64,000 bases of DNA from an uncultured Lentisphaerota bacterium (GTDB taxonomy: Bacteria > Verrucomicrobiota > Kiritimatiellia > CAIQIC01), in assembly GCA_903889245.1 (NCBI GenBank), contig CAISWQ010000068.1, positions 1 through 64,000 of the forward strand, read 5' to 3'. The notes under the pieces were generated by a model. That model searched no databases, was not told the DNA's origin, and saw nothing but the letters and a program-made list of their open reading frames with translations. Position 1 is the stretch's first letter. Every line of letters begins with the position of its first letter. A program made the translations under genes and the position numbers. This document shows positions 1 through 64,000 of this stretch, in pieces.

Positions 1-76
1 ATCACCACGAGTTTGCTCATAGCCGCCTCATTTTTGCGGCGCTAGCCTACCACACACCGCCAACCCCGCAAATAGT

Positions 77-104
77 TCGACAATGAAGCCCGGCGAGCTA
101 TAGT
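77..104 (+). promoter_or_regulatory. Putative sigma-70-type promoter of the first lipoprotein gene
   Basis: TCGACA (77-82) and TATAGT (99-104) are separated by 16 bases and lie 45 bases upstream of the start codon at 149. The TATAGT box preceded by GC recurs before other genes in the window (46619, 58745). Inferred from sequence only. Confidence 0.45.
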
Positions 105-148
105 TTGAGCGCGGTTGGCGGGGTGCGCCGACCCAAAAGGAGCACAAA

Positions 149-574
149 ATGAAAACAGGTTATAGGTGCATCGGTTTGTTGCTGACGGCCATGGCGGCCA
201 TCGGCTTGCTTACGCCGGGCTGTGGTGGTGGCGATGAAACCACCGTGGTGACCAATGTGGTGGCAGCCCCGTTGCCGGCCGAAATCATCCTCGACAGCAA
301 AACCTTGAGCGTGGCTGGTGGCGGCGGTACTGCCGATACGACTCCCGCTGCGGCGGCCACCAATGGGGTCATCACGGCCACGGTCACGTGGAGCGGTGGC
401 TCAAATATGGTGGCGGCTTTGTACAGGGATGGTGCCTTGCAGGGCCTGGCCACAGACACCTCCCCCTTGGTGATTACGGCCAACACCGCGCCGGGGCCGC
501 AGTGGCATGCGCGTGTCATCAACAACAACACCGCTGCCATCACGGTCAACGTCGTCGTCTCGCTGACGCCATAA
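149..574 (+). CDS. Small secreted lipoprotein of unknown function
   Basis: The 141-residue product starts with a basic n-region, a hydrophobic stretch and a lipobox ending in Cys (LTPGC, about residues 21-25), followed by glycines. It should therefore be exported and lipid-anchored. The rest is rich in Ala, Thr, Val and Gly, with alternating beta-prone stretches and no recognisable catalytic motif; a small beta-sandwich is possible. A good ribosome binding site (AAAAGGAG, 135-142) supports the start. It stands alone, 144 bases before the rhamnosidase gene. I do not recognise the family. Confidence 0.75.
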   Translation: MKTGYRCIGLLLTAMAAIGLLTPGCGGGDETTVVTNVVAAPLPAEIILDSKTLSVAGGGGTADTTPAAAATNGVITATVTWSGGSNMVAALYRDGALQGLATDTSPLVITANTAPGPQWHARVINNNTAAITVNVVVSLTP

Positions 575-706
575 GACGGACTCCAAGACCCTGGATGGCG
601 GATCGGGCGGAGGCTTCCCCCCTGCGATGTAAAAATTCCTGTAGGGTGTGGTCCCTTCTTTTCCGCTGTTGGGGGAATCCGCTGGTCTGGAGGGGAGGGG
701 GGCCGC

Positions 707-712
707 TAGGAT
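707..712 (+). promoter_or_regulatory. Putative -10 box only 6 bases before the GH106 start
   Basis: TAGGAT sits 6 bases upstream of the ATG at 719 with no Shine-Dalgarno sequence between them. The same TAGGATGC(C/G)GCC string precedes the start at 8931. If used, the mRNA would be leaderless or nearly so. No convincing -35 element is seen. Confidence 0.35.
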
Positions 713-718
713 GCGGCC

Positions 719-3631
719 ATGAAGCACACGTTTCCCGCTTGGTTCAGTCTCGCAACGGCATTTCATTTTACCGGCGCAGTGCTGACGGCGGCGGGTGGGC
801 TGCTGAAGCTGGAGGAAGGCTTCGCCGTGCCGCCGGCGGAGGCGAAGCCGTTGGCCTGGTGGCACTGGATCAATGGCAACATCACCAAGGCCGGCATCCG
901 CGCCGACTTGGAAGATATGAAGCGCGTCGGCATCGGCGGCGCGCAGATGCTCGACGTCAGCATCTATCTTCCGCCCGGCCCGGTCCGCTACGGCTCCGAC
1001 GCGTGGCACGAGCACGTGCAATTTGCGATTCGCACCGCCGGCGAGCTCGGCCTCGAACTCGACCTGATGAACGCGCCCGGCTGGTCGGGCAGCGGCGGGC
1101 CGTGGATCACGCCGGAGCGCGGCATGAAGCGCTATGTCTGGACCGAAACCGCCGTCGCGGGCGGCGCGCCGGTCAGCGTGCCACTGAAGCAGCCGACGGC
1201 GAAGCTCGGCTTTTACCGCGACGTGGCCGTGCTCGCGTTTCCCACCGGCAGCAAGGCGACGGTCAAGGAAGAGCCGCAGCTCAAGTCCGTCGCCGCCATC
1301 AAGCTGGAACCGCAGGCGCAGCCGATTCCCGCCGACCGCGTGCTGGTACTGACCAAGTCCATGAACGCCGCAGGCCAGCTCACCGGCGAATTGCCGGCGG
1401 GGCGCTGGACGGTGTTGCGCTTCGGCTACACAACCACCGGCAGCATGAATCATCCGGCGCAGCCGGAAGGCCACGGGCAGGAGTGCGACAAGCTGGATGA
1501 GGACGTCGTGCAGTTCCAGTTCGAGCAGTCGCTCGGCCGCATCCTGCGCGAAGCCGGGCCGCAGGCGGGCAAGGGACTGCGAGGCCTTTTGTTCGATAGC
1601 TTCGAGGGCGGTTTCCAAAACTGGGGCGCCACGTTGCCGCAGGATTTTCAGCAGCGCAAGGGCTACGACCTTGTCCCGTGGTTGCCGGTGCTGACCGGCC
1701 GCACGGTCGGCTCGGCGGAACAGTCGGAGGCGTTCCTGCGCGACTTCCGCGGCGTCATCGCCGATCTGATCGCCGGGAAATACCTCGGCACGATGCAGCG
1801 CCTCGCGCACGCGCACGGGCTCCGGGTCTATGCCGAGGCGCAGGGCGGCCCGCTGAATCCGTTCCTCTGCAACGAGTACACCGATGTGCCGATGAACGAG
1901 TTCTGGATGCCGGACGCGCGCGGGCGCGGCGGCCACATGAAGCCGATCGCCTCGGTGGCCAACCGGCTTGGCCGGCGCATCGTCGGCGCGGAGGCGTTCA
2001 CCGCGAAACCGGAGGACGGCCGCTGGCTGGCGACGCCCGCGAACATGAAGGCCGTCGGCGACTGCGCGTTCGCCGCGGGCATCAACCGCTTCATCTTCCA
2101 CACCTACGTTCACCAACCGTACTCCGACATTGCGCCGGGCTTCACGCTGGGCCGCTACGGCACGCACTTCGGCCGCTTGAACACATGGTGGCCGCTGGCC
2201 GGCGCGTGGATGAGTTACCTCGCGCGCTGCCAGTTCCTGCTCCAGCAGGGCCACACCGCCGCCGACCTGCTGATGCTGATTGGCGACGAGGAGGGCTATC
2301 CACTCAACCTCACGCATCTGGGTGTGCCGCGCGGCTACGACTTCGATGTCTGCTATGCGCGCCACCTCTCGTCGCTCGTCTGGCGCGACGGCGCCTTCCG
2401 CTCGCCGAACGGCTTGGTCTATCGCGCGCTGGTGCTGCCGAAGAAGTGGACCGCCGACCTCGCCACGCTGCAACGGCTGAAGATGTTCCTGGCGCAGGGC
2501 GCGGTGCTGCTCGGCGCGCCACCGGCCGCGCCGGCCGGCCTGCTCGAACAGCGCAACCGTCTGCCGGAATGGCGCTCTCTCGTCGCGGAACTTTTCGCGA
2601 AGGTCAAACCGCGCGAGGCGCTCCAGACAACACTCGATGAACTCAAGTTACCGCCGGACGCGGCCTTCACCGCGACCACGGGCGCGGCGGAGATGCATTG
2701 GATTCACCGCGCGACCACCGAGGGCGAGCTCTACTTCGTCTCGAACCAGAGTGGCCAGCCGGTGACGGTACAGGCGACGTTCCGCGCGGGCCGCCGCGCT
2801 CCGGAAATCTGGGACCCAGTCACGGGACAGCATGCGCCGGCCGCCGAGTACAAGATCGAGGCTGGGCGCGTCAGCCTGCCGCTCGCGCTCGACGCCTCCG
2901 GCTCCACCTTCGTCGTTTTCCGCCGCGAGTTGCCGGCCGATGAGCAGGTCAGCGCGCCGCCGAAAACAAAACTGCCCGCGCCCATCGCCATCAACGGCCC
3001 GTGGCGCGTACAGTTCCAACCTGGCCGCGGTGCACCGGCGGCGATCACGATGGAGAAACTCGCCTCGTGGACGCAGTGCGCCGATGCGGGCGTGAAGTTC
3101 TTCTCCGGCATCGCGACCTATCGGAAGGTCTTCGACCTTCCGCCAGAAATCAGAAGTCAGAGGTCGGAAGTCAGCAAGAGTTCTACTGCGGGCTCTGACC
3201 TCCGACCTCTGACCTCTGATCTCTCGCGTCGGATCTATCTGACCCTTGGTGCGGTCAGCGATATCGCTTCAATAAAAATCAACGGACATGAAGCGGGCGT
3301 GGCCTGGACGGCGCCGTTCGCGGTGGACGTCACCGGGCTGCTGCGCGCCGGCGAGAACATGCTGGAGATCGCCGTCGCCAACCGCTGGGTCAACCGGCTG
3401 ATCGGCGACGAGGCCCTGCCGCCCGACGCGCGCTACGACTTCGGCAGCTCGAAGTTCACCACCGGCCGCCTCGCCGAACTGCCGCCGTGGCTCGGCCACG
3501 CGGAGCTGACGCGCCAGCGTCACCGCATCACCTTCGCGACGTGGTCGCTCTATAAATCCGATTCGCCGCTGCGCGACTCCGGTCTGCTGGGACCGGTCCG
3601 GCTCGAATGCCGGGAACAAAGGAACCCATGA
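719..3631 (+). CDS. Secreted GH106-like alpha-L-rhamnosidase
   Basis: The 970-residue product has an N-terminal signal peptide (about residues 1-25) and then the GH106 start signature, in which a WWHWINGNIT stretch is followed by 'DLEDMKRVGIGGAQ' and later 'NAPGWSGSGGPW'. GH106 enzymes remove terminal alpha-L-rhamnose from pectic or algal glycans; the length fits the family. The middle is the catalytic barrel (about 40-560). The C-terminal part is beta-rich and ends in a galactose-binding-like module carrying motifs such as 'INGHEAG' (about 840-900). A 77-base inverted repeat is inserted in frame at 3146-3222. The gene overlaps the next one by ATGA, so the two are probably co-translated. The family call is by motif recognition; the exact linkage cut is unknown. 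Confidence 0.85.
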   Translation: MKHTFPAWFSLATAFHFTGAVLTAAGGLLKLEEGFAVPPAEAKPLAWWHWINGNITKAGIRADLEDMKRVGIGGAQMLDVSIYLPPGPVRYGSDAWHEHVQFAIRTAGELGLELDLMNAPGWSGSGGPWITPERGMKRYVWTETAVAGGAPVSVPLKQPTAKLGFYRDVAVLAFPTGSKATVKEEPQLKSVAAIKLEPQAQPIPADRVLVLTKSMNAAGQLTGELPAGRWTVLRFGYTTTGSMNHPAQPEGHGQECDKLDEDVVQFQFEQSLGRILREAGPQAGKGLRGLLFDSFEGGFQNWGATLPQDFQQRKGYDLVPWLPVLTGRTVGSAEQSEAFLRDFRGVIADLIAGKYLGTMQRLAHAHGLRVYAEAQGGPLNPFLCNEYTDVPMNEFWMPDARGRGGHMKPIASVANRLGRRIVGAEAFTAKPEDGRWLATPANMKAVGDCAFAAGINRFIFHTYVHQPYSDIAPGFTLGRYGTHFGRLNTWWPLAGAWMSYLARCQFLLQQGHTAADLLMLIGDEEGYPLNLTHLGVPRGYDFDVCYARHLSSLVWRDGAFRSPNGLVYRALVLPKKWTADLATLQRLKMFLAQGAVLLGAPPAAPAGLLEQRNRLPEWRSLVAELFAKVKPREALQTTLDELKLPPDAAFTATTGAAEMHWIHRATTEGELYFVSNQSGQPVTVQATFRAGRRAPEIWDPVTGQHAPAAEYKIEAGRVSLPLALDASGSTFVVFRRELPADEQVSAPPKTKLPAPIAINGPWRVQFQPGRGAPAAITMEKLASWTQCADAGVKFFSGIATYRKVFDLPPEIRSQRSEVSKSSTAGSDLRPLTSDLSRRIYLTLGAVSDIASIKINGHEAGVAWTAPFAVDVTGLLRAGENMLEIAVANRWVNRLIGDEALPPDARYDFGSSKFTTGRLAELPPWLGHAELTRQRHRITFATWSLYKSDSPLRDSGLLGPVRLECREQRNP
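3146..3222. repeat. In-frame hairpin element inside the GH106 gene
   Basis: The arms 3146-3174 and 3194-3222 are reverse complements at 26 of 29 positions, built from GGTCAGA/GAAGTCAG-like units, with a 19-base loop. Translated, it reads as Arg/Ser/Glu/Leu/Thr/Asp-rich sequence (SQRSEVS, SDLRPLTSDL) just before a conserved beta-strand. It keeps the reading frame. It looks like a REP-like or MITE-like insertion into a surface loop. Confidence 0.75.
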
Positions 3632-5208
3632 AAATTACTTTCATGTTCCCGGTGTTGTTGGTGTGGGTGCAGGTCGCGCTCGCCGACGCGAATCTGCCGG
3701 CCATCCGGTTTGAACAGAGCGGCAGTTCTCCCTCCATCGCCGAGCAGCCGGCCGCGTTCGTGCTGGCGAACGAGCCGGAGGGCGGCAAGGCCAACCTCGT
3801 CGTGGAGTTCGATCTCGCCGCGCAGACGGTCACGCCACTGGCGCGCCTGCACCTCGACAACGTGCTCAAGCTCCAGGTCAAGCGGCCCGGCCAGAAGAAC
3901 ACCGGCGAGCGCGGCATCCTGCACGTCTTTGCGCCCGGCCTGGCCGAACCGGTCGGCGTGTTGCCGGTGAAGGCGGGCGGCCTCACCAATGCCTACATGA
4001 TAGATGTCACGGCCATCGTCAACGCCGCGCTCGCGCAGCCGGCCGGCCGGCGGAAGCTGCAACTCGAAGTGCGTCTCGAGGGCAAACCGCTCTACTACGA
4101 AGTCTATGCCGCGCCGAAAAATTTTCCGCCCACGCTCGAGATTGTCACCGCTACCAACTGGAGCGACGACTGGCCAGCGTGTGTGGCGCCGATCACGCGC
4201 GGGCCGCAAATCTACCGCGAGCCCTGCCTGCCGTTGACCGACAACCGCGACAAGGAAGTCGTGTTGCCACTGCTCTACCCGGCGAAGAAGATCAACGCAG
4301 TCGTTGCCAACGCCACCGGCGCGAAGCTGGAGGAAGGCCGCGACTGGCTGCTGCGCGATGGCAAGCTCGTGCTGCCGTGCGGCACGCGCGCGCCGGTACA
4401 ACTGGAGGCGGAATTTTTCCTCGCGCCGCACAAGGAGAAGAACGGCACAACGAATATGATTCACACCGCCGTGCGCCTGATGGAGGGCACGTGGTATCAC
4501 GAGCGGCAGCTTGCCGTTACCTACGAGCCCGCTGCGCGCGACTGGTCGTTCCCGCCGCCGCGCGCCACGCTCGACCAGCTCCCGCGCCTGAAGCAGAAGC
4601 TCGCCGCGAAGGAACCGCTCACCCTGTTGCTGTTCGGCGACAGCATCTCCGCCGGCGGCAACGCCTCGAAGTTTCAGAACGCGTGGCCGTGGCAGCCGAG
4701 CTACGGCGAGCTCGTCGCGCGCGCCCTCGGTGCGCGTTGGGGCTCCAGGGTGAATTATCTCAACCACTCGCGCGCCGGCGCGACCTCCGGTTACGGCCTC
4801 GCGCAGGCGGATGAGCAGGCCGCGTGGTTCAAGCCCGACCTCGCAATCATCGCCTATGGCATGAACGACCGCGGCGACACCCGCCGCGGCGTCTACCGGG
4901 AGAACCTCGAAAAAATTCTGGCGACGATCCGCGCCCGTTCGCCGGCAACCGAGTTCATCGTCGTCGCGCCGATGCTGAACAATCCCAAACAGCCGACCGG
5001 TCTTGACCCCGTCCTGTTCATCCGCGACGAGGCACTCAAGCTTGCCGGCCCCGGCATCGCCACGGTGGACGTCACCTCGATGCACCTCGAAATCATCAAG
5101 CGCAAACCCTACCTCGACCTCTCCGGCAACGGCGCGAACCACCCGAACGACTTTTTGCACCGCCTCTACGCGCAGCGCATCTTGGAAATTCTCACACCGC
5201 CACCGTGA
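3628..5208 (+). CDS. Secreted SGNH/GDSL esterase with N-terminal beta domain
   Basis: The ATG at 3628 is chosen because it overlaps the GH106 stop (ATGA), follows an AAAGGA site and begins a clean signal peptide (MKITFMFPVLLVWVQVALA). The upstream in-frame ATG at 3607 would spoil it. The 526-residue product has a beta-rich N-terminal half and a C-terminal SGNH hydrolase domain. Its blocks are visible: FGDSISAGG (nucleophile Ser), a glycine/asparagine block 'NHSRAGA', GMNDRGD, and a late NHPND with the catalytic His. Such enzymes remove acetyl or other acyl groups from polysaccharides. Coupling to a rhamnosidase suggests deacylation of the same glycan. Confidence 0.8.
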   Translation: MKITFMFPVLLVWVQVALADANLPAIRFEQSGSSPSIAEQPAAFVLANEPEGGKANLVVEFDLAAQTVTPLARLHLDNVLKLQVKRPGQKNTGERGILHVFAPGLAEPVGVLPVKAGGLTNAYMIDVTAIVNAALAQPAGRRKLQLEVRLEGKPLYYEVYAAPKNFPPTLEIVTATNWSDDWPACVAPITRGPQIYREPCLPLTDNRDKEVVLPLLYPAKKINAVVANATGAKLEEGRDWLLRDGKLVLPCGTRAPVQLEAEFFLAPHKEKNGTTNMIHTAVRLMEGTWYHERQLAVTYEPAARDWSFPPPRATLDQLPRLKQKLAAKEPLTLLLFGDSISAGGNASKFQNAWPWQPSYGELVARALGARWGSRVNYLNHSRAGATSGYGLAQADEQAAWFKPDLAIIAYGMNDRGDTRRGVYRENLEKILATIRARSPATEFIVVAPMLNNPKQPTGLDPVLFIRDEALKLAGPGIATVDVTSMHLEIIKRKPYLDLSGNGANHPNDFLHRLYAQRILEILTPPP

Positions 5209-5315
5209 GGTTACAGGGGCGCCACGCCTGCGCCGTTTGTCTGGCGGGCTTGAAGGGAAGCGCAGCGGTTTTTCAATCCCACAAAGTTATGGGTGAAGCG
5301 CAGCAGCGTGGGCCA

Positions 5316-6743
5316 TCAATTCCGCGGGGATGCGCTTGTCAAGGCGTTCGCGCGCCAGGCGTCGGCGAGTTCAGTAATGGTGTGGCCGGTGCGCTGCTTC
5401 CAGAAATCTTCGGTGTAGGTGCCGGCGCGCGCGGCGGCGTTGAGCTGCGTGACGAGCTGTGGATCATATTTCGTCGTGACGAAGTTGAAGAAATTGGCGG
5501 TGGTGCGATAGCTCGCGTCGTGGCGCGCCTTCGCTGCGTCGCGAGCGCGGACTTCAGCCCCATGTGACTGCGGTTCATAGAGGAACCAGCGGATATAGTC
5601 GGCGAGGCCCTCGGTCACCCAGCCCGGCGTCGGCGTCGCCTTGGGGTTGCGGCGGTTCAAGCCATACTGTTGCACCACATGCACCAGTTCATGCACGATG
5701 GAACCCTTCGCCTCGCCTTTCAGGTTCGCGCGATACCACTTGGCGGCGCAGCTCACGCGCGTACCGCCGGTGGCGGCGACGCCCTTCATCTCGGCGCTGA
5801 ACACGATCTGGACGTTGCGCGGCGCGGCGTAGCCCGCGCTGGCGAGCAGCTTGGCGATGCGCGGATACCATTCGCGCAGCACGGGCGCGAGTTCAGTGTG
5901 TGTCCAATCGGTCAGGTCGGGCGCCTCGGTGGTGTCCACGGCGAACCGGCACGCGCCGCCGGCGGTCTCGACGATCTCCACGCGCGCCGCCGGCATGGCG
6001 ACGGGTTCGGGCGCGGGCCCGCCGGCTTCGATCACATCCATCTCGCTGAAGAACGTGTTGCCGAACGGATCGTTCGCCTCGGTGTGCGCGACCTCGAAGA
6101 GCAGGTAGCGATAACGGCCGAGGCTGCCGGTGGACTCGGCGATACTGACGCCATATTGCCCGCCGGGTTCGCCGCTCTTCGGCCGCGTATCCACCGCCGC
6201 GATTTTCTTCCAGTCATCGGTGCCATTGTTGCCGGCGGAGAGCGTATAGACCTGCGGGCCGCGGTCGCCGGCGTGCCATGAGAACGTGTTGACCTGTTTG
6301 ATCGCGATGGCGCGGCCGAGATCAAGCCGCAGCTTGCCGCCCGCGGTGCCGGCGGCAAAGAAGAAATTCTCGCGCGGCGCGTCGGATGAGCGCGGTAGTT
6401 TGCCATCGTGCAACGCGGCCAGCTCGCCGCCGTTGCCGTCGCGGTGGCCCTCGACGAGGCTGAACTCCGCGGTCGTCGCCGCGTCGTTGCGCGCCGGCGG
6501 CGGCACGCGCTTGAACCGGAAGTCGGTGGTCAGCTCGTTGCGCTCGCTGACGACCTCGACGGCGGCGTGTGAAGACAGCACACCGGAACAAAGGGAAAAT
6601 GAGGCCAGCAAGGGGGCGACCCGGCTTGAAAAAATATGCTTGGGAAGCGGCTCGACAAGCCTCGCCCTCCAGCTTGGGGCGTGGCTTGTTCCTCTTGTGG
6701 AGGGCGAAGCTTGCCGAGCCGACGATAATTCGGAACGCGGCAT
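5316..6743 (-). CDS. Secreted basic-secretory-protein type peptidase with N-terminal discoidin-like domain
   Basis: The product has about 475 residues. A discoidin-like beta domain (roughly 70-250) precedes a domain matching the plant and bacterial basic secretory protein family: HELVHVVQQY, a zincin HExxH motif, followed by 'GWVTEGLADYIRW'. It is a probable zinc metallopeptidase acting outside the cytoplasm, perhaps on glycoproteins. The start at 6743 is chosen because it forms a TGATG overlap with the upstream esterase stop. The N-terminus then reads through a large hairpin element (6648-6721) before a signal-peptide-like core (LLASFSLCSGVLSSHA). A TTG start just inside that core is the alternative. 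Start uncertain, family fairly sure. Confidence 0.75.
   Translation of the reverse strand: MPRSELSSARQASPSTRGTSHAPSWRARLVEPLPKHIFSSRVAPLLASFSLCSGVLSSHAAVEVVSERNELTTDFRFKRVPPPARNDAATTAEFSLVEGHRDGNGGELAALHDGKLPRSSDAPRENFFFAAGTAGGKLRLDLGRAIAIKQVNTFSWHAGDRGPQVYTLSAGNNGTDDWKKIAAVDTRPKSGEPGGQYGVSIAESTGSLGRYRYLLFEVAHTEANDPFGNTFFSEMDVIEAGGPAPEPVAMPAARVEIVETAGGACRFAVDTTEAPDLTDWTHTELAPVLREWYPRIAKLLASAGYAAPRNVQIVFSAEMKGVAATGGTRVSCAAKWYRANLKGEAKGSIVHELVHVVQQYGLNRRNPKATPTPGWVTEGLADYIRWFLYEPQSHGAEVRARDAAKARHDASYRTTANFFNFVTTKYDPQLVTQLNAAARAGTYTEDFWKQRTGHTITELADAWRANALTSASPRN
6648..6721. repeat. Long inverted repeat spanning the start of the peptidase gene
   Basis: The arms 6648-6671 and 6698-6721 (CGGCTCGACAAGCCTCGCCC... 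against its reverse complement) pair at 21 of 24 positions around a 26-base loop. It lies just downstream of the esterase stop on the minus strand and is translated as the N-terminal leader of the peptidase (SSARQASPS ... PSWRARLVEP). It resembles a REP-like mobile hairpin. Confidence 0.75.
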
Positions 6744-8720
6744 CACGGCACCCACGTCTCGCCCTGCGGCCGCCACTGGTCGTCGAAGAAACCGGTCGCG
6801 GCGATCTTGCCGGGCCAGCGCGGGCCGGCCGGCTCGCGCAGGTCCACGATCGCCCAGTCGGGCAGCTTCGGCGTCTGGTCGGAGTTGGTGTTGTTCGCGC
6901 CGGAGCGGAAGGTCTGGCCGCTGTTGAGCACGAGGTAACGCGACTGGTTGAGCGGATTTGGGAAGATCAGGACCGGCGCGTGGTGCGCGGCGTCGTATTT
7001 CTTCCCGCCGAATTCCAGCGCGGCGGCGGACCAGCGCAGCGGCAGCTTATCGGCGAGCTGCGCGAGCAGCTTGTTGCTCGCGACGTCGCCCCAAAGAATC
7101 AGGTTGCAGTGGGCGATGTCATCAGCCGTGATGGCGATGTCGTCCTTGATCGGCGCCTCGCCACGGAAGACGCGCCGCCACTCGCTACGAGCGAGCTCCA
7201 TCTCCGCCTTGGCCCACGCGCCGACGGCCGCGTTCAATGGCCGGCCGGTCGGGCGCACGAATAGGAAGCGCGACATGAACGCGTGATCAAGCGGGCCGCA
7301 GACGCCGGGCCGTTTGTGCAGCGTTGTCAGCGATCCGTTTTTCCACTGGCCGTTCTCCTTGTGGAACTGCGCGCCGGCCTTGTTCCAGCCGGCGGGCAGC
7401 GTGGCGCCATCGAGCACGACCTGCTGGATGCGATCACTGGCAAGACCCGTGGCGAACGGCGTGACGAAGCGCAGCGCGGCGACGTTGCGCGTCGTCGCCG
7501 TGATCTTGTTGCCCTCGACCTTCGCGGTCACGTCGGCGCGCTCGAACGATTTCTCCAGCGACTCCAGCTCGACCCAGCGCATCCGCGGATAGACGAGCGT
7601 GTAGGTGGTCAGGTGGACCTGCTTCGGTTCCGGGTCGCGACCCTTCGCGGCGGCGGCGCTGACGAACGCCTCGATCTTCGGCTTGGCCTCGGGGTGATAT
7701 TTGTGCGCGGTCTGCGGCCCGATGATGTGCGGGAAGGTCAGGCCCTCCTTCTCGGCGTAGCGCAGCATGATGTCGGCGGCCTGCTTCTGCTTGTCAATTT
7801 CTCCGGAGTAGGCGACGAGCGGGACGTTGGCAAGGTTCGCGGCGTAGAGCGTGGCATCGGTCCAGCGCCAGAGCTTCTGCTCCCACGGCGGGATGGGCTC
7901 CTTGCCGGCGTCGAAGACGTGCGCGAACTCGGCGGTCTCGGCAAAACCTGCGCCCGGCGCGGCCGCGGCCCACAGCCCCGCGTGCTGCACCGCGAAGTGC
8001 CACGTCGCGGCGCCGCCCATCGAGAAGCCGCGCACGACGACGCGGTTGTCGTCCACCGCGTAGCGGTTGCGCAGATGATCCCATGCCTCGAACAGATCAC
8101 GCTCGCCGGCGAACTTGTTCGCGTTACAGAGGCGACCGTAGAGGAAGCAGACGAACGTGCCCGGCGGCGCGAACTCCGGCTTGGCGCGCGCCTGCGAATC
8201 GAGGAAGGCGAGCTCGGTCAGCTTCTCGTTGCGGCCGTGGAACCAGAAATCGAGGCGGCGCGGCTTACGGTCGCCGGGCTTCCAGCCGTCGGGCACGAGC
8301 AGCGCGTAGGGCTGGAGCGAGCCATCCATCTGCGAACGGTAGGCGCGCAGCACCATGCCCGTCTGCTCCAGCCACGGCGTGCGGCCGGCGGCGAGCGCGG
8401 AGGCGCGTGCCAGGCCTTGCGTCAGCAGCCCGCGCGCGACGGCGATCTGCTTGAGGTCGAGTACCTCGTCGTAGCGCAGCGCCCAGTCCACGGCCTTGTG
8501 GAAAATCTGCACGTCGGTCAGCTCTGGCCGCGGCGGAAGTTTGGCGATGGCGGCGGCGAGTTGCGCCGCGCCCGCCTCCAACTCGCGCCGGTCCTTCTCC
8601 GGCACGGCGACGCCCGCCGGCGGCACACGCTTGGGTGCGGCCGGCGCGGCCGGCTTCGGCGCCTGCGCCCACCCCCCCCCCCGCCAACGCCAGCAACAAA
8701 CCGCAACTTAGAATTTTCAT
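6743..8720 (-). CDS. Secreted alpha/beta-hydrolase esterase, signal peptide out of frame by one base
   Basis: The mature part (627 residues open from 8626) carries the nucleophile elbow GFSMGGAATWHF, typical of polysaccharide-linked esterases and prolyl-oligopeptidase-like hydrolases. A C-terminal domain of unknown role contains 'NLILWGDVASN'. The natural start is the ATG at 8720, preceded by GAAGGA, giving MKILSCGLLLALAGGG. The 11-base C tract at 8672-8682 (G on the coding strand) then throws the frame. With ten bases the signal peptide would continue as WAQA followed by a Pro/Ala linker, straight into the hydrolase frame. This is either a sequencing/assembly indel or a phase-variable tract. 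It is coupled by TGATG to the peptidase downstream. Confidence 0.8.
8672..8682. other. 11-base C homopolymer causing an apparent frameshift
   Basis: Eleven consecutive C bases lie inside the signal-peptide coding region of the esterase. Removing one restores a perfect signal peptide joined to the long hydrolase frame. Its length makes it prone to both sequencing error and slippage. Confidence 0.9.
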
Positions 8721-8795
8721 AGTCATTCCTTCGCGCCGCGCAGCGTAGGCCAGCGTCCCCGTCGCTGCAATCGGAAACAGGGTGGTGGGCCAGGC

Positions 8796-8870
8796 TTCCA
8801 AGCCTTGGGAAAATCCGCGTGAAAAGTTCCAAGGCTTTGGAAAAAGCGCAAATTTTTCCCAAGCCTTGGA
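8796..8870. repeat. Phased palindrome array, 3 copies
   Basis: Copies of the TTTTCCAAG(G/C)CTTGGAAAA family are centred at about 8803, 8834.5 and 8864. They lie in the divergent region between the esterase and the isomerase-like gene. Confidence 0.85.
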
Positions 8871-8893
8871 GGACTGGTTGGGCGTAAATTCGC

Positions 8894-8921
8894 TTGTGAC
8901 GCCACGGGCGTCGGGTAGGAT
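8894..8921 (+). promoter_or_regulatory. Putative promoter of the isomerase/MocA/PDZ operon
   Basis: TTGTGA (8894-8899), a 16-base spacer and TAGGAT (8916-8921) end 9 bases before the ATG at 8931. No Shine-Dalgarno sequence is present, so the transcript would be nearly leaderless. Confidence 0.45.
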
Positions 8922-8930
8922 GCCGCCACC

Positions 8931-9866
8931 ATGACGATCCACAGACAGCAGTTCAGCCGGCGACAGTTTCTCCAAGGCTGCGGGGCGGCAACGGCCGCGC
9001 TGGCGCTCGGTCCGCGGCAGGCGCACGCGGCGGATGACTTCAAGCTGCGTTACCTGCTCGCCTCAAGCCTCTACGGCACGCTGCCGCTGGCGGAGATTCT
9101 GCCGGAGGTCGTGCGCAGCGGCGCCGAGGCGCTCGACGTCTGGCCGCTCAAGCACGGCAACCAGCGCGAGCAGATCACGGAGATGGGTAACGAGAAATGC
9201 GCCGCATTGCTCAAGCAGCACAACGTCCAGCTTGGCTGCCTGACGCGCTTCGATCTCGGCCCGTTCAAGCTGGCGCCGGAGCTCGCCTTTGGGAAGCAGT
9301 TCGGCGCGAAGTTGCTCGTCACCGGCAGCGGCGGCAGCGGCAAGCTGGCCGGCGCCGAGCTCAAGGCCGCGCTCAAGAAATTCGTCGAGGACATGCAGCC
9401 GCACGTCGAGGCCGCGACGCAGGCGGGTATCGTGCTCGGCATCGAGAACCACGGCTCGACGATGCTGGCGACGCCGGACGCGGTCCGCTGGTTCGCGGAG
9501 CTTTCGCCCTCGAACCATCTCGGCGTGGCGCTCGCCCCCTATCACCTGCCGCAGGAGCCGGCGCTGCTCGCGAAGCTGATCGAGGACCTCGGCCCCAAGC
9601 TCGCGCTCTTCTACGCGTGGGAATATGGCAGGGGCTGCATGAAGAAGCTGCCGAAGGATGAGGAAATGATGCAGCTCCCCGGCCGCGGCACGCTCGACTT
9701 CGCGCCGTTGCTGGCCGCGCTGCGCAAGATCAACTACCGCGGCTGGACGAGCATCTTCATGCACCCGACCCCGCGCGGCATCCCGATCCTGCCGACCGCC
9801 GGCGAAGTCACCGCCGCCGTGAACCAGGCCCGCCAGCACCTCGCCGCCTGCCTCGCAAAACCATGA
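8931..9866 (+). CDS. Tat-exported sugar phosphate isomerase/epimerase-like TIM barrel
   Basis: The 311-residue product begins with a Tat-type leader (QFSRRQFLQGCGAAT). A xylose-isomerase-like TIM barrel follows, with the Glu-rich strand ends typical of AP_endonuc_2 proteins (for example 'LGIENHG' near residue 178). In PVC bacteria such secreted proteins are commonly paired with MocA oxidoreductases, probably in 3-keto-sugar chemistry; the substrate here is unknown. It overlaps the MocA gene by ATGA (9863-9866), which supports a functional pair. Confidence 0.8.
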   Translation: MTIHRQQFSRRQFLQGCGAATAALALGPRQAHAADDFKLRYLLASSLYGTLPLAEILPEVVRSGAEALDVWPLKHGNQREQITEMGNEKCAALLKQHNVQLGCLTRFDLGPFKLAPELAFGKQFGAKLLVTGSGGSGKLAGAELKAALKKFVEDMQPHVEAATQAGIVLGIENHGSTMLATPDAVRWFAELSPSNHLGVALAPYHLPQEPALLAKLIEDLGPKLALFYAWEYGRGCMKKLPKDEEMMQLPGRGTLDFAPLLAALRKINYRGWTSIFMHPTPRGIPILPTAGEVTAAVNQARQHLAACLAKP

Positions 9867-11146
9867 CCCTCACCCGTCGAGCTTGGCTGAACTCGGCTGC
9901 GTTGCTGGCAGCGCCGCTAATTGTGCCGCGTTCGGTGTTCGGGCAAAGCAACCGGATTGCGCTCGGTATCATCGGGCTCGGCAGCATGGGGCTGCGGCAC
10001 GTCAAGGGGTTCATCCAGGAGCCCGACTGCCAGCTTGTCGCCGTCTGCGATGTGGATGCCGGGCGGCGGCGCGAGGCGGCGGAGTTCGTGGATCGCACCT
10101 ACGGCGGCGGTGGCGGCTGCGCGCAGTACAACGATTTCCGCGAGCTGCTCGCGCGGCGCGATGTGGATGCGGTCGTCCTCGCGCTGCCCGACCACTGGCA
10201 CGCGCTCATCGCCATGCTGGCGGCGCGCGCGGGCAAGGCGATCTACGGCGAGAAGCCGCTCGCGTTGACGATCGCCGAGGGCCGGCGGATGAGCGACTGC
10301 ATCCGGCAGCACGGCACCGTGTGGCAGACCGGGAGCTGGCAGCGGTCCACCTGGCAGTTCCGGTTCGGCGCGGAGCTGGTCCGCAACGGGCGCATCGGGA
10401 AGTTGCTGCGCGTCGAGGTCGGCAATCCGCCGGGCTCGACCTGCCCGCCGCAGCCGGCGATGCCGGTGCCGGAGTCGCTCGACTACGAGTTGTGGCTCGG
10501 CCCCGCGCCGTGGGCGCCCTACACCGAGCTGCGCTGCCACTGGAATTTCCGCTGGATCCTCGACTATTCCGGCGGCCAGCTCACCGATAACGGCGCGCAT
10601 GATATTGACATCGCGCATTGGGGCATGGGCTGCGACCACACCGGCCCGCAGGAGGTCGAGGGCACCGGCGAGTTCCCGGAGGAAGGTTTGTGGAACGCCG
10701 CCGTGAAGCATCACGTCGTCTGCCGCTACGCCAACGGCGTCGAGCTGTTCATCGGCGACAAGACGCGCTATGCCGGCGGCGTCCGCTGGATCGGCACCGA
10801 GGGCTGGGTCCACGCAAGCCGCGACAAGGGGCTGCTCACCTCGCCGGCGCACCTCGTGAGCGCGAAACTCGGCCCGGAGGCCGAGCACCTGGACCGGAGC
10901 CTCTCCAACCGTCAGGGCCACATCCGCAATTTCCTCGACTGCATCCGCACGCGCGCGCCGACCATCGCGCCGATCGAGGTCGCGCACCGCTCGATCACCG
11001 TCGCGCACCTCGGCAATATCGCGATGCAGCTCGGCCGCAAGATCCGCTGGAACCCGCAGACGGAACAGATCAGCGGCGACCCGACCGCCACACGGATGCT
11101 GGCGCGGCCCTACCGCGGCGCGTGGCACCACGATGCTTTGGTCTGA
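9863..11146 (+). CDS. Exported Gfo/Idh/MocA family oxidoreductase
   Basis: The 427-residue product has an RR leader (LTRRAWLNSAALLAAP), then the NAD(P)-binding motif IIGLGSMGLRH, 'PDHWHALIAML' and the catalytic-lysine signature GEKPLALTIAEGR. The C-terminal alpha/beta domain includes 'DNGAHDIDIAHWGM', characteristic of the PVC subgroup. It probably oxidises or reduces a sugar C3 position in the periplasm. It starts within the stop of the isomerase-like gene and is followed after 20 bases by the PDZ protein gene. Confidence 0.85.
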   Translation: MTLTRRAWLNSAALLAAPLIVPRSVFGQSNRIALGIIGLGSMGLRHVKGFIQEPDCQLVAVCDVDAGRRREAAEFVDRTYGGGGGCAQYNDFRELLARRDVDAVVLALPDHWHALIAMLAARAGKAIYGEKPLALTIAEGRRMSDCIRQHGTVWQTGSWQRSTWQFRFGAELVRNGRIGKLLRVEVGNPPGSTCPPQPAMPVPESLDYELWLGPAPWAPYTELRCHWNFRWILDYSGGQLTDNGAHDIDIAHWGMGCDHTGPQEVEGTGEFPEEGLWNAAVKHHVVCRYANGVELFIGDKTRYAGGVRWIGTEGWVHASRDKGLLTSPAHLVSAKLGPEAEHLDRSLSNRQGHIRNFLDCIRTRAPTIAPIEVAHRSITVAHLGNIAMQLGRKIRWNPQTEQISGDPTATRMLARPYRGAWHHDALV

Positions 11147-11166
11147 TGGATTACCGGGAGAGGTCT

Positions 11167-12054
11167 ATGAAAAACACCCTGCTACTGCTGCTCGCCGCCC
11201 TGCTGGGCGCCGGCCGCGCTGCGGCACAAACGCAAACCAAGACCGTGCAGATGGGCTCCAACTGCACGGTGACGGTGACGACGAGCGTGCTCACGAACGG
11301 CGGCGGAGTTTCGGTGAGCGCGCTGGGTTCCACCCTCGACCCGCAGGTCATCATCCGCGCGCTCGGCGGCCAGGCTGGCGGCGTGACGATGGGCGGCAGC
11401 GCGCTCGATCAGCAGGCCGTCATGAAAATCATCGGCGCCATCACGGGCGGCAACGCCGGGGGCGCCGCGCCCGATCCGCAGACCTATCTCAAGGCCCTCA
11501 CCGGCGCGGCGCGCGCCGCGGGCTGCGGCGTCATCACCGGCGCGACGCAGCTCTCCACCAACCCGGTGACGTGGCTCGGCCTCACCACCGCCGAGCTGGC
11601 GGCCGAGGTTCGCGCCCAACTGCCACTGCCGGAGGGCGCGGGCCTGCTCGTGCGCCAAGTCACGGCCGAGAGCCCCGCCGCGCAGGCCGGGCTCCAGAGT
11701 CACGATGTCTTGCTCAAGCTCGATGACCAGTTGCTCGTCAACTCCGACCAGCTACGCGCCCTGATCCGCGGCCGGAAAGGCGGGGACACGATCACGCTGA
11801 CGTACCTGCACCAGGGCAAGGAACAAAAAGCCAGGGCCAGGCTCGTGAAACGGACGCTCATGGCCGGGGATGATAGCCTCGCGCACGTCATCAACCTGAA
11901 CTCCGGCCATCTGGAGTTGGGACCCGCCTTCGGGCTGATGGGCGCTGGCGGCGGCACGAACGCCGCCAACCGCCTCAACCTCCGGGCCATCCTCGAGGCG
12001 GTCTCGAACGCGATGCAGCAGGCGCAGCAGGAACTGAACGCGCCCGCCAGGTAA
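11167..12054 (+). CDS. Secreted PDZ-domain protein
   Basis: The start at 11167 is preceded by GGGAGAGG and opens a signal peptide (MKNTLLLLLAALLGAGRAAA). The 295-residue product has a low-complexity Gly/Ala/Thr region (about 25-125). A single PDZ domain follows (about 140-220, with 'GAGLLVRQVTAESPAAQAG' and 'DVLLKLDDQLL'), then a Gln/Asn-rich tail. No protease domain precedes the PDZ, so it is probably a scaffold or peptide-binding periplasmic protein rather than a DegP-type protease. It is likely the last gene of the operon starting at 8931. Confidence 0.75.
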   Translation: MKNTLLLLLAALLGAGRAAAQTQTKTVQMGSNCTVTVTTSVLTNGGGVSVSALGSTLDPQVIIRALGGQAGGVTMGGSALDQQAVMKIIGAITGGNAGGAAPDPQTYLKALTGAARAAGCGVITGATQLSTNPVTWLGLTTAELAAEVRAQLPLPEGAGLLVRQVTAESPAAQAGLQSHDVLLKLDDQLLVNSDQLRALIRGRKGGDTITLTYLHQGKEQKARARLVKRTLMAGDDSLAHVINLNSGHLELGPAFGLMGAGGGTNAANRLNLRAILEAVSNAMQQAQQELNAPAR

Positions 12055-12065
12055 ACCGGCCCGCG

Positions 12066-12115
12066 CTTTTCCAAGCCTTGGGAAAAACGCTCCTCCCGGT
12101 TTCCAATCCTTGGAT
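12066..12115. repeat. Phased palindrome array, 2 copies
   Basis: Copies are centred at 12076 and 12108 (32 bp apart), directly after the PDZ gene and upstream of the fucosidase. Confidence 0.85.
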
Positions 12116-12123
12116 AACTCCGC

Positions 12124-12164
12124 GGTCAAGAATTGACATGGCTTGGTCAAGAATTGGCATGTCA
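12124..12164. promoter_or_regulatory. Candidate regulator-binding site: 17-mer direct repeat plus inverted repeat
   Basis: GGTCAAGAATTGACATG (12124-12140) recurs with one mismatch at 12145-12161, exactly 21 bp (two helical turns) later. The same segment contains TGACATG (12134-12140) and its inverse CATGTCA (12158-12164). It lies about 67 bases before the fucosidase start, a natural place for an operator. Confidence 0.5.
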
Positions 12165-12230
12165 GCGAAACCATTGCCTGTCTATTTTCCCGTCGGTGAT
12201 GTGTGTTGGCTGTCCAGAAAGGATGGGTTC

Positions 12231-13790
12231 ATGAAGAAGGTTCTGTTGGCTTTCTGTTTGTTCGCGGGTTTGTCGAGCCGGGCGGCAACCGGTCCGTTCA
12301 AGCCGGAGGACGAATCGCTCAAGCAATATCGTTGCCCCGAGTGGTTCCGCGACGCCAAGTTCGGCATCTGGGCGCACTGGGGGCCGCAATGCGTGCCGGA
12401 ACTGGACTCCTGGTATGCCCGGCGGCTCTATGAGCACGATGGGTTCGATGACAAGAAGGGCGTGCCCACGGGTCAATCGCGCGCCAACAAATATCATCTC
12501 GAACATTACGGGCACCCATCCAAGTTCGGCTTCAAGGACATCCTGCCCCTGTGGAAGGCGGAAAAGTGGGACCCGGAGCGTTTGATGGCGCTCTACAAGA
12601 AGGCCGGCGCGAAATACTTTGTCAGCCTCGGCGTGCATCACGATAACTTCGCGCTCTACGACTCGAAACTCTGCTGTTGGAACGCGGTGGAGATGGGGCC
12701 GAAATGCGACGTGGTCGCCCGGTGGCAGCAGGCGGCGGCGAAGGCCGGGTTGCGGTTCGGCATCACCGAGCACCTCGCGGCGAGCTGGTGGTTCTACAGT
12801 TCGTCCAAGGGCGCCGACAAAACCGGGCCGCTGGCCGGCGTGCCCTATGATGGCTGCGACCCGCACTACGCGGACCTCTACTGGAGCGGCAACGAGAAGC
12901 CGAGCTTCCATTATTACGGCGAGGATGTGCCCACCGCCCACAAAATCAAATGGGGCCAGCGCATCGAGGAGATCGTGGACCTCTATCATCCCGACCTGCT
13001 CTATTCCGACAGTCCGCTGCCGTATCCCGTGGAAGCCGGCCGGAAGATGCTGGCGCATTTCTACAACGACAATATCCAGCAACACGGCGGCAAGCTGGAG
13101 GCGGTCTATAACTGCAAGCAGAACGCGGACGGCCGGTGGGTGCGTGATCTGGAACGCGGTGTGATGGAAGGGATCAATCCCGAACCGTGGCAAACCGACA
13201 CCTGCATCGGCAACTGGTACTACACGGCGGGCTATAAATATAAAAGCTCCGCGGCCGTGATCCACATGCTGATTGATATCGTCAGCAAGAACGGCAACCT
13301 GCTCCTGAACTTCCCCCAGCACGCCGACGGTACCTTGGATCAGGAAGCGGAAAAGATTCTGGCCGATCTGGCGGCGTGGATACCGGTCAACGGAGAAGCC
13401 ATCTACGCAACAAGACCATGGAAAATCTATGGCGAAGGTCCGACCAAACTGGGCAAGGGGCACTTTGGCGGACTCAATGATACGGGCAACTACAAGCCGT
13501 CCGATATCCGCTTCACGCAATCGAAGGATGGCGCAACGCTCTACGCGCTCACGCTCGGCGTGCCGCAGGGCGCGGTCTGCATCAAGGCGCTCGCCGCGCC
13601 GGCGGGCAAGGTCGGCAGCGTCGCGCTGCTCGGCAGCGCCGCCAAGCTCGACTGGCAACAGACCGCCGACGGCCTCGTCATTAAGCTGCCGGAACAGAAA
13701 CCATGTGCGCATGCCCTCGCATTCAGAATCGCGGGCGAGAACCTTCAGCCCGTCGCGCCGCCGACCTCGCACTCGCCAGCCAGACCTTGA
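12231..13790 (+). CDS. Secreted GH29-like alpha-L-fucosidase
   Basis: The start at 12231 follows AAAGGA and gives a signal peptide (MKKVLLAFCLFAGLSSRAA) and a 519-residue protein. GH29 hallmarks are 'FGIWAHWGPQ' early in the mature protein, 'KKAGAKYFVSLGVHHDNFALYDS', and 'DLLYSDSPLP', where the Asp aligns with the GH29 nucleophile. A C-terminal beta-sandwich follows. It should release alpha-L-fucose from glycans in the periplasm or outside. Upstream sequence that keeps the frame open to 12078 consists of repeat copies and is not part of the gene. The 17-mer direct repeat upstream suggests dedicated control. Confidence 0.88.
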   Translation: MKKVLLAFCLFAGLSSRAATGPFKPEDESLKQYRCPEWFRDAKFGIWAHWGPQCVPELDSWYARRLYEHDGFDDKKGVPTGQSRANKYHLEHYGHPSKFGFKDILPLWKAEKWDPERLMALYKKAGAKYFVSLGVHHDNFALYDSKLCCWNAVEMGPKCDVVARWQQAAAKAGLRFGITEHLAASWWFYSSSKGADKTGPLAGVPYDGCDPHYADLYWSGNEKPSFHYYGEDVPTAHKIKWGQRIEEIVDLYHPDLLYSDSPLPYPVEAGRKMLAHFYNDNIQQHGGKLEAVYNCKQNADGRWVRDLERGVMEGINPEPWQTDTCIGNWYYTAGYKYKSSAAVIHMLIDIVSKNGNLLLNFPQHADGTLDQEAEKILADLAAWIPVNGEAIYATRPWKIYGEGPTKLGKGHFGGLNDTGNYKPSDIRFTQSKDGATLYALTLGVPQGAVCIKALAAPAGKVGSVALLGSAAKLDWQQTADGLVIKLPEQKPCAHALAFRIAGENLQPVAPPTSHSPARP

Positions 13791-13862
13791 CCTGCGCCGT
13801 CAGACGATGCTGGGGCGTACAGGTCGTTGGCCGGAATGCGAGTGCCTTGATCAGGCGGACAG

Positions 13863-14612
13863 TCAGCAGATGCGCATGGTCAGGCCACCATCCACGGTGA
13901 AGGTCTCGCCGGTGAGGTAGTCGTTGCGGACGAGTTCGCAGATCAGGCTGGCGACCTGCGCGGGCGTGCCTTCGCGATGCAGCGGAATCCGGTTATCGAT
14001 GTTGTGCTTCTTCGCCTCCGGCGTCATCGCGGCGTGGAAGGCCGTGCGGATGACGCCGGGCGCGACGCAGTTGACGCGGATGTTGTCATCGGCCAGCTCA
14101 TAGGCGAGGCCGCGCGCGAACTGCGGTAGCGCGCCCTTGACCACCTGGTAGGCGAGACCGAACTTGAGTCCGCGCAAGCCGGCAACCGAGGAAACGAGGA
14201 CGATGGCGCCGGCTTTCTTCCGCTGCATCGCGGGCACAGCGGCGCGGCACAGATGGAAAATCGCGTCCACGTGGACGGCAAACGCCTCGCGCCAAATCTC
14301 CGGCGTCAGCTCCATCAGCTTGCCGCGGACGGCTCCGCCAGCCGAATGGACGAGCACATCCACGTCGCCAAGCTGCTGCGCGGTCTGCTCGACGCAGCGC
14401 GTCGCGTCCGCCGGCTGGCCCATGTCGGCGGCGATCAGCAGGCAGCGCCGGCCGTGCTTCTCGATCTGCGCGCGCACCTGCTGCGCACCGTCATCGAGAT
14501 GCCGCGCCACCACCGCCACATCCGCACCGCGTACCGCCAGCTCGAGGGCCGTAGCCGCGCCGATGCCCTTGGTGCCGCCGGTGACCAGTGCCACTTTGTT
14601 GGTGAGTTCCAT
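13863..14612 (-). CDS. SDR-family short-chain dehydrogenase
   Basis: The 249-residue classical SDR has the cofactor motif TGGTKGIGAAT, the 'HSAGG' loop (NAG equivalent), catalytic Ser in 'VLVSSVAG', Tyr-x3-Lys in AYQVVKG, and the C-terminal 'DGGLTM'. It is a cytosolic NAD(P)-dependent oxidoreductase of the 3-oxoacyl-reductase or sugar-dehydrogenase type; the substrate cannot be read from sequence. It lies 7 bases after the isomerase-like gene in the same direction. A sugar role, such as oxidation of fucose or rhamnose, is therefore plausible but inferred. Confidence 0.85.
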   Translation of the reverse strand: MELTNKVALVTGGTKGIGAATALELAVRGADVAVVARHLDDGAQQVRAQIEKHGRRCLLIAADMGQPADATRCVEQTAQQLGDVDVLVHSAGGAVRGKLMELTPEIWREAFAVHVDAIFHLCRAAVPAMQRKKAGAIVLVSSVAGLRGLKFGLAYQVVKGALPQFARGLAYELADDNIRVNCVAPGVIRTAFHAAMTPEAKKHNIDNRIPLHREGTPAQVASLICELVRNDYLTGETFTVDGGLTMRIC

Positions 14613-14619
14613 TTTCTCC

Positions 14620-15519
14620 TCACGCGAGCCACTGGCCGACGACGCGCCGCGTATCGGTCAGGATTTTTTGCAGCGTCGGCTGGTCCATCGGGCTCCACTT
14701 GAACTCGATGTGGACCGAGAGCGGCTCGCTGTAGTTCATCTTGCGCAGGCGCTGGAAGAAATCGGTCTTGCCGAATTCGCCCGTGCCGAAGGGCACGAAG
14801 CCGGTGCCGCGCGTGGTGTCCTTGACGTAGGCGATCTTCAGCCACGGCTTGAGCGCCTCGAAGTGCTGGCCCCATTCATCGCCGTGGACGATCAACGCAT
14901 GGCCGAGGTCGAACGCGCACGCGATCTGTTTCGGGTCGAAGTCCTGGAGCACCTCGCGCATCTCGCCGAGATCGCCGCCGACGTAGCGGCTGGTGGACTT
15001 CTTGTTGGGTGAATGGTTCTGAAAGATCGCGCAGACGCCGATCTCGCGGTTGAGCGCGGCGAGGTCCTTGAGCTGCGCCTTGACCTCGGCGCGCACCTTC
15101 TCCGGCGAGGGGCCACCGGCTTTGTGCTGCCAGTAGCCGATGCGGTAATAGGTGACGCCAAGCTTCTTCGCGGCGCGCAGGATGTTCTCCGCGCCCGGCG
15201 ACTTCACCTCGGTGATCGCCGTGGTCAGCAACATGATCTTCTGTTTCTGCTTGCCGAGGATTTCGGCATAGCGAGGGAGGTCCTCGGCGACGCGCTCCGG
15301 CAGCACCACGCCCTTGGGCCGCACCGTGCAATCCACGCCATCGAAACCCGCGGCGGCGAGCGTGGCGGCGGATTGTTCCCACGTCATCTTGGCTTCCTGA
15401 AAAACCTTGTCGAAGATCACCAACGGCGGCGCGAATTTTTCGGCGCCGAACGCGCGGCACAGCGGCGCGGCGGCGGCGAGTTGCAGGAACCGGCGGCGGG
15501 AGAAGGCCAGGTTGGTCAT
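14620..15519 (-). CDS. Tat-exported sugar phosphate isomerase/epimerase-like protein
   Basis: The 299-residue protein has an RR leader (FSRRRFLQLAAAAPL) and an AP_endonuc_2-type TIM barrel ('AGFDGVDCTVRP', 'AFDLGHAL', 'HIEFKW' near the end). It is the second such protein in the window. Its start follows an AAAGGAATAA site. It is first in a two-gene unit with the SDR. The likely role is isomerisation or epimerisation of a sugar intermediate, inferred from family only. Confidence 0.8.
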   Translation of the reverse strand: MTNLAFSRRRFLQLAAAAPLCRAFGAEKFAPPLVIFDKVFQEAKMTWEQSAATLAAAGFDGVDCTVRPKGVVLPERVAEDLPRYAEILGKQKQKIMLLTTAITEVKSPGAENILRAAKKLGVTYYRIGYWQHKAGGPSPEKVRAEVKAQLKDLAALNREIGVCAIFQNHSPNKKSTSRYVGGDLGEMREVLQDFDPKQIACAFDLGHALIVHGDEWGQHFEALKPWLKIAYVKDTTRGTGFVPFGTGEFGKTDFFQRLRKMNYSEPLSVHIEFKWSPMDQPTLQKILTDTRRVVGQWLA

Positions 15520-15561
15520 GATTTATTCCTTTGGGTGGGCGGGCGGGTTGGGTTGTGGTGC

Positions 15562-15586
15562 GCCGGGTCGGAGACCCGGCCTACAG
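15562..15586. repeat. REP-like hairpin GCCGGGTC/GACCCGGC next to CTACAG
   Basis: An 8-bp perfect stem with a 3-base loop is followed by CTACAG. It is the same element type as the tandem copies at 27297-27467 but in the opposite orientation. It lies between the isomerase-like gene start and the HEAT-like gene end. Confidence 0.75.
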
Positions 15587-15692
15587 CGATCTGGTGGATT
15601 GATGACATCAAGCCAGGCCCACGGCTCGCGGCGGGCGCGAGAGAGCAGGCGCTTGGCGTCGGCACCTTTGCGGATGGAAGACTCGCCCTCAG

Positions 15693-17531
15693 TCATTCAC
15701 GCTCCGGCGAAACGCTCACGCCACTGGAGTCTGAAGAATGAATGCCAAGACCATGGGGCAGATCGGCAATTCTGAATATGTCGCCGTGTTCAATCTTGCT
15801 CCTGTTCGCTTCCAAAAAGTGGAGCCAGTCTTCGCGCATTTTCTGGGCGGAATCGAACTTTTTGGGAACCACCAAATTCCCCCCGACATTGGGACCAACA
15901 ATGATGTCAAAAAGATGTTGAATGATATGGTGCGGCAAATAGTCATTCATGTCTTGGGGTGCCGCGATCCGGGACGCCCAGATGGTGACAGCGTCGTATC
16001 GAGCATTGTATTTCAGCGCGATGTCATTCGCAGCACGTTGCAGCCATTCATTCTCCGCTTTTTTCAGAACGCTCAACGCGAGGTCACGATGGCGTGGATC
16101 GTTCATGCGGCGCGCCGTTTCAAAGGCATAGGTTTGCACGCCCTCATACGTGTCCGTCATCCGTTGTGCGATCAGATCGGAAAGTGACGGCGGAACATTA
16201 TTGGGCAAACACTCGATCGCTTTCATGCGCAGATAGGGCAGCGAATGTTGAAGACCGCGAGCAAACATGGCCCGCTCATCCGGCGAAAGAACTTTGTCGC
16301 CTCCGCCGTGACGCGCGAGGAACACTAACAAATTGCCCGGCGAGAGAGTTTCTGATGCTTCAACATCAAGATTTGAATTGATGGTCAGTGCCGCACCAAC
16401 GAGCGAATCGGCAGCCCGGATGGGGGCGGGATAGTGAATTTCAAATAGGTATTCTGCGTTTGTACCGGCAACCGCAACCTCCAACGCGTTTCGGATGGCT
16501 GGCAGGTCTTCGGATTTTCCGATCAACGAAAGCAGCGAGGTGGCCGTGAGAAAATCTCCGCGATCAGTTCCCGCGAGGAGACGCGCACAAAATTTGCGGA
16601 CGGACGGCGACAGCGATTCGTTCCAGGAATTCGTGATAATGAATTGCCGACGCTCCGCCCCCCACGGGCCGGTGAACGCGCTCTCGGGATGCGGCAACCG
16701 CGGCTCGATCAATTTGGCAGCCTTTGCTGCAAACTCGGCATTGGTGTGTTGCAATAAATCAACCAAGGCAGCGCTTGCGTCCAGCGTTCGAATGCTTCCG
16801 ATGCCATCAAGGGCGTTCTCATTGCCATGCCTTGCCCGCTCCTGCAACGGCCGCAAAAAAGCCGGCCAGCGGATACAGCGGTAATCCAAGCGCGATTTGC
16901 CTTTCTTGCCCCACGTCGGTCCATAATCTGGCTTGGCGTTTTCTTCTTCTGCCAAAATCCGGCGGGTATCCTGCTCGGTGGTTGCGAGTATTTTGATCGT
17001 TGTCTCCACCACACGCGGATCGTTTGTCCGTTGTGGCCCGTAGCCAAGATCATGAAAGGCCCGGACCGTGTATGTGCCCGGCTCATCAAACCGGCAGTAC
17101 TCATGGACATAAACCTTCTCAAACCACTCCCCGCCGGGTTTGATGTCACCACCTGCCATGATTCCGCCGCCACAGTTTCGCATCAACGGCGTGGGATCAG
17201 TAACAGATTTTCCTTTTTTCGAAACAGCAGTGACGGTGAAACGGTCCGCCCGCGTACTCCCTCGATAATCACCACCGGTCGAAATTTCGGCAGTGTTGGT
17301 GCCAGCGTTTTCGATCCGGTAATAAAGCAGGATGGGTTCACCAAGATAGAAATTCGCGCGATCGCCAACCAACTGCACCTTCATACTGGGCGGCCATATC
17401 CCGTCTTTGCCGGACAAATGCAGGAATCCCCGAAACTGATCCGGATGCGCCGCGACAACTTCCAAGGCTTGGAAAAAAGCCAGTGCCAGAATTCCAAGCC
17501 TTGGAATTTTCTGTTTGCGCAGCGTTTGCAT
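15693..17531 (-). CDS. Secreted HEAT-like repeat protein of unknown function
   Basis: The 612-residue product from the ATG at 17531 has an apparent signal peptide whose hydrophobic core is encoded by two copies of the palindrome family (IPRLGILALAFFQALEVVAA). An immunoglobulin-like region (about 45-150) precedes helical HEAT-like repeats (about 210-560) with motifs such as 'RMNDPRHRDLALSVLKKAE'. No catalytic motif is seen; a protein-binding role is likely. Base composition is visibly more AT-rich than its neighbours, hinting at acquisition. It lies 10 bases downstream of a MocA gene, as if in one operon. Confidence 0.65.
   Translation of the reverse strand: MQTLRKQKIPRLGILALAFFQALEVVAAHPDQFRGFLHLSGKDGIWPPSMKVQLVGDRANFYLGEPILLYYRIENAGTNTAEISTGGDYRGSTRADRFTVTAVSKKGKSVTDPTPLMRNCGGGIMAGGDIKPGGEWFEKVYVHEYCRFDEPGTYTVRAFHDLGYGPQRTNDPRVVETTIKILATTEQDTRRILAEEENAKPDYGPTWGKKGKSRLDYRCIRWPAFLRPLQERARHGNENALDGIGSIRTLDASAALVDLLQHTNAEFAAKAAKLIEPRLPHPESAFTGPWGAERRQFIITNSWNESLSPSVRKFCARLLAGTDRGDFLTATSLLSLIGKSEDLPAIRNALEVAVAGTNAEYLFEIHYPAPIRAADSLVGAALTINSNLDVEASETLSPGNLLVFLARHGGGDKVLSPDERAMFARGLQHSLPYLRMKAIECLPNNVPPSLSDLIAQRMTDTYEGVQTYAFETARRMNDPRHRDLALSVLKKAENEWLQRAANDIALKYNARYDAVTIWASRIAAPQDMNDYLPHHIIQHLFDIIVGPNVGGNLVVPKKFDSAQKMREDWLHFLEANRSKIEHGDIFRIADLPHGLGIHSSDSSGVSVSPERE
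17459..17511. repeat. Phased palindrome array, 2 copies, inside a reading frame
   Basis: Copies are centred at 17467 and 17499 (32 bp apart). Both fall within codons of the signal peptide of the HEAT-like gene. Confidence 0.85.
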
Positions 17532-17541
17532 TTTCACGGCA

Positions 17542-18864
17542 TCAGCTCCACGGCTCTCGAGGGGCGCGCACGAGCATGCGGTTGGCAGCATCATCGCCAA
17601 TGAATTTTTCTGCGGCAGGATCCCAGCGCAGCTTGCGCCCCAGTTTCATCGCGATGTTGCCGAGATGGCAGAGCGTCGCCGAGCTGTGGCCGACCTCGAC
17701 CGGCACGATCGGATCGGTCCGCGTGCGGATGGCGTCGAGGAAGTTGCGGACGTGGTTGGCGTTGGTGCCGAGCTTTTCCTGCGGGTCAATACCGGCGCGC
17801 AGCAGCGATGGCGACGAGGTGAAGAGGCCCTTGTAGCCGGTTTCGACCCAGCCCTCCGTGCCCTCGAAACGGCAGGCGACGTTGTCATCGCGCGTGATGC
17901 ACTCGAGCTCGACGCCGTTGGCATAGCGCGCGCGGAAATGGACGTTGCGCGCCACGTCAAAGAGCCCGTCGGTCGGCCACTCGCTGCCCGCGTCGGCGAT
18001 TTCCACCGGCCCGCTGCGGTCGCTGCCGTTGCCCCACTGCGCCATGTCGAGTGAGTGCGCGCCGAAGTTGGTCACCTGGCCGCCGGAGTAGTCGAGCAGG
18101 AACCGGAAATTGTAGAGGCAGCGGTCCTTGTGATAGGGCGCCCACGGCGCGGGGCCGAGCCACATCTCGTAGTCGAAACCCTCCGGCACCGGCATCGGCT
18201 GCCAGCCGCTTTCCGGCCCCGTCTTGTTCCACGGCCCGACGATCGCGGTGATCTTCTTGAGCTGGCCGAGCTTGCCGCTGCGCGCGAGCTCGACCGCGAA
18301 CTTCGTCTGGAAGCGCGACCGCTCGTGGCTGCCGGTTTGGAGCACGACGCCGTAGCGCCGCACCGCCGCGACCATCGCGCGCCCATCGGCCACCGTCAGG
18401 CTCAACGGCTTCTCGCAATAGATGTCCTTGCCCGCCGCCGCCGCCATCACGGTCATCACGCGGTGCCAGTGATCGGGCACGACGATGACGACCGCGTCCA
18501 CGTCCGGGCGCGCGAGCACCTCGCGGAAATCGTTGTAGGCCGCGCAGCCGCGATACGAGCCGGCGCGCGTCTGCTCCGCGTACCACGCGTTGACGATCTG
18601 CCGGCCCGGCTCGCGGCCGAGGAACTGATCGGCACTTTTGTAGCCGGCGCTGGCGCGGTTCACATCGCAGACGGCGACGACCTGGCAATCGTCCTCGGCG
18701 AGGAACAGCCTCATGTCCTGCACGCCCTGGTTGCCGGTGCCGATCACCGCCACGTTGAGGCGCTTGCTCGGTGCGTGCGCGCCCAGTACGCGCGCCGGCA
18801 CGATGGAAAACGCCGCCAGCGCCGCGCCTGCCCGGCTCAAGAAGTTCCGCCGCGAAAGTTTCAT
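17542..18864 (-). CDS. Tat-exported Gfo/Idh/MocA family oxidoreductase
   Basis: The start at 18864 follows AGAGGAGCA and gives a 440-residue protein with a twin-arginine leader (KLSRRNFLSRAGAAL). The cofactor motif VIGTGNQGVQD, 'VPDHWHRVMTVMAAAAGKD' and CEKPLSLTVADGR with the catalytic Lys are clear. The C-terminal half carries 'NFGAHSLDMAQWG'. It is a periplasmic sugar oxidoreductase of the PVC subgroup, paralogous to the gene at 9863. It is probably co-transcribed with the HEAT-like gene 10 bases downstream. Confidence 0.85.
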   Translation of the reverse strand: MKLSRRNFLSRAGAALAAFSIVPARVLGAHAPSKRLNVAVIGTGNQGVQDMRLFLAEDDCQVVAVCDVNRASAGYKSADQFLGREPGRQIVNAWYAEQTRAGSYRGCAAYNDFREVLARPDVDAVVIVVPDHWHRVMTVMAAAAGKDIYCEKPLSLTVADGRAMVAAVRRYGVVLQTGSHERSRFQTKFAVELARSGKLGQLKKITAIVGPWNKTGPESGWQPMPVPEGFDYEMWLGPAPWAPYHKDRCLYNFRFLLDYSGGQVTNFGAHSLDMAQWGNGSDRSGPVEIADAGSEWPTDGLFDVARNVHFRARYANGVELECITRDDNVACRFEGTEGWVETGYKGLFTSSPSLLRAGIDPQEKLGTNANHVRNFLDAIRTRTDPIVPVEVGHSSATLCHLGNIAMKLGRKLRWDPAAEKFIGDDAANRMLVRAPREPWS

Positions 18865-18996
18865 GTTGCTCCTCTGCGCCGCCATCGCTACCGAAAACGG
18901 CCCGCCGCCGCAATTATTATCTGTGTTGCGGACTAACGACACAGACGCCCAAGGCGGCCTGTCGCATTGTGTCCAACGGATAAATTCAGCAGGGCG

Positions 18997-20256
18997 CTAC
19001 GGTACGATCTCGCCGGCCAGCAGGAGACCGCCGAAGTAGAGCCGGTTTTCCGTGAACGCCTCCGGCTTGTCCATCGTCTTGTTGTGCTTCTTCAGGATGC
19101 CGGCCTTGTCCGGCGGCGTGGCGAGCAGTTCGAGGCGGACGCGGTGCTCGCCGTCCTTCAGGTCGCCGGGATAGAACCACGGCTGGATGCGCCAAGCCTT
19201 GGCCTGCGCGTAGTGATCGAACAGCGTGCCATTCACCGGCGCAGCATCATCCACCGTCACGCGGAACTGGCCGGCATCCGGACCGCGCAGGCCGACGACG
19301 CCGAAGCAGGTGCCGCGGAACTTGAACGTCAGTGACGCGCCGGGCTCGTCCGCGCGCCAGAGCGACGGCAGATATTTTTTCTCCGTTGCCGCGCCCCACG
19401 CATCGCTCGGCGTCTGCGCCGGCTGCCAGCCGTCGCTCTTTTGGATTTGCTCCAGCGGTACGAGCGCGGCGCGGCCCCAGTTGGCGGCGTTGAGCGGTTC
19501 AGGCAGGGCGTGCGGTCCCGGCTGGCCCGCGGACTTCAGCGCGGGCACGGAGCGGGTGATGGTGTCGAGGTAGAGCTGGTGGCCGGTCTCGGCAAACGGA
19601 TGGACGCCATCGCCGCTGAACACCACCTTGCCGTCCTGATGCGCGGACTTCCCCTGATAGATCAGCGTGCCCGCCTTGACCTGCCGCGCGACCTCGACGC
19701 CGAAGTTGAGCGACGGAATCTTGTAATGCTCCGCGACACGCTCCATCTGGCTGGTGAGGATCGGGAGCTTGCCAGCGTGGAAGTCGGCCAGCATCCACGT
19801 GCCGACGGTATAGACGAAGCAGACATCAGTGGCCGGATTCGCGCGCCACGTCTGGCGGATGATGCCCTCCATGGTCTGGTGGACGCGCTGCTCGTTGCGC
19901 CCCGCGCCATTGACGGCGAATTCCACGAACAGCAGGTCGGGTTTGTACTGCAACACATCGTGGCCCAGCCGGCACGCGCCGAGTTCCGCGCCCGTGCCAC
20001 AGATGGTCGCGCGAACCTCCACCACCTTGGCCTGCGGATACTGCTGCGCGAACCACTGCCGCGAAAGCACCCGCCAGCCCTCTGCGTCGGTGATGCTGCC
20101 GCCGAGGTAGGCGACGCGGACCTCGCCGCCCTTCGCCAGCTTGGCGAAGACATTCGGCAGCCCGCCCCGCGCATGACATTCCTGCAACGGCTCCGCCGCC
20201 CAAGCCAGGGTAGTCAAGCCAAGCACCACCAAGCTTCCGGCGATACATCGCTTCAT
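18997..20256 (-). CDS. Secreted SGNH hydrolase with C-terminal beta domain
   Basis: The start at 20256 is preceded by CAGGAGAAATT and opens a signal peptide (MKRCIAGSLVVLGLTTLAWA). The 419-residue product has SGNH blocks in a GGS variant: 'YLGGSITDAEGW' (Ser nucleophile), 'EFAVNGAGR', and 'GDGVHPFAETGH' with the catalytic His. A C-terminal beta domain (about 285-419) may bind carbohydrate. It is a probable carbohydrate acyl-esterase. A perfect 11-bp palindrome matching the PadR operator lies 129 bases upstream, so PadR may repress it. Confidence 0.8.
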   Translation of the reverse strand: MKRCIAGSLVVLGLTTLAWAAEPLQECHARGGLPNVFAKLAKGGEVRVAYLGGSITDAEGWRVLSRQWFAQQYPQAKVVEVRATICGTGAELGACRLGHDVLQYKPDLLFVEFAVNGAGRNEQRVHQTMEGIIRQTWRANPATDVCFVYTVGTWMLADFHAGKLPILTSQMERVAEHYKIPSLNFGVEVARQVKAGTLIYQGKSAHQDGKVVFSGDGVHPFAETGHQLYLDTITRSVPALKSAGQPGPHALPEPLNAANWGRAALVPLEQIQKSDGWQPAQTPSDAWGAATEKKYLPSLWRADEPGASLTFKFRGTCFGVVGLRGPDAGQFRVTVDDAAPVNGTLFDHYAQAKAWRIQPWFYPGDLKDGEHRVRLELLATPPDKAGILKKHNKTMDKPEAFTENRLYFGGLLLAGEIVP

Positions 20257-20384
20257 AATTTCTCCTGCTGCTCCGCACAAGCCCGCACGCCCCGCACCGA
20301 CGGGAGCATAACCACGGCCACCGCCTCCGCCAACCCCTACTCTCGCGGCCAAACCCACCCGCAGCCCTCCGCTCTGGTGCAGCC

Positions 20385-20411
20385 ATGATACCTAGAACTA
20401 CTAGGTATCAT
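20385..20411. promoter_or_regulatory. Operator palindrome ATGATACCTAG-N5-CTAGGTATCAT
   Basis: A perfect 11-bp inverted repeat around AACTA lies between the padR stop and the SGNH hydrolase start. It is almost identical to the palindrome at the padR start (20776-20800), so PadR is the obvious ligand. Confidence 0.75.
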
Positions 20412-20435
20412 GGGGCTGCGACCGCGGCGGTGAAT

Positions 20436-20771
20436 TCAGTGTCCCAACAAGAGGTTCACGCCCAGGCTGAAGGCGCGCCACTGGTCGCGCTGCTCGCGCC
20501 AACAGCGCTGACCGGTGGCGGTCAGCCGGTAGTAGCGGCGCTGGCGGCCGCCGGGCGTCCCCTGCCAGGAGCCGGCGAGGAAACCGCGCTGCTCCAGACG
20601 GTGCAGCACGGGATAGAGCGTGCCCTCGCGCCAGCGGATCGCCTGCCCCGATTGGTCGAGGATGCGCTTGATGATGCCATAGCCGTAGCTGGGCCCATCG
20701 CGCAGCACATCGAGCACGATCAGGTCGAAGGTGCCCGACGCCAGATTGCGAGCGAATTCATTGCGTTTCAT
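20436..20771 (-). CDS. PadR-family transcriptional repressor
   Basis: The 111-residue winged-helix protein has the PadR core: 'GTFDLIVLDVLRDGPSYGYG', 'REGTLYPVLHRLEQRGFLAG' and the wing 'GGRQRRYYRLTATG'. PadR proteins bind short palindromes as dimers and are released by small effectors, often aromatic compounds. The gene is flanked by two near-identical palindromes, one overlapping its own start region and one beyond its stop. Autorepression and control of the downstream SGNH gene are therefore likely. The C-terminal dimerisation helix is short, as in the PadR-s2 subgroup. No ribosome binding site is seen because the operator occupies that position. Confidence 0.88.
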   Translation of the reverse strand: MKRNEFARNLASGTFDLIVLDVLRDGPSYGYGIIKRILDQSGQAIRWREGTLYPVLHRLEQRGFLAGSWQGTPGGRQRRYYRLTATGQRCWREQRDQWRAFSLGVNLLLGH

Positions 20772-20775
20772 GGTT

Positions 20776-20800
20776 GATACCTAGAAGTACTAGGTATCAT
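20776..20800. promoter_or_regulatory. PadR autoregulatory operator GATACCTAG-N5-CTAGGTATC
   Basis: A 10-bp perfect inverted repeat around AAGTA ends 5 bases from the padR ATG (minus strand) and overlaps the stop codon of the upstream hydrolase gene. On the minus strand, TATCAA in the right arm could be the -10 box, so binding would block transcription. Confidence 0.75.
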
Positions 20801-21636
20801 GGCCCGGACGGCGCAGGCAAGGGTGGAGTTGAGGAAACGGGGATGGTGGCGCAGGCTTTGACAAAACCCACCAGCTCGGCGCACTGGAAGAAGCCGGTCC
20901 ACATGTTGTGGCCCTGACCGGGTGGAACAATCAACTGCATGGTGCCGCCGAGCGCGGTGTAGCGCTCCTTGACGATGCCGGAGTTGAGGGGCAGCGGCAC
21001 CAGCTTGTCGCTATCGCCATGAATCGCGAACAGCGGCACGCGCGCCTTGGCCAACGGCGCGAGGCGGTCGATGGGATTGAATTCGACGAGCCGCTTCTGC
21101 AATTCATCAGGCTTAAGCTCATAGGCGGGTGCGGCCTTATCGATGCCCGGATAGCTGGCGAGGTTGCACACCGGATAGATGCCGGCAAAGCCCGCGACCT
21201 TGTCAGGGTTGTCCGCCGCCCACGAGAGCAACTGCAAACCGCCGCGGCTGCGACCGAGCAGCACCGGCTTGGCGGCGTAGCCGCGCGCGCCGGTCAGCTC
21301 GGCGTAGAGTGCGGTGAACAGTTTGCGGCCCGCAGGGCTGCCGTAGGATTCGCCGGCATCGATGCCGGCGACCGCGATGCCAGCCTCGCGGAACTGTTCG
21401 AACATCCAGACCTCGGCTGCGCCGGGTAAGTTCTTGAGCGTGGGCGCGTACCAGACCCACGGCTTCGTCTGCGCGTCTGCCGGAGTTTTTCCGGGGATGA
21501 GGAACGCCGTGTGACCGGCCACGGTGAACACCTCGCCCGGCAGCGGCAGCTTCTTGCCCGTCGCATTCTGTTCCGCCGCGTTTACCGAAGAACTCAAGGC
21601 CGTCAGAGCGATGAGCATGGGTATGATGAGTTTCAT
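20797..21636 (-). CDS. Secreted alpha/beta hydrolase
   Basis: The start at 21636 follows GGAAGGAGAAAC and gives a signal peptide (MKLIIPMLIALTALSSSVNA) and a 279-residue protein. The alpha/beta-hydrolase triad is readable: Ser in GRSRGG, Asp in 'AIHGDSDKLVP', His in 'PPGQGHNMW'. It is a probable periplasmic carboxyl-ester hydrolase, perhaps an acetyl or feruloyl esterase of the glycan pathway. It is upstream of padR, and its stop codon lies inside the PadR operator. Confidence 0.8.
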   Translation of the reverse strand: MKLIIPMLIALTALSSSVNAAEQNATGKKLPLPGEVFTVAGHTAFLIPGKTPADAQTKPWVWYAPTLKNLPGAAEVWMFEQFREAGIAVAGIDAGESYGSPAGRKLFTALYAELTGARGYAAKPVLLGRSRGGLQLLSWAADNPDKVAGFAGIYPVCNLASYPGIDKAAPAYELKPDELQKRLVEFNPIDRLAPLAKARVPLFAIHGDSDKLVPLPLNSGIVKERYTALGGTMQLIVPPGQGHNMWTGFFQCAELVGFVKACATIPVSSTPPLPAPSGP

Positions 21637-21707
21637 GTGTTTCTCCTTCCGTCCCGCCGCGCCTGGAACATCACGCGCAGCCGATGCTGGGCGCTGGCAG
21701 ATGCCTT

Positions 21708-23864
21708 TCATTTTTTATTCTCCCGCTGTATGTCGGTGTTGGAATCGAAGGCGGGCCCGCCGCGCCCGGTACGCGTGCGGCTGCGTCCGCTGTCGGGCAA
21801 CGTGGTGCGATACTCGTCCTTCAGCAGGCCGATTTGATCGAAGGGAATCGGCTTGAAGGCGGGCAGCTTCTTGAACACCGCAGCCTCGGGTCGCATTCGG
21901 AAGTCCAGTTGCCCTGCGTTCACAAAGCCCGCTTCGGCTTCGATCACGGCGATGTTGTTGCGGACTGTGCAGGAGGTGAGTTCGTCCGGCTTGCCGCTGG
22001 TGTGGACCAGTTGCTTGCAACCCACGGCGACGTTGTTCTCGATGACATCGCCGGTCGGGATGTCGCGCCGGCCATCGAGCAGCCGGGCGAGCGCGGGATA
22101 GCGCGTGCTCCACGGCGGCTGGCGCGGGTTGGCAGCTTGCAACCGCGCGACGAGGTTCTGGTTCGTGGCGTAGCCGCGCGACACGCCGCGCGAGTCGAGA
22201 TGCAGCGCCCGCTCGCACTCGATGACGAGATTGTTCTGCACCGCATTGTCGTGGCCGCCGCCGATGAACGGCCCGTAGGAACAGTGCAAAACCACATTGC
22301 CAAACACCGTGTCGCCGCTGTCGCCGTCGTCCAGATAGAAGGCGTTCACGCGCGGGCTGTCATACACGAAATTGTGGCGGATGAGATTGCCGTGGCTGGT
22401 CCAGTCGTTGCAGGTGTAGAAGGCGCCCACATCACCGGAGGTCAGCGCGACACGGGCGACCTCGTTGAACTCAAAGCGATGATCGTTGCCGCCGTAGAGC
22501 ACCGCCGCGTGCGGCAGATCGTGCATGAAGTTGTGGGCCACGCGGCAGCCGACGGCCTCGCCACTGCCAAAGGCCCCGACGTGGATCGCCGCCGCATAGG
22601 TTTTCTTGCGCAGGCCAAGATGGTGCAGTTCGTTGTTCTCGGCAAAGTGTCTGGCAGGCACAAGCGTTTTGCGGTCGCCACCGCTCATATAAATTCCGCC
22701 GTGGCCAAGATCGTGAAAATCCGAACTACGCACGCCGTGGCCCGTGCCGCCCTTGATGATCACGCCGCTGCCGCCCAGGTTGCGGAAGGTGCACCCCGCG
22801 ACCAGGTTGCCCGTGCCGCCGGTGATTTCCACGCCGTTGCCGAGACCGCCTTCCCAGACCAGCCCGCGCAGTGTCACGTGTGCAGCGTCGCGCAGCGTCA
22901 CCATGGGCTGATCGAAATCGGCCAGATAGATTTGCGCGCGGTTCAGGTCGCACGGCGGCCAGAAGAAAAGTGTCTTCGTCGCAAAGTCCACGCACCATTC
23001 GCCGGGCCGGTCGATCTCCTCCAGCAAATTCACCGCGCACCACGGTTCCTTGCCGTCGCCCAACTCGCCGCGCTTGGCATATTTCGAGCCGATGCCGCCG
23101 CCGACCGGCACGGCAAAAGAAATTTCGCGCATCGCCGCGGCGATGGCTTGCACCTGCAACACGCTCGGCTCCCACGGCACGCGCCAATAGCCTTCGAGCC
23201 ACACGCCGTGCTCTACGTTCCAGCGCGCCAGGCGCTCCTCGCGCGCGACAAATTTTCCGCCGTGCCAGCCCGCGCCCTTGGTCCAGTTGCCGCGATCGAG
23301 CACCTTGCCCATCGTGGTCCAACCCTCGTTGGGCCAGCGCGAGAGCGGCATCCGCTGGTCATTCATATAGAGTTCGAGCAGCCCGCCGCCGTTGTTGAAC
23401 ACCTTCGGATAGGGCGCGATGTTCTTCAGCCCGAGCGTCGCCAGATCGAGTTGCACCACTTTCCCGCGCGCCGCCGCGTCCAGCCGCGCGACTACCGCGG
23501 GCTCGGTGACGGGTTTGAAGTCTGCGGCCTTGATGATACGCCCGGCAAACATGCGCGCTGCGCCGCCCGCAGCGGCACGGTAGACCACGGGTGATTTCTC
23601 TGTGCCGGAATCGGCGCCGGTCAGCGCGAACGTCTGCGAGCGGCCATAAAGCCCCGGTTGAATCCACACGGTCACGCCAGTCTGCGTATGACCTTTCAGC
23701 GACCGCACCGCCTCGCGCGCGCGCTCCAGCGAGGCGAACGGCTTGGCCGCTGTGCCGGGATTGGCGTCATTTCCGCCGGGCGCAACATGGAACTCGGCGG
23801 CACACAACGCCGCCAACGGCGCCAGCAAAAAGGCCATACAACCCGCTTGGATTTTCCATCTCAT
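21708..23864 (-). CDS. Secreted right-handed parallel beta-helix protein
   Basis: The 718-residue product starts at the ATG at 23864 and has a signal peptide (about 1-24). 'FHVAPGGNDANPGTAAKPFASLERAREAV' follows, the usual start of secreted beta-helix proteins. The central part (about 300-600) has repeated N/G/V-rich coils such as 'GGSGVIIKGGTGHGVR'. These folds are common in pectate-lyase-like and alpha-1,3-galactosidase (GH110-like) enzymes. No catalytic residues can be assigned safely. A palindrome array lies just upstream (23883-23998). Confidence 0.75.
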   Translation of the reverse strand: MRWKIQAGCMAFLLAPLAALCAAEFHVAPGGNDANPGTAAKPFASLERAREAVRSLKGHTQTGVTVWIQPGLYGRSQTFALTGADSGTEKSPVVYRAAAGGAARMFAGRIIKAADFKPVTEPAVVARLDAAARGKVVQLDLATLGLKNIAPYPKVFNNGGGLLELYMNDQRMPLSRWPNEGWTTMGKVLDRGNWTKGAGWHGGKFVAREERLARWNVEHGVWLEGYWRVPWEPSVLQVQAIAAAMREISFAVPVGGGIGSKYAKRGELGDGKEPWCAVNLLEEIDRPGEWCVDFATKTLFFWPPCDLNRAQIYLADFDQPMVTLRDAAHVTLRGLVWEGGLGNGVEITGGTGNLVAGCTFRNLGGSGVIIKGGTGHGVRSSDFHDLGHGGIYMSGGDRKTLVPARHFAENNELHHLGLRKKTYAAAIHVGAFGSGEAVGCRVAHNFMHDLPHAAVLYGGNDHRFEFNEVARVALTSGDVGAFYTCNDWTSHGNLIRHNFVYDSPRVNAFYLDDGDSGDTVFGNVVLHCSYGPFIGGGHDNAVQNNLVIECERALHLDSRGVSRGYATNQNLVARLQAANPRQPPWSTRYPALARLLDGRRDIPTGDVIENNVAVGCKQLVHTSGKPDELTSCTVRNNIAVIEAEAGFVNAGQLDFRMRPEAAVFKKLPAFKPIPFDQIGLLKDEYRTTLPDSGRSRTRTGRGGPAFDSNTDIQRENKK

Positions 23865-23882
23865 ACTCAATACCCCGCATTA

Positions 23883-23998
23883 TTTTTCCAGGGCCTGGAA
23901 AATATTCCGCCAAAACCTCCAAGCCTTGGAAAAGTTTCCGTGAGTTTTTCCAAGCCTTGGAAAAACCACCGGTTCCTTTTTCCAATCCCTGAAAAACC
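23883..23998. repeat. Phased palindrome array, 4 copies
   Basis: Copies are centred at 23893, 23924, 23955 and 23987 (31, 31 and 32 bp apart). It is the largest array in the window and fills the gap between the beta-helix gene start and the SGNH gene end. Confidence 0.88.
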
Positions 23999-24027
23999 GG
24001 CGTCGTGAAAACGGCCGGGGTCACGGC

Positions 24028-24885
24028 TTATTGCTTCAGCAGCCTGGCCAGCACCGGTTTCAGTTTTTCCGCATAAAGTTTATAGCCGCCCTCCTGCGTC
24101 AGGTGGATGTTGTCGGGCGTGAACAGTCCTTTCTTCAGCGTGCCGTCGGCGTTGACCATATCGCTCCAGAGATCGAGCACGGTCACCTTCGGGTCGCAGT
24201 CGAGCTTCAGTGGGTCGAGGGCGAGGTTGGTCTGCTTGATGTCCTCGTAGAACCGGACGCCCGGCGCGTGGGCGGGAAATATTTTCACGACGACCAGCGG
24301 CGCGGCGGGAAACTTCTCGCGCAGGTTGGCGGCACAGGTCTGGATGCCCCTGGCCGCGGCCTCGATGCCGGTCTCCGGCGCGAAGAACATGTTGTTGTTG
24401 CCGATCAATAGGACCACGACGCGCGGCTCGAGGCCGGTGACGCCGCCATGATCCAGCCGCCAAAGCACGTTCTGGATCTTGTCGCCGCCGATGCCGATGT
24501 TCACCATCTTGAACTGCGGAAAATGTTTCGTCCACGCCGCGCCCCACTGCATCGTGATGCTGTCGCCGACGAGCAGCACATCGACCGGGCCCTTCCTGGC
24601 CTCGACGTCCTGCACCAGCTTCGCGTGCATATCCAGCCAGCTCGTCCCGCCCCAGAAGCCCGCCGCGGGCACCACGGGCCACAGCGCGGGCATATGCTGG
24701 TTGCTCTCGCGCCCCGGCCGGCGCTCGAACTCCGGTTTCAACACATATTGTTTTTCCGCCGCGCTCAACGGCCAGCCGGTTTTCTGCGGCTCCATCTTGC
24801 CTTCGTTATAGGGCGCGTAGGCGTAGTCGAGCGCGAGCGCGTTCGTCAACGGCAGCAGCAAGGTCAGGGCGAGTGCGTGTTTCAT
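24028..24885 (-). CDS. Secreted GDSL-like (PAF-acetylhydrolase-type) esterase
   Basis: The 285-residue protein has a short signal peptide and an SGNH domain with 'LLVGDSITMQWG' (Ser), 'GIGGDKIQNVLWR', 'LLIGNNNMFF' (Asn block) and 'TPDNIHLTQEGY' (Asp/His). It resembles sialate or xylan acetylesterases. A GGAG site precedes the ATG at 24885, which overlaps the stop of the GH99-like gene (ATGA). It therefore ends a three-gene operon with two glycosidases and probably deacetylates their substrate. Confidence 0.82.
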   Translation of the reverse strand: MKHALALTLLLPLTNALALDYAYAPYNEGKMEPQKTGWPLSAAEKQYVLKPEFERRPGRESNQHMPALWPVVPAAGFWGGTSWLDMHAKLVQDVEARKGPVDVLLVGDSITMQWGAAWTKHFPQFKMVNIGIGGDKIQNVLWRLDHGGVTGLEPRVVVLLIGNNNMFFAPETGIEAAARGIQTCAANLREKFPAAPLVVVKIFPAHAPGVRFYEDIKQTNLALDPLKLDCDPKVTVLDLWSDMVNADGTLKKGLFTPDNIHLTQEGGYKLYAEKLKPVLARLLKQ

Positions 24886-26000
24886 GGGTGTTTCTCCGGC
24901 AACGGCGGCGCAGCGAAGGTGAGGCCTTTCCAGTCAGCCAAAATTTTCAAATAGAGATAGGGATCGGGCCACGACGACGAGGGCTCGACGCCCGTCGTCT
25001 CTGGCCACTCGTTCCAGCTTGTGACCATGATGTAGTCGGCGCCGGCTTCCGTCGCGGCGCGCAGAAAGTCGCGCAGCGTCTGGCCGTCGCGCCGCGGCAT
25101 TTCGTAGGGCGTGGGATTGAAGTGCGCGTTGTTGTGACCGGGATGGACGGGCAACAGCATTTTCTTCCCGGCGTCGTGTGCGAGCTTCGTCAGGTAGCGA
25201 TATTTTCCAGCCAGCTCATCATAGCGGCATGCCTTGAAGTTCGAGAACGTGCTGTAGAACGCGAAGCTATCCACGCCCGGCGTCGCGAGCCAGTCGGCGG
25301 GGATGCACTTCTCCCGCGCGAGATCACCAGCGCGGTGCGCCAGCGCATCGTGCGCGAGTTTGTCGACGATCCAATAAATCGGACCGGTTTCCTTTTCGAC
25401 GTGCGCCTTGAGTGCGGAAAATTCCGCTGGCGTCAGGCCGGGCTGCGTGGCGACCTGGTAGAGGTAGACCGCCGGCTTGCCGTCGAGTTTCAGATAGACC
25501 GGGCTATCCTTGTACTTGCGCAGCGCGCGGGTGAGCATCGCCTGATAGTCGGCGAACGGGCCGTGGAACTGCGCGCGTTCATCGAGCAGCGCGAATTTGA
25601 AGCCGAGCTTTTGCGCCGCGGCGACGATGCCGCTATCCACCACGCGGTCGAGCCCCTCATGCTCGCCCCACCAATCCACGAGGAACGCGTCCAGCCCCGC
25701 CGCCTGCGCCAGCCGCACGTGCCATTCGGCGACCGCCGGATCGGCGCTGTCATAGAATCCCACCAGGGGCCGCGCCATCGAGGCGAGCGGCGGCTCGCCC
25801 GGTTGCTGATCGCGCAGCGCCACCGCGTTGGTCGCCGACGCTGGATAGGTCCAGTGCAACCACGGCTGCCGCGCGTTGGTGGGCGAGTGATACCAGCAGT
25901 AATAGGCCGCCAGCAGCAGCGGGCGCGCGGGCTGGTTGGTCTCCGCGGCCGAGGCGGCGAGCACGCAAACAGCGAAAAATATCCGGCAGAAATATTTCAT
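24882..26000 (-). CDS. Secreted GH99-like/GH71-like glycoside hydrolase
   Basis: The 372-residue protein has a signal peptide (MKYFCRIFFAVCVLAASA) and a TIM-barrel region with 'YYCWYHSP', 'GLDAFLVDWWGEHEG' and 'YIMVTSWNEWPETTGVEPS'. These motifs are typical of the GH99-like and WbsX-like group acting on mannose-type or other alpha-glycans. The GTG one codon upstream (26003) is less likely than the ATG at 26000, which forms TGATG with the stop of the upstream glycosidase. It is the middle gene of a three-gene operon. Confidence 0.75.
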   Translation of the reverse strand: MKYFCRIFFAVCVLAASAAETNQPARPLLLAAYYCWYHSPTNARQPWLHWTYPASATNAVALRDQQPGEPPLASMARPLVGFYDSADPAVAEWHVRLAQAAGLDAFLVDWWGEHEGLDRVVDSGIVAAAQKLGFKFALLDERAQFHGPFADYQAMLTRALRKYKDSPVYLKLDGKPAVYLYQVATQPGLTPAEFSALKAHVEKETGPIYWIVDKLAHDALAHRAGDLAREKCIPADWLATPGVDSFAFYSTFSNFKACRYDELAGKYRYLTKLAHDAGKKMLLPVHPGHNNAHFNPTPYEMPRRDGQTLRDFLRAATEAGADYIMVTSWNEWPETTGVEPSSSWPDPYLYLKILADWKGLTFAAPPLPEKHP

Positions 26001-27310
26001 CACGGTGCCACGCGGAACGGGAAGTTCGCCGTCGCGGCGCTGCCGTGGCCATCGTGCACGGTGACGAACAGGCGGTAGTTACCGGAGGCCGACGGCGCAA
26101 CGAACGCACAGTTGGTCGAGTTGTTCTGCTTCACTAGATCGGGAAACGCCGCCGGCGCGGCCTCGGCATCGCCGCCCACGCCGATGGTGGAACTCTCGGC
26201 GACGACCTGCCAGTCATAGGTGAACGCAGCACCGGCGGGGATTTCCATCTCCAGCGTCGCGGTGAGTGGCTGGCCGGGCTTGGCCGTTTTGCCGGCGGCA
26301 GCGGAGTTCAACGCGCGGATTTCCGGGCAGCGCTGTACGGGCCATTGGCCGGTCCACGCGCGCGTCATCGCGTCCACCGGCGCGAGTTTCTCCAGCGTCG
26401 GCAGGAACATCCCGAACCACGTCGCGGTACGCTCCTGCTTCCAGCCCCAGATGAACGCGAAGGTGCCGAGGCATTGTTCCTTGCCGTCGTTGAGCTCGGT
26501 GACGAGCCGCTGCGTGGCGTAGAACGTACGCGCCTTCTCGTGGCTGGTCGGCTCCAGCGGCGCACCCCAGGCGGTTGTCGCAACTTCCCACGGGCCGCGC
26601 ACGCCGAACTCGGTGACGGCGAACGGCTTCGTCCAGCCGCCGCGTTTGAGCGCCTCGCCCGCGCCCGCCGCACCACCGTAGGAGTTGACGCCGAGGATAT
26701 CGAGGCTCGGGCAGCAGCGTTTCACGTTCTCGATCTTCGCCGCATTGAACGCGATGACGCTCATCACCGGATGCGCGGGATCTTCCTGCTTGATCAGTCT
26801 GGCAAGCTCCTCGACTTCCTTGAGCACCGCGACGCTGCCGGTGGGCGAGGTCGGGCCTTCCATCTCGTTGCCGAGCCCCCACAGCAGCACCGCCGGATGG
26901 TTTTTATATTGGCGCACCGCCGCCAGGATTTTCTCGCGCTGCTGCCGCACCTTGGCGGCGTCGGCGTAGTTGAAGCCGTGGCGTTCATGCTCTACCCATA
27001 GGCCCGGCACGACCATCAGGCCGAGCTGCTGTGCGCGGTCAACGAAGCGCGCGCCGCCGCTAACCTTCGCCTCCAGCGTATCCACGCCCCACGTGCGGAC
27101 GCAGTTGCCGCCGGCCTCCTTCAGTTTTTCCAGCAGTCCCGGCGCCGTCGCGCCGCCCGCGCCGCGGATGACGAAGTCCGCGCCGTTCACCTGCAGCCGC
27201 CAGCCGGACTGGCCGGCCTGCTGCAGCTCGACCTTCGCCGGCGTCTGGGCGTAGGCGAGCGTGCCGGCGAGCAATAAGCCAAGCGCGCACAAGACGCCGC
27301 GTGAGGTCAC
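26000..27310 (-). CDS. Secreted GH2-like TIM-barrel glycosidase
   Basis: The catalytic domain shows 'LLWGLGNEMEGP' (acid/base Glu after Asn) and 'PFAVTEFGVRGPWE' (nucleophile Glu), as in GH2/GH5 clan GH-A enzymes. 'GNCVRTWGVDTLE' near the start suits the GH2 barrel without its usual N-terminal sandwich. An Ig-like C-terminal module follows (about 340-436). I place the start at the GTG at 27310, giving a signal peptide ending TLAYAQ. That GTG lies inside a REP hairpin; TTG at 27292 is the alternative. Upstream frame sequence is repeat. First gene of the operon with the GH99-like and SGNH genes. Confidence 0.72.
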   Translation of the reverse strand: MTSRGVLCALGLLLAGTLAYAQTPAKVELQQAGQSGWRLQVNGADFVIRGAGGATAPGLLEKLKEAGGNCVRTWGVDTLEAKVSGGARFVDRAQQLGLMVVPGLWVEHERHGFNYADAAKVRQQREKILAAVRQYKNHPAVLLWGLGNEMEGPTSPTGSVAVLKEVEELARLIKQEDPAHPVMSVIAFNAAKIENVKRCCPSLDILGVNSYGGAAGAGEALKRGGWTKPFAVTEFGVRGPWEVATTAWGAPLEPTSHEKARTFYATQRLVTELNDGKEQCLGTFAFIWGWKQERTATWFGMFLPTLEKLAPVDAMTRAWTGQWPVQRCPEIRALNSAAAGKTAKPGQPLTATLEMEIPAGAAFTYDWQVVAESSTIGVGGDAEAAPAAFPDLVKQNNSTNCAFVAPSASGNYRLFVTVHDGHGSAATANFPFRVAP

Positions 27311-27467
27311 GCGGCCTACAACGGCGGAACCACGGCTGAAAAATGTAGACCCGGTGACCCCACCGGGCGCACCGCAGACGCCGCGTGAGGCTTGTTCCGC
27401 ACCGGGGCCTGCAATCATCCTTGGGGGAAATGGCGCTGGCGAACTGTAGGCCGGGTCACCGACCCGG
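27297..27467. repeat. Tandem REP-like hairpins with TGTAG flanks
   Basis: Three hairpins occur in a row: CCGCGTGA/TCACGCGG (27297-27314), CCCGGTG/CACCGGG (27350-27367) and CCGGGTC/GACCCGG (27451-27467). Each is flanked by a TGTAG or CCTACA box. A fourth copy of the family is at 15562-15586. They fill the gap upstream of the GH2-like gene and overlap its probable start codon. Confidence 0.75.
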
Positions 27468-27497
27468 CGGAAATACCACTGGGCGGCACTGGCGCAC

Positions 27498-27953
27498 TTA
27501 CTTCTTTTCATCGAACTCCAGCTCGACCAGTTTCTGCTTGGCGGCGTCGGCGGGTTTCCAGAACCAGCCCTTCTCGTCCCAGCACTGCGCGAACTTGAAC
27601 TCGCCGACCAGCTTGGAAAGAGCCTCCTTCGCGCCCTTCTTATCGCCCTTCTTGAGCAGCACCTCGCCCTTGATGAACAGGCAGGTGCCGACATCGTTGA
27701 GCGCCCAGCGCTTGAACGTCTCCTCCTTCGGCTCATTCGCGGGCAGCTCCTTCAGGGCGGCCTGCATCTTTTTCGCCTCGGCCTCGTAGAGCTCGAGGCA
27801 CTTGGCGGTGTAGGCGAGTGCGTCCTCGGCGTTGCCCGCGCCGTGCGCCTTCCACGCCTTGGTCGTCAGTGTCTCCGATTTGTGGTCGCCGAAATCCGGC
27901 GCGGCCAGCGCCAGGCCGGACATGGCGAGCGCGGCAATGATGAGTTTCTTCAT
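27498..27953 (-). CDS. Small periplasmic TPR-like protein of unknown function
   Basis: The 151-residue product has a signal peptide (MKKLIIAALAMSGLALA). The helical remainder has one or two tetratricopeptide-like helix pairs ('AEDALAYTAKCLELYEAEAKKM', 'DVGTCLFIKGEVLLKKGDKKGAKEAL'). It is Lys-rich and ends in EFDEKK. AGGAGAGCC precedes the ATG. It lies 18 bases after the URO-D-like gene in the same direction. I know no function for it; a scaffold role is possible. Confidence 0.7.
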   Translation of the reverse strand: MKKLIIAALAMSGLALAAPDFGDHKSETLTTKAWKAHGAGNAEDALAYTAKCLELYEAEAKKMQAALKELPANEPKEETFKRWALNDVGTCLFIKGEVLLKKGDKKGAKEALSKLVGEFKFAQCWDEKGWFWKPADAAKQKLVELEFDEKK

Positions 27954-27971
27954 GGCTCTCCTGTGGTTGGC

Positions 27972-29051
27972 TCAAGCTTTCTGCACGGTCTCGATCATGG
28001 CGAGGATGTTTTCCAGCGGCGTACCGGGCTGCGTGTTGTGGCACGAGCCGCAGATGAACCCTTCTTTGCCCGCGCCGAGCTTGGCGAGGCAGTCGCGCGT
28101 CTCGCGGCGCACGTCCTCGACGGTGCCGCGTGGCAGCACGCTCTGGTTATCCACGCCGCCGTGGAAGATCACGCGGTGGCCGAACTCCTTTTTCAGTTCC
28201 GCCATGTCCATGCCGGGGCACGCGTGCTGGATCGGGTTGAGCACGTCCACGCCGCAGTCGAGGATCGGGCCGATCAGCGGCCGCGCCGCGCCATCGGTGT
28301 GGAAGAAGACCTTGAGCCCGTGCGCGTGGATTAGGTCGCACCAGCGCCGCATCCGCGGTTGCAGGTGCCGCTGCCACGCCGCCGGCGAAATCAGCAGGCC
28401 GGTCTGCCCGCCGACGTCGTCGCTGATGAACACGAGGTCGAGGTAGCTGCGCGCCTGCGCGAAGAACCGCTTCATCATCTCCGTCTGGATCGCCTCGATG
28501 CGGTCGAGAATCGCATCGACGAGTTCCGGGCTCTCGGCGATATCGATCATCGCCTGCTCCAGCCCGCGCATCTGGCAGTAGATCTCGAAGAACGAGACCC
28601 ACGGGCCGATCACCGCGTAGTGGAGCGACGCCTTCTTCGCCAGCGCGAGCGCGCCGGCGTAGTCGAAGCGCTCGACCTTGGGCCACCACGGATAGGCGTC
28701 GAGCGACTCCGGCGTGTCGTAGCCCAGCAGCGGCGCCTCGCCGAACTCGGCGTAGTGCGCCAACCCCGCCTGCACGCCCTTGAGCGGCACGCCCCACATC
28801 GTGCGGTTACCGCCGCGCTCCGCGCCCGCGCCCGACTGCGCGCCCGCGCGCTCGCCGACCTCGGTTTTATAGTCCATGAAATCCCAGACGATCTTGTCGA
28901 GGCCGAGCGCGTGCCACATCGCAAAGTCGTCCTGCACGCCGCAGTGCTTGCGCAACAGCCCGGCAATTTCCGGCGTGTGCCAGAGGTCAATCGGCAGGCG
29001 GTCCACCGGCCGCCGTTCGAGCGTCGCCAGAATCCGTTCCTTCGGGTGCAT
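27972..29051 (-). CDS. Uroporphyrinogen decarboxylase-like methyltransferase
   Basis: The start at 29051 follows GAAAGGAACAGG; the frame upstream is palindrome repeat. The 359-residue protein is of the URO-D/MtaA/CmuA superfamily: 'RILATLERRPVDRLPIDLWHTPE' at the N-terminus, 'DDVGGQTGLLISP', 'FFHTDGAARPLIGPILDCGVDVLNPIQ' and 'GGVDNQSVLPRGT'. Heme-pathway HemE has different N-terminal residues, so this is more likely a cobalamin- or corrinoid-linked methyl transfer protein, as often found in PVC and anaerobic gut genomes. Cytosolic. No corrinoid protein is encoded nearby. Confidence 0.75.
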   Translation of the reverse strand: MHPKERILATLERRPVDRLPIDLWHTPEIAGLLRKHCGVQDDFAMWHALGLDKIVWDFMDYKTEVGERAGAQSGAGAERGGNRTMWGVPLKGVQAGLAHYAEFGEAPLLGYDTPESLDAYPWWPKVERFDYAGALALAKKASLHYAVIGPWVSFFEIYCQMRGLEQAMIDIAESPELVDAILDRIEAIQTEMMKRFFAQARSYLDLVFISDDVGGQTGLLISPAAWQRHLQPRMRRWCDLIHAHGLKVFFHTDGAARPLIGPILDCGVDVLNPIQHACPGMDMAELKKEFGHRVIFHGGVDNQSVLPRGTVEDVRRETRDCLAKLGAGKEGFICGSCHNTQPGTPLENILAMIETVQKA

Positions 29052-29132
29052 GGCCTGTTCCTTTCGGTGACGGTGAGAGAGAACCACAAACCGCCGGATT
29101 TGGAAACTGGCAAAATACAGCCCGCCGCCAAA

Positions 29133-29186
29133 ATTTTTCCAGGGATTGGAAACCGCGCACCCCGGTTTTTCCAAGGCTTGGAAAAC
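29133..29186. repeat. Phased palindrome array, 2 copies
   Basis: Copies are centred at 29144 and 29176 (32 bp apart), upstream of the URO-D-like gene. Confidence 0.85.
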
Positions 29187-29245
29187 GATCAGCGGTCCCA
29201 TATTTGACGCGCAAGGGCAAGGGCCGCGCAGCGTGCCCGCTTGTT

Positions 29246-29716
29246 TTAAGGAGCGTGCCTGATGGTGGGAGTGTCACCTGGTGGGGATGGCTCGTTGGTG
29301 GCCACCCAGTAGAGGCCCATGCGGGCGACGGTCTCGGCAAATTCGGTGAAGTCGAGCGGCTTGCGCACGAAGCTGTTCGCGCCGCTTTCGTAGCTGCGCA
29401 GGCGGTCCCGTTCCTCGTCGGACGAGGTGAGGATGGCGACCGGCAGCAGCCGCGTCCGCGGGTCGGCGCGCAGCCGCGCCAGCACCTCGAGGCCGCCGAT
29501 CCGCGGCAGGGATAAATCCAGCAGTACGACGGCGGGCAGCCTGGCCCCGCGGCGGGCGGCAAACTCGCCCTCGCCAAACAGGTAGTCGAGCGCCTGCTGG
29601 CCGTCGCGGGCCACGTCCACGTGGTTGGCCAGGTTGATTTTGTGCAGCGAGCGCAGGATCAGCATTTCGTCCTGCGGATTATCCTCCACCAGCAGGATGG
29701 TTTTGAGGTCAGTCAT
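29246..29716 (-). CDS. Single-domain response regulator (Rcp1-like)
   Basis: The 156-residue lone receiver domain has acidic residues in 'LLVEDNPQDEMLI', phospho-acceptor Asp in 'VVLLDLSLPRIGG', the Thr/Ser switch in 'AILTSSDEE' and Lys in 'FVRKPLDF'. The 'DYLFGEGEFAARRGARLP' insert is typical of the Rcp1/CheY-like group that pairs with PAS or phytochrome kinases. Its start overlaps the stop of the 918-residue kinase by ATGA, so that kinase is the likely partner. There is no output domain. Confidence 0.88.
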   Translation of the reverse strand: MTDLKTILLVEDNPQDEMLILRSLHKINLANHVDVARDGQQALDYLFGEGEFAARRGARLPAVVLLDLSLPRIGGLEVLARLRADPRTRLLPVAILTSSDEERDRLRSYESGANSFVRKPLDFTEFAETVARMGLYWVATNEPSPPGDTPTIRHAP

Positions 29717-32469
29717 GGTGTGCTCCCTGACGCCGCCGCTCCACAGGGCAGCGAAAAATAAAAGGTCGCGCCGCGGCCGGGCGCGGCGTTGGCGCGGATG
29801 TCACCCCCGTGCCGGCGGATGATGCGCTCGGTGGTCGCCAGTCCGATGCCGATGCCGGGAAACTCGTCGTGGCGGTGCAGACGCTGGAAGGGCTGGAACA
29901 ACTTCGCGGCGTGCGCCATGTCGAAACCGACGCCGTTATCGCGGATGAAGAAGGTGACGAGAGGAACGGGACGGGTGTCGGGGGCGCCGGCGTTCGGCAG
30001 GTCCCCCGCGTCCGGCAGTGCGCCCATTTCGATCCAGGCCTGCGCCGTTTTGGCCGTGTATTTCCAGGCGTTGCCCAGCAGGTTGCGCAGGGCCGCCTCG
30101 AGCATACGGGCGTCGCCGCGTGCGCGCAGCCCGGGGGCGAGGCGCCACTCCACAGGGCGTGCCGGTTCGGTCTGCGTCAGCTCGCCGCGGATGCGTTCGG
30201 CGAGGGCGGACAGGTCCACCGCGTCGCGCCGCAATTCGCCGCGGGTGCTGCGCGAGAGCGCCAGCAGGCCGTCAATCAGTTCGCCCATGCGGCGGCTGGC
30301 GAGGATGATCTGGTCGAGGAAGCTGTGCGCCCCGGCGTCCAACTGCGGGCCGTGGTCCTCGAGCAGCGCCTGGCTGAAGCCGCTCATGGCTCGCAGCGGC
30401 GCGCGCAGGTCGTGCGAGACCGCGTAGGCGAAGCTATCGAGTTCGCGGTTGGCCGCCTGCAGTTCCGCGGTGCGCTCCTCGACGCGCCGCTCCAGCGTGC
30501 GGTTCAGCTCGCGCACCTGCTCCTCGGCCGCTTTGCGCTCCGTGATATCAAGGGAGAGGATGAAGAGACCTTCGGGCACGGGCTCGATGGACAGCTCGAA
30601 CCAGCCCCGGCTGCCGTCCGGATAGATGAATGCGTTGTCCAGCCGCCCGGCGTGGCGCGTTGCCATGCAACGCCGCAGGTGGCCCATCAGCGGCGTCTGC
30701 TCGATGCCGGGGAAACACTCCATCAGGGTGCGGCCCAGCAGCGCCTCGCGCGGCTGGCGTGCGTGCCGGATGGCGGTGTCGTTCACATACTGATAGCGCC
30801 AGTCGGCGCCGATGATCTGGCAACCCTCCAGCAAGCCCTCGAGCACCCGGCGCAGCCGTTCCGCGCTCACCTGCAGCGCCGCCCGCTGGCGCCGGCGCTC
30901 GTCCACGCGCCCGCTGACACGCGCCACTAATTCGGCGGCGTTGAACGGCTTGTTGATGTAATCCTGCGCGCCGGATTGCAGCAGCTTGACGCGCAACGCC
31001 TCATCGGCCTTGGCGGTGAGCAGCAGGATGGGCACGTCATCGAGCGCCTGGTGCCGGCGCAATTCGGCCACCAACTGGTCGCCGCTCATCTGCGGCATCA
31101 TGATATCGCTCAAGATCAGGTCGGGCCGTTCCTCCAGGGCCTTGACGAGGCCCGCCCGGCCGTCGAACGCCGTGCTCACGCGGAAGTGCCGGCCGAGGGT
31201 CTCCACGATGAAGGCGCTCATGGCGGGGTTGTCTTCCACGACCAGCACGAGGGGCGCATCGGGGGGAGCGGTGACGGTGAGCACTGGCGCGACCGGTGCC
31301 TTCAGTTCATCCACGAGTTCCCGCTGCAGCCAGACAGCGGTGGCCTCCGGCGCATCCTGGAGCGTGGCACCGGCCGGCGCGGTCAACGGCAGCGTGAGGG
31401 TGAACCGCGCGCCGCCGCCGGGCGGCGCATCGAGCGCCACGGCGCCGCCGTGCAGTTCCGCGAACTCCTTGACGATGGCGAGGCCGAGGCCCGTGCCGCC
31501 ATACCGCCGCGCCGCCCCGCCCTCGACCTGCCGGAAACGCTCGAAGACCACCGTCCGCAGGTCGGGCGGCACGCCGGGGCCGTTGTCCTGTACGGTGATG
31601 ACTCCGCGCCCCCCGGCAGCCTGCACACCAACCGCAAGCGTGCCGCCGCCGGGCGTGAACTTGAAGGCGTTGGAGAGGAGGTTGAGCAGGATGCGTTCAA
31701 CCTTGGCGGCATCGAGCTCGGCGGGCAACGCGTCAGGCGTCTCCACAGTAAAGCGGATGTCCTTCTCCGCGGCGAGGCTCTCGAAATGTGCCGCCGTGGA
31801 GCGCACCAGTCGCGCCAGGTCGGCGCGCGCATAGCGCAAGGTCATCCGGCCCGCCTCCAGCTTGGCCACGTCGAGCAGGTCGTTGACATGGCGGTAGAGC
31901 AGCAGGGCCTGGCGCTCGATCACCTCGAGGTCGCGCCGCACTTCCGTCTCGAGGTGGGGCGCGGCGAGCCGGCGCGCCAGCGGGCCGAGGATCAGCGCCA
32001 GCGGCGTGCGCAGTTCGTGGCTGACGTTGGCAAAAAACTGCGTCTTGAGTTCATCCAGCTCGCGGCTTTGCGCCAGCAACTGCGTCACGCGGGTATTGGC
32101 CTCCTGCAGGGCCTCGTGGGCTTTGCGCAGACGGTCCCGCAGGAGGCCGAAGAGCGCGCCCATGAACAGGAAGACGATCACGGAATAGAACGACTGCGCG
32201 TCCTTGCCCACGAAGGAGAGCTGGGGCGGCACAAAGAAGAAGACCACCAGCGCCGCGGCGAGCACGGTCGCCGGCAGGCCGCCGCGCAGGCCGCCGAACC
32301 AGGCGCTGAAGAAAACCGCCGGGTAGAACAGGAACCAGACGTAGGGCCGGAAGACCGGCCAGAACACCCACTGCACGGCGCAGGCCAGACAGGGGATCAG
32401 CAGGGCCAGCATCACGCGCCAACCCTGGCGCCGGCAGGCCTGCGCCGCGTTGGGCGTCTCCGTCTTCAT
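29713..32469 (-). CDS. Membrane hybrid histidine kinase with two kinase modules
   Basis: The start at 32469 follows AGGAGTCG. The 918-residue protein runs as follows: a KdpD-like DUF4118 membrane region with about four TM segments (15-110); a first HisKA (FFANVSHELRTPLALI, about 155) and HATPase (to about 385, '[13 protein letters not shown]'); a receiver (about 415-535, Asp in 'LILSDIMMPQMSG'); a PAS domain (about 550-670); a second HisKA (FAYAVSHDLRAPLRAM, about 705) and HATPase (to the end). Two complete kinase modules in one chain are unusual. It is coupled by ATGA to the lone receiver downstream. Confidence 0.85.
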   Translation of the reverse strand: MKTETPNAAQACRRQGWRVMLALLIPCLACAVQWVFWPVFRPYVWFLFYPAVFFSAWFGGLRGGLPATVLAAALVVFFFVPPQLSFVGKDAQSFYSVIVFLFMGALFGLLRDRLRKAHEALQEANTRVTQLLAQSRELDELKTQFFANVSHELRTPLALILGPLARRLAAPHLETEVRRDLEVIERQALLLYRHVNDLLDVAKLEAGRMTLRYARADLARLVRSTAAHFESLAAEKDIRFTVETPDALPAELDAAKVERILLNLLSNAFKFTPGGGTLAVGVQAAGGRGVITVQDNGPGVPPDLRTVVFERFRQVEGGAARRYGGTGLGLAIVKEFAELHGGAVALDAPPGGGARFTLTLPLTAPAGATLQDAPEATAVWLQRELVDELKAPVAPVLTVTAPPDAPLVLVVEDNPAMSAFIVETLGRHFRVSTAFDGRAGLVKALEERPDLILSDIMMPQMSGDQLVAELRRHQALDDVPILLLTAKADEALRVKLLQSGAQDYINKPFNAAELVARVSGRVDERRRQRAALQVSAERLRRVLEGLLEGCQIIGADWRYQYVNDTAIRHARQPREALLGRTLMECFPGIEQTPLMGHLRRCMATRHAGRLDNAFIYPDGSRGWFELSIEPVPEGLFILSLDITERKAAEEQVRELNRTLERRVEERTAELQAANRELDSFAYAVSHDLRAPLRAMSGFSQALLEDHGPQLDAGAHSFLDQIILASRRMGELIDGLLALSRSTRGELRRDAVDLSALAERIRGELTQTEPARPVEWRLAPGLRARGDARMLEAALRNLLGNAWKYTAKTAQAWIEMGALPDAGDLPNAGAPDTRPVPLVTFFIRDNGVGFDMAHAAKLFQPFQRLHRHDEFPGIGIGLATTERIIRRHGGDIRANAAPGRGATFYFSLPCGAAASGSTP

Positions 32470-32508
32470 CGCGCGACTCCTGGCCACGCGGCGAACCCGC
32501 GCTCCGGG

Positions 32509-32594
32509 CTTTTTCCAAGGCTTGGAAAAAATGGCGGGCCTGTTTCCAAGCCCTGGAAAAAACACCCGCGCCGGTTTCCAAGCCCTGGAAACCG
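32509..32594. repeat. Phased palindrome array, 3 copies
   Basis: Copies are centred at 32520, 32551 and 32583 (31 and 32 bp apart). The array fills the gap between two hybrid kinase genes. Confidence 0.88.
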
Positions 32595-32613
32595 GGCGGT
32601 GGCGGCCCGCTGG

Positions 32614-35600
32614 TCAGGCGAGTACATGCTGCAGCACCTTGAGCAGCGCGGCGGCGCTGAAGGGTTTGGCGAGAAACGCCTGCGGGCTCACGCCCACTTC
32701 CCGCAGGATGTCCGGCGACGGGGGCAGTCCGCCCATGACCACCATGGGCAGCCGCGTGTTTCTCTGGCGGATGGCGCGGATGAGGGTCAGCCCATCCATG
32801 CGCGGCATCAGCAGGTCCGTAACCAGGGCCTGTATGGGCTGGCGCAGGTTGGTCAGGATCGAGAGGGCCTCGGCGCCATCCTGCGCCTCAACCACGCGGT
32901 ACTTGTGCGCTTCCAGCATGCGCCGGGTCATGTGACGTACACCCTCCTCGTCATCCACCAGCAGCACCAGTTCGCCGTTGCCGGGTGGCGGCGGCACCTG
33001 GGCCTCGGCGGCCACCGCCTCCTGCACGGCCTCCGTGACAGGCAGGTAGATGCGGAAGGTGGTGCCTTGGCCCATGGTGCTTTGCACCTCGATGAAACCG
33101 CCATGGCTGCGGACGATGCCGAGCACGGTGGAGAGGCCGAGGCCGGTGCCTTCGCCCAGGGCCTTGGTCGTGAAAAACGGATCGAAGATTTTCTCCAGGT
33201 TCTCCGGGGGAATGCCGGTGCCCGTGTCCGTGACGTCCAGCCTGACAAAGCACCCCGCCCTGGCGTCGGGCAGGGCGGCGGCCGCCGCCGCATCCAGCGT
33301 AACGGGTGCGAGACTGAAGGTGAGCGTGCCGCCCGCGGGCATGGCGTCGCGCGCGTTGACGCTCAAGTTCATCAGCACCTGGTGCAACTGCGTCGCATCG
33401 CCGGTGACCAAGGGGAGCTCGGCGTGCATCTGGGTGCGCGTGGAGATGTTCTTGGGGAAGGTTTCGGCGATGATCTTCAGCATCTCGCGCACGACGGTCT
33501 GGAACTGGAGCGGGACACGCTCGCCCTTGAGGCCACGGCCGAAGGCGAGCAACTGCTTGATGATATTGGCGCCCCGCTGGGCGCTGGCCTCGATGGTATC
33601 CACCAGGCTGCGCGCGGCGGGATCCTGGATGGCGTCGCGCAGCAGCGTCGGGGCCATCAGCACCGGGGCGAGGATGTTGTTGAGGTCGTGCGCCACGCCG
33701 CTGGCCAGGCGGCCGACGCTTTCGAGCCGCTGGGTGCGCAGCAGGTGGGCTTCGAGGTTCTTGCGCTCCGTAATGTCCTGCTTGATGGCGATGAAGTGGG
33801 TGCTGGCGCCGCCGGCCTCGCGCAATGGTGTGATGGTCATGTCCTCGGTGAAGAGCGTGCCATCCTTGCGGCGATTGATGATCTCGCCATGCCAGACGTT
33901 GCCGGCGAGGATGATCTGCCACAGCGCGCGATAGAAGGCGGCGTCGTGTTGTCCCGACTTGATCAGGTCGCGCGGGTTTTTTCCGCGCGCCTCCTCCAGG
34001 GTGTAGCCGGTGAGTGTGGTGAAGGCCGGATTGACCCATTCGATGCCACCCTGGGCATCGGTGATGACGATGGCGTTGGCGGCGGCGGCCAGCGCCGCGC
34101 CTTGCAACTGCAAAGCGGCCTCGGTCCGTTTGTGTTCAGAGATGTCGTAGGCAAAGTTCAGGGTTGCGGGCTGGTTCTGCCACTGAATCTGCACCGAGCT
34201 TAAGGAGATCCAGCGTTCCACGCCGTCGCGGAAACGCACGCGGAATTCCTCGCGGCCGGGGAGGTTCTCGCCCGCCGCCAGCCGCCGCTGGCGTTCGGCC
34301 ACGCGGGCCTGCTCGGCGGGCACGGCGAAGCCGGCGCTCCGTTGGCCAATCAGTTCCGCCTCCCTATAGCCGGTCAGCAGGGCGCACGCGCGGTTGGCAA
34401 ACAGGATGATGCCCTCCCGGGCCACGTAGATGGCCTCGCCGGCGTTATCCACCAGCCGGCGATATTGCTCCTCGCTCTCGCGCAACGCCGTGACATCGCG
34501 CAGGGTGCCGGCCGTGCCGGTCACCTGGTCATGCTCGTCGAGGGTCAGACGCGCATGGACCTCGATCCAACGGCAGCCGCCGGACTTGGTCAGGTAGCGG
34601 ATTTCATGGCGGCAATACTCCTTCTGGCGCTCAATCAGCGGCCGGAACAGCTCCTGGTTACGCTGCCGGTCCTCCGGATGCACGTAGTTGAGGAACAGCG
34701 TGCCGAGACTGGCGGCCACAGGGAAGCCGGTGATTTCCTCCCAGGCCTTGTTCAACAGCGTCCAGTGGCCCTGGGCATCGGTCTGGAAAATGACTTCGCG
34801 GACGCTATCCACGACAGAGTGATAGCGCGCCTCGCTCTCCTGCAAGGCCAGGGCCGCGCGCTTGCGGTCACTGATGTCCTCGATGGTGGCCATGGTGCGC
34901 ACCGGCCGCCCGTGGGCGTCCCGGATCACCGTCATGTTCACGCTGACCCACGTCACCGTGCCGTCCTTGCGGAGGTAGCGTTTTTCGATCTGGTAGGAGG
35001 GCTGTTCACCGCCGACGACCCGTTGAAAAGCGTCACGGTCACTGGCGCGATCGTCGGGATGGGTGATGTCGCGGATCCGCATCGTCAGCAGTTCGTCCGC
35101 GGAGTAGCCGGTGAGCGCGCACATCTTGGGATTCACGCGCAGGAAACAACCGCTGCGGGGATCGGCCTGGGCCATGCCGATGGCGGCGGTCTCGAACATG
35201 GCGCGGAATTGTTCCTCGCTCGCCCGCGACGCGGTCATGCTTTCCTCGGCGCGCTTGCGCGCCTCGACCGCGTCCTCCATCATGTTGAGCGCGGCGCGGC
35301 GGGAATCCTGCAGCTCCGCTGCTGCCTGGCGTTGGGCACGGCGCGCAGCCGCATCTTGCAGACTGCGCTCGATCACCGAGGCCAGCCGCGCCAGGCGGTC
35401 CTTGAGGACAAAATCCCAGGCGCCCTGCTTGAGCAGCTCCACCGCGTTCTCCTCGCCCATCGAGCCGGAGACCATGATGACCGGCAGGTCGGGATACTGG
35501 CGCTGAATCCGGCGCAACACCGTTGGGAAGTCGAGGCCGGGGACGTGGTAGTCGGAGAGCACCGCATCCCAACCGCCGGCGGCCAGGGCCGCGGCCAGTT

Positions 35601-35721
35601 CGGCCTCACTGACGACCTGGCGGCAGTCAACCACCAAGCCTTGGTTTTTGAGGTGGCGGTCCAACAGCAGAAAATCGGCGTGATGGTCTTCGATGACCAG
35701 CAGCTTGAGGGTGGTATTCAT
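32614..35721 (-). CDS. Soluble REC-PAS4-HisKA-HATPase-REC hybrid histidine kinase
   Basis: The 1035-residue protein has no membrane segment. An N-terminal receiver (Asp57 in 'VLSDYHVPG') is followed by a coiled coil (about 120-170) and four PAS domains (about 175-660, several ending in 'DISDRKRA' or 'DITERK'-type PAC motifs). The kinase has His in 'LASGVAHDLNNILAP' (about 683) and N/G boxes to about 895. The final receiver (Asp in 'ALVTDLLMPRMDG') completes it. The N-terminal receiver suggests it takes phosphate or a signal from another protein. It starts inside the stop of the kinase-less sensor gene (ATGA), which is the obvious partner. Confidence 0.88.
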   Translation of the reverse strand: MNTTLKLLVIEDHHADFLLLDRHLKNQGLVVDCRQVVSEAELAAALAAGGWDAVLSDYHVPGLDFPTVLRRIQRQYPDLPVIMVSGSMGEENAVELLKQGAWDFVLKDRLARLASVIERSLQDAAARRAQRQAAAELQDSRRAALNMMEDAVEARKRAEESMTASRASEEQFRAMFETAAIGMAQADPRSGCFLRVNPKMCALTGYSADELLTMRIRDITHPDDRASDRDAFQRVVGGEQPSYQIEKRYLRKDGTVTWVSVNMTVIRDAHGRPVRTMATIEDISDRKRAALALQESEARYHSVVDSVREVIFQTDAQGHWTLLNKAWEEITGFPVAASLGTLFLNYVHPEDRQRNQELFRPLIERQKEYCRHEIRYLTKSGGCRWIEVHARLTLDEHDQVTGTAGTLRDVTALRESEEQYRRLVDNAGEAIYVAREGIILFANRACALLTGYREAELIGQRSAGFAVPAEQARVAERQRRLAAGENLPGREEFRVRFRDGVERWISLSSVQIQWQNQPATLNFAYDISEHKRTEAALQLQGAALAAAANAIVITDAQGGIEWVNPAFTTLTGYTLEEARGKNPRDLIKSGQHDAAFYRALWQIILAGNVWHGEIINRRKDGTLFTEDMTITPLREAGGASTHFIAIKQDITERKNLEAHLLRTQRLESVGRLASGVAHDLNNILAPVLMAPTLLRDAIQDPAARSLVDTIEASAQRGANIIKQLLAFGRGLKGERVPLQFQTVVREMLKIIAETFPKNISTRTQMHAELPLVTGDATQLHQVLMNLSVNARDAMPAGGTLTFSLAPVTLDAAAAAALPDARAGCFVRLDVTDTGTGIPPENLEKIFDPFFTTKALGEGTGLGLSTVLGIVRSHGGFIEVQSTMGQGTTFRIYLPVTEAVQEAVAAEAQVPPPPGNGELVLLVDDEEGVRHMTRRMLEAHKYRVVEAQDGAEALSILTNLRQPIQALVTDLLMPRMDGLTLIRAIRQRNTRLPMVVMGGLPPSPDILREVGVSPQAFLAKPFSAAALLKVLQHVLA

Positions 35722-38700
35722 GGCTGGTCCTTGCCCGCTGGCTGATCGAAGTCCAGGGGATAGGGCGGCGGTTTATCCAGTGCGCGGCTCAACTGGTTGA
35801 TCTGTTGCTTGAGCTCGATCATCCGCAGTTCACGGCCGACCGAGGCGCGGTTGAAGCGTTCCAACTCCTCGTTACGGGCGCGGATTTCGCGCTCGCTTTG
35901 CAGGCGCTCCGTGAGGTCATGGAAGGAGGCGACCCACAGCTCGCCGATGGGATGCATGATGATTTCCACCTCGCGCCTGCCGCCCTCCTTGCAGGTCACC
36001 TGATAAACCCGCGGCGGGGTGGCGCAGCCTTGGCGGACCGCCTCGGCGCTATCGGCCTCCCACTGGGTCAGCACCTGTTGCCGATAGGCGGCATCGGGAT
36101 AGGCCCGCTCTAACCAGACGCTGATGGTGGGTGCGTCGTTGAGCTCGTAGCCATAACGGGCGGTGAAGGCCGGATTGAAATATTGAATGGTGCCATCCTT
36201 CCTGGCCACGCTGGCGGGGATGGGCAGGGCCTCCAGCATGCTGCGCAGGCGCTCTTCGCTCGCGCGCAGCGCCTCCTCGGCCCGTCTGCGTACGGTCTCA
36301 TCGCGCAGGACGCCGAAGGTGGATTGCAAGTGCCCCTCGGCATGGATGGGGATCCAGCGGTCTTCGATGAATTTCAGGGTGCCGTCCTGGCAGCGCCACC
36401 AGGATTGCCAGGACTGCGGGAGAGCGCCATCGGCTTGCTGCTGTAACGCGACGAAGCGGTGGCGCTGTTCCGCGAAGGCGTCGTGCTGAATGATGGCGGC
36501 GAGGAAGGCTTCGCGTCCGCCCATGCGCGCCACATCGTCCAACGTGTAGCCGAGCATCCGTTGGAAGGCGGGGCTGACGTAGTCGAACTCGCCGGTCTGG
36601 CCATTCACGCTGTAGAGCACGTCCTCGACGGCGGCCGTCATCTGCTGGAAACGCGCTTCGCTGCGTTGCAAGGCCTCCTCCGCCCGCTTGCGGTCGGTGA
36701 TATCGCGGGACCACTGGAGCATCTTCTCGGTCTTGCCATCCGGCCCCGGCAGGGGCTTGCACTGGGTATCCATCCATAACCAGTCCCCGTTCTTGCAGAG
36801 CATCCGGTACTCGATCCGGGTGGCTGTGCCGGCGAGGTTGGCCGCCCGCGCCTTTTCCACCACCGGCAGGTCCTCGGGATGGATGCGCTTCCGCCAGTCG
36901 CCGGCATAGCCGGACTGGAAGTCTTCCAACGACCAGCCGGTGACGCGCGGGAGCGAGGGGCTGACATACAGCCGGCGGCCATCCGCATGGTTGAGCGACA
37001 CGAAATCGTCCGCGTTGTCGGCGAGCAGCCGGTAGTGTTCTTCGCTCGCGCGCAACTGCTCCTCGGCCTGCGCGCGTTGTGCCGCCGTTTCCAGGTTGTC
37101 CAGCGCGAAGGAAATATCCAGCGCCGCCTCCTCCAGCAGTGCGATTTCCTTGTCCTGGAAAACACCGGGCTCATCGGCATAGACGGCGAGCGCTCCGCAG
37201 ACCTGGCCGCCAAACTTCAGCGGCAAGGCCGCCACGGCGCGCAGCCCGTGCTGTACGGCTGCCTCACGCCAGGCCAGGGCGCGCGGGTCATCCAGAAAAT
37301 TATTGAAGATGCACGGCCGGCCTGCACGCAGGCAAAGACCGAGGGGCCCCTGTCCTTCCGGCGCGGCCTCGGCCGTGACCTTGATCTTGTCGAGATAGCC
37401 CTGCTCTGCGCCGGCGCGGCCGACCGGCCACACGGCGCGCGTGACGGGCTCCAGCCAGCCAATCCAGACCAGTTTGAAACCGGCATACTCGGCGGTGACG
37501 CGGCAGACCTCGCGGAACAACTCGTCACGCGAGGTCACCCGGACCAGGCATTGGTTGATCTGGCTCAAGGTGGCGTAGAGCCGGGTCAGCCGCGCGATCT
37601 CGCGCTCCTGCGCCTTGCGTTCGCTGATGTCGCGGGCCAGCCCGAGCAGGTAGCCGACGCCATCCAGTTCGATCCGTTTCATGCTGACTTCTACGGGGAA
37701 GATCGTGCCCTCCTTGCGCTGCACCTCGGTTTCATAGCGCAAGGCGCCTGTTTTCCGCAGCCGCTCCAGTTGGAGGGATAGTTCGGCGCGCCGGCTGGCC
37801 GGGCGCAACCCGGCCAGGTTCATCTGCCGGAGTTCAGTCTGGGTATAGCCGGTGGCTTCCAGGACACGGTCATTGGCCTCGAGCATCTGGCCGCGCTCGT
37901 CCAGGAGCAGAATCAAATCGTTGGCGTGCTTCATCAGGTGTTCGACCCGCTCGGCCAATATCCGGCGGTCGTGCTCCAAGGCGAGGTCGGCGCTGATACG
38001 CCGGACTTCGCGCTGCTTGCGGACCAGCCAGAACGCCACTCCGATCAACCCCGTCACTGCCAGCGTCACCAGGAGCGTCAGCCAGGCCTGGTGATAGAGC
38101 GGGTCCAGCAGTTCAGCGCGGTCCATCTTGGTCACCAGGAACCAGGGCGAGTTGGACACGGCGCGCGTATCCGCCAGCACGGGCACGCCGCGATAGTCCA
38201 CGCCTTCCACCGTGCCGGTCTGACCCAGCACGGCCAGCACCGCCGGTATTTTGCTCCGCGGTTCGAGGGGAAAACTCAAGCGCAGGGCCGCGTTGCTCTG
38301 GTGGCGCAGGTCGTTAAGAAAAAGCGTCGTGTCCCCCTCGCGCCGCACCAGCAGCGTCTCGGCGCTCCGGCTGGAGGTCTCCAGCGAGTGTAAAATCTGT
38401 TCCAAGCCGTGCGCCGTGTCCGCGCGCAGGAGAAAATAACCGCTGGGTGGCGTGGGCTTGCCGGCCAGTTCGCCGCTGGGCAAAACGGGAAAGACTAGAT
38501 CCAGATGGGGATGATTGGTCATCGGCGCAAAATGCAGGTCTGCTACCAACAGACGGCGCTCACGCAGGAGGTTGGTGTGCAGGTCAGGCGCCAACCGGGG
38601 CGCGGCTCCCGGCTTTTCCGGCCACACCAGCCGCGGTGCGCCCTGCGCATCAAACAGCGCAATCATGGAAAACCGATCCGGCCCCGTGAAGTTGGCGCAG

Positions 38701-39656
38701 CGGCCCAGCAACTTCTCGCGACTGCTCTGCTCGCCGGGATGGTTCAGAAACGCTTCCACCTCATCGCACAAACGGGTGGCTTGCGAAAAGAGCCACGCCT
38801 CCCGCCACTGGTGATCCCGCCAGTGGCCCACGCTTCCGGCTTTCAGGTCACCGATGGACTTGAGCAACTTGAGAGCTTCCAGGCGACGATGGGCCTGTTC
38901 GGCGCGCAGGTAACCGGCGGAGACCGCGCCCAGCAGCAGCGCCATCAGGATGGTCAAGATTGGCCAGGGCAAACCGAGCAGACGTTCGCGCAGGGGGGCT
39001 TCCGGTCCGGGCACAGGGTTGAGGGTGGGGGCCAACAGCAACGCCAGTCCCAACAACATACAGGCCAGCGCCGTCGGGAACGCAACCGGAATGGAAACCA
39101 GGTCGTACCACCACGGTTGCGCGAAACCGTAACTGATGGCGGTTCCCGCGCCCAGGCCCGTGACCAGCCAGGCCAGCAACCTTGACCACCACCGCGCACC
39201 GGCCAGATTGCCGGCCGGCGGCAGTTGCAAGGCCAGCGCAAAACTGATGACGCCCAGCAAGGCGCCCGTCACCGGGGACATCTGTCCCACAGGTACCGCA
39301 CCCAACTGCACGCTGCCGTGGGCCAACCAGTCTTCCCAAGGCGAAGCCCAGCCCAGCCAGGGACGGAACAGGGCCAGCGCGCCGACGAAGGCGGATAGAA
39401 AAACCACACCCCACGCCAACCCGGTGGCGCTGCGGGCGGATTGAGGACGCAGGTGGGCCACCAGCACCACCGCCAACCCTGCCAGTGCCAACGCCGTGCT
39501 GGGCGCCATGGGAATCTGCCGCGGATTAAAGGACAGCAGGTCGCTCACGCCGGCCAGCCAGCTCCACAGCACCACTACCGCCAGAACGCCGGCGGCCACC
39601 GCCAGGGCGGCGCTGCCTTTGCGCTGCCAACTCCACGCTGTTTCCACCCACACCAT
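35718..39656 (-). CDS. Giant membrane PAS/GAF sensor lacking a kinase domain
   Basis: The start is the ATG at 39656, with GGAGGAG 8 bases upstream. The 1312-residue protein has about seven TM segments (15-265), a periplasmic region (about 270-525), one more TM, then PAS (about 575-690), GAF (about 700-865) and three PAS domains (about 875-1260). It ends in a charged helix with VGRELRMIELKQQIN and PPPY (35760-35867), shared with two sensors at 50321 and 52177. There is no histidine kinase, cyclase or methyl-accepting region, so output must go through a partner. The overlapping hybrid kinase is the best candidate. Confidence 0.82.
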   Translation of the reverse strand: MVWVETAWSWQRKGSAALAVAAGVLAVVVLWSWLAGVSDLLSFNPRQIPMAPSTALALAGLAVVLVAHLRPQSARSATGLAWGVVFLSAFVGALALFRPWLGWASPWEDWLAHGSVQLGAVPVGQMSPVTGALLGVISFALALQLPPAGNLAGARWWSRLLAWLVTGLGAGTAISYGFAQPWWYDLVSIPVAFPTALACMLLGLALLLAPTLNPVPGPEAPLRERLLGLPWPILTILMALLLGAVSAGYLRAEQAHRRLEALKLLKSIGDLKAGSVGHWRDHQWREAWLFSQATRLCDEVEAFLNHPGEQSSREKLLGRCANFTGPDRFSMIALFDAQGAPRLVWPEKPGAAPRLAPDLHTNLLRERRLLVADLHFAPMTNHPHLDLVFPVLPSGELAGKPTPPSGYFLLRADTAHGLEQILHSLETSSRSAETLLVRREGDTTLFLNDLRHQSNAALRLSFPLEPRSKIPAVLAVLGQTGTVEGVDYRGVPVLADTRAVSNSPWFLVTKMDRAELLDPLYHQAWLTLLVTLAVTGLIGVAFWLVRKQREVRRISADLALEHDRRILAERVEHLMKHANDLILLLDERGQMLEANDRVLEATGYTQTELRQMNLAGLRPASRRAELSLQLERLRKTGALRYETEVQRKEGTIFPVEVSMKRIELDGVGYLLGLARDISERKAQEREIARLTRLYATLSQINQCLVRVTSRDELFREVCRVTAEYAGFKLVWIGWLEPVTRAVWPVGRAGAEQGYLDKIKVTAEAAPEGQGPLGLCLRAGRPCIFNNFLDDPRALAWREAAVQHGLRAVAALPLKFGGQVCGALAVYADEPGVFQDKEIALLEEAALDISFALDNLETAAQRAQAEEQLRASEEHYRLLADNADDFVSLNHADGRRLYVSPSLPRVTGWSLEDFQSGYAGDWRKRIHPEDLPVVEKARAANLAGTATRIEYRMLCKNGDWLWMDTQCKPLPGPDGKTEKMLQWSRDITDRKRAEEALQRSEARFQQMTAAVEDVLYSVNGQTGEFDYVSPAFQRMLGYTLDDVARMGGREAFLAAIIQHDAFAEQRHRFVALQQQADGALPQSWQSWWRCQDGTLKFIEDRWIPIHAEGHLQSTFGVLRDETVRRRAEEALRASEERLRSMLEALPIPASVARKDGTIQYFNPAFTARYGYELNDAPTISVWLERAYPDAAYRQQVLTQWEADSAEAVRQGCATPPRVYQVTCKEGGRREVEIIMHPIGELWVASFHDLTERLQSEREIRARNEELERFNRASVGRELRMIELKQQINQLSRALDKPPPYPLDFDQPAGKDQP

Positions 39657-39758
39657 CACATGCTCCTCCAACGTTGCTCACCCGCTCGCGGAACACTCCG
39701 CAGCCCGATGACGACGATACTATAACGCCGGGGACGGAGAATCCGGTAGGCGGGGCCT

Positions 39759-39774
39759 GTAGGATTTTTCCTAC
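39759..39774. promoter_or_regulatory. GTAGG-N6-CCTAC palindrome upstream of the sensor operon
   Basis: GTAGG (39759-39763) and CCTAC (39770-39774) are separated by ATTTTT. The spacing resembles NarL/FixJ/GacA-type sites. On the minus strand a TATAGT-like box (about 39718-39723) follows about 46 bp from the site centre, compatible with activation of the sensor gene. Confidence 0.5.
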
Positions 39775-39809
39775 CCAAAAAACGCAGGGTGCCGCCCGCC
39801 ACGGTGGTG

Positions 39810-39848
39810 AAAAAACGGCCCGCTTCCTTGGGGCGGGAAGCGGGCCGT
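39810..39848 (-). terminator. Rho-independent terminator
   Basis: A perfect 13-bp stem (39815-39827 with 39836-39848, ACGGCCCGCTTCC) with an 8-base loop is followed on the minus strand by a run of T (complement of the A run 39810-39815). It ends transcription coming from the regulator gene or from a short RNA. Confidence 0.8.
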
Positions 39849-40035
39849 GGGGTACATGACACGCCCAGAGGGGTGGACCGGGCGCATCGGGGGTGCCAAA
39901 AAACGGAGCGGGGGAACCTCCCGCAGGCTCCTCGTCCAGCCAGTTTCAAAGAACAGCAACCCGGCGCGGGGATGAATCCCGCGCGCCAAGCGGCGTCATC
40001 CTCCCGCCAGCCCGCCCCGTTGTCCAGATTTTCAG
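39810..40035 (-). ncRNA. Candidate small RNA or long 3' UTR (low confidence)
   Basis: The region from just after the regulator-type palindrome (40048-40063) to the strong terminator could be a transcript of about 200-230 bases. Its minus-strand sequence has several GGA motifs and two hairpins. The layout recalls GacA-activated small RNAs, but there is no homology evidence and no clear promoter. It may simply be untranslated 3' sequence of the regulator mRNA. Confidence 0.25.
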
Positions 40036-40047
40036 CGGGAACAGGCC

Positions 40048-40063
40048 GTAGGATTTCCCCTAC
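40048..40063. promoter_or_regulatory. Second GTAGG-N6-CCTAC palindrome
   Basis: GTAGG (40048-40052) and CCTAC (40059-40063) flank ATTTCC. It has the same half-sites and spacing as the palindrome at 39759, and lies 121 bases past the stop of the NarL-type regulator gene. Confidence 0.5.
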
Positions 40064-40111
40064 AGGCCGATCACGGGCAGTGCCGCCTGGCTCCCTGCGT
40101 GGGCCAAGGCG

Positions 40112-40166
40112 GTTTTTTCCAAGGCTTGGAAAAGTCAACCCCTCCCTGTTCCAAGCATGGGAAAAC
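40112..40166. repeat. Phased palindrome array, 2 copies
   Basis: Copies are centred at 40124 and 40156 (32 bp apart), just past the end of the NarL-type regulator gene. Confidence 0.85.
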
Positions 40167-40183
40167 CGTGACCGCGGGCGGGC

Positions 40184-40837
40184 TCAGGGCAGCAGACGAT
40201 GGTCGGTGGCGTAGCGAATCAGGGCGGCGGTGCTGGTCAGCCGCAGCTTGATCAGCAGACGGCCGCGGTAGGTGCTGACCGTCTTCTGGCTCACGCCCAG
40301 CCGCGCGGCGATTTCCTTGCCGGTCTGGCCGGCGGCGAGCAGGCGCAGGACTTCGAACTCACGGTCGGACAAGCGCTCGTGCGGCAGGACGATGGCCCGG
40401 GTGGGGGCGGCGTTCAGGCGCGCGGCCACCGCCGGCGGCAGATAGGTCCCACCGGCCAGCACGCTCCGCACCGCCTGCGCCAGTTCCTCCGGCGCGCGCT
40501 CCTTGGCCAGATAGCCGGCGGCGCCGAACTTGAGGGCGCGCAGCGCAAACTGATCCTCGGGGTGGACGCTGAACATCAAGACCGGCAGCCGGGGCTGGCG
40601 TTCCCTGACTTCGCGCAGCACATCGAAGCCATCGCGATCCGGCAGGGACACGTCGAGAATCAACAGGCGCCATCGCCGGTCCTCAAGCTGGCGGAAAATG
40701 GCGGCGGCATCCGCGGCCTCGCCAAACACCGAATGTGGAAACGTCTCCTGCAATAACTGGCGGATGCCCAGCCGGGTGACGGCATGGTCATCCGCAAGCA
40801 GGATGCAGAGGGAGCGCGCTGGCTTTTTCTTCTTCAT
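40184..40837 (-). CDS. NarL/FixJ-family response regulator
   Basis: The start at 40837 overlaps the kinase stop (ATGA). The 217-residue protein has a receiver domain ('LLADDHAVTRLG', phospho-Asp in 'LLILDVSLPDRDG', Lys in 'YLAKERAPEEL') and a LuxR-type helix-turn-helix (about 150-210: 'LSDREFEVLRLLAAGQTGKEIAARLGVSQKTVSTY'). It should bind short inverted repeats as a dimer when phosphorylated by the adjacent HisKA_3 kinase. GTAGG-N6-CCTAC palindromes lie immediately downstream. Confidence 0.92.
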   Translation of the reverse strand: MKKKKPARSLCILLADDHAVTRLGIRQLLQETFPHSVFGEAADAAAIFRQLEDRRWRLLILDVSLPDRDGFDVLREVRERQPRLPVLMFSVHPEDQFALRALKFGAAGYLAKERAPEELAQAVRSVLAGGTYLPPAVAARLNAAPTRAIVLPHERLSDREFEVLRLLAAGQTGKEIAARLGVSQKTVSTYRGRLLIKLRLTSTAALIRYATDHRLLP

Positions 40838-43371
40838 GGCGTCGTCTGGGGGATGCGGAGGCTGGCCCGGGTGCCGCCGCCGGGCGCGCGGCCGATCTCC
40901 GCCGCACCGCCGAATTCCCGCGCCCGCTCGCGCAGGCCCAGCAGCCCCAGCGCGCGCGGGTCCGAACACTCCTGCTCGGTGATGCCGCGCCCGTTGTCAA
41001 CAACCTCCAACTGCACCCAGCCGGCCGCCAGCGTCACACGCACCTGCACGGCGGTGGCCCGCGCATGTTGCGCCACGTTGGCGAGCAACTCCTGTAGAGC
41101 CCGGAATAACGCCGCCGAGCGGCGGGCATCCAGCGTTAGGGGCTCGGCCGGCAACGCCACCTGGCAAGCGATGTGGGTCTGCTCGCCAAACTGCTGCACG
41201 GCCCATTCCAACGCGGCGGTAAAGCCCAGCGAGTCCAGCACGGCCGGGTGCAAGGTGGTGGAGAGTGTGCGCGCCGTGTGGAGGCTGTCCTCGACCTGCT
41301 GGCCCATGGCCGCCAGTTTGCGCCGCAGGGCCGAGCGCCGGGTCAGTTTGCGCTCCGCCAGCCGGCGGTCGAGCCAAGCCAGATCGAGTTTGAGGCTGGT
41401 AAAGGTGTGACCCAGGTCGTCATGAATCAGGCGGGCGATGCGCTGCCGTTCAGACTCACGCGCCGCCTGCAGGCGGGCCATCAGCGCGCGCAACGCCGTC
41501 TGCGAAGCCGCCAACTCCGCCTCGGCCTGCTTGCGCGCCGTGATGTCGGTGATGGTGCCGACCATCCGCAACGGGGCCCCACCGGCGTCGCGCTCCACCA
41601 CGCGGCCGCGGCCCAACACCCACAGCAGCGAACCATCCTTGCGCAGCATGCGGTAGTCGAACACGCTTTGCGTGGTCCGCCCCTGCAGGTGGTCTTCCAT
41701 CGCCTGCCAAGTTGCTGGCCAATCCTCCGGGTGCACCAGGCGTTTATAAAACTCCAGATCAGGCACGACTTCGCCAGGCTGGTAACCGGTCATCTCGTAA
41801 TAACGCGGACTCAAATAAGCCCGGTCCGTACGAAAATCCCAATCCCAAACACCATCGGCCGTGGCCGCCAGCACCAATTGCAGCCGCGCCTCACTCTCCC
41901 GCAACGCCTGCTCGGCCTGCTTGCGGTCCGTGATGTCAAAAGAGGCCCCCGTGATGCCCACCACGGCGCCGGTGGCATCACGCAACGGTTCCACCACCAG
42001 GTCATAGCTTTTGACGCCGCCCTCCCAGGCCACGGCTACCTCCCTGCGGACGACGCCGCCGGCGGCGATGGCTTCGCGTTTGGCCTGGACGGCCTGTGCC
42101 GCGGCGGCTGGCGGCAGCAGATCAAAATCGGTTTTCCCCACCACCTGCTCCACGGTGTAGCCAAGCTGGGGCTGGAACATCCACGTGTAACGCAAAGCCA
42201 AATCCTGGTTGAACACCGCCACGTTGGGCGCCGACAAAGCCACCCGCAGCCGTTGCTCATTTTCCCGCAGCGCCGTTTCCGCCTCCTTGCGCGCCGTGAT
42301 GTCCTGCATGATGACCAGCGCAGAGGCGCCGGCTGGGTCCAGCGGCGCTGCGCTGACCAGCAGCCAGATTTTTCCGCCGGTCTGCGTGACCACCCCCACC
42401 TCGTCATCCTGAATGATCCGGTCCTCACGCAAGGCCCGCGCGCTGGCAAACTCATCAGGCGTCAGCGGCGTACCATCACCATGGATATACTGAAGCTGGA
42501 GATGCCGGCCGGCCAGCAGGTCGGCCCGCGTCAGGCCGCTGATTTTCTCCACGGCAGGATTGCAGTCCGTGATCTGGCGCGCGGCGTTCAGCAGCGAGAT
42601 GCCCACGGGGGCCAGCTCGAAGATGGTCCGGAATTTCCGCTCGCTCTGGCGCAGGGCTGCCTCGGCGCGTTTGCGCTCGGTGATGTTGATGCCATAGAGC
42701 AGGGCCGCCTCCGCCGCCGGCAGACCCTGCAGGGTGAACAGGAAATGTTTCTCACAGACCGGGGCTTCGATTTCAAACCGCGTGCCGTTCTGTATATGGT
42801 CGGCCAGGTCCAGATGCTGCAAGAGGGGGATGATTTCACCCAGGCTGGCACCGGCACGCAGCCCGATGGCTTCCGCGGCCAGGTTTGCCACCAGCACTGC
42901 TCCCGTGAGGCTCACGCGCAGGACCGGCCCGGGATTATACTGCGGGAAAAGCGTCATGGCCTGGAGGCGTTCATCCAGGGCCCGGTGGGCCGTGATGTCG
43001 CGGATGATCATGCTCGTCTTGCGCTGGCCATCGCGGTCGGTGAACACCGCGCTCGTCACCTCGCCGTAAAAACGGCTGCCATCGGGACGCAGGAAAGCCA
43101 GCTCGCGACGCGCCTGGCCGGTCTGCTCCCGTTCCGCCAGCGCCTGCACCAGATGCGGATCGGAAAGGTCCAGCAGCCCGTTGCGACCCAGCCGGCAAAT
43201 CTCCGCCTCGGTGCGGTCGAAGAGGTTGCAGGCCGCCGGGTTCGCCGCAAAAATGCGGCCGTCGGGCGCGGTCAGCAGGAGCGCATCGAGGCTGTGGTCC
43301 CAGATGGACTGCAGCAGGTGTTCGCGCGCGGAGACACCCGGCGTGGGAGGCGCTGACGCGTCGGTGTTCAT
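40834..43371 (-). CDS. Soluble multi-PAS HisKA_3 histidine kinase
   Basis: The 845-residue protein starts at the ATG at 43371. It has about five PAS domains (roughly 20-625) with repeated 'ITERKRAE'-type PAC ends. A NarX/DegS-type dimerisation domain follows with His in 'RIARLIHDDLGHTFTSLKL' (about 655), then a HATPase_c with 'ELLANVAQHARA', 'VVDNGRGI' and 'GLLGLRERAREFGG'. There are no TM helices, so the signal is cytosolic, for example redox, ligand or light through PAS. It pairs with the overlapping NarL-type regulator. Confidence 0.9.
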   Translation of the reverse strand: MNTDASAPPTPGVSAREHLLQSIWDHSLDALLLTAPDGRIFAANPAACNLFDRTEAEICRLGRNGLLDLSDPHLVQALAEREQTGQARRELAFLRPDGSRFYGEVTSAVFTDRDGQRKTSMIIRDITAHRALDERLQAMTLFPQYNPGPVLRVSLTGAVLVANLAAEAIGLRAGASLGEIIPLLQHLDLADHIQNGTRFEIEAPVCEKHFLFTLQGLPAAEAALLYGINITERKRAEAALRQSERKFRTIFELAPVGISLLNAARQITDCNPAVEKISGLTRADLLAGRHLQLQYIHGDGTPLTPDEFASARALREDRIIQDDEVGVVTQTGGKIWLLVSAAPLDPAGASALVIMQDITARKEAETALRENEQRLRVALSAPNVAVFNQDLALRYTWMFQPQLGYTVEQVVGKTDFDLLPPAAAAQAVQAKREAIAAGGVVRREVAVAWEGGVKSYDLVVEPLRDATGAVVGITGASFDITDRKQAEQALRESEARLQLVLAATADGVWDWDFRTDRAYLSPRYYEMTGYQPGEVVPDLEFYKRLVHPEDWPATWQAMEDHLQGRTTQSVFDYRMLRKDGSLLWVLGRGRVVERDAGGAPLRMVGTITDITARKQAEAELAASQTALRALMARLQAARESERQRIARLIHDDLGHTFTSLKLDLAWLDRRLAERKLTRRSALRRKLAAMGQQVEDSLHTARTLSTTLHPAVLDSLGFTAALEWAVQQFGEQTHIACQVALPAEPLTLDARRSAALFRALQELLANVAQHARATAVQVRVTLAAGWVQLEVVDNGRGITEQECSDPRALGLLGLRERAREFGGAAEIGRAPGGGTRASLRIPQTTP

Positions 43372-43558
43372 TTTTTTCGCGATGCAGCATAGCGCGAATC
43401 CGGGGAGGGACGAATCTTTTTTCCGAGGTCCGGGCGCACTTGTCCCGCCCGGCGCAGTCGCCCGGCCATCCCCGGCTTGCAGCCACCCGGAAACCGCGCT
43501 TGCGTGCGCAGAAGCGTTGGGGCACACTGCGTGTGCGTAGTGTGGGTTGGTGAGGACC

Positions 43559-45580
43559 ATGGCGGCCGAAAACGAACAAGCTTCGTTGGTGGTCAAGGGC
43601 GGGCGCTGGTACGCGGGGCTGGCGTTGTTGACCCTGGCGTTGTTCGGTCTGCGCACCATCAGCCACTCTGATTTCTGGATGACCCTCGCCAGCGGCCGCT
43701 GGATTGCCATCCATGGCGCGCCCCATACCGATCCCTTCTCGCTGTTAAAACCCGAAGCACCGTGGCTGGACCCGATGTGGCTCTATGACCTGATGGTCTA
43801 TTACCTCTGGACCTACGGCGGCGCGGCGCTGGTGACGGTGGTGCATATCGCGGCGGTGCTCGCGGCCTTCGGCCTGTTGATCCGCGCCGCGCGGCCGCTG
43901 GGCGGGCCACTCTCCATCGCGACCGCGCTGCTGGTGGCGGCGTGGCTGCTGGGCCCGGCGTTCGTGACGCGGGCGCGGGTGTTCACGCTGCTCTTTCCAG
44001 CGCTGTTCATCTGCTGCCTGGCGCGGCACAGTGACCGCTGGTGGCTGTGGCTGGTGTTGGTGCCGGCACAGGTGCTGTGGACCAACATGCACCACACGTT
44101 CCGGCTGGGGCCGGTCATCTGTCTGTTGTTCGCGCTCCAGGAGTGGTTCCGCTGGCGCCGGGCGTGCCGGCAACCCGAGGGCGCCGTGGCGGTGGCGCGG
44201 CGCGCCTGGCTCAATCCGCTGTTGCTGGCAGGGGGCGCGTTGGCGGCGACATGGGTGAATCCCTATGGCCTGAATATCTATGCCGCAGTCAGCAGCGTCG
44301 GCTGGGGCTCCGGCAACCTCCTGGCAGCCGAGCAGGTGTCGGTCTTCAGCTATATGTTTGGCGGCAGCGATAAGAACGCGCTGATCTGGGCGGCGGCGGT
44401 GGTCAACCTGATGGGCCTGGTCGCGGAGAAGCACCGCCTGCCGCCGGCCATCACGCTGCTGGCCTTGCTTGGCACCGGGCTGGCGATCATGACGCCACAC
44501 TATGCGACCATCATGGCGGTGTTCTCGTTCCCGTTTTTTGTGTTGAGCATGCGCGCGGTCGGGCTGTTCCTCTGGGACTCCTTCGCCGAGGTGGTGCAGC
44601 GGCGGCAGGAGTTGTTCAGGCGCTTGCTGGTCGGCGGCCTGCTGGCGGTCACGCTCTTCAGCCTCGCCCGGTTGGTCTCCAATCATTATTACTGGGACCA
44701 CGGCAGCGGCTCCGCCTTTGGCCTGGGCGCCAACGAGGAAGCGCTGCCGGCGGCGGCGGGCATGCTCATTGGCCAGGAAAAATTCCCGGTCGCCCTGCTC
44801 AACCATGCGCTGGACGGCGGCAACCTGCTGTGGCACCTGCCACGGCGGAAAGTGGCGCTTGACGCCCGTGTCCCGGTGCATGGCGCCGCCCTGTTGCAAC
44901 TCACGGCCAAGGGGTTGGCCGGTGATGGCCCGGCGTGGCGCAGCATCGAGGAGCGGTTGCGGCCCACGGCGGTCCTGATCAACTGCTGCCAGCCTCAAGC
45001 CATCCTGGGCGTGCGGACCATTCTGGCCACCGGCCGGTGGGGGCTGGCCTATTTCGATGGCACCAGCGCGCTGCTGTTGCTCCAGCTACCGGAACAGCGC
45101 GTGTGGTTCGAGAACCAGCAGGTCCGTATGCTGGGGCTGGCCAATCTGGAACTCGCCCGCCGCGCCTACGAAAAGCGGCTGGCCCGGCACTGGTTCCCGG
45201 CGCACTCGCCCGCGCTGATCGGCGCGGGCCATCTGCTGCAGGCGCTGGAAAAGTTCGATGAGGCGGAGAAGTTCTATCTGCTGCTGACGCAGGGCGCGCC
45301 CAACATGGCGGGCGCGTGGCTGGACTTGGGCATCTGCCGTTGCCGCCTGGGCCGCTGGCAGGAGGCGCTGGCGCCGTTGCGCCGCGCGCTCGACGGCATG
45401 CCGCAGAACGTCATGGGTTGGTTGTGGTATAGCCGGGCCTGCCAGCAAACCGGCTCACCTGTGGAAGCGCGCGAGGCCCAGCAGCGGGCCCAAAAACTCA
45501 ACCCCAATCTCGCGGCCCAGTTCGCGGCCGAGCTGCCCGCGCCCGTTACCACCAACCAGTTCGCCCCCCGCCTGCGTTGA
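43559..45580 (+). CDS. Polytopic membrane protein with C-terminal TPR
   Basis: The start at 43559 is chosen because it is the first ATG after GTGAGG; an upstream TTG (43547) is possible. The 673-residue product has about ten to twelve TM helices (20-395) and a soluble C-terminal part with TPR-like repeats (about 535-655). The signature 'HSDFWMTLASGRWIAIHGAPHTDPFS' recurs in PVC membrane proteins related to O-antigen-ligase or GT-C glycosyltransferases. A role in cell-surface glycan assembly is inferred. It is transcribed divergently from the PAS kinase. Confidence 0.65.
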   Translation: MAAENEQASLVVKGGRWYAGLALLTLALFGLRTISHSDFWMTLASGRWIAIHGAPHTDPFSLLKPEAPWLDPMWLYDLMVYYLWTYGGAALVTVVHIAAVLAAFGLLIRAARPLGGPLSIATALLVAAWLLGPAFVTRARVFTLLFPALFICCLARHSDRWWLWLVLVPAQVLWTNMHHTFRLGPVICLLFALQEWFRWRRACRQPEGAVAVARRAWLNPLLLAGGALAATWVNPYGLNIYAAVSSVGWGSGNLLAAEQVSVFSYMFGGSDKNALIWAAAVVNLMGLVAEKHRLPPAITLLALLGTGLAIMTPHYATIMAVFSFPFFVLSMRAVGLFLWDSFAEVVQRRQELFRRLLVGGLLAVTLFSLARLVSNHYYWDHGSGSAFGLGANEEALPAAAGMLIGQEKFPVALLNHALDGGNLLWHLPRRKVALDARVPVHGAALLQLTAKGLAGDGPAWRSIEERLRPTAVLINCCQPQAILGVRTILATGRWGLAYFDGTSALLLLQLPEQRVWFENQQVRMLGLANLELARRAYEKRLARHWFPAHSPALIGAGHLLQALEKFDEAEKFYLLLTQGAPNMAGAWLDLGICRCRLGRWQEALAPLRRALDGMPQNVMGWLWYSRACQQTGSPVEAREAQQRAQKLNPNLAAQFAAELPAPVTTNQFAPRLR

Positions 45581-45590
45581 GGGTCTCGCT

Positions 45591-45614
45591 GCGCACATCT
45601 GTACAGGTGGGCGC
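45591..45614. terminator. Stem-loop between convergent genes
   Basis: GCGCACATCTGTACAGGTGGGCGC forms an imperfect stem of about 10 bp between the ends of two convergent genes. There is no T-run, so a terminator role is only suggested. Confidence 0.3.
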
Positions 45615-45628
45615 GGTTGCCCGGCTGG

Positions 45629-46558
45629 TCAACCCGACCGCCGGGTGTTGCCGCGGAAGGGGCTGTCGCGGTGGAAATCCGGCAGGAAAGCCGCGTCGCC
45701 CCCGTGGGGTTGCACGAAGACGTGGCGGAAGCCAAGCTCCTCGACCGCCTGGCAGACCTGCTCATATTCCGCGCTGGTGACGCTGCGGTCGAGGTGCCGC
45801 CGCTCCATGCAATTCTCCACCGGCTGGAACTGGCTCATCACCGAGAGCGGCAGCAGCGGCCCGAACTCTGCGCGCAACAGCCGCAGCACGGCGAGGCTGT
45901 TGGCGACATAGCCGGGCAGCACCAGGTGCCGTACGAGCACGCCGCGCGTGGCGAGCGCGCCTCCCTCCGGATCCCACGGCTCGAGAAAACCTTTGGCCGC
46001 CACCATGCGCCGCAGCGCCTCCAGTGTCAGCTCCGGGTAGCGCCGGTCGCGCATGCAGACGAACGCCAGATCGGGTTCGGCAAACTTGAAGTCGGGCAGG
46101 AAGATGTCCATCCACTCCGCATAGCGCACCACCATCTCCGGCGCCTGGTAGCCGGAGCTGTTGAAGAGGAACGGCAGCGTCGCGCCCTCCGCGCGCAGCC
46201 GGCCGCACAGTTCCTCGATATGCGGCCAGAAGTGGTCGGGCGTGACGAAGTTCAGGTTGTGGACGCCGGCCCGGATCATCTGGTGCGCGCTCGCGTGAAG
46301 CTGGTCGGCGCTCATCGCGCGGCCGTGATGGCCGAGGGAAATCTGATGGTTCTGGCAGAAGAAACACTGGCTGGAACAGCCGCTGAAAAAAAGCGTGCCG
46401 GAGCCGCGCGTGCCGGAGAAGCACGGCTCCTCGCCATAGTGCGGGCCGTAACTGGCCACGCGGCACTCCGCCGTCTCGCCGCAAAAGCCGAGCTGACCGG
46501 CGGCGCGGTCCGCGCCGCAGTCGCGCGGACACAACCGGCATTCCTGATAACGCTGCAT
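45629..46558 (-). CDS. PflX-like radical SAM protein
   Basis: The 309-residue protein has an N-terminal Cys cluster ('CRLCPRDC') and the radical-SAM motif GCSSQCFFCQNHQIS (CxxxCxxC), followed by 'HNLNFVTPDHFWPHIEEL' and 'VRHLVLPGYVANSL'. This is the pyruvate-formate-lyase-activating-enzyme-like family (COG1313). It is a 4Fe-4S, S-adenosylmethionine-dependent enzyme of unknown substrate; no pyruvate formate lyase gene is nearby. TAGATT lies 6 bases before the ATG, with no ribosome binding site. Confidence 0.85.
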   Translation of the reverse strand: MQRYQECRLCPRDCGADRAAGQLGFCGETAECRVASYGPHYGEEPCFSGTRGSGTLFFSGCSSQCFFCQNHQISLGHHGRAMSADQLHASAHQMIRAGVHNLNFVTPDHFWPHIEELCGRLRAEGATLPFLFNSSGYQAPEMVVRYAEWMDIFLPDFKFAEPDLAFVCMRDRRYPELTLEALRRMVAAKGFLEPWDPEGGALATRGVLVRHLVLPGYVANSLAVLRLLRAEFGPLLPLSVMSQFQPVENCMERRHLDRSVTSAEYEQVCQAVEELGFRHVFVQPHGGDAAFLPDFHRDSPFRGNTRRSG

Positions 46559-46564
46559 GGCTGG

Positions 46565-46570
46565 AATCTA
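46565..46570 (-). promoter_or_regulatory. Putative -10 box of the PflX-like gene
   Basis: TAGATT on the minus strand, preceded by TGC, ends 6 bases before the ATG at 46558. It predicts a nearly leaderless transcript. Confidence 0.4.
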
Positions 46571-46595
46571 GCACGCTTCGGATAAAACGGAAACG

Positions 46596-46624
46596 TTGCC
46601 GCACCGTGCCGCGCTCGCTATAGT
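46596..46624 (+). promoter_or_regulatory. Putative bacterioferritin promoter
   Basis: TTGCCG (46596-46601), a 17-base spacer and TATAGT (46619-46624) lie 35 bases before the bfr start, which has its own GGAG site. No Fur-box-like palindrome is obvious. Confidence 0.5.
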
Positions 46625-46658
46625 GGCCGCGCTGTTCAACCCAACCACGGAGAACAAT

Positions 46659-47126
46659 ATGAAGGGCAACGCCAAACTCATTGCGACGCTGAACGACCTG
46701 CTCGCCGACGAGCTCACCGCCATCAACCAGTACATCGTCCACTCCGAGATGTGCGCCAACTGGGGCTATGAGCAGCTCCACAAGGCGATGGAGAAGCGCG
46801 CGGTTGACGAGATGAAGCACGCCGAGAAACTGATCGGCCGCATCCTCTTCCTCGAAGGCCGGCCGGTGGTCAGCAAGCTCAACGCCATCAGCATCGGCGC
46901 CGAGGTCCCCGCGCAGCACGCCAACGACCACGCCGCCGAGGAAGGCGCGATCAAGGCCTACAACGCCGCCATCAAGCTCGCCAGCGAAGTCGGCGATAAC
47001 GGCACGCGTGAGCTGCTCGAAAGCATCCTCAAGGACGAGGAAGTCCATATTGACTGGCTCGAGGCGCAGCTCGACCAGATCAAGCAGATGGGCCTACCCA
47101 GCTACCTCGTCGAGCAGCTCGGCTGA
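46659..47126 (+). CDS. bfr: Bacterioferritin
   Basis: The 155-residue protein matches E. coli Bfr in length. Ferroxidase-site residues are at the expected positions: Glu18, Glu51, His54, Glu94, Glu127 and His130. The heme-ligand Met52 is also present in 'VDEMKHAE'. It forms a 24-subunit iron store in the cytoplasm and oxidises Fe(II). GGAG precedes the ATG. It is likely a single-gene unit; palindrome repeats follow it. Confidence 0.95.
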   Translation: MKGNAKLIATLNDLLADELTAINQYIVHSEMCANWGYEQLHKAMEKRAVDEMKHAEKLIGRILFLEGRPVVSKLNAISIGAEVPAQHANDHAAEEGAIKAYNAAIKLASEVGDNGTRELLESILKDEEVHIDWLEAQLDQIKQMGLPSYLVEQLG

Positions 47127-47134
47127 CGCGCGAA

Positions 47135-47217
47135 GTTTTCCAGGGATTGGAAACCCGAGCGGGGTGTTTTTCCGAACCTTGGAAAAGGTGGCGGAAAATT
47201 TTCCAAGGCTTGGAAAC
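47135..47217. repeat. Phased palindrome array, 3 copies
   Basis: Copies are centred at 47145, 47177 and 47208 (32 and 31 bp apart), filling the gap between bfr and the HNH gene. Confidence 0.88.
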
Positions 47218-47227
47218 GTGAACGACC

Positions 47228-47593
47228 ATGAAGGCCAAAAAGCTCGATGAGGCCCAGAAGGCGCGGCTGCTTGCGGAGCTGCATCGCGACCACGCGGCGC
47301 GGCAGTCCGGCTACCGCGCACGCGCACTCAAGCTCTTCCCGCACGTCTGCGCGCGCTGCGCCCGCGAGTTCGCCGGCGTGCGGCTCAAGGAGCTGACGGT
47401 CCATCACCGCGACCACAACCACGACCACAATCCGCCCGATGGCAGCAACTGGGAACTGCTCTGCGTCTATTGCCACGACCACGAGCACGAGAAGATGTTC
47501 CTCGGCCAATACACCGAGGGCGGCGGCGCCAGCGCCACACCCACCGCCACCTTCCAGCCGTTCGCGGGCCTCGATGATTTGCTGAAGAAGTAA
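47228..47593 (+). CDS. yajD: YajD-like HNH nuclease-family protein
   Basis: The 121-residue protein has a zinc-binding pair CARC, then 'HHRDHNHDHNPPDGSNWELLCVYCHDHEH' split into the HNH core (HH, N, CxxC-like, H). This matches the small YajD family. A metal-dependent DNA-cleaving or binding role is likely, but the biology of the family is not well defined. The N-terminus is Lys/Glu/Leu-rich. A palindrome array lies 10 bases upstream, and no separate promoter is evident. Confidence 0.82.
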   Translation: MKAKKLDEAQKARLLAELHRDHAARQSGYRARALKLFPHVCARCAREFAGVRLKELTVHHRDHNHDHNPPDGSNWELLCVYCHDHEHEKMFLGQYTEGGGASATPTATFQPFAGLDDLLKK

Positions 47594-47658
47594 CGAGGGG
47601 CGAGACGCCTGCTGCCAACCCACGCCGCGAAACCAGAGACACGAGACCAGAGACTTTC

Positions 47659-47687
47659 TTGGAAATCCCGCGACGCTCTGCTAGCGT
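47659..47687 (+). promoter_or_regulatory. Putative promoter of the polyprenyl synthase gene
   Basis: TTGGAA (47659-47664), a 17-base spacer and TAGCGT (47682-47687) end 6 bases before the GTG at 47694. There is no ribosome binding site between them. A short direct repeat (ACCAGAGAC twice) lies just upstream, about 47632-47654. Confidence 0.5.
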
Positions 47688-47693
47688 CCGCGC

Positions 47694-48560
47694 GTGGACG
47701 TGAACGCTTATCTCGCCGACCTTCGCCACGAGGTGGAGGCTGCGCTCGCCCGGCTGTTGCCGCCCGCCGACGAGCGGCCGGCGCGGCTGCATGCGGCGAT
47801 GCGCTACAGCCTGCTTGCCGGCGGCAAGCGGCTGCGGCCGGTGCTCTGCCTTGCGAGCGCCGAGGCGGTCGGTGGCACGCGGGCGGCGGCACTGCTGCCG
47901 GCGATCGCGCTGGAATGCCTCCATACCTACACGCTGATCCACGATGACCTCCCGGCGATGGACGACGACGACCTGCGCCGCGGCCAGCCGACGTGCCACA
48001 AAAAATTCGACGAGGCGACCGCGATTCTCGCCGGCGACGCGCTGCTGACCTTCGCATTTGAACTGCTCGCGCGCGCGACACCGGCGGCGCAACTCGCGCA
48101 GGAACTGGCGCAGGCGGCGGGCAGCCGCGGCGTCGTCGGCGGACAGGCTGAAGATTTGGCGGCGGAAGGCCGCGCACCCGATGCGCAGTGGCTGGATTAC
48201 ATTCACACGCACAAGACGGGCGCGTTGATCCGCGCGGCATGCCGCATGGGCGCGCTTGCCGGCGGCGCGAACGCGGCGCAGCTCGCGGCGCTGACAAGCT
48301 ACGCGGGGGAAATCGGGCTGGCCTTCCAGGTTGCCGACGATGTGCTCAACGTGACGAGCACGCCGGAGCAGCTTGGCAAGGCGACCGGCAGCGACGCGGC
48401 GCGGAAGAAGCTGACCTATGTGGCGCTCTTCGGCCTCGACGAAGCGCGCGCCAGGGCGCGGACGTTGGCAGACGAGGCCATTGCCGCGCTCGCGCCGCTC
48501 GGCGCGCGCGCCGAACCGCTCGCCGCGCTCGCGCGCTTCACCGTCGAACGTTCCTCCTGA
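47694..48560 (+). CDS. ispA: Short-chain polyprenyl diphosphate synthase
   Basis: The 288-residue protein fits farnesyl/geranylgeranyl diphosphate synthases. It has 'LLAGGKRLRPVLCL', the first Asp-rich motif 'HDDLPAMDDDDLRRG', 'GDALLTFAFELL' and the second motif 'FQVADDVLNVT' with one Asp replaced. It condenses isopentenyl diphosphate with allylic diphosphates in the cytosol, feeding quinone, carrier-lipid or carotenoid synthesis. GTG start, with surE 8 bases downstream, so the two are probably co-transcribed. Product chain length cannot be told. Confidence 0.88.
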   Translation: MDVNAYLADLRHEVEAALARLLPPADERPARLHAAMRYSLLAGGKRLRPVLCLASAEAVGGTRAAALLPAIALECLHTYTLIHDDLPAMDDDDLRRGQPTCHKKFDEATAILAGDALLTFAFELLARATPAAQLAQELAQAAGSRGVVGGQAEDLAAEGRAPDAQWLDYIHTHKTGALIRAACRMGALAGGANAAQLAALTSYAGEIGLAFQVADDVLNVTSTPEQLGKATGSDAARKKLTYVALFGLDEARARARTLADEAIAALAPLGARAEPLAALARFTVERSS

Positions 48561-48568
48561 CATCCACC

Positions 48569-49342
48569 ATGAAAAAAAGAATTTTGATCAGCAACGATGA
48601 TGGCATCCATGCACCGGGTATCCAGGCGATGTTTGACGCGGTGAAAGACCTCGGCGAGGTCATCGTCGTCGCGCCGGCAGGCGAGCAGAGCGCGGTGGGC
48701 CACGCGATCACCCTCTCCGATCCGATCAAGGCGAAGATGATCTCGCGGCCTGACGGTTTCAGTGGTTACGCGGTCGGCGGCACGCCGGCCGACTGCGTCA
48801 AGCTGGCGGTCTGCGCGCTGCTGCCGGAGAAGCCCGACCTGGTGTTGAGCGGCATCAACCTCGGCCCGAACACCGGCATCAGCGTCGTGTATTCCGGCAC
48901 GGTCTCCGCGGCGACGGAGGGCGTGATCCTCGGCATTCCCAGCGTCGCGGTCTCGCTCGGTAGCTACCAGCAGCCGCGCTGGGACACCGCGGCGCGCGTC
49001 GCTCGGCAGGTTGCGCAGCAGGTGCTGCGGCACGGGCTGCCGCCGGACACGCTGCTCAACGTCAACGTGCCGAACCTGCCGGCGAAGGGCGTCCGCGGCT
49101 ACCGCGTCACGCAGATGGGACGCTCGCGCTTCGTCGAGAAATTTGACCGTCGCACCGACCCGCAAGGTAACGTCTATTACTGGATGGATGGCGACCTCGA
49201 ACTACTCGGCGACGAGCGCGGCACCGACATCATCGCCGTGCGCGAGGGCTACGTCTCGCTGACGCCGATCTGGTTCGACCTGACGCATCGCGCCGCGCTG
49301 CCGCATGTGAAGCGGTGGAACCTGAAGTGGCGCGGGCGGTGA
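48569..49342 (+). CDS. surE: 5'/3'-nucleotidase SurE
   Basis: The 257-residue protein starts 'KKRILISNDDGIHAPG', with the metal-binding Asp pair and, downstream, 'GEQSAVGHAITL' and 'SGINLGPNTGISVVYSGTVSAATEG'. These are SurE signatures for a metal-dependent nucleotide phosphatase. The start at 48569 gives the canonical N-terminus. It follows the polyprenyl synthase gene by 8 bases and converges on the STAS gene across a palindrome array. Confidence 0.95.
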   Translation: MKKRILISNDDGIHAPGIQAMFDAVKDLGEVIVVAPAGEQSAVGHAITLSDPIKAKMISRPDGFSGYAVGGTPADCVKLAVCALLPEKPDLVLSGINLGPNTGISVVYSGTVSAATEGVILGIPSVAVSLGSYQQPRWDTAARVARQVAQQVLRHGLPPDTLLNVNVPNLPAKGVRGYRVTQMGRSRFVEKFDRRTDPQGNVYYWMDGDLELLGDERGTDIIAVREGYVSLTPIWFDLTHRAALPHVKRWNLKWRGR

Positions 49343-49357
49343 GGCGGCCACGCGCGG

Positions 49358-49440
49358 ATTTTTCCAAGGCTTGGAAAAAACAGGCTCAACTTTTCCAAGC
49401 TTTGGAAAACCACCGGCGGTTTTTTCCGGGGCTTGGAAAG
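49358..49440. repeat. Phased palindrome array, 3 copies, between convergent genes
   Basis: Copies are centred at 49369, 49400 and 49431 (31 bp apart). It is the only array lying between convergent gene ends, so it may act in termination here. Confidence 0.88.
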
Positions 49441-49449
49441 GCGCCGCGT

Positions 49450-49794
49450 TCAAGCCGCGGCGAGCGCGGCGACGGCTGCCTCGACGGTGGGATACATCTT
49501 GAAGATCAGGTCGAGCCGCGCGATGGCGAGCACGGTGGCGGTGCGACCCTGGGCGGCGGCGAGGCAGAGTTCGCCGTCCAGCTTCTTCACTTTGTGAAGA
49601 CAGGTGACGACGGCGCCGATGCCGGAGCTGTCGAGGATTTCCAGCCGGCTCAAATCCAGGACGCACCGCGCCGGATTTTTCCGGTCCAGCCAGCCGGTCA
49701 CCTGTGCGACGAGGCTGTTGGAGTTGGCGCTCGTCAGCATCCCGCTCACCTGCACGATGCTGATCCCCTGCCGCACTTCCATGTTCACGCTCAT
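49450..49794 (-). CDS. STAS-domain anti-sigma factor antagonist-like protein
   Basis: The 114-residue single STAS domain has 'RCVLDLSRLEILDSSGIGAVV', whose Ser is the usual phosphorylation site for an RsbW-type kinase. GAGG lies 6 bases before the ATG. It is transcribed away from the sensor-to-exopolysaccharide operon, starting 126 bases from it. It could be a second target of the PP2C/kinase protein at 57094. No sigma factor gene is in the window. Confidence 0.85.
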   Translation of the reverse strand: MSVNMEVRQGISIVQVSGMLTSANSNSLVAQVTGWLDRKNPARCVLDLSRLEILDSSGIGAVVTCLHKVKKLDGELCLAAAQGRTATVLAIARLDLIFKMYPTVEAAVAALAAA

Positions 49795-49880
49795 AGGTTA
49801 CCTCGCGCGACAAAGCTAGCGGGCGGGGCGGGGCGGGGCAATCCGAAAATGGACTTTTTGCGCGGGGCGCATAGTAGGTC

Positions 49881-49909
49881 TTGAGGGGTGTCGTGTGCTG
49901 GTCTATCAT
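49881..49909 (+). promoter_or_regulatory. Putative promoter of the 14-kb sensor/exopolysaccharide operon
   Basis: TTGAGG (49881-49886), exactly 17 bases and TATCAT (49904-49909) precede the ATG at 49920 by 10 bases. The in-frame ATG at 49908 falls inside the -10 box, which favours 49920 as the start. No ribosome binding site is seen. Confidence 0.5.
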
Positions 49910-49919
49910 GCCGACGGTC

Positions 49920-50324
49920 ATGGCCCACATTCTTCTAGTGGATGATGAGGACGCTTTGCGTAGCGTGCTGCGCCGGGTTCTGGTACGTGAGGGGCATGAG
50001 GTGGTGGAGGCCACCAATGGCCGCGAGGCGATGGAGCAACTGCGCGACAAGCCCTTCGACCTGATGATCACCGATCTGTTCATGCCGCAACAGGACGGGC
50101 TGGAGACGATCCTCGCCGTGCGCCGGATGCAATGGAAACTGCCGATCATTGCGATCTCCGGCGGCGGAAGCGCGGCGCAATTCGATATGCTGCGTACGGC
50201 CACCCTGTTCGGCGCCGCGCGCGTGTTGATCAAGCCCTTCCGCGCCGACGAGATGTTGCAGGCGGTCCGTGAGGTGCTGGGCGGGACAGCCGCCCCCACG
50301 CCGCCAGAGAGGCCCGCAGGATGA
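49920..50324 (+). CDS. Single-domain response regulator
   Basis: The 134-residue receiver has 'ILLVDDEDALRSVL', phospho-Asp in 'FDLMITDLFMPQQDG', a switch Ser in 'IAISGGGSAAQ' and Lys in 'VLIKPFRADE'. There is no output domain. It is first in the operon and overlaps the next gene by ATGA. It probably acts as a phosphate shuttle or brake for the hybrid kinase at 53984. The start is set by the promoter position; 49908 is the alternative. Confidence 0.85.
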   Translation: MAHILLVDDEDALRSVLRRVLVREGHEVVEATNGREAMEQLRDKPFDLMITDLFMPQQDGLETILAVRRMQWKLPIIAISGGGSAAQFDMLRTATLFGAARVLIKPFRADEMLQAVREVLGGTAAPTPPERPAG

Positions 50325-52180
50325 ACACCTTTTTCAGCGAGCAAGGTGATTTCATCTTGGCGGTGCAGGGGATGGTCTTCATCGCCCTGGCTGTGGCCTG
50401 TCTGCTGACGGGCCCTGGCGTGCGCCCGGCGTTGCCTTGGCGCTGGTTCGGAAGCTTTGCCTTGCTCACGGGTTTGGAGCGGTGGTTGGAACTGCTGACC
50501 CCGGCGTTGCACGGGCACGAAACCTACGTTATCAGCCTCTGGCTGCTCCGGCTGGCGGCGTTGCTGGTGTTGCTGGAATTCGCCCGCCGCGGCTGGCCGT
50601 GGCCGCTATCGCGCATCTCGTTGTTTGGCTTGGTGGCGCTGGTGTCTATTGCCCTGGCCTTTTGGGGGGGCTGGGCCTGGTGCAAGAACGGCACGCTTGG
50701 GTTGCTGGTGCTGGTGGCCGGCCTGGCCTCCCTCGGAACCTTGCGGCGGCACGCGCTGCCGGGGGCAGGCATCGGTGGTGCGGCCTGGATGACGTTGAGC
50801 GGCGGCCAGCTCTGGCTCTTCCTGCTGACGGCATATGCGTTGACGCCGCCGGCGTTGCCGTGGCACTCCTTCCGGCAGGCGGCCGACGATGTGGTGATGC
50901 GTTCGGTGCAGCAATGGCTGCCGCTGCTCCTGGGCACGGGCGCGGGTACGCTGCTCTTCCTGTTGCTGCAAACCCGTGGTGTGCAGCTGCGGCGGCCCTA
51001 TCTGCTCTGGAGCCTGCCGCTGCACCTGGCGGTCCTCCTGGCCGGTTGGGGCTTCATCAATTTTGCCGCCCAGATGGAAGCCGAGGACAACCGCACCCAC
51101 CTGCTCCTGCGGGCCAAGACCGCGGCGGCGGCACTCGACCCCGAGATCGTGGCGCGGCTGGAAGGCGCGCCCAGCGATACCATCAAGCTGGAATATGCCA
51201 GCGTGCGCAAGTTGCTGCACGCGGTGCGGCACAGCAATGCAGACACGCGGTTTGTCTATCTGTTCGCTGCCCATGGCAGCCGGGTGGTGTTTCTGGCCGA
51301 TTCCGAGCCGGAAAATTCCAAGGAATATTCGCCGCCCGGCCAGTCCTATGAGGAGGCAAGCCTGGAGGTGCGCCGCGCATTGCGACTCAAGCACGCCTTT
51401 CTGGAGGGACCGTTACAGGATCGCTGGGGCGTGTGGATGTCGGGTTTTGCGCCGGTGTGCCGCGCGACGGGTGGGGCGCCCGTGGCGCTGCTGGGCATGG
51501 ATGTGGCCATCAGCTCCTGGCAGACCAACCTCTTTTTCCACCGGTTGGCCACGCTGGGCCTGATGCTGTTCATGCACCTGTTGCTGCTGGCGCTCTTCGC
51601 GGGCCTGCAACTGGCGCGGGAATCGGCGCTGGAAATCGCGGCCACCGAGCACCGTTTCCGCGCCCTGTTCGAGAGCGCGCCGGAGGCCGTGCTGGTGATG
51701 GAGGTGGACACCGGCCGGATTCTCGACACCAATCCCTTCGTCTGCCGCTGGCTGGGCTACACAACCGAGGAATTGCGCAGCCGGACCATCTTTGAACTGG
51801 CCGTCAAGGAGGCGGAGGTCATCCGCAAAAACCTGTCGGCGGCCTATGCCGCGGCCGCGCCCTCCACGGTGGAGAGCGCCTACCGCTGCAAGGATGGGCG
51901 CGTGGTGGCGGTGGAGATCACGCAGACTGCGTTTCAAATGCAGGGCCGGCAGGCGGTGCTGGCCTACGTGCGCGACATCACGGAGCGTCGTGAAAACGAG
52001 GAGCGGCTGCGCAAGTCCATGACCGAGTTGGAGCGCTTCAACCGCCTGATGGTGGGCCGCGAAGTCCGCGTCATTGAGCTGAAGCAGGAGGTCAACACAC
52101 TGCGCCGGGCGCTGGGCCAACCACCGGCCTATGCCTCGGTCGAGCAGGGCAACGTCCGGAAAGAAACGAAGGCTTCATGA
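50321..52180 (+). CDS. Membrane PAS sensor lacking a kinase domain
   Basis: The 619-residue protein has about seven N-terminal TM helices (10-240), a periplasmic sensor region (about 245-405), another TM (about 405-430) and one PAS domain (about 440-560, ending 'YVRDITERREN'). The C-terminal helix carries VGREVRVIELKQEVN and PPAY (52025-52132). No enzymatic output is present. The overall plan parallels the 1312-residue sensor at 35718. It overlaps both neighbours by ATGA, so it is presumably a sensing subunit for the hybrid kinase in the same operon. Confidence 0.82.
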   Translation: MNTFFSEQGDFILAVQGMVFIALAVACLLTGPGVRPALPWRWFGSFALLTGLERWLELLTPALHGHETYVISLWLLRLAALLVLLEFARRGWPWPLSRISLFGLVALVSIALAFWGGWAWCKNGTLGLLVLVAGLASLGTLRRHALPGAGIGGAAWMTLSGGQLWLFLLTAYALTPPALPWHSFRQAADDVVMRSVQQWLPLLLGTGAGTLLFLLLQTRGVQLRRPYLLWSLPLHLAVLLAGWGFINFAAQMEAEDNRTHLLLRAKTAAAALDPEIVARLEGAPSDTIKLEYASVRKLLHAVRHSNADTRFVYLFAAHGSRVVFLADSEPENSKEYSPPGQSYEEASLEVRRALRLKHAFLEGPLQDRWGVWMSGFAPVCRATGGAPVALLGMDVAISSWQTNLFFHRLATLGLMLFMHLLLLALFAGLQLARESALEIAATEHRFRALFESAPEAVLVMEVDTGRILDTNPFVCRWLGYTTEELRSRTIFELAVKEAEVIRKNLSAAYAAAAPSTVESAYRCKDGRVVAVEITQTAFQMQGRQAVLAYVRDITERRENEERLRKSMTELERFNRLMVGREVRVIELKQEVNTLRRALGQPPAYASVEQGNVRKETKAS

Positions 52181-52842
52181 ATGGCTGGGAACAGGTCCAC
52201 TGGCTGGCGCTGGCGGTGATACCGCTGCTGCTGGCCGTCTGCTGGTTCAGCTACCGCCGGCAGCGCGCGGCCGAGGGGCTCGCCTGCCAACTGGAACTGT
52301 ATCATCGTATCTTTGAACAGGCACCCGCGCCGGTGGCCTTGCTGAATCCCGCCGATGGCAAGATCAGGGAAATCAATGCCTGTGCCGTGGCGCTCTCGGG
52401 TTTTCCGCGCGAGGCGCTGCTCGGCCGGACCATTCTGGACTGGCCACACCTGCCGGACGGCAGCAAGCAACTGGTCATGGCCAATATGCAACGCCGTCTG
52501 CGGGGCGAAACGGTGCCGCCCTATGAACTGGAGTTTCTCACGCCGGACCAGCGGCGGCTGGTGGGTTGTGTCTTTGCCGTGCCCTTGCGAGACCGGCATG
52601 GCCAACCGTTGGCTGATCTGGTATTGATTACGGATATGACCGCTCGCAAGGCGGCCGAAGAGCGGCTCCAGAAGACGTTGCAGGAAACGGAGCGGTATAA
52701 CCGTCTCATGGTGGGACGGGAGGTCCGGGTGGTTGAGTTGAAGCAGGAAGTCAATGCGCTGGCGCGCGAGTTAGGCCGGCCATCGCCCTATCAGGCGGTG
52801 CCGGCCGATGCCGCCGGGCGCGGACAGGAGGCACAACCATGA
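52177..52842 (+). CDS. Small membrane-anchored PAS protein with the same C-terminal module
   Basis: The 221-residue protein has one N-terminal TM helix (about 8-25), one PAS domain (about 40-165) and a C-terminal helix with VGREVRVVELKQEVN and PSPY (52684-52791). No output domain. It overlaps the previous and next genes by ATGA. It looks like a minimal version of the upstream sensor, possibly a partner in a heteromeric complex. Confidence 0.8.
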   Translation: MNGWEQVHWLALAVIPLLLAVCWFSYRRQRAAEGLACQLELYHRIFEQAPAPVALLNPADGKIREINACAVALSGFPREALLGRTILDWPHLPDGSKQLVMANMQRRLRGETVPPYELEFLTPDQRRLVGCVFAVPLRDRHGQPLADLVLITDMTARKAAEERLQKTLQETERYNRLMVGREVRVVELKQEVNALARELGRPSPYQAVPADAAGRGQEAQP

Positions 52843-53975
52843 AAGTGAGCACAGCCCAATGGACGTCGTCACGCGGGTGGTCTTTTGATGCGACCGGCGG
52901 CCCTGTTGCGCCGGATTGGATCCTCTATTTTGGCGCAACCGACCGCCTGGCAGCGACCGATGGCCCGGCGGATGAACTCTGCCGGAAATTCCCCCAAGCG
53001 GTGTGCAGTGGCTGCAGCACCTCCGGAGAGATTCTGGGGGCGCACGTCGGCGATGATAGCGTGGTGGCCGCGCTCGTGAAGTTCGACGCCACAAAAGTGC
53101 GCGGCGTGGCGGCCCAGGTGGCGGCACCGGAACACAGCGGGGCGACAGCGCGGATGCTGGTGGAGCAATTACGCGCCAATGATCTCTGCCATGTGCTGGT
53201 GTTGAGCGAGGGCCTCAAGGTCAATGGCACCGCGCTGGTGGCCGGTTTCCGCGCGGCCTTGCCGGAACGGGTGGCCGTCACCGGAGGCCTGGCTGGCGAT
53301 GGCACGCGCTTCGGCCGGACGGTGACCGGCCTCGGTCAGCAGCTTGGCGGCGCACAGGTGGTGGCGGTCGGTTTCTACGGCCGGGCTCTGCACGTCGGCT
53401 ATGGCACGGAAGGCGGCTGGGAGGCCTTTGGTCCACGGCGCCTGATCACCAAAGCCCGCGGTAATGTTCTGTTTGAGCTCGATGGGCAACCGGCGCTGGA
53501 CCTCTACAAGAAATATCTGGGCGAGCGGGCGACAGGGCTGCCGGCCACCGGCCTGCTGTTTCCGTTGCAGTTGCTGGCCAACGCCAATGCGCTGACCGGT
53601 CTGGTGCGGACGATTCTTGCGGTGGACGAAAAGGAGCACTCCCTGACCTTTGCCGGCGATCTGCCGGAAGGACAGTATGCGCGGCTGATGAAGACCGGGC
53701 AGGATGGCCTGGTGCATGGGGCGGCCCAGGCCGCGGGGGCGGCGGCACAGGGCGACGCGAACCACCGGCTCGCCGTGCTCGTCAGCTGCGTGGGCCGGCG
53801 CCTGGTGCTGGGGCAACGTGTCGAGGAGGAACTCGAGGCGGTCCAACAGGCACTGCCCGCAGGCAGCACCGCCATTGGTTTCTATTCCTACGGGGAGCTT
53901 TGTCCTCCCACCGGCCTGCTCACCTGTGAACTCCACAACCAGACCATGACCATCACCACCTTTGCCGAGGGCTGA
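52839..53975 (+). CDS. FIST-domain sensor protein (NosP-like)
   Basis: The 378-residue soluble protein has FIST N (about 30-225, with '[10 protein letters not shown]' and '[13 protein letters not shown]') and FIST C (about 235-375, with 'GFYSYGEL' near the end). FIST proteins are ligand sensors encoded beside signalling enzymes. NosP of Pseudomonas and Shewanella is a heme-binding FIST protein that controls an adjacent hybrid kinase (NahK). The placement here, 8 bases before a hybrid kinase with Hpt, is the same. Heme binding is not proven by the sequence. Confidence 0.85.
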
Positions 53976-53983
53976 AGACAGTT

Positions 53984-57093
<3,110 letters not shown>

Positions 57094-57097
<4 letters not shown>

Positions 57098-58749
57098 ACG
57101 CCCCCGAACCAGATCCGTTCCCCTCCGCGGCTGCGCCGGAACCGCTGGGCGGTTGTGTGCTGGTGGTGGATGATGAGTTGCCCAACCGCGCCTACCTGCG
57201 GAAAATCCTGACGGCGCGCGCCTGCCAGGTGCTTGAGGCACCCGATGGCGCCGTCGCCCTGCAACTGGCCCGCGCCCACAAGCCTGACCTGGCGCTGGTG
57301 GATGTCATGATGCCCGGCATCAGTGGTTATGAAGTCTGCCAGGCGATGAAAAGCGATCCGGCCCTGCAGGAAATCCCGCTCATCATGGTCACCGCCCGCA
57401 CGGACATCGCGGATATCGAGCATGCCTTCCTGCTGGGCGCGTTCGACTACATCCGCAAGCCGTTCAATCCGCGGGAACTGATCGTCCGCGTGCGCAATGC
57501 GCTGTTGCTCAAGCGCAGCACCGAGGAAGTACGGATGTGGAAGCAGAAGATGTCGCGCGAACTGGAGGTGGCCGGCTCGCTCCAGCGCAAACTGTTCGCC
57601 GCCCGGCCGCTGCTGACCGAGACCTTCGAGGTCCGCAGTGTCTTCCAACCCTCGATGAACATCGGCGGGGATTTCTTTGACGTCCTGCCCCTGGCGGATG
57701 GCGGGCTGGCCGTCTACACCGGCGATGTCTCCGGGCACGGGGTGGGACCGGCCATGATCTCCTCGATGCTCAAGGTCCTGCTGACCGACCTGATCCGCGC
57801 CTATGCCGAGCGCGGCCCGGCCGCCATCTGCACCGAGTTGAACATCCGCTTCCGCCGCCAGGTGGATAACCCGGAGGTCTATGCCACCCTCTTTCTGGCG
57901 CTCTTCGACCCGGTGCATGAGCACTGGCATTGCCTGAACTGCGGCCATCCCGCGCCCTTGTTTTTTACGCGGCGCGATGCCGCTCCTATGACGCTGGGAG
58001 AGCAGGGTGATCTGCCCATCGGCTTTGCGGATGAACGCGGACCGGGCTACACCAGCGAGAACGAAATGATCCTGGCGGCGCCGCCCGGTTCCCTGATGTT
58101 TCTCTATACCGATGGCTTGACCGAGGCGCGCCGGATCGCTGGCGGCGAGGATCTGGGCCTGGAGCAACTCGGTCGCACCGTCAGCGCGCTGCTGCTCGAG
58201 CCGCTGTTGCCCAACCTGCCCGCGGCCACCTTCGCCCGCGTCCGCGAGGCTGGCTATCATCTGGAGGCCGATGACTGCACGGCGTTGCTGGTGTCCCGCA
58301 TTGCGCCCGATGAAATCAAGATGATGAGTTCCATCCCTCCGGATCACCGTCACGTGGCCGACCTGGCGGCGGACTGCGAGCGCATCCTGCTGGGGCTGGG
58401 CTGGCCGGATGAGGCGGCGACCGCCACACGCCTGCTGGTGATGGAACACGCCGCCAATGCCGTGGACCATGGCCGCCTGCCAGTGGACGCCACGATCTCG
58501 CTACAGTTGCGTGTCCGCGGCCGCACGGCCTGTCTCCTGTTCCGCGATGCCGGACGCGAGTGGGATTATGACGATGGCCTCGAGGGGGCCCGCCTGCGGG
58601 CGCCGGACGCCCCGCGCGGGCGAGGCTTGAATATCATCCGCAACATCGCCAGCCATATTGAGGTCTTCCGCCGCGGCTCGGAGAACATTGCCTTTTATTT
58701 GGTCTCGGCTGATTTCGATACTGCCAAAATCGCGGGAACCCCGTTATAG
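57094..58749 (+). CDS. REC-PP2C phosphatase-anti-sigma kinase fusion (SypE/RsbU-like)
   Basis: The 565-residue protein has three parts. The receiver (about 20-140) has Asp in '[13 protein letters not shown]'. The SpoIIE-type PP2C phosphatase (about 175-420) has metal-binding motifs '[10 protein letters not shown]', 'GDVSGHGVG' and 'LYTDGLTEA'. The C-terminal HATPase (about 430-550) has the RsbW-like N-box '[11 protein letters not shown]', '[10 protein letters not shown]' and 'GRGLNIIR'. It can thus dephosphorylate and phosphorylate a STAS partner under receiver control, like SypE of Vibrio fischeri, though the domain order differs. The STAS gene at 59509 is the probable target. Confidence 0.9.
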
Positions 58750-58750
58750 T
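58721..58750 (+). promoter_or_regulatory. Putative internal promoter of the exopolysaccharide genes
   Basis: TATAGT (58745-58750) overlaps the stop codon of the preceding gene and ends 8 bases before the sugar transferase ATG. A weak CTGCCA lies 18 bases upstream. It may give separate expression of the exopolysaccharide part of the operon. Confidence 0.4.
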
Positions 58751-58758
58751 ACTGGCAC

Positions 58759-59493
58759 ATGAACGACGACATCTATCAGGCTCGTATGGACCTGTTCCGC
58801 ACGCTGAACCTGCCCATGTCGCGCGCGAGTACGCACCTGTTCCGCTGGCGGCTGCGGTGCAAACTGGGTTTTTGGGAGCTGGGTTTGCGCAGTCTCTATG
58901 CCCTCAAACGGCTGCTCGACATCCTGATCAGCCTGATGGCCTTGCTCATGCTCACGCCTTTCTTTCTGGTCATCATGCTCATCATCTACTTCGAGGATGG
59001 GCGCCCGTTCTTCTTTGTCCAACAGCGGGTGGGTCTTAATGGTCGCATCTTCAACTTCTATAAATTCCGCTCAATGGTGAAGAACGCCGAAAAGCTCAAG
59101 GACCAGTTGCTCAAGCAGAACGAGTCCGGCGATGGCGTGATTTTCAAGATGAAGAAGGATCCGCGCATCACCAGGATCGGCGGTTTCCTGCGCCGCTTCA
59201 GCGTGGATGAGTTTCCGCAGTTCTTCAACGTCCTCAAGGGCGACCTGGCGATCGTCGGCCCGCGCCCGCCCGTGCCGCGCGAGGTCGCGCAGTACACGCT
59301 GGAGGAGCGCAAGCGCCTGCACGCCAAGCCCGGTCTCACCTGCCTGTGGCAGATCCAGGGCCGCTCCGAAATCCCCTTCAAGGAACAGGTCCGGCTCGAC
59401 CTGCAATACATCCAGAGCCAGAGCTTGTGGAAGGATTTTGTCATCATGGTCAAAACCGTGCCGGCGGTCCTGTTGGGCCGCGGCGCTTATTGA
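58759..59493 (+). CDS. Initiating sugar transferase (undecaprenyl-phosphate type)
   Basis: The 244-residue protein has a hydrophobic segment (about 50-75) and the bacterial sugar transferase domain: 'KRLLDILISLMALL', 'RVGLNGRIFNFYKFRSM', 'RRFSVDEFPQFFNVLKGD' and 'VGPRPPVPREV' with the catalytic Asp-Glu pair. It moves a sugar-1-phosphate from a UDP-sugar to the lipid carrier, starting repeat-unit synthesis at the inner membrane. Unlike WcaJ it lacks the N-terminal CoA-binding-like region. It sits 9 bases after the signalling gene and 15 before a STAS gene. Confidence 0.9.
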   Translation: MNDDIYQARMDLFRTLNLPMSRASTHLFRWRLRCKLGFWELGLRSLYALKRLLDILISLMALLMLTPFFLVIMLIIYFEDGRPFFFVQQRVGLNGRIFNFYKFRSMVKNAEKLKDQLLKQNESGDGVIFKMKKDPRITRIGGFLRRFSVDEFPQFFNVLKGDLAIVGPRPPVPREVAQYTLEERKRLHAKPGLTCLWQIQGRSEIPFKEQVRLDLQYIQSQSLWKDFVIMVKTVPAVLLGRGAY

Positions 59494-59508
59494 AGAAGGG
59501 AGCAGCAT

Positions 59509-59850
59509 ATGGCAACGGCATTCGAGGTCAAGGACGGGGTGGGCTTGGTCGCCATGAGTGGCCCGCTGACGGCCGGTCAGGTGGACGCCTTTCGCGCCGA
59601 GTTCAACGAGTGGCACAAGGGGGGGGAAGCCTTCCGCAACGTGGTCATTGACTGCCAGGGCATTGACTTCATGGATAGCTCGGGCTTGGGCGCGCTGATT
59701 GCCCTGCTCAAGCGGGTCAGCGAACGTGGCGGTGATCTCAAGCTCGCACGCCTGCCAAAGAAGGTCCGTATGGTCTTTGAGATCACGCGCGCGTACAAAA
59801 TCTTCCAGATATGCGACACGGTCGAGGAGGCGCTCAAGGCCTGCCGGTGA
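59509..59850 (+). CDS. STAS-domain switch protein (SypA-like)
   Basis: The 113-residue single STAS domain has 'VVIDCQGIDFMDSSGLGALIALL', with the expected phospho-acceptor Ser. AAGGGAGCA precedes the ATG. It is embedded among polysaccharide synthesis genes and downstream of a PP2C/kinase. It is more likely a direct switch of polysaccharide synthesis, as SypA is in Vibrio fischeri, than a sigma-factor antagonist. Its stop overlaps the GTG start of the next gene. Confidence 0.88.
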   Translation: MATAFEVKDGVGLVAMSGPLTAGQVDAFRAEFNEWHKGGEAFRNVVIDCQGIDFMDSSGLGALIALLKRVSERGGDLKLARLPKKVRMVFEITRAYKIFQICDTVEEALKACR

Positions 59851-61286
59851 AAGCCGTCCTCCATACCAGTGGCGCGCCCGAGTGGGTGCGCGCCCTGGGT
59901 CTCGAGACCTGGGCGCTGGCGCCGGTCGTCGGACGGCCCTTGCTGGAATACTGGCTGGAGTTGTGCGACCTGCTGCGCATCCGTGATGTCCGGCTCGTGC
60001 TGGGCGATGGCGCGCACGCGGTCGAAACCTATGCGCAAGATGGTTCACGCTGGGGCCTTAAGCTCACCTACAGTTTTCTTGGCCCCGGCGAGGATCCTGA
60101 TCGTTTCCTGCATCGCGCCCCCGAGCTCTGGGCCGAGGGCCTGTTTTATCTCGGCACCCCGCTGTTCCCGCGCCGGCTGGGCACGGAACCACTGACGCAC
60201 GCGACCGTGACCGGCACCTACCTGCACATGGAGGGCAGCCGCATCGGGTGTCTGGCCAGTGTGCAGCCGGAATTTCTCCAGACCTTCCTCGCCGGCGGCG
60301 AACTGGCGCTGGGCGCGCAGGGCTTCGGCCTGTTGGGCATCACGCCGGATGCCATCGCCAACCTCCATGACTATTTCGAACTGAATCTGCGCATGGTGCG
60401 CGGCGAATGCGCGCGCTATGTCAGCCCCGGTTATTTTTCCAAGGACGGCGCGCATGTCGGCTACAACGTCATTCTACCGCCCTCGGCCCATGTGCAGTCG
60501 CCGCTCGTCATCGGTAACCATACGCGGCTGGGCGCCCTGACCGTCATCGGCCCCGATGTGGTCCTCGGCGAACACTGCATCGTGGACCGGCAGAGCGAGT
60601 TGACCCGATGTGTCATTCTCGACGGCACCTATATCGGCCGCAACCTGGAAATCTGCGACAAGATCATCGCTGGCCGCCGGCTGATTGATCCCGCCGATGG
60701 CACGGTGGCGGGGATTGATGATCCCTGGTTGCTGGCCAAGGTCTCCAGTTCGCTGCGCGCGATGGACGTGCTGCGCGCCTTGCTCGGCTGGTCGCTGGCC
60801 TTGCTGCTGGCGCTGGCGCAACTGGTGCCGTTTCTGCTGCTCGCCGGTCTGCTGAAGCTGACCGGCCAGTGGCGTTTTCTACAGGCCGCTTTTCACACCG
60901 CACGGCAGCAGAAGGCCAACCTGCTGGTGTTCCCGGACACCAGCAACGGCCAGGTGTCGTGGCTCGCGCGCCTGTTCCGGGCCTTGAGCCTCGACCGCTT
61001 CCCGGCCCTGCTCCAGGTGCTCGCCGGCCGGCTTTGGCTCTGCGGCCAGGAACCGCTGGCCACGCCGGCCGATGACGCGCTGCGGTACGAACTCCAGGAC
61101 TATTTCCCCGCGGCCTTCTCCTATGCCACGCCGCGCACCGAAGCCTCCGACGCCGTGATCAAGCGCGTGGATGCCTATTACTACGCGCACCACCGCTCGC
61201 TCGCCGAGAACGGGCGTATACTCGTGCGCGCGCTGCTGGGCCGGCTGGCTGCGCTCTGCGCCCCTTCCGCCGGGGATGCCGCATGA
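59847..61286 (+). CDS. Nucleotidyltransferase-like/left-handed beta-helix/sugar-transferase-like fusion
   Basis: The 479-residue protein starts at the GTG at 59847, which overlaps the STAS stop. An N-terminal Rossmann-like part (about 1-215, 'RPLLEYWLELCDLLRI') lacks the G-x-G-T-R signature of active sugar nucleotidyltransferases. Left-handed beta-helix turns follow (about 215-295, 'LVIGNHTRLGALTVIGPD'). Then come a TM pair (about 310-345) and a region like the C-terminal part of sugar transferases ('LDRFPALLQVLAGRLWLCGQEPL') without the catalytic Asp-Glu. It may be a regulatory or scaffold subunit for the sugar transferase, perhaps docking the STAS protein. Function unproven. Confidence 0.7.
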   Translation: MKAVLHTSGAPEWVRALGLETWALAPVVGRPLLEYWLELCDLLRIRDVRLVLGDGAHAVETYAQDGSRWGLKLTYSFLGPGEDPDRFLHRAPELWAEGLFYLGTPLFPRRLGTEPLTHATVTGTYLHMEGSRIGCLASVQPEFLQTFLAGGELALGAQGFGLLGITPDAIANLHDYFELNLRMVRGECARYVSPGYFSKDGAHVGYNVILPPSAHVQSPLVIGNHTRLGALTVIGPDVVLGEHCIVDRQSELTRCVILDGTYIGRNLEICDKIIAGRRLIDPADGTVAGIDDPWLLAKVSSSLRAMDVLRALLGWSLALLLALAQLVPFLLLAGLLKLTGQWRFLQAAFHTARQQKANLLVFPDTSNGQVSWLARLFRALSLDRFPALLQVLAGRLWLCGQEPLATPADDALRYELQDYFPAAFSYATPRTEASDAVIKRVDAYYYAHHRSLAENGRILVRALLGRLAALCAPSAGDAA

Positions 61287-61855
61287 AACTGCTGGACATT
61301 GTGCGCGGCGAGTTGGGCGGGTGTCATCCGCGCCTGCATTTTTTCCAGGGCTTCGTCGCGCTGCTGCCGGCCGAGGGCTTCATCCGCCTGCGCCCGCGCC
61401 TCTACCGCCTCGGCGGCGTGCGCCTCGGCCACGGCACCGTCCTCTCCGGCCGCCTGCGCCTGACCGGTGCCGGCCCGGTCACGCGGCGGCTGATCATCGG
61501 CGCGCGCTGCTACCTTAACGAAAACATCACCTTCAACCTCGGCGGCGAGGTTGTTCTCGAAGACCACGTCTCGGTCGGCATGGAGTGCCTCTTCATCACC
61601 AACACCCACGAGTTGGGGGCGCCGGACTTTCGCGCCGGTACGGTCCACGCCAAGCCCATCCGCGTCGGCCGCGGCGCGTGGCTCGGCGCGCGCGTCACCG
61701 TGCTGCCCGGCGTGACGATTGGCGCGGGCGCGGTCATCGCCGCCGGCGCGGTCGTGGCCAAGGACGTGCCGCCGAACGTCCTCGCCGGCGGCGTCCCCGC
61801 CAAGGTCATCCGCGAGCTGCCGAGCGGTTTCCAAGCCGTGGAAAAACAGCCATGA
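61283..61855 (+). CDS. Hexapeptide-repeat acyltransferase
   Basis: The 190-residue left-handed beta-helix protein has 'EDHVSVGMECLFITNTHE' (catalytic His in the NTHE motif) and 'RGAWLGARVTVLPGVTIGAGAVIAAGAVV', typical of maltose/galactoside or WcaF-like O-acetyltransferases. It probably acetylates the exopolysaccharide. ATGA overlaps join it to both neighbours. Its last residues (GFQAVEKQP) are encoded by a copy of the palindrome family, so the repeat has replaced or extended its C-terminus. Confidence 0.85.
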   Translation: MKLLDIVRGELGGCHPRLHFFQGFVALLPAEGFIRLRPRLYRLGGVRLGHGTVLSGRLRLTGAGPVTRRLIIGARCYLNENITFNLGGEVVLEDHVSVGMECLFITNTHELGAPDFRAGTVHAKPIRVGRGAWLGARVTVLPGVTIGAGAVIAAGAVVAKDVPPNVLAGGVPAKVIRELPSGFQAVEKQP

Positions 61856-61879
61856 CCCTTTTCCAAGCCTTGGAAAAAT
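61824..61879. repeat. Phased palindrome array, 2 copies, across a gene junction
   Basis: Copies are centred at 61836 and 61868 (32 bp apart). One encodes the end of the acyltransferase, the other residues 3-8 of the GH44-like protein. Confidence 0.85.
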
Positions 61880-63435
61880 CTGTCGTGCTGCTGCTCGGCG
61901 GCGCGGCGGCGCTGGCGGCGGAGCCGGCGGTGTGCGTCATCTCCGAGCCGGCGCAGCCGCGACCGATCCCCCCGGAAATCTACGGGCTCGCCGCGCCCTC
62001 GATGTCGCAGGCGACGAACTGGCATGTGCCGCTGCTGCGCTGGGGGGGCAACACGGCGGAGTGCTACAACTGGAGGCTCGGCAACGCCTGGAACACGGGC
62101 CGCGACTGGTTCTATGAGAACGTCGGCGTGGAACGCGACGCCTGGATCAAATATCTCCGCAAGGTGGAGGCTGCCGGCGCCAAGGCGTTCATCAACGTGC
62201 CGCTGATCGGCTACGTGGCCAAGGACACAAGTTCCTTCGCCTTCTCGGTCAAGAAATACGGCCCGCAAAAAGCCACGGATTCGTGGCGCACCGATGCCGG
62301 CAATGGCGAAAAACCCGACGGCACGCTGGTGCGGGGCAACGACCGCGCGGATGTCGCGATCGTCGCCGACCCGCCGTTCATCGCCGACTGGCTGCGGGCG
62401 ATGAAGGAGAAATTCCCGCGGCTCTACGCCGAGCGCCGCATCATCGTCGCGCTCGGCAACGAGCCGATGCTCTGGCACATCACGCACCGCGACGTGCATC
62501 CCGAACCCGCCAAGTCGGTCGAGTTGCGCGACCGCTACATCGCGATGGCGCGCGAGCTGAAGAAGGCCGCGCCGGAAATCCAGCTCGCCGGCCCGGAGTT
62601 GTGGGGCTGGCCCGCCTTCTTCGATTCCGCGTTCGATACCGACAAGCGCGCACGCGGCGACCGCTACACGCGCGGCGGCATGGATCTGATCCCGTGGTTC
62701 CTGCGCGAGCTGCGCGCCGAGGAGCAGCGCACGGGCACGCGCCTGCTGGATTACCTGAGCGTCCACTTCTATCCACAGGCGCCGCACGTCTTTTCCGGCG
62801 CTACCGATGTGGAGGCGACGCGGCTGCGCATCGCGACCGTGCGCTCGTTGTGGGATGCGAGTTACCGCGACCCCTCGTGGATCAACGCGCACGTCGAACT
62901 GCTCCCGCGGCTGCGGCGCTGGCTTGCGGAATATTATCCGGGCACCCGGTTCGCGCTGACGGAATACAACTGGGGTGGCGAGAAGGATGCCAGCGGCGCG
63001 CTGGCGCTGGCGGAGGTGCTCGGCGTGCTCGGTCGTGAAGGCGCGGGCGCCGCCTGCTACTGGACTTCGCCGCCGGAGGGCTCCCACGCCGCCGCCGCCT
63101 ACCAGCTCTATCGCAACGTGGATGGCAAAGGGGCGGCCTTCGGCGGGGACGCGCTCGACACCACGTGGAGCGGCGCAGCGGCGGAAGAGGTCTCGATTTT
63201 TGCCGCGCGCGACCGCGCCGCCAACGTGGCGACGGTGATGTGCGTGAACAAATCGGGTTTTCCGCAGGCCGTGCGCCTGCAATGGAAAGCGATTGCGACG
63301 GGCGCGGTGACTGGCTATGCTCTCGGCCCAAGCGGGCCGCAGCTTGAACCGTGGCCAACGCCGGTGGCCGCCACTGGCACGGTGCAGTTGCCGCCGCGCA
63401 CGAGCGTGCATCTGCGGTTTGAAGCAAAACCATGA
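61852..63435 (+). CDS. Secreted GH44-like endoglucanase
   Basis: The 527-residue protein starts at 61852 inside the acyltransferase stop. Its signal peptide (to about residue 23, ending ALAAEP) has an n-region encoded by a palindrome copy (MTLFQALEKS). GH44 motifs are 'LLRWGGNTAECYNW', 'IIVALGNEPMLWH' (acid/base Glu), 'LDYLSVHFYPQ' and 'FALTEYNWGGE' (nucleophile Glu). GH44 enzymes cut beta-1,4-glucan and xyloglucan. Inside an exopolysaccharide operon it may trim or release the nascent polymer. Confidence 0.88.
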   Translation: MTLFQALEKSVVLLLGGAAALAAEPAVCVISEPAQPRPIPPEIYGLAAPSMSQATNWHVPLLRWGGNTAECYNWRLGNAWNTGRDWFYENVGVERDAWIKYLRKVEAAGAKAFINVPLIGYVAKDTSSFAFSVKKYGPQKATDSWRTDAGNGEKPDGTLVRGNDRADVAIVADPPFIADWLRAMKEKFPRLYAERRIIVALGNEPMLWHITHRDVHPEPAKSVELRDRYIAMARELKKAAPEIQLAGPELWGWPAFFDSAFDTDKRARGDRYTRGGMDLIPWFLRELRAEEQRTGTRLLDYLSVHFYPQAPHVFSGATDVEATRLRIATVRSLWDASYRDPSWINAHVELLPRLRRWLAEYYPGTRFALTEYNWGGEKDASGALALAEVLGVLGREGAGAACYWTSPPEGSHAAAAYQLYRNVDGKGAAFGGDALDTTWSGAAAEEVSIFAARDRAANVATVMCVNKSGFPQAVRLQWKAIATGAVTGYALGPSGPQLEPWPTPVAATGTVQLPPRTSVHLRFEAKP

Positions 63436-64000
63436 AAGCGGACGTGGTCAGCAGGCAGCGGATGACAACCAGGCGCCGGATTTTCCAAGCTTGGGAACAG
63501 GCTGGCGTGGGTTTTTCCAAGCCTTGGAAAAAAGCCCTCCGCCACTTTCCAAGCCTTGGAAAACTCGTCGCGGTCGCCTTGCTTTTCTCCGGGTGCGCCA
63601 CGCAGATCGTTTTGCCGCCCGCGCTGCCGGCCGCCAAGGCGCCGAGCCGCGGCCTGACGCCGGAGCAGCTCAAGTCGCTCCAGACGGAACTCGGCGACTA
63701 TAAACTCGGCGCGGGCGATGAGATTCAGATCTATGCCATGGACATCGCGGAGCTGAACCGCAAGTATGTGATCGGCCCGGATGGCAAGATCACCGTGCCG
63801 GGTTTCGGCGTGGTGCTGCTCGATGGCCAGACGCGCGAGCAGGCGGCGAAACGGATCACGGACCTGGTCAAGGTGCAGTACCGTCAGCCGCGGGTGGACG
63901 TGCTGGTGGAGGCCTACAACAACAACCGCATCTTCGTGCTCGGCGAGGTGCGCAAGCCGGGCCAGTATAATTTCCCCGGCCGGCCGCTGCTGCTCTCGGC
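63432..64000 (+). CDS. Wza-like polysaccharide export lipoprotein (partial, runs off the window)
   Basis: From the ATG at 63432 (ATGA overlap with the GH44-like stop) the frame stays open to the window end, giving at least 189 residues. After a very basic n-region of about 45 residues comes a hydrophobic stretch and the lipobox LLFSGC (Cys codon 63594-63596). The polysaccharide export domain follows ('YKLGAGDEIQIYAMDIAELNRKYVIGPDG') and then the start of an SLBB domain ('NNRIFVLGEVRKPGQY'). It should form the outer-membrane export channel. The n-region is made of three palindrome copies; the ATG at 63462 is an alternative start. Confidence 0.88.
   Translation, partial: MKADVVSRQRMTTRRRIFQAWEQAGVGFSKPWKKALRHFPSLGKLVAVALLFSGCATQIVLPPALPAAKAPSRGLTPEQLKSLQTELGDYKLGAGDEIQIYAMDIAELNRKYVIGPDGKITVPGFGVVLLDGQTREQAAKRITDLVKVQYRQPRVDVLVEAYNNNRIFVLGEVRKPGQYNFPGRPLLLS
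63480..63565. repeat. Phased palindrome array, 3 copies, inside a reading frame
   Basis: Copies are centred at 63489.5, 63522 and 63554 (32.5 and 32 bp apart). All are translated in frame as the signal-peptide n-region of the Wza-like lipoprotein (IFQAWEQ, FSKPWKK, HFPSLGK). Confidence 0.88.

Follow-up and report, generated by a model that had tools for sequence, protein, structure and literature searches.

Two GTAGG-N6-CCTAC palindromes beside a NarL-type response regulator gene are probable operators, one of them upstream of a sensor operon

The window, a 64,000-nucleotide stretch of the genome of an uncultured Lentisphaerota bacterium, includes an intergenic gap (39657-40183) that separates, on the minus strand, a kinase-regulator pair from a sensor operon. 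The pair had been recognized in a sequence-only reading of this DNA as a HisKA_3 kinase with a NarL regulator, and Pfam confirms both. A PAS-rich histidine kinase with HisKA_3 and HATPase_c domains (40834..43710, minus strand; start codon uncertain) is followed by a NarL/LuxR-type response regulator (RR; 40184..40819, minus strand) with the recognition helix SQKTVSTYR. The Response_reg and GerE domains of the RR both score over the Pfam cut-off (PF00072, 3.8e-24; PF00196, 4.2e-18), and its phosphorylation residues D11, D56, S84 and K106 are invariant in an alignment of nine sequences (A1). By its predicted domains the RR is thus a NarL/FixJ (LuxR-type) regulator, with a receiver, a GerE helix-turn-helix and intact phosphorylation residues. 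On the other side of the gap, Pfam identifies a giant PAS/GAF sensor of 1,312 amino acids from its ATG (35718..39656, minus strand), the end of which is overlapped by the gene of a REC-PAS-HisKA-HATPase-REC hybrid kinase (32614..35721, minus strand). The two genes presumably form one operon. The sensor lacks a kinase domain and its gene overlaps that of the hybrid kinase, so it may act through this partner.

Two palindromes with identical half-sites and 6-bp spacing had been reported in the gap, and both are indeed present and exact. Site 1 (GTAGGATTTTTCCTAC, 39759-39774) lies upstream of the sensor operon and site 2 (GTAGGATTTCCCCTAC, 40048-40063) 124 bp past the RR coding end; each is a probable RR operator. 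The genome-wide search that had been suggested for this palindrome returned the two gap sites only: the exact pattern GTAGGNNNNNNCCTAC, i.e. GTAGG-N6-CCTAC, is found at two places in the whole 5.26 Mb genome, both inside the gap, while a reversed-pattern control occurs 11 times in the same genome. By simple arithmetic, two random sites in 5.26 Mb would fall within about 300 bp of each other with a chance of about 1e-4. Each of 37 relatives has 0-2 copies of the pattern in its genome and 2-24 of the control. Several copies of the pattern in genomes G036, G006 and G010 lie directly 3' of NarL-type RR genes. The exact 16-mer of site 1 has one copy in the same-genus genome G003 (L146:8247-8262), where no sensor ortholog lies downstream. 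This copy sits within a longer palindrome, CCTGTAGGATTTTTCCTACAGG, flanked by a ribonucleotide-reductase-like gene on one side and a second gene on the other.

Other features of the gap are terminators and repeats. The strong minus-strand intrinsic terminator of the sequence-only reading is real, with 13 pairs followed by T6 (39815..39848), and probably ends the kinase-regulator transcript. Two weaker terminator-like hairpins, each also followed by T6, were found on the same strand at 39908..39924 and 39784..39799. Previously overlooked were two units, 32 bp apart, of a dispersed palindromic repeat of the TTTTCCAAGGCTTGGAAAA type (40115..40165). This palindrome occurs at 27 places in the 64 kb window, where 0.03 matches would be expected; most copies are grouped into short arrays that have 2-4 units at intervals of 31-32 bp (8794-8873, 12067-12117, 17458-17476, 23884-23996, 29135-29185, 32511-32592, 40115-40165, 47136-47217, 49360-49440, 61827-61877 and 63481-63563). 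The exact pattern has about 470 copies in the genome and 309, 162 and 48 copies in three same-genus genomes; control matches were zero.

The DNA behind homologous RR genes was screened for inverted repeats at 89 loci (80 named loci and nine from the same genome, genus or class as the window). All inverted repeats in the 350 bp downstream of each RR gene were ranked blindly. Among 5-mer repeats with gaps of 0-12, GTAGG-N6 headed the ranking at 9 loci, whereas no motif in the control regions exceeded 4-5 loci, and the next in rank, TAGGA-N4 and TGTAG-N8, are the same motif. Among 4-mer repeats with gaps of 0-14, GTAG-N8-CTAC came first with 19 of the 89 loci. Its 20 exact sites in the 39.6 kb behind RR genes compare with 0.4 expected there and with 8 in 727 kb elsewhere (p ~4e-20). 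The palindrome typically lies 7-130 bp past the RR stop codon, and its carriers are RR genes of Acidobacteria, Betaproteobacteria, Bacteroidetes and Verrucomicrobiota. Two of four plasmid-borne homologs have the site as well (L183, L184). Among open-licence papers, none was found that reports the motif for these regulators.

The exact site is absent from 70 of the 89 homologs of the first set and from 24 of 25 loci in a second sample, from Verrucomicrobiota; the one site in that sample (L173) shows a full palindrome-N18-CCGATA layout. The closest RR, a same-genus protein with 65% identity, lacks the site and has a different neighbouring gene, and conservation of the gap at this closest ortholog was accordingly rejected. 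As most homologs, including the nearest regulator, lack the exact site, we infer that the regulon may have been rewired repeatedly.

In several homologous loci, a second CCTAC half-site lies 20-23 bp beyond the palindrome and is followed about 18 nt on by a -10-like C[CT]GATA. The second CTAC stands exactly 23 bp after the first at 5 of the 20 sites, and 14 of the 89 loci have CCTAC-N16-20-CYGAT[AT] behind the RR, compared with 19 occurrences in 723 kb elsewhere. Site 1 of the window has a related arrangement on the minus strand: an extra CCTAC (39746..39750) lies 13 bp after its CCTAC arm, against the 20-23 bp of the homologous loci; CGTTATAGT, which contains a -10-like TATAGT (39719..39724), starts exactly 18 nt after this extra half-site; and a ribosome-binding-site-like GGAGGA (39664..39669) stands 7 nt before the ATG at 39656. 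A plausible promoter of the sensor operon thus accompanies site 1, in a variant spacing. Neither CYGATA nor a TATA-like element was found at the homologous-loci spacing from site 2, which has no recognizable promoter, and a sigma-70 consensus scan of the gap gave no match.

As read from sequence, the gene behind the site often encodes either a receiver domain standing alone or a further NarL-type regulator (L053, L064, L067, L068, L069, L070, L089, L092, L099 and L104). In L038 a receiver-sensor kinase follows the site, in the same gene order as in the window. The annotated Paraburkholderia plasmid L184 also has a window-like order, with a CHASE-domain protein, an RR, the palindrome, the half-site, CCGATT and a response regulator. 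The window fits this pattern of signalling neighbours, as the neighbour of its RR is a signalling operon. The 39759 site had been predicted to control the sensor operon, and its position, the -10-like TATAGT and the gene order shared with L038 and L184 all support such control, which we regard as likely.

Other types of genes were also seen behind the regulators. Within one related family, four genomes (L041, L042, L152, L153) have a palindrome of the same kind between a NarL-type regulator and a gene resembling asparaginyl-tRNA synthetase, an unexpected target. CCTAC-N18-CYGATA behind the regulator precedes TDT-family-transporter-like genes in L100, L106 and L111 and a molybdopterin-type-oxidoreductase-like gene in L097. 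The identities of all these genes were read from their sequences.

The half-site varies with the recognition helix of the regulator. Where the third residue of the SxKTxSTxx helix is Lys, 22 of 24 half-sites are GTAGG, whereas RRs with Thr or Asn there have it in none of 16 and carry GTAGT or GTAGA instead (Fisher 2e-9 per half-site, 1e-5 per locus). The later-found loci L173, L183 and L184 agree, each combining Lys with at least one GTAGG arm. The Thr/Asn RRs belong to essentially one broad lineage, the Bacteroidetes, so the covariation may be founded on few independent evolutionary events. The covarying position aligns with Lys179 of DosR, one of three residues through which DosR is reported to contact DNA bases (PMC4082495). 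DosR/DevR is the best solved-structure match to the window RR by sequence; the other two base contacts, Lys182 and Asn183, differ, being Ser and Thr in the window RR.

Given their enrichment behind homologous genes and the covariation of half-site and RR, the palindromes most likely serve as operators for the NarL-type RR encoded next to them. The earlier prediction that they are sites of this regulator is thus strongly supported, with rarity in the genome pointing the same way. Chance features of a GC-rich gap would be an exceedingly improbable source of both palindromes: although shuffles of the window gave at least two matches with at most one mismatch in 4 of 100 cases, the only two copies in the genome share one gap and the same motif stands in the same place in unrelated phyla. 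A chance origin is already strongly disfavoured. It is also very unlikely that the palindromes serve a different transcription factor, or form an RNA hairpin at the RR 3' end, with the adjacent RR not binding them. Both palindromes are indeed located 3' of the RR gene, and as RNA each could fold into a 6-bp stem. However, neither palindrome is followed by a T-tract, and the covariation of the half-site with the recognition-helix residue, the second half-site 23 bp on and the -10-like element at a fixed distance together point to DNA bound by the RR family.

The sequence-only reading had further proposed a regulator-controlled small RNA. In this explanation site 1 would drive the sensor operon, and site 2 a GacA/RsmZ-like small RNA of about 130-220 nt, encoded on the minus strand and ending at about 39903 or 39810. 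The palindrome, a structured stretch and the strong terminator do follow each other on one strand, and GacA/UvrY sites, TGTAAG-N6-CTTACA (PMC4950607), share this half-site geometry, with TGTARG-N6-CYTACA in common with the window. The window half-site differs in being GTAGG rather than GTAAG, and the GacA equivalog model (NCBIfam NF007018) matches the window RR at 121 bits, below its cut-off of 280. A further difference is that no CsrA was found in the window genome, which is 96.6% complete, while control genomes gave a positive match; lacking CsrA, the genome would have no Rsm pathway. The claimed structure of the stretch holds with the terminator (z -3.5) and is weak once the terminator is left out (z -1.9, with 8 of 200 shuffles as good), and a terminator would be expected at this place anyway for the upstream operon. 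No Rfam match in the window exceeded the gathering score, and a relaxed search gave weak sub-threshold matches only, of which most on the minus strand span the terminator. A search of 288 genomes of the class for homologous DNA gave nothing more than copies of the dispersed repeat and a few matches no longer than about 30 bp. As no promoter element of the homologous-loci type follows the 40048 site, and as the Rfam, folding, homologous-DNA and CsrA searches were all negative or weak, we rejected the small RNA and consider it unlikely. The stretch makes better sense as the place where the kinase-regulator operon ends, comprising its 3' end and its terminators.

Among characterized systems, BvgA offers a further likeness at the level of the sites. 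BvgA promoters bind dimers at 22-bp intervals, of which the last abuts the -35 region; the primary fhaB site is TAAGAAATTTCCTA (PMC7250471). Site 1 of the window matches this primary site at 11 of 14 positions and is of the inverted heptad TAGGAAN type, and several homologous loci suggest dimers in tandem at a distance of about two helical turns, the last one against -35. The second half-site of site 1 is 13 bp away, not 22, and its presumed target is a sensor operon. With MctR/MctS the likeness is in the proteins. MctR is the best NCBIfam model for the window RR (NF052445), at 132.8 bits against a cut-off of 300, and MctS is among the best for the kinase, far below its cut-off (118 against 700).

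With good confidence we favour the reading in which both palindromes operate for the RR, site 1 activating the sensor operon and site 2 being a second operator, and in which the terminators end the kinase-regulator transcript. The PAS/HisKA_3 kinase would phosphorylate the RR, and the phosphorylated RR would bind GTAGG-N6-CCTAC as a dimer. At site 1 it would activate, rather than repress, the sensor operon, and one two-component system would thereby control the supply of another. Site 2, with no promoter of its own in view, may be auxiliary. The three minus-strand terminators would insulate the sensor promoter.

A broader proposal, to which we give an even chance, is that of a cross-phylum operator code. 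Genes of this NarL subfamily would carry their own target promoter just 3' of the stop codon and activate the receiver or sensor gene that follows, and one helix residue at the DosR Lys179 position, Lys or Thr/Asn, would set base five of the half-site (GTAGG or GTAGT/GTAGA). The correlation of residue and base offers a hypothesis for RR specificity. For this organism, an uncharacterized kinase-regulator pair gains a concrete predicted target in the adjacent sensor operon, and with it a putative wiring between two signalling systems. For the regulator group, the recurrence of the layout in several phyla may provide a way to predict the targets of many orphan NarL-type regulators from the DNA 3' of their genes.
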